Below are positions 1 through 21,833 of a stretch of 21,833 nucleotides of DNA, piece after piece (within the stretch, counting starts at the first letter, position 1; each line of letters starts with the position of its first letter). Both the position numbers and the translations under genes were made by a program. This DNA is from a virus. The notes below the pieces were generated by a model. The model did no database searches and was not told the origin of the DNA. It was given only the letters and a program-made list of their open reading frames with translations. The DNA lies in IMG/VR virus record IMGVR_UViG_3300010430_000505, positions 1 to 21,833 of that record. One strand, 5' to 3'.

Positions 1-210
1 CCAGCGCAGCGCCGCGGCCTGCCCGATCATATGCGCCTTTGCCGCCTCAAGCAGATCCGGCACTACCGGCAGATCGGCGAGGCCGGGGAAGATCGCCGCC
101 AGACGATCCGGCACATAGTACAGGCCGGGCACCGCCTCGACCGGCTCAAGCCTGCCGGCGTCATAGTCGCCAGCGAGCGCGTCCCGCTGGTCTTGCGTCA
201 GGATGATCAT
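1..210 (-). CDS. Small unknown protein after the tail fiber, 3' end cut by window edge
   Basis: An open frame of 70 codons starts with ATG at 210, directly after the TAA stop of the fiber gene (TAAATG), and runs off the left edge without a stop. A GGGAG sequence about 8 bases upstream is a good ribosome binding site. The visible protein begins MIILTQDQRDALAGDYDAG and is rich in Leu, Asp and Ala with no membrane segment. I do not recognise the family. A short gene immediately after a tail fiber is often a fiber assembly chaperone or accessory protein, but that is inference from position only. Confidence 0.7.
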   Translation of the reverse strand, partial: MIILTQDQRDALAGDYDAGRLEPVEAVPGLYYVPDRLAAIFPGLADLPVVPDLLEAAKAHMIGQAAALRW

Positions 211-3027
211 TTAGACGGCTCCCACGGCGGTGAGGTAGGTGTTGAGGCGGGTGTGGAGGTTCCCGTGCTCTGTGCCGGTCAGCGACCCGCCGAGGAACGC
301 GGCCGATAGCTGGGCATCGGATTGAGAGCCCGCCAGGTCGCTTGTGTTGGCGGCAAGCAGATAAACTGAGAAGGTCGACAGCGGGCCGGATGCGGCGGAA
401 CCGGTATTCTCAAGGGCACCGTTCCGGTAGGTATGGAAGGCTGTCGCGCCGCTCCGATCCGCCACGAGCAACCCCGTCGCGACTTCGGAGTCGGTGCCTC
501 CATCCAGCAGCCCTCCGTTCGGCCCCCACACCCGCCACTCGACACCATCGCTGCGGCGCTGAATTCGGGTGTAGGTAGAGGATGACGAACTGTCCCCGGT
601 GCCTAGATAGATGTCGCCATTGTCAGATGCGACTTCGCGCACCCAGATACCGGCGCTCGCGCTGTCCTGTGCAAAGTTGACGCCGTCCGTGCCGGGCACG
701 AACTGAGTGTCCAGATAGGTCGACGTATTGTCGCCCTTGAAGCCGCGATCTGCCGTGAACACCGGTGCATTAACGGGCAGGATGGGAGAGCCTGCGGGGT
801 CCATCCAATTCACCGTCGCCGACTGGCTGTCGTGCGCTGCCAGCACCCACAGAGCGTCCAGCTTGGCCCAGATCCCATCCGCCTTGAGCCCGTCGACCAG
901 ATCTTCGATCAGCGATTGGCGGGGCCCCGAAGGCGTCGAGGACATGGCGTTGATGATCGCTTGCGCGTCCGGGTCCATGAAGACTGCGGCCGTGGTGAAG
1001 CTCCCGGCGAGCGACCGTGCGCTGTCGCCATAGGTGGCGCCCGTATGCATCACCCACACATAGTAGGTCGTGGACGTCGCCAGATTGCCGATAGGAATGG
1101 TCCAGCTCGTCAGGTTCACGGCATCGGCCACCGACTGCACAACAACCGTTTCACCAGCCGCGTCCGACGTGACCGTCCAGCTCGCCGCAGTCTGCGTGTC
1201 CACACCGTTGACCACGGCGAAGGCGCTGGACTCGATTGTCGGAGATTCGCCTACATCCGTTGCACCGTTCACAGGGCTGGCAATCGAGGGCCGGGCGACA
1301 TGCTGTTCCAAGTAATCGGCCGGGTCATCGCCGCTCTGGATGTAGATCTGCCAGCCGGTGCCATCGTGCTCGAACATCACGACGCCGCCGACATTGGTCA
1401 GCCACGTGTCGTAAGGATCGCCCGGCACGATCACCTTGTTCGTCTCGCCCCAGCTGCGACCGCTATCGTGCAGCTCGAACCGATCGCCCTGCACGGCCCC
1501 CGCCGGCAGGGCGGACAGCGTAACCGGGCCACCGGCCGTGGACACCGGATAGGCCGAGCCGATCTCCGGCGCAAAAGCCGCCGTCTGGATCTCGGCAACC
1601 TGCATGCCTCCGCCGGTCGGCGGGTCGATCCACTCGACATTGAAATCCGTACCGTCGACCTTTGCGGGGATCTGGCCGGCCGTGCCGCCCGCCGGCAGAC
1701 CGGGACCGGGGTCGCCTTTCAGATCGGTGAGCGCGATCAGGTTCTGCCAGGCGCCGGCGCCAAGCCGCCATTGAATATGCGTCGCGGTGACCTGCAGGCC
1801 GACTTCCTGCCCGTCATCACCGTCAATGCCATCCGTACCGGCCAGATCCGCCAGCGCCACGATATTGACCCAGGCACCTTCGCCGCGCCGCCACTGGATA
1901 TGGGTGGCGCTGGCCTGGACGCTGATTTCCTCGGCATCGTCACCGGGCGGGCCCTGGAATGGCACCGCGTCCGACCAGTCGCCGGACGTGCCGCTGTTCT
2001 TGATGTAGAGCACGGCCGGCCCGCCACCACCGGCGGCGCCGTCCAGCGCAAGATAGGCGAAGTCTTCCGCCTCGCCGTCATGGGCGGACCGGGCGGCATA
2101 TGTGCCCGACGCATCCCAGTCGAACGGATCGCCCTTCTCGCCTTTCAGGTCAGCGAGCGCGATCAGGTTTTGCCAGGCACCGGTGCCGATCCGCCACTGG
2201 ATATGCGTGGCCGTGACCTGCAAGCTGACCTCTTCGCCTGTCGGCCCCTCCAGAAGCGAGAGCGCGACCAGATCGGTCCATTCCGCAGCACCGACTTCGC
2301 GCCACTGGATATGTGTGGCGGTGGTCTGCAGCTCGATCGAATTCCCCGGATCGCCCTGATTGCCCTTGAGGGCAGACAGCGCGATCAGGTTCTGCCAGGC
2401 GCCGGTGCCGAGCCGCCATTGAATGTGCGTTGCCGTCACCTGCAGGCCGACCTCCTGCCCGTCATCACCGTCGGCACCCGCCAGATCGGCCAGCGCCACG
2501 ATATTGACCCAGGCACCTTCGCCGCGCCGCCACTGGATATGGGTGGCGCTGGCCTGGACGCTGATTTCCTCGGCATCGGCGCCAGGCGGACCCGTTATGT
2601 CCGACAGTGCGATCAGATTCTGCCAGGCACCGGAGCCGAGGCGCCACTGGATATGTGTGGCGGTGACCTGCAGGCTGACCTCTTCGCCGTCATCGCCGGG
2701 CGGCCCCTGCAAGACGGCCTGCGCCGCGCCCCATCCGGCCTCGGTTTTCGGACCATAGAAAGCCTTGCCCTGCACATCGAAAGCAAACGCACCGACCTCG
2801 CCCGTCTCTTCATCCGGCACGCCATTGGACAGCAGAATACCGTCGATCCGGGCGAGCACCTCGACCAGCCGCTGGGCCAGAACGGGATTGGACGTATAGG
2901 CCCCCACCCAATTGCCCAGATCGGTCACGAAGGCCGACACAAAGGACGACTTGTCCAGCGTGACGCCAGCCGCCTCCAGCTCGTCGGCCAGGGCTTGCGC
3001 GAATTGCGTGTGATTGATGGTCGCCAT
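211..3027 (-). CDS. Modular tail fiber with collagen-like linkers and lectin-like C-terminus
   Basis: This 938-residue protein is a likely receptor-binding tail fiber. Residues 1-108 form a head that probably attaches to the tail tip. Residues 109-438 hold seven copies of a roughly 32-residue repeat (starting at about 115, 153, 191, 229, 265, 366 and 407) with the core T-A-T-H-I-Q-W-R followed by a second Trp and an A-L-x-x-L-x-G ending. Glycine triplets of collagen type, such as GPPGDDG, separate them. A 65-residue unrelated insert lies between copies 5 and 6. Residues 476-566 look like a small beta domain, 580-681 like an Fn3/Ig-type domain, and 684-938 like a concanavalin/LamG-type jelly roll, the probable receptor binder. 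The ATG overlaps the stop of the gpJ-like gene (TGATG), with AAGGA about 8 bases upstream. IQWR-type repeats joined by collagen triplets are known in phage fibers. The receptor cannot be read from the sequence. Confidence 0.9.
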   Translation of the reverse strand: MATINHTQFAQALADELEAAGVTLDKSSFVSAFVTDLGNWVGAYTSNPVLAQRLVEVLARIDGILLSNGVPDEETGEVGAFAFDVQGKAFYGPKTEAGWGAAQAVLQGPPGDDGEEVSLQVTATHIQWRLGSGAWQNLIALSDITGPPGADAEEISVQASATHIQWRRGEGAWVNIVALADLAGADGDDGQEVGLQVTATHIQWRLGTGAWQNLIALSALKGNQGDPGNSIELQTTATHIQWREVGAAEWTDLVALSLLEGPTGEEVSLQVTATHIQWRIGTGAWQNLIALADLKGEKGDPFDWDASGTYAARSAHDGEAEDFAYLALDGAAGGGGPAVLYIKNSGTSGDWSDAVPFQGPPGDDAEEISVQASATHIQWRRGEGAWVNIVALADLAGTDGIDGDDGQEVGLQVTATHIQWRLGAGAWQNLIALTDLKGDPGPGLPAGGTAGQIPAKVDGTDFNVEWIDPPTGGGMQVAEIQTAAFAPEIGSAYPVSTAGGPVTLSALPAGAVQGDRFELHDSGRSWGETNKVIVPGDPYDTWLTNVGGVVMFEHDGTGWQIYIQSGDDPADYLEQHVARPSIASPVNGATDVGESPTIESSAFAVVNGVDTQTAASWTVTSDAAGETVVVQSVADAVNLTSWTIPIGNLATSTTYYVWVMHTGATYGDSARSLAGSFTTAAVFMDPDAQAIINAMSSTPSGPRQSLIEDLVDGLKADGIWAKLDALWVLAAHDSQSATVNWMDPAGSPILPVNAPVFTADRGFKGDNTSTYLDTQFVPGTDGVNFAQDSASAGIWVREVASDNGDIYLGTGDSSSSSTYTRIQRRSDGVEWRVWGPNGGLLDGGTDSEVATGLLVADRSGATAFHTYRNGALENTGSAASGPLSTFSVYLLAANTSDLAGSQSDAQLSAAFLGGSLTGTEHGNLHTRLNTYLTAVGAV
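1714..2703 (-). repeat. Seven-copy IQWR repeat block in the fiber gene
   Basis: This stretch encodes fiber residues 109-438, made of seven related repeats of about 32 residues plus glycine-triplet linkers. Copies 1, 3, 5 and 7 form one subtype (core Q-V-T-A-T-H-I-Q-W-R and W-Q-N-L-I-A-L). Copies 2 and 6 form another (Q-A-S-A-T-H-I-Q-W-R-R and W-V-N-I-V-A-L). Copy 4 is divergent. The pair 2-3 recurs as 6-7 at DNA level, offset by 639 to 648 bases, with a stretch of about 79 bases that I read as identical (1861 onward and 2500 onward). Confidence 0.9.
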
Positions 3028-6000
3028 CAGTTGATCCTTGTCGGGCCGGCACGTTGGGCCAGCGCTTTCAGATTGATGTTTTCGAGCGTCATGCCGGAGG
3101 CAGACGCCTGGCCGCCATCGATGTACTGGCCGCCGACGGCCCGTTTCTCGATCGAGATTGTGTAGGTGTGGGCACCGGCCGCCGGCAGGTCGACCATATT
3201 GGCCGAGAAGGACGGGCGGACCTCTTCACCGGCGGAGGATTGGTTGCCTGAGACATTGCCTTCCGGCTGCCCGGCGCCGACATGGCGCTCGACCCTGCGG
3301 ATCTGCACGCCGTCACGGCGAATGACTTCCCAGAAATAGACCCACTTGGCGCTGTTGGCGGGCAGCACGACTTCATAGGACCAGTACAGATCCACCTCGT
3401 CGCCCGCCTCGATCGTCATGGAATTAGTCGTACCGCTGAAATTATGGACATCGGTGGCGGTGTATGTCGGCGTGCCGGTGAGCCAGGTGTGTGAGGCGGT
3501 GAAATGGCGGCCGGAGTCGCCGACCAGACCTTCCTTGACGCCGTCGATCAGGACACCGCCGCCCTCGCTGTCAAACTGCAGCGTGCCGTCCGCCTTCCAG
3601 ATGCGCAGGCGGCCGTCATTGGCGAAATCGATTTCAAAAACGCGCGTGCTGCCATCGTCTGCCGTGCCATATATGGCGTTACCCACCGCATCGATAAAGA
3701 AGCGCGGATTGTCGAAATCGGCCCCGAAACCGAACAGCTGGGCCGCAAAGCGCAGAACGCTGGATACCTCTCCGTTCGACTGGCGGGCCGCCAGCATGAT
3801 CGCTGCGAAAGCCTCGCCTGCCGATACCTGGATCACCCGCGCCGCCATGGCCTCGCCAGCGGTCGAATACACGGCGACAGTGTCTTGCCCCACGGCGCGC
3901 AGGGCCGACAGATCTTCCCAGACCAGCGCCCGCACCTCGATCCGGCCGGTATTGCCGCTGCGCCGGAGCACCGGCCGCCAGCTTTCAATCGCCATCGCTT
4001 CGGTTGCCGTGACCTCGTAAGAGGCTTCGCGCCACTCGCCGGATGCACCTGCCGTCACCGGCGCCCATCGGTTTGCGATCGCGCCGGATCCGTCTGCCGC
4101 ATCGGCGCGGAACCCGACTTCCACCGTTCCCACCGTGCCGGACACCCAGCGCCACACGGCCGTGACGCGATAGCGGCGCCCGGGCACCGGCCGGAAACGG
4201 GCGCGGGTGCAGAAATTGGCTGTCGCGTTCTCTGAGTAGACGACGGTGCCGACGCCGGTCACGACCTCCTCGATCCAATGGGTCAACACGCCATCCGCGA
4301 AGGCCAGCGTGTTGAGCGCTTGCGTGAAATAGTCGGCCGCGTCGACCACATCCTGCTTGGCACTCGCGCCATAGACCGCCGTCACGATGGCCGATTGCGC
4401 CGCCTCGCTTGCGCTGCCATCGGCCGCGGCCGCACTGGTCGACGCGCTGGTGGCAAAGCCTTCGGCCGTCTGGGCATGGTCCTCCGCGATGCTCGCAGCC
4501 GAGGCAGCAGCGGTCGAGGAATTCGCGGCCTGGGTCGCGCTGGACGATGCCTGATTGGCGGCCGTCTCCGCCTCCGTCTTCAGGGTCAGCGTGGCGCTGG
4601 AATATTGTTCGGCTGCATCCGCCCAGCTCTGCGCGTCCAGCACAAACTGCGCCGCCGCCGACGCGCTTTCGCCGGCGTCATTGGCGCTGGACGCCGCGGC
4701 CGTCGCCGACAGGCTCGCCGCGGACGCGCTGTTGCCAGCCGCATCGGCATAGGTCTGCGCCTGCGCCGCCCAGCCGGCCGCGGCACCGGCCGAATTACCG
4801 GCCGCCGTCGCGCTGTCGGCCGCCGCGATCGCCGACAGGTTCGCCGCGGACGCGCTGTTGCCGGCCTCATCGGCATAGGTTTGCGCCTGGGCCGCCCAAC
4901 CGGCCGCCGCGGTGGCGCTGTTTTCGGCGGCCGTCGCGCTCTCCGACGCCGCGATCGAATAGAGCTCGGCCTGATCGGTCCATGCGATCACGCCATCGAG
5001 AAAACCCTGCGCCGTGCCGAAGGTCGACCAGACATCCGCAATGTTGCGCCGGATCTCCGAACGCCGGTCCAGAGCCTCCTGCATCACGGTCAGCGCCAGA
5101 TTGCCCAGATCGTCGACGAAGTCTTGGACCGTTGATGCCGGTATCCCACCTACGAGCGACGTGTCGGTACTGATGACGCGCGTCGAGACAAACACTGGAT
5201 CGAGCAGTCGCGGTTCTGTCGAGCGCACACCGCGCAGCGAGATATAGACGACGGCGGTCTCTACTTCCGCACCCGGTGGGACGCCTTCGATCAACACACG
5301 CGTCGTGTCGGCATCTACCGTTCCGGCCACCGCCCACGCCGTCCATGCGCCCTCTCCAAGCCGATACCGGTATTGCACCTCGACAAGCCGCGTCCCCACG
5401 GTTGTCACGCCGCCGGTCAGCTCTACGGCCGGGCGGGTCTCACCGTTCGGGCCGTCAATCGTGATCGGCGCCGCACTCCAGTCGTCTTCCGGCGGCTGCG
5501 GGAAGACGTTCGGATTTGCGGGCGTCAATGAGGGTGCGGTGGGCGGCGTCGGACTTAGGCCCAGCGCAAACGGGTGTTTGGCGTCTGTTTCCGAACGGAA
5601 TGTCAGCGTGACAATCGACGTATCCGTATTGAAGTCACGCTTCAGAACGACGCATTTCAAGCCGTCCAGAACGAATTCCGGCTCAGTGATCGTGAAGGCG
5701 TCACCCGGCTTGAGATCCCGCATATATGGTTTCAGCGGTAGCCGGCCGGTGATCCCCTCGCGGCTGTCGCAGATATCATAGGCCGCAAGCTGAGAGGCCT
5801 GGACCGTTTCGGGGACGAACACATAGTCGATACCCCGCGACCGCTTCTCGCCGTCCTCGTCTTCAAATGCCGCGACAGAGACCTCATCGAGAGGAACGAG
5901 TTGCCACTTCTGCGCTTCCTGTACGCAGCGTGGAACAATCGCATTGATGCGCTGCAGCCTGCTGGCCGCGGCGGCGATCTCGACTGGACCGGCCGTGTCT

Positions 6001-7043
6001 CGCGCTGAAATGGTCGCGATAGACGTCCGCGGGGCGCCACGCGAGACGCAGGAGATCAGTCCGCCATTCTGGGCATAGAGGCCCCCGGCCGACTGCAGGA
6101 ACGCGGTTAGGACCTGATGCTTGTTGTCCGCTGAGGTCCACGCGGCCGACATAATCCATCCGTTCGCGTCGGCGATATTGGCCAGTTCGACATATGCCGG
6201 CATATCGATGCGGGACGGATGCGCCCCCATGCCGCCAACGATTTCGCCGTTTTCCCAGAACCCGAGAGCAAACGTGAGGGCACCGATGGCACCGTTGACG
6301 GTGTAGACCCAAGTGGACGGGTCATTCGCCCGGCAGGGTCCGCTACCGCCCGGATATGTCGAGTCCTGGCGCGGATCGTAACCAAAGATGCCCTCGATCA
6401 CATTGAGGCAATGCGGGATATCACCGGCCCAGCGCTCGCGCTTCGCATCCATCGCGGCGGTGACCATCGTACAGGCCTTGCCGGAGATCCGGTGCGATGC
6501 GCCCCAATTCGGCAGCGCCGGCCCCGCGACAGTCGGGTCACCCTTCTGCAGAGGCGTTTGAAGGGCCGTGTCGGGTTGATTGCCGAGGCGCGTGTCACGC
6601 CAGAAGATATCTTTCCACGTCCCGCTCGTCTGACGACCGTAGGGGCCCGAAAAGGTGCAGGTCTCGCCATCCGCCGTGAAGGATTCAAAGCGATTGATCG
6701 GGCCGGCACAGGACAGGACAGACACGAGCGACTGGTAGCGGTTGTCCTTGCCCCAGGCCTTGCGGTGAACAATCTTGCCGGCGACCCCGCGGCGCCCCAT
6801 GACGAACGGCTCGGGCGCATCCGGATCGGCCGACCATTCGGTGGGCGACCCACCCGCGCCGACCTGCGGCGCCATAATGGCGGCAACACCGATGTTGGCC
6901 GCGGCGCTGATTGCGAACACCGCAGCGGACTGACCCAGCGTTGCAGTTCCGGCCGCTGTCGCAGCAAAGGCGCTCGAAACATACGAGACAACCGCGGATA
7001 TCGATGAAATCGCCGCCGCCGCCATCAGAGAGCCCACCGCCAT
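3027..7043 (-). CDS. Central tail-tip / host-specificity protein (lambda gpJ-like)
   Basis: This 1338-residue protein is the likely central tip of the tail, which contacts the cell and carries the fibers. Residues 1-60 are Ala-rich and hydrophobic. Residues 75-500 match the style of the central tail-tip family (Phage-tail_3). A proline-rich linker lies near 495-520, followed by Fn3-like beta segments. Residues 686-890 are an Ala/Ser-rich coiled-coil stalk that includes a 42-residue tandem repeat. A beta-rich C-terminal domain follows from about 1160. It lies after the NlpC-like gene and before the fiber, the usual order. ATG 7043 overlaps the upstream gene by 19 bases and has a weak ribosome site. 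ATG at 7025 forms a TGATG overlap with a GGTGG about 7 bases upstream and may be the true start. Confidence 0.9.
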   Translation of the reverse strand: MAVGSLMAAAAISSISAVVSYVSSAFAATAAGTATLGQSAAVFAISAAANIGVAAIMAPQVGAGGSPTEWSADPDAPEPFVMGRRGVAGKIVHRKAWGKDNRYQSLVSVLSCAGPINRFESFTADGETCTFSGPYGRQTSGTWKDIFWRDTRLGNQPDTALQTPLQKGDPTVAGPALPNWGASHRISGKACTMVTAAMDAKRERWAGDIPHCLNVIEGIFGYDPRQDSTYPGGSGPCRANDPSTWVYTVNGAIGALTFALGFWENGEIVGGMGAHPSRIDMPAYVELANIADANGWIMSAAWTSADNKHQVLTAFLQSAGGLYAQNGGLISCVSRGAPRTSIATISARDTAGPVEIAAAASRLQRINAIVPRCVQEAQKWQLVPLDEVSVAAFEDEDGEKRSRGIDYVFVPETVQASQLAAYDICDSREGITGRLPLKPYMRDLKPGDAFTITEPEFVLDGLKCVVLKRDFNTDTSIVTLTFRSETDAKHPFALGLSPTPPTAPSLTPANPNVFPQPPEDDWSAAPITIDGPNGETRPAVELTGGVTTVGTRLVEVQYRYRLGEGAWTAWAVAGTVDADTTRVLIEGVPPGAEVETAVVYISLRGVRSTEPRLLDPVFVSTRVISTDTSLVGGIPASTVQDFVDDLGNLALTVMQEALDRRSEIRRNIADVWSTFGTAQGFLDGVIAWTDQAELYSIAASESATAAENSATAAAGWAAQAQTYADEAGNSASAANLSAIAAADSATAAGNSAGAAAGWAAQAQTYADAAGNSASAASLSATAAASSANDAGESASAAAQFVLDAQSWADAAEQYSSATLTLKTEAETAANQASSSATQAANSSTAAASAASIAEDHAQTAEGFATSASTSAAAADGSASEAAQSAIVTAVYGASAKQDVVDAADYFTQALNTLAFADGVLTHWIEEVVTGVGTVVYSENATANFCTRARFRPVPGRRYRVTAVWRWVSGTVGTVEVGFRADAADGSGAIANRWAPVTAGASGEWREASYEVTATEAMAIESWRPVLRRSGNTGRIEVRALVWEDLSALRAVGQDTVAVYSTAGEAMAARVIQVSAGEAFAAIMLAARQSNGEVSSVLRFAAQLFGFGADFDNPRFFIDAVGNAIYGTADDGSTRVFEIDFANDGRLRIWKADGTLQFDSEGGGVLIDGVKEGLVGDSGRHFTASHTWLTGTPTYTATDVHNFSGTTNSMTIEAGDEVDLYWSYEVVLPANSAKWVYFWEVIRRDGVQIRRVERHVGAGQPEGNVSGNQSSAGEEVRPSFSANMVDLPAAGAHTYTISIEKRAVGGQYIDGGQASASGMTLENINLKALAQRAGPTRIN
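4705..4956 (-). repeat. Two tandem 126-base copies coding the fiber stalk
   Basis: Two adjacent copies of a 126-base unit (4705-4830 and 4831-4956) encode a 42-residue period in the alanine-rich stalk. Both contain A-G-W-A-A-Q-A-Q-T-Y-A-D followed by A-G-N-S-A-S-A-A. The similarity is clear at DNA level, with scattered substitutions. The surrounding Ala/Ser-rich heptad-like sequence suggests that a trimeric coiled coil was lengthened by duplication. Confidence 0.85.
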
Positions 7044-7468
7044 GCGGCCAGGTATTCGGCCGGCTGGATCACGGCAAACCGGTTCTCGCCCGGCTCCGCG
7101 CCGAGGAGGCGACCGTTGCCGACATTGATCATCAACGCAGCGCCGAACGGGGCATCGGCCGGCAGCGCCACGATGTCAGCAATCCAAGCGGACGCAGGCG
7201 GTATGCGAACCAGCCCAGCACGATCGACGCCAGCGGTCAGATCCGGCAAACCGAGCTGCTCCAGCACGCGTTGCGCCGAGGCCTCTGATTGATATCTGAC
7301 CCCTTTGAGGAGGGGAAGCCGCACACCGAGATGATGGCCGACGAACTTGACCAGGCGCACACAGTCGCGGCTGCGGAAATCGACACGCCTGCCTGCGTAC
7401 GCGTCAAGCGCGGCTTGCGCCGCCTGTTGGCGCCGAACCATTGCGGGTGTGGATTGCGGGCGTGTCAT
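7025..7468 (-). CDS. NlpC/P60-like (DUF6950-like) tail-tip protein
   Basis: This 147-residue protein lies between the gpL-like and gpJ-like genes, where lambda-type phages encode the gpK peptidase. It has an R-D-C-V-R-L-V motif with the putative nucleophile Cys at residue 36, preceded by a predicted helix, as in NlpC/P60 and DUF6950 proteins. Such proteins may cleave peptidoglycan during DNA entry or act in tip assembly. I do not see an obvious catalytic His in the C-terminal half, so activity is uncertain. ATG at 7468 overlaps the previous stop (ATGA). The family assignment rests on the Cys motif, the length and the position. Confidence 0.7.
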   Translation of the reverse strand: MTRPQSTPAMVRRQQAAQAALDAYAGRRVDFRSRDCVRLVKFVGHHLGVRLPLLKGVRYQSEASAQRVLEQLGLPDLTAGVDRAGLVRIPPASAWIADIVALPADAPFGAALMINVGNGRLLGAEPGENRFAVIQPAEYLAAWRWAL

Positions 7469-8118
7469 CGGATCACGATCCCCGGATTAGATATGGAACC
7501 GCCGCCGCCACTTCCGCCGCCGCCGCGGGAGACGCTTTGCTGGGGTTCGTCGAGGCGCCACCAAACCTTGTCAGCGACACGCGGGATGTGGATCAGGCCG
7601 AGTTCGCCGGGCCATACGGACGAATGGAATGAGTGCGACAACTTCTGCTGCGCTGAAGGCTCCAGCTGAAGCTCATCGTCAGATCCGCACTGGAGAATGA
7701 CCAGCCGGGACCGCTGGTCCAGCTTCAGATTGGGAACATCCAGCGAGCCAATGAACAGGCGCTCCGGAGCGCCGATCGAAAGACCGGTGGCCGGATCGAC
7801 CGCGCCCTGCCAGATCCGAACTTGTGAGCCTTGAGCGCCCGGCGCCGCCAGCTTTGCAAGGGCGCCATCTGTTGGCGGCGAAAGGGTGACCGCGGCAGAT
7901 ATGGCCGCCTCCTCGACGCCGTCTGAAATGGTGTCGACCGCACCCAGTGTGCCGAACGTGACATCGCGGGAGGTGAAAGTCTGCGGGATGCCATCGACGT
8001 CGAAAACGACAAACCCGCCATCGACCAGCCTTAGCGAAGCGTCGGGCAGCAGGATCTCGACCGCGGTAAACTGCTTCGAGATCGACCCCGCCCAGCTAGC
8101 CTTCAATAACGGGTCCAT
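7465..8118 (-). CDS. Tail-tip protein in the gpL position, with Gly4Ser-like linker
   Basis: This 217-residue, beta-rich protein probably belongs to the baseplate or tip hub. It sits between the predicted distal tail protein and the NlpC-like protein, where lambda-type phages encode gpL. Its first 195 residues alternate hydrophobic strands with acidic turns. The last 20 residues contain the run G-G-G-G-S-G-G-G-G-S, followed by a short hydrophobic tail I-S-N-P-G-I-V-I-R. The start overlaps the previous stop by a base. No metal-binding Cys cluster like that of lambda gpL is visible, so the functional label is by position only. Confidence 0.65.
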   Translation of the reverse strand: MDPLLKASWAGSISKQFTAVEILLPDASLRLVDGGFVVFDVDGIPQTFTSRDVTFGTLGAVDTISDGVEEAAISAAVTLSPPTDGALAKLAAPGAQGSQVRIWQGAVDPATGLSIGAPERLFIGSLDVPNLKLDQRSRLVILQCGSDDELQLEPSAQQKLSHSFHSSVWPGELGLIHIPRVADKVWWRLDEPQQSVSRGGGGSGGGGSISNPGIVIR

Positions 8119-8711
8119 CAGTCTGTCTCCTCGATCGTGAACGACAGACCGTTGACCAAGCTCGGCACGACAACCTTGAACGCCTCTTCGGCGAGGGTCA
8201 CGAAGCCTTCAATGCGCGGCGTCGCGAGTTCGACGACAGCGCCATCCAGTGCGGCGGAGCGGATCATGGGCCGAACCGGCAAGACGACCTTTCCGGCCGC
8301 ATCCGCAGTCACCGACGCGGTTGCGCGGTAGAGAAAGCGCTGCCCGCCAACCAAGACTGGCGCCCATTGGCCTTTGCGGATGGTGTAGCCAGGTACCATT
8401 CCGCGCAGGGCGTACTGGTTTCCGGACTGGCCGGCGCCATCGATCACCGGGTTTCCCGGATCACCAATCTCCAGACCTGGCTGCGGGATCGGAACGGATA
8501 TGCGCTCTTCGTCGTCTTCCAGATCGGTCAGGTCCAGCGCGTCGGCATAGGCGTAAGGAGCGATCTGAATTGCCATCGCCCAACGCGTCCCCATCCGCGT
8601 CACGCGCGAGATTGGACCGCCTCCGGTGACCGGGCGGTGCTCCCGCCTGGCTGAGACAGGATATGGAGCGCACGATGTGACATCGATGTCGGCTGGCAGG
8701 TGCAGGGTCAT
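8118..8711 (-). CDS. Probable distal tail / tail-tip protein
   Basis: This 197-residue beta-rich protein directly follows the tape measure gene with an ATGA overlap. The position matches the distal tail protein or gpM-like protein, which forms the ring between the tail tube and the tip. It has no membrane segment or catalytic motif that I can recognise. The C-terminal half looks like a compact beta domain. The role is inferred from gene order. An alternative is a conserved tip protein of unknown role found beside gpL- and gpK-like genes. Confidence 0.6.
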   Translation of the reverse strand: MTLHLPADIDVTSCAPYPVSARREHRPVTGGGPISRVTRMGTRWAMAIQIAPYAYADALDLTDLEDDEERISVPIPQPGLEIGDPGNPVIDGAGQSGNQYALRGMVPGYTIRKGQWAPVLVGGQRFLYRATASVTADAAGKVVLPVRPMIRSAALDGAVVELATPRIEGFVTLAEEAFKVVVPSLVNGLSFTIEETD

Positions 8712-10864
8712 TTCAGACTCCGTGCGCGCTGGCGCGCTCGGTTCGACGCCGAAGCTTCCGACGCCTGGAACGCTGTATGGCCAGCTTGCGCCGCTACGGG
8801 CGTGGCAACCCGCTCCACGATCGTGTTGAAGTACGGGGACTTGTCTGTCGTTACGACAAGCGTGTCCCGGCTCCGGCCTCCTTCGAGAGTGCGAAGCGCT
8901 GAGTTCGGCAGAACCTTCGCACCCTGCGATGTGCCGATGACGGGTTCCGGTCCTGCCTCGCCGACAATGCCGAATGACCCGGAGGGGATAAGTCCGCCGG
9001 TTGCGAAGAAGCCGGCGAAAATTCTGGATATGGCCGACCCGATGCCCCCGCCACCGCCACCACCGGTCGAGGCCATGGCGTCGCGTGTGCGGAAGATCGC
9101 ATCAATGAGCTGATCGAGCGACCTATCCACGATGCGGCTGATGGCGCGGCCGACAGCGCTCCCGAATGCTTCCCAGAACGATTGCCCCTGCGCGAGGCCT
9201 TCGCGCATGTCATTGACGAAGCTGCGGGTCTGCTCGCGCAGAAAATCAATGCGTTCACGAAACGCCTCGGTCGCATGCTCGGCCGATGCCATTTCGCGAG
9301 CGAGACCGCTGAGTTCCTCACGTTGCGCGGGTGTAAGCTTCACGCCAGACCGGATGGCCTGGTTCAGGAGTTCATGCTCATACCTCAGCGCGGCAGCAGC
9401 CTCTTCGGTCAACGTCATGCCGCGCCGGGCGATCTCCTGCGCGGCGATAAAGTCCCGAGCGCCCAGCACCAAGTTTCGATACGGGCTGATCTGGGCGCGA
9501 GGCGTCCCATCCGGCTCCGCATTTGCCCGGTCTCGCGCCCTCTGAATAGCCCTGTCACGGGTGCCGCGGTAAAAGTCCCCCATCGGGTCGGACTCAATGA
9601 TATCCATCGCATCTGCGGAGCTTTGTTGGATGGCTCGCGCAATCTTTTCGGATATCTGGGCAGGCAGGGCATCAAGGTCTTGCCCGAAATCTTGGGCGAA
9701 GCCCTCCAGCGGGTTCGGGATGCGGCCAAGGCTGACACGCCCGAGACCATCCATCTCGATCCAGTCCGGCAACATCTCGATCATGGCGTTGATCCTGTCG
9801 ATGGCGCCGTTCACCATCGCTTCGATCCCGCCGATCGTCCGGTTCGCAGCCGACAGCACCAGGTCACCCATGATGAGTGGTAGCCGCTGCCAGTTCTCAA
9901 CGATGGTCGCCAAGGCCAGCGAGAACACTTCCGCAATCGCCCGGACGGGCGTCGCCATCGCCAGCACGATCAACCGCATGCCGTTGATCAGCACATTGCC
10001 GGTCACCCGCATGCCCTCGACGATCCAGTTCCAAACCTCGCTCCAGGTCGCGCCCAGCACATCCAGTGCGGGCTGGACGATGGTGAGAATTCCGGACCCG
10101 ATTGTCTGGAAGGCCGCGACGAACACGTCGCCCATGGTCACCGAGTACTTGGTGGAATCCCTGATGGCATCCGTAAGTCCGAAGAAAGCGACAGCCCCGG
10201 CCGCCACAGCCGAAATGAGAAGGGGAAACCGCGTAACCGTCCGGGTCACCATATCGCCCATCTCGCGGAGTGCCCGCCCGGCGCCACCCTCATTGGGGCC
10301 GTAGACTTGCGAGATCTGCGAGCCCTGCTGGATGAAGACCATCAGGGGGTTCATACCCGAAGCCAGAGAGACGAAGATGTCGTTCATCTGGAACACAAGC
10401 ATGCGCTGCTGCATGGCGGCATAGCGCGTCGATCGGCCGACCTGATCCATCGCTGCAGCCCGGCCGCGCAGCGCCGCAATTGATGCCAGGGCCTGCTGCC
10501 GTTCTCTGCTGATGGCGTTGGCCATCTCGTTCGTTGTGAGCGCGCCGACAGCGTGCGCCTGGCGAACTTCGTCAACAGTCTGACGATAGCGCCGAATGGC
10601 CGCGTAGACGGGATTGAACCGCGCCCGCATATCGTCCATGGCTTGGCCATAAGCCTGCACGTCACCAGCGCTGCGGCGGAGACCGCCGGAAACACCCGTC
10701 AGGTGTTCGATGCGCGACGCCGTCAGGTTGGCGGACGTAGCGGTCTCATTGAACGATGTTTGAAGGGCTTGCGAGCCGGCCTTCGCATTCCGGATGCCGC
10801 TCGTCAGGCCGGCATCGTTCGTACGCAGGTCGAGAAGCGCAACACCAAGGCGTTCAGCTGACAT
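8708..10864 (-). CDS. Tail tape measure protein (TMP_2 type)
   Basis: This protein sets tail length and is extruded at infection. It has 718 residues from the chosen ATG at 10864. An in-frame ATG at 10885 would add seven residues. I prefer 10864 because AAGAGG lies about 9 bases upstream, while 10885 has a weak site. A segment near residues 155-190 (F-Q-M-N-D-I-F-V-S-L-A-S-G and F-I-Q-Q-G-S-Q) is typical of the prophage tape measure family TMP_2. A hydrophobic, probably membrane-active stretch lies near 213-233, with another near 290-325. The C-terminus has the usual Gly-rich run and a G-E-A-G-P-E-P-V motif. At about 0.15 nm per residue, a tail of roughly 100-110 nm is expected. The start overlaps the frameshifted chaperone ORF, as in lambda-type phages. 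Confidence 0.93.
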   Translation of the reverse strand: MSAERLGVALLDLRTNDAGLTSGIRNAKAGSQALQTSFNETATSANLTASRIEHLTGVSGGLRRSAGDVQAYGQAMDDMRARFNPVYAAIRRYRQTVDEVRQAHAVGALTTNEMANAISRERQQALASIAALRGRAAAMDQVGRSTRYAAMQQRMLVFQMNDIFVSLASGMNPLMVFIQQGSQISQVYGPNEGGAGRALREMGDMVTRTVTRFPLLISAVAAGAVAFFGLTDAIRDSTKYSVTMGDVFVAAFQTIGSGILTIVQPALDVLGATWSEVWNWIVEGMRVTGNVLINGMRLIVLAMATPVRAIAEVFSLALATIVENWQRLPLIMGDLVLSAANRTIGGIEAMVNGAIDRINAMIEMLPDWIEMDGLGRVSLGRIPNPLEGFAQDFGQDLDALPAQISEKIARAIQQSSADAMDIIESDPMGDFYRGTRDRAIQRARDRANAEPDGTPRAQISPYRNLVLGARDFIAAQEIARRGMTLTEEAAAALRYEHELLNQAIRSGVKLTPAQREELSGLAREMASAEHATEAFRERIDFLREQTRSFVNDMREGLAQGQSFWEAFGSAVGRAISRIVDRSLDQLIDAIFRTRDAMASTGGGGGGGIGSAISRIFAGFFATGGLIPSGSFGIVGEAGPEPVIGTSQGAKVLPNSALRTLEGGRSRDTLVVTTDKSPYFNTIVERVATPVAAQAGHTAFQASEASASNRARQRARSLK

Positions 10865-11264
10865 CTTGCGGTGCCTCTTGGCCATCCGCTGGCGGCACGA
10901 CGATCACGCCGATGCCAGCGGCTTGCAGTTGGGCCGGGGTCGCCTGTCTGGACGTGCGGGACTTGCCGTAGGCCGCACGCTCGATCTCCGCGATCGACTT
11001 CCGAAAGTCCCGCGTCTCCAGCAAGCCGCTGCCCAGGGCTTGGACTTGCACAGACCGCAGGGCCTCCTCCGCTTCCAGACGCACCATCATCGTGTAGTAG
11101 GCCTTTACGAGCCGGACCGGTGCTTCGTGCCACCACCAGTTGGGAGGCCCGCCAAAGTAGCGCTGGAGCCGGATGACCGCTTCGGCCCAACCGACTCCTT
11201 CACCGCCTGCGCCGCCGCTCCCGCCAGCCCGGTCGCCCGGCCCAACAGGAGCCCGGTAAAAACC
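10854..11264 (-). CDS. Tail assembly chaperone frameshift extension (gpT-like part)
   Basis: This frame is open from at least 11264 to the TGA at 10854 and is shifted by -1 relative to the gpG-like gene that it overlaps. It has no convincing start of its own; the first ATG, at 11090, lies inside conserved-looking sequence. The reading A-E-A-V-I-R-L-Q-R-Y-F-G-G-P-P followed by N-W-W-W is typical of the gpT-like tail chaperone extension. It is therefore most likely made as a gpG-gpT fusion by programmed -1 frameshifting, and binds the tape measure protein during tail assembly. The product is rich in charged residues near its C-terminus and overlaps the tape measure start. Confidence 0.8.
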   Translation of the reverse strand, partial: GFYRAPVGPGDRAGGSGGAGGEGVGWAEAVIRLQRYFGGPPNWWWHEAPVRLVKAYYTMMVRLEAEEALRSVQVQALGSGLLETRDFRKSIAEIERAAYGKSRTSRQATPAQLQAAGIGVIVVPPADGQEAPQDVS

Positions 11265-11545
11265 GAGACGATCTGCATGCGCTGGAAGCCCGAGAGATCG
11301 TCGAAGACCTCGTCGGGAATAGAGACGAAGGCGCGACGGGCGACGTCGTCAATCAGCTCGGTGAGCTGCTTGTTCGCCTTCGCCGTATGCTTAATCTGCA
11401 GCTCCCCGATCTTCGCCCCCGCACGGGTGATTTCCTGGCACTCGACGATGGACAGCTCGTCCGGCGCGTAGATCTCGTAATTCTCGCCGTCGATCGTGAT
11501 GTAGTTCCGCTTGATTGGCTCAAGCGTCAGAAGTGCTTCGGCCAT
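11105..11545 (-). CDS. Tail assembly chaperone (lambda gpG-like)
   Basis: This 146-residue protein lies between the major tail protein and the tape measure gene, the standard place for the tail assembly chaperone. It is expected to coat the tape measure protein before the tube polymerises and is usually absent from the virion. The sequence is mixed alpha/beta, and its last 30 residues are low in complexity (Gly, Ser, Thr). This suggests that the conserved domain ends before the stop codon, near the point where -1 shifting would occur. A strong ribosome site, AGGAGG, lies about 6 bases before ATG 11545. The identification rests mainly on gene order and on the overlapping -1 frame. Confidence 0.85.
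   Translation of the reverse strand: MAEALLTLEPIKRNYITIDGENYEIYAPDELSIVECQEITRAGAKIGELQIKHTAKANKQLTELIDDVARRAFVSIPDEVFDDLSGFQRMQIVSVFTGLLLGRATGLAGAAAQAVKESVGPKRSSGSSATLAGLPTGGGTKHRSGS
11258..11264 (-). promoter_or_regulatory. Candidate -1 ribosomal frameshift slippery site
   Basis: Read on the minus strand, the heptamer GGTTTTT lies in the chaperone gene with zero-frame codons GTT and TTT. A -1 slip gives GGT and TTT and enters the long gpT-like frame, which has no stop from here to 10854. The A-site codon re-pairs fully and the P-site only partly, so this is a plausible but not ideal site. Another position downstream, around the GTT GGG codons, cannot be excluded. Confidence 0.4.
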
Positions 11546-11747
11546 GGATACCTCCTACGCCGGGCTGCAGTGTGAGTTGGATGCCGAGGCGGGCGCACAT
11601 TCGCTCGATCTCGGCTTGGCGCTCCTTCGCAGCGCGAAGGCCTGCACGGTGGACGCGAACCTGTTGCTTGTGGTTCGCGGCCTTGACCCCGAGGCGGCGG
11701 TGCTCCGCAGCCAGCGCCTCGGGGTCGGCGGACGGCTCCCCCGTCAC
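11520..11747 (-). CDS. Small charged coiled-coil protein between tail tube and chaperone genes
   Basis: This is a 75-residue protein of unknown function. It starts with GTG at 11747 in a one-base overlap (TAGTG) with the major tail protein stop, and GGA lies a few bases upstream. It ends 26 bases inside the chaperone gene. Residues 10-55 are rich in Ala, Arg, Glu and Gln with heptad-like spacing, suggesting a single long helix or coiled coil. The tight coupling on both sides supports a real gene. It may help tail assembly, but I know of no family that it matches. Confidence 0.65.
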   Translation of the reverse strand: MTGEPSADPEALAAEHRRLGVKAANHKQQVRVHRAGLRAAKERQAEIERMCARLGIQLTLQPGVGGIHGRSTSDA

Positions 11748-12355
11748 TATTCCAGCGGCAGCTGGTGCTGGGCGATCAGATGACCGAACCGGGACGCCTC
11801 ATCGGCCGCATTGGGGTCCACGAGTGCCATGATCTCAAATGCCAGGCCGACAGGATCGCCCTTCTTGAAGACGGTCTCGGGCGAGCCGTTCATGAAGCAG
11901 TAGGGCACCTGATATTGCAGGTTCATGCCGTCGCCGTAGGGCGAGTACTCGCCGCGCAGCAGCAGCGTGTGCATCTTCACGCCCAGACCACGATAAAACG
12001 GCAGAGACTTCGATCCGGCCGAGCCGACACCGGCTGCGGTGGTCGTTACGGCGTTGCCGTTCAAGGCCAGCGCGTGCTGCTCCAGCGTCAGATCGAGCAA
12101 TGTGAAGCTGATGGCCAGACCCTCACCCGTCCGGAAGGCCTTCTTGCCGCCGGTCAGGCCGAGCGTCTTGACGACATTGACCTCCTGCGAGTGCACAGCC
12201 TTGACGCCTTGCTCGTCATAGTTTTCCGCACCGGAGGTGCCGATGAGGGTCCAGCCGGCGCCGGGGGCGGCATCGATGGCGGGGAAAGCGGTGCCGGGAT
12301 CGCCGATGTAGGCGGTGATCGGCCCGGCGATGATTTCGAACGGTTCGGTGTTCAC
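11747..12355 (-). CDS. Major tail tube protein
   Basis: This 202-residue beta-rich protein is the likely tube subunit that polymerises around the tape measure. It follows the tail terminator gene and precedes the chaperone genes. The opening I-A-G-P-I-T-A-Y-I-G and the following A-P-G-A-G-W-T-L-I-G-T-S-G resemble siphoviral tail tube proteins. The translation start is GTG at 12355 with an excellent AAGGAGG about 5 bases upstream, consistent with a highly expressed structural protein. No Ig-like decoration domain is attached, since the length is at the basic size of the family. Confidence 0.88.
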   Translation of the reverse strand: MNTEPFEIIAGPITAYIGDPGTAFPAIDAAPGAGWTLIGTSGAENYDEQGVKAVHSQEVNVVKTLGLTGGKKAFRTGEGLAISFTLLDLTLEQHALALNGNAVTTTAAGVGSAGSKSLPFYRGLGVKMHTLLLRGEYSPYGDGMNLQYQVPYCFMNGSPETVFKKGDPVGLAFEIMALVDPNAADEASRFGHLIAQHQLPLE

Positions 12356-12781
12356 CTAAACCTCCTTGAGCGCGTGGAAGACTTGGAAGGATTGAAAGGC
12401 GTACGGCCACTTGCCGTCGCGATCGCGGCCCTGGGAGAACCCACCGGCCGGCGCAATCCAATGAATGAGGGCTTTGCCGACCACCCGGCGGCTGCAGTTG
12501 GTCAGCGCGCGGCGACATTTCCGGCGCAGGGATTCGGCGGCCGATGGCGAAGCCGCATAGGCGACCAGATCGATACGCTGGGTGTCGTGCTGAACATCGC
12601 TACCAGCCGCGCTGGAGATGCCGCCAGACGCTTGCAGAACAACTGCCGGACGAGGCATGGACGCGGCCTCGCCCTTGGGCAATTCGCCGCCGAACACGCG
12701 CGTGTCGGCCACGCCCGAAACCGGCACGTCCGCCTTTAGCAGCGCCACAAGGGCTTCGATGATGTCGACGTCTTCAGCCAT
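12356..12781 (-). CDS. Tail terminator / tail completion protein (gpU/DUF3168 type)
   Basis: This 141-residue protein lies between the gp10-like neck protein and the major tail protein, the usual place of the tail terminator. That protein caps the tube and joins it to the neck. It opens with a helix (I-I-E-A-L-V-A-L-L-K-A-D) followed by beta segments, as expected for this fold. ATG 12781 has no clear ribosome binding site, unlike most neighbours, and follows a 116-base gap. The assignment comes from gene order, length and secondary-structure pattern. Confidence 0.75.
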   Translation of the reverse strand: MAEDVDIIEALVALLKADVPVSGVADTRVFGGELPKGEAASMPRPAVVLQASGGISSAAGSDVQHDTQRIDLVAYAASPSAAESLRRKCRRALTNCSRRVVGKALIHWIAPAGGFSQGRDRDGKWPYAFQSFQVFHALKEV

Positions 12782-12897
12782 GCCGCGACACTAGGCAGGG
12801 CTAGGGCGCGGAAATATCGGCGCGGGTGCGCGGGCAAGGCGGTCAGGAGATGCCGCGCAACATCCCCGGCAGATCAGACAACGTCAAGCCTGACGTC

Positions 12898-13323
12898 TCA
12901 GGATCGCTCAAACGCGCGCCGGATGTTCCCGGCCAGACGAGGGTATTCAATGTCAGCGGCGGGCCGCAGATAAGGTCTGGCCGGGATTTTCACCTGGGCG
13001 ACGAGGCGCACACTTCCGTCTGATTGCGGGATCGTGAGAGCCGCACCATGCTTGGGCTTGATCACGCCCCCCAACTCATGGATGCGGGCATACACCACGT
13101 CTCTCACGCCCCACGTTCCGCGCACGCCTTTCGCTTCAGGCTGGGCATAGTCGGTGATATCGATGCCGCCTTCCAGCACGCCAGTCCGGTTCTGCCAGGC
13201 ATGGTTCAGCTTCGCCCGCGTTACGGCCGAGGCCATTGTCTGGTTGACGCCCTTGATCTGCGCCTGGCGCATTTTCGGGAGCAAGCTATCGCCGAACCAT
13301 TCGAGATCGTGGGTCGATGCCAT
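12898..13323 (-). CDS. HK97 gp10-like neck / tail-completion protein
   Basis: This 141-residue protein matches the HK97 gp10 family, which acts at the head-tail joint. The motif H-E-L-G-G at residues 82-86, followed by a short loop and A-A-L-T-I-P, is typical, as is the ending with a predicted helix after R-P-Y-L-R-P. It starts at ATG 13323, one to two bases after the methylase stop, with GAGG about 6 bases upstream. The next gene is the tail terminator, so it fits the neck module that the methylase gene interrupts. Confidence 0.85.
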   Translation of the reverse strand: MASTHDLEWFGDSLLPKMRQAQIKGVNQTMASAVTRAKLNHAWQNRTGVLEGGIDITDYAQPEAKGVRGTWGVRDVVYARIHELGGVIKPKHGAALTIPQSDGSVRLVAQVKIPARPYLRPAADIEYPRLAGNIRRAFERS

Positions 13324-13325
13324 TT

Positions 13326-14132
13326 CTACCCTCGCGACTGGATGATCAGCTCGCCAGCCGCGTGACTGCCGGACGCCGCAATGGAATAGTTCACCCGAGC
13401 GCCCTCGATGTCGAAGCGCTCGAAAATTTCGCGGATCTCCGGTCGATCATTGATCGACAAGATGAACCGACCTTTGAGCCGACCCAACCGGTCGGCGAGA
13501 TCCGCAAACTCGGCGCGGCCGAACATTTCTTTCCCATAGTCGTCTTCGCAGCCCCAGTAAGGCGGGTCGAGATAGAACAGGGTGTCTGGACGGTCGTAAC
13601 GGTCAATCAGCGCCTGCCATGTCAGGTTCTCGATCACGACGCCGGCAAGGCGCTCGTGTACCTCCTCGAGCAGCGGCGCCAACGTCGTCAAATTGAAGCG
13701 CGACGGCCGGCCGTGACTGACGCCAAAACTGCGGCCGTTTACCTTCCCGCCGAAGGCAACGCGCTGCAGGTAAAGAAATCGGGCGGCGCGCTCCAGGTCG
13801 GTGAGGGTCGTAGGGTCGCAGTCCTGCAGGCGCTCGAATTCGCGGCGGCTGGTGATCTGGAATCGCAGCGTATCCATGAACTGGGGGTAGTGCCGCTGCA
13901 GTATCCTGAACAGGTTCGCCACGTCGCCGGAGAAGTCGTTGATGATCTCGGACGGCGGCGCCTTTGATCGGCGCAGGAATATGCCGCCCATCCCCACGAA
14001 CCCCTCAGCGTAGGTCGTATGGGGGATCGTTTCGATAATCGCGCAGATCCGTTTCGCAAGGTTGCGCTTTCCGCCAATGTAGGGGGCGGGTGTACGAGAT
14101 GGCCGAACCGGCCGCATGCTGTGAGCAGTCAT
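13326..14132 (-). CDS. DNA adenine methylase, D12 class (Dam-like)
   Basis: This 268-residue protein should transfer a methyl group from S-adenosylmethionine to adenine N6 in DNA. Motif P-Y-I-G-G-K-R lies near residues 18-24. The SAM-binding loop F-V-G-M-G-G lies at 45-50 and the catalytic D-P-P-Y at 189-192. The usual Y-L-Q-R-x-x-F-G-G segment lies near 121-129. I chose ATG 14132 because AAGGA lies about 5 bases before its final AGGGA spacer and the homology begins soon after. A longer frame reaching 14309 would overlap the upstream gene and has no motif in its extra part. It sits between neck genes, preceded by a 145-base gap with two hairpins, which suggests a moron. Target site unknown; it may protect phage DNA from restriction. 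Confidence 0.93.
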   Translation of the reverse strand: MTAHSMRPVRPSRTPAPYIGGKRNLAKRICAIIETIPHTTYAEGFVGMGGIFLRRSKAPPSEIINDFSGDVANLFRILQRHYPQFMDTLRFQITSRREFERLQDCDPTTLTDLERAARFLYLQRVAFGGKVNGRSFGVSHGRPSRFNLTTLAPLLEEVHERLAGVVIENLTWQALIDRYDRPDTLFYLDPPYWGCEDDYGKEMFGRAEFADLADRLGRLKGRFILSINDRPEIREIFERFDIEGARVNYSIAASGSHAAGELIIQSRG

Positions 14133-14165
14133 TCCCTTCCTTCCGGAATCGTGAAACTCACCCTT

Positions 14166-14181
14166 CGCCCCAAATGGGGCG
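14166..14181 (-). other. Short GC hairpin upstream of the methylase gene
   Basis: A perfect 6-base stem (CGCCCC and GGGGCG) with the 4-base loop AAAT lies 34 bases before the methylase start codon. No run of T follows, so it is not a standard terminator. It could slow or regulate translation or mark a junction. Confidence 0.4.
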
Positions 14182-14240
14182 GCGGATGAAAGCATGTCCG
14201 GTGCTTGGTGGGGGTCGTGACGCCAATCTTGAGCCCCGCT

Positions 14241-14261
14241 GCCAGGGCAATGCGCCCTGGC
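14241..14261 (-). terminator. Hairpin after the small acidic gene, terminator-like without T run
   Basis: A perfect 8-base stem (GCCAGGGC and GCCCTGGC) with a 5-base loop lies 17 bases past the stop of the 62-residue gene and just before the methylase leader. On the minus strand it is not followed by a T run. It may therefore act as a weak or factor-dependent terminator, or protect the upstream mRNA. Its position at the edge of an accessory gene is suggestive. Confidence 0.45.
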
Positions 14262-14277
14262 CATCCGCTGACGTTTT

Positions 14278-14466
14278 CTAGTCCATCCAGGCGAGCATCT
14301 CGTCGGCACTCCCCCAGTCGTCGGGAAAGAAGGCCATCTTGCCTTCGGGCCCTGTTGTCCCAGTCATGATGCGCTCGGCGATCATGTCTTCCTCGGCAGG
14401 GGTCAACTGGATGCAGATCGGCTGATCCGCAGTGTCATGCCACAGGTCACCAATCTTCACACGCAT
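14278..14466 (-). CDS. Small acidic protein of unknown function
   Basis: This 62-residue protein starts at ATG 14466, overlapping the stop of the head-closure gene by one base (TGATG). It is acidic in its C-terminal half, with F-F-P-D-D-W-G-S-A-D-E-M-L-A-W near the end, and has no membrane segment or Cys pair. The tight coupling supports a real gene. I do not recognise it. A role as a neck accessory or a moron product are both possible. Confidence 0.65.
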   Translation of the reverse strand: MRVKIGDLWHDTADQPICIQLTPAEEDMIAERIMTGTTGPEGKMAFFPDDWGSADEMLAWMD

Positions 14467-14810
14467 CAGTCGATCCTTCTCAGATTGGCCTCAAGGTGAG
14501 TGTGCTTGTGCTGCACCTCGCCCTCGACGGCGAAGCGGCCGGGAAACAGCACCTCGCCGCGACGATCGGTGATCTGTGCGATTTCATCGCCTTCCCGGAG
14601 ATCCACGCCGAGCGAAAACATGGCGCGCATGTCCTCGATGACGACGGTCTTGTCACCGTCTACCGTTTCGCGGGTTGTCTTCGACCACGCCCAGCACTTC
14701 AGGGTCGCCAAGGGTTGAAAATCCGGTGGAACATCACCGCCCCAGCTATCCTTGGCGACAGCTTGATTTCGTTCGACGGCAGCGCGGTGGATTAGGCGAT
14801 GTGCGATCAC
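14466..14810 (-). CDS. Head closure (stopper) / head-tail joining protein
   Basis: This 114-residue protein matches the length and pattern of head-tail joining proteins (Phage_H_T_join type). It has an N-terminal helix segment with H-R-A, a W-G-G-D-V-P-P turn, a central strand pair and a C-terminal E-V-Q-H-K-H-T-H-L-E strand near residues 97-106. Such proteins plug the connector after packaging and dock the tail. The start overlaps the DUF2786 gene (ATGA). The assignment is based on gene order between the connector and the gp10-like protein and on general sequence pattern. Confidence 0.7.
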   Translation of the reverse strand: MIAHRLIHRAAVERNQAVAKDSWGGDVPPDFQPLATLKCWAWSKTTRETVDGDKTVVIEDMRAMFSLGVDLREGDEIAQITDRRGEVLFPGRFAVEGEVQHKHTHLEANLRRID

Positions 14811-15475
14811 GTCAGCATCCCCTGTGTTAGAGGCGCACCCGCGCCCACTCCAGCGTTCAGGTCTACGGCCCGGCCCGCCATGACCCCGCGCCAGAAGTCG
14901 TCGTCAGCCCCTCGACCTTTGGCATCACCCGCCCGGCTTTCGACGCAGACAAGGGTCGGGTGTTGCTCACGAAGGTATTGCCGCAGCGTCTCGTCCGGCG
15001 GCAGGGGCGACAAGCGCGCCACCTTGGAATACACACCAACCGCCCAGGCTTCACAGAAGACGTCCGCACGCGCGCGCTTTCGGCCCGGCTTGCATCGCCT
15101 CAACCGGGTGCGGATGTATTCCGCACGAACGGCTTTCACGCGACGGAAAAGAAAGCTGAATGCGTAAGTCGCGATCTCGGCCGAGGCACCCCGACCGACA
15201 AAGGTCCGGTTCCCTTCGTTGAGGTATTGAACGACACCGAGGGCCCGGCAAACCGTTGAGGCGAGGATGCTCTCCCAGCGCGGAGGCCTGATGTTGCCGC
15301 TCGCCCGAGCCGACACCTCTTCTATGTCCGCCATTGATAGCTGTGCGTCCGTAACACCATGGGCGGCCATGAGGTCGCGGGCCTTGGCCAGCGCCGCAGC
15401 TGCTTCGTGCTCATTGCCACTACGGGCAAGGGCGAGACATTTCCGGATCTTGTTGAGGACCGCTTTGTCTGTCAT
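14807..15475 (-). CDS. DUF2786 / DUF7168-like protein
   Basis: This 222-residue protein has the DUF2786 pattern in residues 3-45 (K-I-R-K-C-L-A-L-A-R-S followed by N-E-H-E-A-A-A-A-L-A-K-A). A second region at about 65-155 resembles DUF7168, containing F-V-G-R-G, an aromatic-rich helix and many Arg residues. The function of these domains is not established. They are common in phage and mobile DNA. Here it lies between neck genes, with ATGA overlaps on both sides, so it is co-translated with structural genes. The basic Arg/Lys stretch near residues 120-137 could bind nucleic acid, which is my inference. Confidence 0.8.
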   Translation of the reverse strand: MTDKAVLNKIRKCLALARSGNEHEAAAALAKARDLMAAHGVTDAQLSMADIEEVSARASGNIRPPRWESILASTVCRALGVVQYLNEGNRTFVGRGASAEIATYAFSFLFRRVKAVRAEYIRTRLRRCKPGRKRARADVFCEAWAVGVYSKVARLSPLPPDETLRQYLREQHPTLVCVESRAGDAKGRGADDDFWRGVMAGRAVDLNAGVGAGAPLTQGMLT

Positions 15476-15813
15476 GCCGCACCGCCCCGATCGAGGCCCG
15501 CGATCATTCCCAGCATGTAGTTCATGACGTGCTCGCGGCTATTCCCGTCATCGAAGAAGACGGAGCCAGCCTCCTTGGTGCAAAGGTTGATCACCTGCCA
15601 CTCACCGCCGCAGGCAACGCAAAGCTCGAAATGACGGATCACCGGCCGCGGGCCGAGCACGGGCTTACGGCCGAGAAAATCGTGAACCCGCACAATCCAG
15701 TCCCGTCCCGACTTTTCACGGAGGGTCTGCAGGATATCGTCGACGTCGACATCGCATTCGACTGTTCGGCCGCGAATGACTTCCGGCTCGGACAAGTAGA
15801 CAACCGCTGGCAT
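15472..15813 (-). CDS. Unknown protein with a CxxC pair, in the neck cluster
   Basis: This 113-residue protein has no family I can name. I chose ATG 15813, two bases after the membrane protein stop, over a longer frame to 15984, because the extra part would lie across the whole membrane gene. It contains C-V-A-C-G-G near residues 65-70 and another Cys at 78, so a small metal site is possible. The N-terminus is acidic. The stop overlaps the DUF2786 start (ATGA), suggesting that the two are produced together. Confidence 0.7.
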   Translation of the reverse strand: MPAVVYLSEPEVIRGRTVECDVDVDDILQTLREKSGRDWIVRVHDFLGRKPVLGPRPVIRHFELCVACGGEWQVINLCTKEAGSVFFDDGNSREHVMNYMLGMIAGLDRGGAA

Positions 15814-15815
15814 CG

Positions 15816-16028
15816 CTAAATCCCGAACAGGCCACGCGGCAGCCAGGACACGATCCAAGCCGCGGCGATCAACACCAGCACGATTGTCGCCAGCAAAGAG
15901 CTGGCAGCCTTGCTCGCGAACGAGCGCACGGGCCCTGGGACCTTTGACCATGCCCACACCGGCACTCCGGCAACCCAGAGCCACAGCACGAAAAAGACGA
16001 CACCAACAGTGATCCAGACCGCCGTCAT
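15816..16028 (-). CDS. Small membrane protein with two predicted helices
   Basis: This 70-residue protein has two hydrophobic segments, at about residues 4-28 and 43-63, joined by a short basic loop (S-K-V-P-G-P-V-R). The loop is likely cytoplasmic by the positive-inside rule. The start overlaps the connector stop (ATGA). A membrane protein inside a head-neck cluster is unexpected. It could act in superinfection exclusion or envelope change, like other moron products, or be a holin-like protein. No endolysin gene lies beside it, so the lysis reading is weak. Confidence 0.75.
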   Translation of the reverse strand: MTAVWITVGVVFFVLWLWVAGVPVWAWSKVPGPVRSFASKAASSLLATIVLVLIAAAWIVSWLPRGLFGI

Positions 16029-16591
16029 GACATCATAAACCCGCGCTTTTGTGCGAGGCTCCCAAGGATGCTCTCTCGATCATCCGCGTGGTCCTCGGAC
16101 AGTGTGTACGAATGGTCGCCCGCGCGTTCAGACTTCAGCGCGCCGCGATAGGAAAGATCGAGCTGCACCAGTTTGATGGTGACTTCATCGCGGGCGGCCG
16201 CGTCTCCTGCTGGCGTGTAGGTGACCTTCACCAGCGGGGCCCAATAGGCTCGCCCGTTCGGACCGCCAGTAAGGCGCTGCAAGGTCCGGCCACCATGCAG
16301 AATGCGGTAGTCGCTCGTTGAGAGCGCCACCTCGGCAGCGGCGTCGCCGGTGTCGGCCGGGTCGACTTCAACCACGGTCATAGCCTCAGCGGTGTCGATC
16401 TGCCGAGCGAGGCGCAATGTTCTTTGCGTACGCGCATCGGGATCGGCCGGATCGCCCAACTCGACCGTGATTGGCCCGGCAGGGCCGAAGCGCGCCTCGA
16501 TCTCGTCGGCGATGCCGTCGATCATGGCTTGCAGTTCGGAATCTGACAGATCCGAGCCGGTGCGCTCTTTGACACGGTCGAGGAGGGCCAT
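16025..16591 (-). CDS. Head-tail connector (HK97 gp6-like adaptor)
   Basis: This 188-residue protein is likely the adaptor ring below the portal. It has an N-terminal helical part (residues 1-35, with L-S-D-S-E-L-Q-A-M-I-D and E-I-E-A-R-F-G-P) that is typical of gp6-like connectors. A beta-rich middle follows, with Y-R-I-L-H-G-G-R-T-L-Q-R-L near residue 97, then a C-terminal helix carrying the E-R-A-G-D-H-S-Y signature. It follows the capsid-side genes. AGGGG lies about 7 bases before ATG 16591. Confidence 0.85.
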   Translation of the reverse strand: MALLDRVKERTGSDLSDSELQAMIDGIADEIEARFGPAGPITVELGDPADPDARTQRTLRLARQIDTAEAMTVVEVDPADTGDAAAEVALSTSDYRILHGGRTLQRLTGGPNGRAYWAPLVKVTYTPAGDAAARDEVTIKLVQLDLSYRGALKSERAGDHSYTLSEDHADDRESILGSLAQKRGFMMS

Positions 16592-16600
16592 TCGACGCCC

Positions 16601-17068
16601 CTATTCGCTGGGTTCAGAGACGCCGCCGGCAGCCGCCGGCTCGGTCGAAGCCAAGGCCTTCGCCTGGTCCACCAACTCGGACCAGTCTTTGACCTTGGCT
16701 TCGACCTCCGGCGGGCGCTCCGGGTCGACACCAGCGATGGCAGCGAAACTGTCGAGACCTGCCGCCTGCAGCGCGGCGGCAGTAGCAGCGCCGACGCCCT
16801 TGAGCACGGTGAGATCGTCCGGCAACTTGCCGTCGCCTTCCTTCGTTGCTCCGGCGCCGCCTTCCTTGGTCGCCCCGGCGTCGCCCTCCTTGGTCGGCGG
16901 CGCCTTCCTCTCGGCCGGCAGCTTGCCATCGACCAAGCCGAACTTCTCGGCGGCGCTGTCCGGGATATCGTCACCCGGCGCGGCATACAGGCTCGCCCCC
17001 AAAGGATCGCCCTCGGCAACCAGCGCGGTCGCGCAGGCCGTGATAAACAGTCGTTGATGCGCTTTCAT
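16601..17068 (-). CDS. Head-region protein with helix-hairpin-helix domain and tandem repeats
   Basis: This 155-residue protein lies between the putative decoration protein and the connector. The first 50 residues are a conserved-looking segment of unknown role (A-P-G-D-D-I-P-D and F-G-L-V-D-G-K-L). Residues 59-81 hold three copies of a T-K-E-G-x-A-G-A type repeat. Residues 84-115 read as a helix-hairpin-helix (L-K-G-V-G-A-A-T-A-A-A-L), which usually binds DNA backbone. The C-terminus is acidic. AAGGAG lies about 7 bases before ATG 17068, a strong site. Proteins of this layout are seen after phage capsid genes, but their function is not known to me. DNA binding is inferred. Confidence 0.75.
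   Translation of the reverse strand: MKAHQRLFITACATALVAEGDPLGASLYAAPGDDIPDSAAEKFGLVDGKLPAERKAPPTKEGDAGATKEGGAGATKEGDGKLPDDLTVLKGVGAATAAALQAAGLDSFAAIAGVDPERPPEVEAKVKDWSELVDQAKALASTEPAAAGGVSEPSE
16826..16894 (-). repeat. Three 24-base tandem units in the helix-hairpin-helix gene
   Basis: Three adjacent units of about 24 bases encode T-K-E-G-D-A-G-A, T-K-E-G-G-A-G-A and T-K-E-G-D-G-K. The unit is an 8-residue flexible, charged linker between the N-terminal segment and the helix-hairpin-helix. Slipped-strand copying could change the copy number. Confidence 0.7.
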
Positions 17069-17097
17069 GATCAGCTCCTTTCAGCTGAAGAGGCCGA

Positions 17098-17361
17098 TCA
17101 CTCGGCCTTCGCCCAGAGGACATGCAGGAAGTCCCCGGTCGTGTCGGTGGTGGTGTTCTCAACCACGCCGCCCTTGGTGGCGTGGATCGAGAATTCGTCG
17201 GTGCGGTCGGTACGTGTCGGCGGCGAGCCATCCACGATGTGTTCGACCGACAGCAGCGTGTCCCCCGGCATCAAGTTGCCGGGCACGTTATGCTCACCGG
17301 CCTCACCGCCCGGAATGAGTGCGCAGCCGGTCGGAACGGAAAATCCAGAGATGGTGGTCAT
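17098..17361 (-). CDS. Small capsid-adjacent protein, possible decoration protein
   Basis: This 87-residue protein directly follows the major capsid gene. I chose ATG 17361, with GGAGGG about 5 bases upstream, over the TTG one codon earlier. It is Gly- and Thr-rich and beta-like, with no membrane segment (opening M-T-T-I-S-G-F-S-V-P-T-G). Many siphoviruses encode a small decoration or cement protein near the capsid gene, so this is a reasonable guess. The sequence does not let me confirm it. Confidence 0.55.
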   Translation of the reverse strand: MTTISGFSVPTGCALIPGGEAGEHNVPGNLMPGDTLLSVEHIVDGSPPTRTDRTDEFSIHATKGGVVENTTTDTTGDFLHVLWAKAE

Positions 17362-17483
17362 CAAACCCTCCGAAAGCGAGAGACGGGGCGCGCCCTGAGA
17401 GCCTTGTTTCAGACCGGCCCTAAAACCGGTCGCCGGGGGCCTTGCGAGCCGTACCGGACGCCCCTCTCGCGGGTATCAGGGAA

Positions 17484-17509
17484 CCGGGCGCGGCCAGAGC
17501 CGCGCCCGG
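17484..17509 (-). terminator. Strong hairpin just after the major capsid gene
   Basis: A perfect 11-base GC-rich stem with a 4-base loop lies 10 bases past the capsid stop. The sequence that follows on the minus strand begins TTCCC and is only weakly T-rich. It could be a partial terminator that lowers transcription of the genes after the capsid, or a structure that protects the 3' end of the capsid mRNA. A second, smaller inverted repeat (GACCGG and CCGGTC, 17412-17431) follows in the same gap. Confidence 0.6.
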
Positions 17510-17518
17510 CCGCTCGGC

Positions 17519-18847
17519 CTAGAGACCGGTGCAGGAGCAGAAGGCGGCGGGACGGGAGATCACCAGCGCCGCGCGGCTGTCGGCCCGCACTGAACGCTGA
17601 CCCTTGCCGAACTGATCCGCGACGTAGCCGACCTTCAGATCGACACCACGACGCTCAGCCAGGTTGATGAAGGCAGGATCGAACGCGCCCACATAGCCAG
17701 TGCCGGCGGCGTCGGCATCGCATTGCGCGACCGGCAGACCCCACATCCGATCCGGCCCCGCTTCGCTCGGGCTGCCCCAGATATAGACGCCGTCAGCGGT
17801 CCGCATCAGACGCACACCCTGCCAGTCGGTCGGGTGAATGACGTGGTGGGTCGGGATGGCGCGACCGGTGACGCGGATCTTCGTCATGGCCTTGTAGAAG
17901 ACGTCCGGCACCGGGTCCGCACCCTTCGCCTGGGTCTGGATGCCGACCGTATTCTTGATGCCGCGCATATTCGGCGCAGTGCCGTTGCCGATCAGGATCT
18001 GCCCGTCCAGGCGTTGACGCACGCCGAACACCAGGCGGGAGTTGATGTAGGACTGCACCTGCTCCACGTCTTCGAGCTGCTCGTCAGTGACAGGGATGAT
18101 GGCGCCGATCTTCACAACTGCGGCCGACTTTTCGGTCAGCACGAACTCAGCTTCGGCGTACGCACCACCCTCCGCAACTTCGGCGGCGCCGTGATCGCGG
18201 GTCGTTTCTTCCATGTACTTCACGGCATTCTGGCCGGTCCGGGACATCGGAATAATGTCCAGCAGCTGGATCGGCCGGGTCGCCGCCTCAGCAATACCGG
18301 GCAGCCGCAGGCTTTCCGGCGCCCAGCCGGCTGACGTCGTCATCGCGGCCTTCTGGCCGATGGTCTGAACGATCAACGCTTTGGCGAGGAAGTCAGAGGG
18401 CAGCAGCTCGTCGAACTGCAGCGTCAGCCCATCCGGAGCGCCCTTTTCAATCCAGGCGTGAAAGGCCTTTTCGGAAGCGGCAAGGTCGCCCAGGGCCTTC
18501 AGCTCGGCGACGGCCCGCTCGGTGCGCGACTTGTCGCCTGCCGGCATCGGCAGACCGCGGACGGCCTTTTCATGCTGAGAGAGCGACGCGGCAGCTTTCT
18601 CCGCTGCCTCAAGCGCCTCGACTTGAGAGGCGGCTTCGTTCAGCTCGGCGTCCTTCTCGTTGATGCGCTTGACGATGTCGATGGTGGAGAGGCCCTTGCC
18701 ATCAAGGCCCAGGCTGGACTTGATGGTTTCGCCGGAGACCTTCTGGAAATCATAGTTTCCGTCGGTCGTCTTGGCTTCCGTAAAGACGGCGCCAAGGCTG
18801 GTTTGGAGTGCGGCCAGCTTCTCGCGGGCCAGCGTGAGGGTGGTCAT
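17519..18847 (-). CDS. Major capsid protein, HK97 fold
   Basis: This 442-residue protein is the likely shell subunit. Residues 1-150 are helical and charged, with a coiled-coil section at about 75-100, and look like the scaffolding delta domain that the prohead protease removes. The rest matches the Phage_capsid (HK97) pattern, including a segment near 225-245 that probably forms the E-loop and beta strands. The C-terminus ends C-S-C-T-G-L, like related capsids. ATG 18847 has GGGAG about 9 bases upstream. A longer frame from 18997 adds 50 residues of poor quality and was rejected. I cannot fix the exact cleavage site. Confidence 0.95.
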   Translation of the reverse strand: MTTLTLAREKLAALQTSLGAVFTEAKTTDGNYDFQKVSGETIKSSLGLDGKGLSTIDIVKRINEKDAELNEAASQVEALEAAEKAAASLSQHEKAVRGLPMPAGDKSRTERAVAELKALGDLAASEKAFHAWIEKGAPDGLTLQFDELLPSDFLAKALIVQTIGQKAAMTTSAGWAPESLRLPGIAEAATRPIQLLDIIPMSRTGQNAVKYMEETTRDHGAAEVAEGGAYAEAEFVLTEKSAAVVKIGAIIPVTDEQLEDVEQVQSYINSRLVFGVRQRLDGQILIGNGTAPNMRGIKNTVGIQTQAKGADPVPDVFYKAMTKIRVTGRAIPTHHVIHPTDWQGVRLMRTADGVYIWGSPSEAGPDRMWGLPVAQCDADAAGTGYVGAFDPAFINLAERRGVDLKVGYVADQFGKGQRSVRADSRAALVISRPAAFCSCTGL

Positions 18848-19230
18848 GGGTGATTGCTCCCGATGCTTTGATGAACGCCGCAGCCCGCGCGACATACGAG
18901 ACGAAAAGACCGCCACAGCCGGCGCAGCGGTCCTGATCGGGAAACAGGCTATTGGGAGTGGTAGGGGCCACCTATCCGCGCCGGTGCGTGGGCGCATCGC
19001 GACAGATGTATCCGTAAAAAAGGTTGTGGCCGAAATCCGCCTGGAAATCCAGCAGCCGGCGGCGCCGCTCTACCCCGCGCCACGCCGTTCGAGCCTGAAG
19101 CCCCCTAAATAGGCAATTTGAACGCCGTGGGCCGCGATTCGGGTATTGTCTGGGGGCAATGCCGCAGCGCGGGCATGTTCGGCGCTCTACGCGCAAATTT
19201 TATGGGGGCGGATTTCGATGCTGATTTTGC
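18848..19230 (-). other. Interval before the capsid gene with no confident gene
   Basis: This 383-base gap separates the DUF4031 gene from the capsid gene and is much longer than other gaps here. It holds a possible hairpin at 18908-18932 followed by TTTT, a run of six T on the minus strand at 19016-19021, and a possible short frame with a C-x-x-C pair. I see no promoter that matches a strong consensus. The gap could hold a promoter for the capsid gene, a small gene, or the remains of a lost gene. Confidence 0.6.
18904..18932 (-). terminator. Possible intrinsic terminator before the capsid gene
   Basis: On the minus strand, GACCGC and GCGGTC can pair as a 6-base stem around a 13-base loop, directly followed by TTTT. 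Wobble pairs may extend the stem. It lies 57 bases before the capsid start, an unusual place for a full terminator. It may be weak, conditional or a chance effect of an overlapping coding frame. Confidence 0.35.
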
Positions 19231-19509
19231 TCAGCGCTGGTCGGCGGCCCACTCCGCCGTCAAACGGCGCGCGATCGGCAGGAGGTCTCGATCGGCGATC
19301 TCGATTGCACCCTGCTCAACGGCGCTCCGGCGCTTTGATTTGCAGATGTCGTAATGCGGGTGCGACGCCTTCGGCGGGCACTGAAACCAACGGCGCGAAA
19401 CGCCAATGCGGCGGGCCATGTCGTGCAGCTCTTCCAAGCTATCGGCCGACATGTGGCACATGATCATTCGGCCGAAGGGATATCTCGCTGTGTCGACATA
19501 GACCGCCAC
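19231..19509 (-). CDS. DUF4031 family protein
   Basis: This 92-residue protein matches DUF4031: A-V-Y-V-D at the start, G-R-M-I-M-C-H-M at 13-20, S-A-D-S-L-E-E-L-H near 21-29, W-F-Q at 41-43 and H-Y-D-I at 52-55, then an A-V-E-x-G-A helix. The function of the family is not established, though the conserved His, Asp and Cys hint at a metal or catalytic site. I chose GTG 19509 because the domain starts exactly there, 10 bases after the protease stop. A longer frame to 19662 would lie across 140 bases of the protease gene. It is an accessory gene placed between head genes. Confidence 0.85.
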   Translation of the reverse strand: MAVYVDTARYPFGRMIMCHMSADSLEELHDMARRIGVSRRWFQCPPKASHPHYDICKSKRRSAVEQGAIEIADRDLLPIARRLTAEWAADQR

Positions 19510-19519
19510 GTCACACCCG

Positions 19520-20284
19520 CTAGTTTTGGCTGCGGGCCCAGCGGCGGCTGGCGCCGCGTGTCTCGAATGTTGCCGCAAGTCGTTCGCCTTGGGCTTGAGC
19601 CTCGGCTTCGGCCTGGGCCTTACCTTCGTCCTCGACTGTTTCGTCGAGATCCAGAACCGCAACCAGTCGCGTCTTGAGTTGCTTCAGCTGTTCGCGGCGA
19701 TCTGCGCCAAGCTTTCTTCCGTCATTCGCACGGGTCGACTTCACCCCTTCCGCACGCGTAACGAGATCGTCCAGCTCTTCGATCATCGCATCAACGTGAT
19801 CAGCGAAGCTTCCCCGCGATTTCATGGCAAGGGTGCCCGTACCAGCTCCGGCGCCACGGACTACAGGCGACACCTCGTGAACATCGAGACGCTTGAGCAC
19901 CCGCACGCGCTCGCCGTTGCGATGCTCATTGACAGCATCCATCACGCCGAAACCATACGACCACTCTTGGGCCGGGCGGCCCTTAGCAAGGTCGAACTTC
20001 AAGTGCTTGTGCCAGTCTTGGCCGGCTGATGTCTGGAGGTTCAGATGAAGCTCCGCATACGCAAAGCCCCCATCCTCATAAATTCGCGCCTTGCCTAGCG
20101 GCATTGCCCGACGATCATGAGCTGGCAGGATCGGAACCCACTGCCCGCCTTCTTTCCAGTCGAACGCGCCGTCAGCATAGGTGTCGCCGTCGTGATCCAC
20201 AGCCGCCAGCGTCGCGATGCGGGCAAGACCGTGGCCCTCATCATCCATCTTCTCGACGACTAGGCTCTTGATCTCGGTTTTCAT
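19520..20284 (-). CDS. Prohead maturation protease (HK97 type, peptidase S78)
   Basis: This 254-residue protein cleaves the scaffold domain of the capsid protein during head maturation. The likely triad is His56 (in L-P-A-H-D), Ser109 (in E-W-S-Y-G-F) and Glu137 (in V-H-E-V-S-P-V), with spacing close to the HK97 protease (65, 114, 148). After residue 160 there is a charged, helical tail with Gln/Ala/Glu-rich sequence near 220-235, possibly scaffold-like or self-cleaved. ATG 20284 lies three bases after the portal stop, with AGGAGG about 9 bases upstream. The order portal, protease, capsid is standard. Confidence 0.93.
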   Translation of the reverse strand: MKTEIKSLVVEKMDDEGHGLARIATLAAVDHDGDTYADGAFDWKEGGQWVPILPAHDRRAMPLGKARIYEDGGFAYAELHLNLQTSAGQDWHKHLKFDLAKGRPAQEWSYGFGVMDAVNEHRNGERVRVLKRLDVHEVSPVVRGAGAGTGTLAMKSRGSFADHVDAMIEELDDLVTRAEGVKSTRANDGRKLGADRREQLKQLKTRLVAVLDLDETVEDEGKAQAEAEAQAQGERLAATFETRGASRRWARSQN

Positions 20285-20287
20285 AAC

Positions 20288-21833
20288 TCAGTCCTCCTCT
20301 TCGTCCCCGCCGAAGTGCGGCGCAAAGGACAGGGTTCCGTTAGGGTGCTCGGCGTCGGCCATCTCGCGCGCTTCAGACGTGCTCACGATGCTGCCATTGC
20401 GGGCCATGTGGCTTTGCAGCGATCGACCAGGACCGAGACGGCCGTCGATCACCGTGAAGCGTTCGACGCCGGCAGCGCGGCCGCGCTCGATCGTGGAAAT
20501 GTTCTGGGCGTACTTCGTTTCAGTGCGGGCGATGATCCGGGCGCGCGTTTCGCTGGTGCCCCACGTCGGCCCGGATTCAACTTCGCGCGAGATCCGCGCG
20601 ACAAGCTGATCTACGCCTTCGCCTTCAGCCCGGCCGGTGGCCAGGGCTTCGAAGAGCGCCCGACGCGTCTGATCTCCGAGATCGAAGAGGCCTGCACGAC
20701 GCCCGCCAGCGGCCACGATGGCACGGGCGACGGGATCGGGGAGCTGGCCTGCAATGCCAACCAGCTCACCGGCCTTCGCGACCGTTTCCGCCACTTCCAG
20801 AAAGTGCTGCTCTAAGATGCGCCGGAACGTCGTTTCATGAACCGGTATCCCAAGGGCCTCAAGGATCTGCTCAATCAGCAGTTCGTCGGCCTTCTCACCA
20901 TCGGCACCGCGTGCCTTGGCTATGGTCGGGTCTGCAGCCAGGAACTCTACCGAAGCCGTTCGGGCCGACTTCCCCAGGTCGGTAAAGAAGGCCTCCAACT
21001 GACCTTGCAGAGCCGAGATATGCCCCTTCTCGGCCGCGAGTAGGAAACGGACATAGGCGTTCGCTCGTTGTAGTGCAGACTGACTTGCCTGCGCTTTTTC
21101 GCCGAGGGATTTGGGCGCTTCGGGGGCACGCGGTGGGGCGCCATGAGGAACTTCGAACGAAGCAATCGGACGCAGGTAAACTCGGTGGCTGTCATCCACC
21201 GGCAGGCCCCACGCCTCTCGCGCTTCCGAGATCATAGCTGCACCCGACTGGATGCGGCCATTCCAGCGCGTCGTCTCCCTGTCCTCATGGTCCGCGAGCG
21301 CCACGACCTCCGAAGTGTCATGCGTGACACGCATGTCGTCGGTCTTGACGAAGTCTGGCAGAAGCGACCGGCTCAGCTCATCAGCGAACATGCGGCAATA
21401 CGGCAGAACGCCGTTGTGCCAGGCCAGCTTCAGAAGCGACTCCATCGTCGCGCCCACTTTGGTCTGCTGGAGCCCAGCGCCGAAGCCAACGACGGCGGCC
21501 GGCACACCCAGGGCAGCGCAGATGCGCTCCTCCGCGACATCGCGTGCCCCATCCATGTTCATTTGCTGCGGGTTGAACCCGAACTGCTCGACATCCGTGG
21601 GGGCTCCCATCACGAGTGGGTCGCCACGACGATCACCGCTGAACGCCTGTTTGAACCAGATCTTGGTCGCTTCGACATCGTCGACTGACGGCAGCGTCCC
21701 GTTCTTCGGCGAGATCACCACGCCCGGAACACCCATATTCCGAAGCAGTGCTGCGACGAAGTTGGAGGCCTCCAGATCCATGAACATTTCCCGGATCACA
21801 CCATCAACCGGAGAGCGCCCCTTACGGGGGTTC
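20288..21833 (-). CDS. Portal protein fused to a MuF-type domain, 5' end cut by window edge
   Basis: The frame is open to the right edge; 514 residues are visible and the N-terminus is missing. The first 210 visible residues match HK97-type portal proteins (G-V-P-A-A-V-V-G and the helical stem region), which form the DNA-packaging ring. A helical linker follows. The last 85 residues match the phage Mu gpF / SPP1 gp7 head morphogenesis domain: A-R-T-E-T-x-x-A-Q-N near the start, D-G-R later, and A-E-H-P-N-G-T-L-S-F near the end. So the portal and the minor head protein are probably one polypeptide. The stop is three bases before the protease start. The terminase large subunit should lie just beyond the right edge. 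Confidence 0.9.
   Translation of the reverse strand, partial: NPRKGRSPVDGVIREMFMDLEASNFVAALLRNMGVPGVVISPKNGTLPSVDDVEATKIWFKQAFSGDRRGDPLVMGAPTDVEQFGFNPQQMNMDGARDVAEERICAALGVPAAVVGFGAGLQQTKVGATMESLLKLAWHNGVLPYCRMFADELSRSLLPDFVKTDDMRVTHDTSEVVALADHEDRETTRWNGRIQSGAAMISEAREAWGLPVDDSHRVYLRPIASFEVPHGAPPRAPEAPKSLGEKAQASQSALQRANAYVRFLLAAEKGHISALQGQLEAFFTDLGKSARTASVEFLAADPTIAKARGADGEKADELLIEQILEALGIPVHETTFRRILEQHFLEVAETVAKAGELVGIAGQLPDPVARAIVAAGGRRAGLFDLGDQTRRALFEALATGRAEGEGVDQLVARISREVESGPTWGTSETRARIIARTETKYAQNISTIERGRAAGVERFTVIDGRLGPGRSLQSHMARNGSIVSTSEAREMADAEHPNGTLSFAPHFGGDEEED

Follow-up and report, generated by a model that had tools for sequence, protein, structure and literature searches.

Gene Content of the Adaptor–Stopper Interval

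The window, that is, the whole stretch of 21,833 nucleotides analysed here (a 21.8 kb virus record), is 100% contained in a phage record of 35.8 kb. The longer record carries transposases A and B, GemA, and Mor (tblastn) and also encodes a lysozyme, terminase, portal, protease, and capsid; these genes resemble those of the Sinorhizobium phages StopSmel and Aussie. With the MuA/MuB transposition genes, GemA, and Mor present in one genome, the source is by gene content a transposable, Mu-like phage. Its head is of the HK97 type (PF05065), and a tape-measure gene in the same record indicates that the tail is long.

The region of interest is read on the minus strand. It is bordered upstream by the head–tail adaptor (connector) gene at positions 16025–16591 and downstream by the head–tail stopper gene at positions 14466–14810. 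Both were recognised through StopSmel, whose annotated head-to-tail adaptor and stopper they match at 69% and 61% identity, respectively; the adaptor is also 67% and 64% identical to those of Aussie and Mwe-Yong1, and the PF05521 match on the stopper is weak and below the cut-off. The first-pass annotation had placed a two-helix membrane protein, a CxxC protein, and a DUF2786 protein between connector and stopper, and all three are indeed there on the minus strand: P1 (positions 15816–16028, 70 aa), P2 (positions 15472–15813, 113 aa, acidic), and P3 (positions 14807–15475, 222 aa, pI 9.9). Their junctions had been described as ATGA overlaps or a two-base gap. This holds for adaptor/P1 (ATGA, positions 16025–16028), P1/P2 (two bases, positions 15814–15815), and P2/P3 (ATGA, positions 15472–15475), but the P3/stopper overlap reads GTGA (positions 14807–14810).

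P1 has two predicted transmembrane helices, at the hydrophobic residues 4–22 and 45–63 of the hydropathy profile, and belongs to no Pfam, PHROG, or PADLOC family. For P2, no family was above the cut-off in the same three collections. The longest reading frame of P2 begins at position 15984; we took 15813 as the start because the similarity to both of its relatives, from two phages of the Maricaulis type (61–62% identity), begins there. In the alignment of these three members, the motif C65-x-x-C68 and C78 are invariant. A fold search with P2 was ruled out owing to the low confidence of its predicted model (pLDDT 58).

P3 is a clear member of a known family, matching PF10979 (DUF2786; E = 1.1e-15, 57.8 bits against a curated cut-off of 23.9), PF23771 (DUF7168; E = 9.4e-26, 90.6 against 25.5 bits), and phrog_421 (3.2e-50). 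The DUF2786 domain occupies positions 15350–15460 (PF10979, E = 3.3e-18 in a search of the window's own record), and the DUF7168 domain (residues 45–181) occupies positions 14933–15343. The AlphaFold model of P3 is of good quality (pLDDT 88.1, pTM 0.79). No solved structure was matched by sequence, and Foldseek against the PDB gave nothing at E ≤ 0.001. In the fold comparison, the best VIA score (Z = 5.3) was to helical proteins; the DUF7168 part also aligned with many KH chains at Z = 3.9–5.0 (rmsd mostly 2.4–4.4, in a few cases up to 7.8, over about 60–90 residues), which is below the reliable level of the tool and may reflect a common arrangement. All 29 matches in the viral structure library at E ≤ 0.001 were DUF2786/DUF7168, "uncharacterized", or nameless proteins, and no paper listed in our literature search concerned the function of this family of phages and plasmids. 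On the model and its composition, P3 can be described as a basic, putative nucleic-acid-binding protein.

The dN/dS values were 0.15–0.18 for P2 (three comparisons), 0.11 between two relatives of P3 (synonymous changes were saturated in two comparisons involving the P3 of the window), and 0.38 and 0.58 for P1. Owing to these low ratios, all three look like real genes, with the weaker case for P1.

At the other end of the window, an ORF of 938 aa (positions 211–3027, minus strand) contains many internal repeats that resemble one another (ATHIQWR blocks with runs of GPPG), and its DNA self-matches reach 90% and more. By its position it is tail-fibre-like.

A Variable Slot in the Late Operon

We surveyed 64 viral and 14 genome loci with adaptor relatives together with three annotated phages (81 in all), of which 68, including the window's own phage, are non-redundant; the named hosts are mostly Alphaproteobacteria. 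The distance between the adaptor and stopper genes varied from −4 to 2294 bp, being at least 100 bp in 52 of the 68 loci, at least 300 bp in 34, and at least 600 bp in 26. These shares exceed those at each of six other junctions, where, in gene order, gaps of at least 100 bp were found in 22/38, 1/39, 24/66, 29/67, 22/63, and 2/63 loci, and gaps of at least 300 bp in 0, 0, 8, 18, 2, and 0. The slot was empty (<30 bp) in 15 of the 68 loci, among them StopSmel and Mwe-Yong1, and holds a single gene in Aussie. The filled slots contain 117 ORFs (some probably spurious) in 63 clusters. Variable genes thus lie at a fixed place between conserved genes across the 68 loci, as in a region of genomic plasticity, and the junction is very probably a cargo slot in this group of Mu-like phages, as far as comparison of sequences can tell.

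Nor is this the operon's sole variable site, since the junction between the stopper and morphogenesis genes, filled less often (29/67 at 100 bp or more), has the longest single insert of the survey (3893 bp). In the window, this second variable junction (positions 13326–14466) holds two genes, for a 62-aa acidic protein (positions 14466–14278) and a D12 adenine methyltransferase (positions 14309–13326; PF02086, 2.9e-21), both on the minus strand and both present in the Maricaulis-type phages.

Four-base overlaps were found at both ends of the cargo in 36 of the 53 filled slots; the right-hand count (50/53) is partly built in, as an A usually comes directly after the start codon of the stopper. 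A scan for promoters of the sigma-70 type gave none at positions 13200–17200, and the two terminator-like sites in this region, against 2.9 expected, are at chance level. From the frequent overlaps, transcription and translation with the late operon are expected, and the promoter and terminator scans lead to the same expectation. Judging from gene order, the cargo would therefore be expressed late.

The slot of the window has a GC content of 0.629, compared with 0.635 for the adaptor and 0.600 for the stopper; over the 53 filled slots, the value is 0.641 against 0.670 for the flanks, being lower in 44 of the 53. A classical moron is described as having its own promoter and terminator and usually a deviating base composition (PMC4378225). 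The slot of the window has neither a promoter of the sigma-70 type nor terminators above chance and so is not a moron in this sense; only the composition of the slots as a group, on average 0.03 below their flanks, agrees in part.

P1 and P2 Form One Cassette and P3 Another

Separate scans of viral contigs with P1 and P2 gave the same two Maricaulis-type phages, and no relative of either protein was found in the phage collection. P1 and P2 thus occur together in all three phages found; the Maricaulis maris genome locus nearly duplicates one of the two Maricaulis-type phages. Among sampled genomes, P2 was found in 1 of 385 from the class of M. maris and 1 of 398 from its order, the sole match being M. 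maris itself. In the adaptor tree, the three carriers group together as a single clade with good support and therefore represent one lineage, not independent co-occurrence.

Small two-helix proteins are also found in other slots: 18 ORFs of 60–78 residues with at least two predicted helices were counted in 17 of the 68 loci (e.g., L036:6564–6770, L086:6564–6767, and L090:6701–6904), in an ORF tiling that missed L030's own P1. Kinship of P1 with these proteins was rejected, the hhalign probability against a profile of 13 of them being 1.6%.

P3 was found in the slot of 9 of the 68 loci, and a later scan with late-type P3 proteins (41 loci) added a tenth (L127/L128). It lacks P1 and P2 in 9 of these 10, the window's phage alone carrying all three. 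A further 12 loci have P3 at the portal–MuF junction of a different, Mu-type head module, in every case without P1 and P2. The remaining placements are just before the terminase (L137–L139), by GemA or Mor (L134, L145, L146), and near the transposase (L132 and L141), with L118, L143/L144, and L147–L149 left without placement; loci were counted by eye, with near-copies counted once and each placed by its nearest recognised genes. Of 38 whole records that we selected, mainly longer contigs representing 37 of the 68 loci plus the near-copy L050, 8 matched DUF7168, once in each, with 7 matches in the slot and 1, that of StopSmel, in the early region. StopSmel and the P. aeruginosa phage Fc02 carry a DUF2786 gene in the early region, with transposase B on one side and GemA on the other; P3 relatives adjoin GemA in several Mu-like phages, and a gene for a GapR-like DNA-binding protein stands beside one in a single record (L024/L140). 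P3 relatives are also found in other kinds of phage.

Mapped onto the 68-row adaptor tree, the 9 carriers of P3 require 9 changes, against a mean of 8.6 for shuffled labels; well-supported branches force at least 6 of these changes, and the count does not distinguish gain from loss. On the tree of P3 itself (22 rows, without the loci of the later scan), the early, slot, and portal–MuF contexts need only 3 changes (shuffled mean 10.0), so that context follows lineage. The portal–MuF rows are nested beside two slot rows, the branch of StopSmel P3 is very long, and many forks are open. P3 has, by these trees, been gained or lost several times independently of P1 and P2.

The first-pass annotation suggested that the three genes form a functional set. 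The distribution contradicts this: P1 and P2 belong to one clade, and P3 stands alone in 9 of 10 slot loci and in 12 of 12 portal–MuF loci. When co-occurrence elsewhere is taken as the check, it is borne out for P1 with P2 but not for P3 with them. On sequence evidence, P1 and P2 are one cassette and P3 is another; together they are probably not a single machine but cargo in loose association.

P3 relatives were also seen on 296 of 72,556 plasmid records (e.g., L189:8001–8690), 226 of them from Acinetobacter and 241 typed as conjugative; at least one of these records is a Mu-like prophage. By annotation, the DUF2786 neighbourhoods of five plasmids comprised one Mu-like prophage and four without clear anti-defence neighbours, which is neutral. 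The DUF2786 gene of Fc02 (Fc02_06) was rejected as an exclusion gene, since the Fc02 report puts the exclusion genes of this phage by ner and not at Fc02_06 (PMC9936078).

Anti-Defence Families in the Slot and at the Portal–MuF Junction

Acb2 binds and sequesters the cyclic nucleotides of CBASS immunity (PMC12657218). The Acb2/Tad1 hairpin (PF24729) matched in 7 of the 38 whole records at E ≤ 0.001, 5 of them above the cut-off. All seven matches, with positions converted by hand from contig ranges, adjoin the adaptor: the slot holds 5 of them (3 above the cut-off) and the preceding gap 2 (both above). Pfam scans placed the slot proteins Aussie gp37 (L018), L062, and L047 above the PF24729 cut-off, as well as proteins from the gap that directly precedes the adaptor in L056, L074, and L084. 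A family of short slot proteins found in 8 loci, 7 of which were scanned, remained below it (L094, 8.2e-6; L091, 1.3e-5; L098, 0.0011; L100, 0.0015; L046, 0.0072; L043, 0.051; L033, no match). The control family, the DNA-end protein Mu Gam, matched in 7 of the 38 records and never in the slot; outside the 38, it was found in the slot of one short contig (L061). Tad2 was found in none of the 38 records. Neither Acb2 (PF24729) nor Acb1 matched in the window's own phage record, and P1, P2, and P3 matched no known anti-defence family in Pfam, PHROG, or PADLOC.

Also carried in the slot are a lipid desaturase, DUF1643, a weakly matching methyltransferase, and many nameless small proteins. Because most slot genes are without known function and these three families are also present, the counter-defence reading of the slot rests on few families. 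The desaturase (PF10520; L056:6887–7426 and L059:3605–4132) sits in the adaptor–stopper slot of one phage and in the stopper–morphogenesis slot of another.

The portal–MuF junction is variable as well (−5 to 3046 bp), its other contents including an MT-A70 methyltransferase and a PAPS-reductase-like protein. In 8 of the 12 P3-carrying portal–MuF loci, an Acb1 (anti-CBASS) domain is found in a portal-length open frame. It was confirmed with Pfam as the C-terminal domain of the Mu-type portal protein in L024 (positions 6937–4868, minus strand) and matched in seven more records (L113, L116, L119, L120, L133, L135, and L142). All 8 frames keep two H-x-T motifs, which we take to be the catalytic motifs. 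Of 27 Acb1 loci in total, P3 is present in 8 of the 20 non-redundant ones with MuF in view and in 0 of the 7 without it, so the link between Acb1 and P3 is loose. As predicted from these frames, a virion protein would carry a fused counter-defence enzyme in Acb1-portal.

Proposed Role of the Cargo and Alternative Explanations

The three genes had been said to lack a clear structural role, and their patchy presence beside intact structural genes (P3 in 9 and P1 and P2 in 3 of the 68 loci, with 15 slots empty) argues against regular virion parts. The suggestion of exclusion or host takeover agrees in spirit with a variable slot in which Acb2/Tad1-hairpin proteins are among the few contents that can be identified, most being nameless. 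With moderate confidence, we regard P1, P2, and P3 as what their sequences suggest, namely, exchangeable cargo of a hypervariable slot, expressed late and serving counter-defence or host takeover, and counter-defence or takeover is also, on balance, the probable main role of the slot as such. The slot would be used late in infection, as capsid, portal, and tail proteins appear, which are known triggers of some abortive defences, and inhibitors encoded in the same operon would appear together with the trigger. The reported triggers include a viral capsid protein for CapRel (PMC9712102), capsids for a TIR system (PMC11312562), and a tail tube protein for DSR2, which is itself countered by a phage protein (PMC11087589). 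For P3 on its own, a counter-defence or takeover function has about an even chance; with its basic character and possibly KH-like DUF7168 domain, it would most likely bind nucleic acid and blunt a host response. More tentatively, P1 and P2 might act as an exclusion or anti-effector pair, in which a membrane protein and a soluble, possibly metal-binding partner would serve in exclusion or act on a membrane effector. A broader proposal, that Mu-like phages keep counter-defence genes in head operons, at set junctions specific to each virion module, so that inhibitors match the defence-triggering proteins in timing and ratio, and that P3 is a new, widespread anti-defence family moved between head modules and onto plasmids, is speculative and probably goes too far.

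The early position of DUF2786 genes near GemA in several phages fits DNA metabolism or transposition equally well. P3 could then be a nucleic-acid-handling factor of the transposable life cycle, early or late, with roles in replicative transposition, the switch from replication to packaging, or gyrase/GemA-linked control of host DNA, and P1–P2 would be unrelated passengers. In favour of such a factor, P3 relatives in StopSmel and several Mu-like phages adjoin GemA or lie between it and transposase B, and in three loci they precede the terminase; the basic pI, the weak KH-like matches, and the GapR-like neighbour in L024/L140 point the same way. We nevertheless consider this explanation rather unlikely, since DUF7168 was found in only 8 of the 38 partly incomplete records and would thus be dispensable for the cycle in most, and since P3 relatives are carried by plasmids and by phages of other kinds.

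Location and translational coupling, with four-base overlaps at both ends of most filled slots, would also suit accessory morphogenesis proteins, i.e., a chaperone, a membrane-tethered assembly aid, or minor neck proteins. This is improbable, however, as some loci with both adaptor and stopper have an empty slot, the contents differ even between phages as closely related as StopSmel and Aussie, and P3 also occurs early in some genomes and within a second head module. The diversity of the mostly nameless contents and the variability of other junctions would instead be expected of neutral or near-neutral insertions at a permissive junction, with no common role. To this we likewise assign little probability: dN/dS is low for P2 and for a pair of P3 genes, P3-type genes occupy the same slot on unlinked branches, and all seven Acb2/Tad1 matches adjoin the adaptor. 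Under the preferred reading of exchangeable counter-defence or takeover cargo, the adaptor–stopper interval is a precise place to look for new anti-defence genes in these transposable phages, DUF2786/DUF7168, carried by many phages and plasmids, becomes a testable candidate, and the slot hints that phages may match the timing of inhibitors to the late proteins by which abortive defences are triggered.

Comparison with Known Systems

P3 belongs with the phrog_421 DUF2786/DUF7168 proteins of phages and plasmids. T4 Imm is a small two-helix superinfection-exclusion protein; P1 resembles Imm-type proteins in size and in its two predicted helices, a likeness by description only. In Aussie and other relatives, the adaptor–stopper slot is taken by Acb2/Tad1 sponges (PF24729), whereas P1, P2, and P3 are not members of this family, which is absent from the window's phage record.

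In our literature search, no earlier account of the adaptor–stopper slot was found among the matches listed. The closest parallel is provided by the regions of genomic plasticity described in Mu-like phages of P. aeruginosa, which contain anti-CRISPR genes (PMC4378225). In both cases, small variable genes lie at fixed sites between conserved genes of Mu-like phages, and in P. aeruginosa some of the contents are reported counter-defence genes (PMC4378225). The present slot differs in belonging to another phage clade and virion module, in lying between adaptor and stopper, and in its recognisable contents, i.e., Acb2/Tad1-like, DUF2786, and small membrane proteins. The kind of region is thus already known from the plasticity regions of Mu-like phages; its position and its cargo are new.
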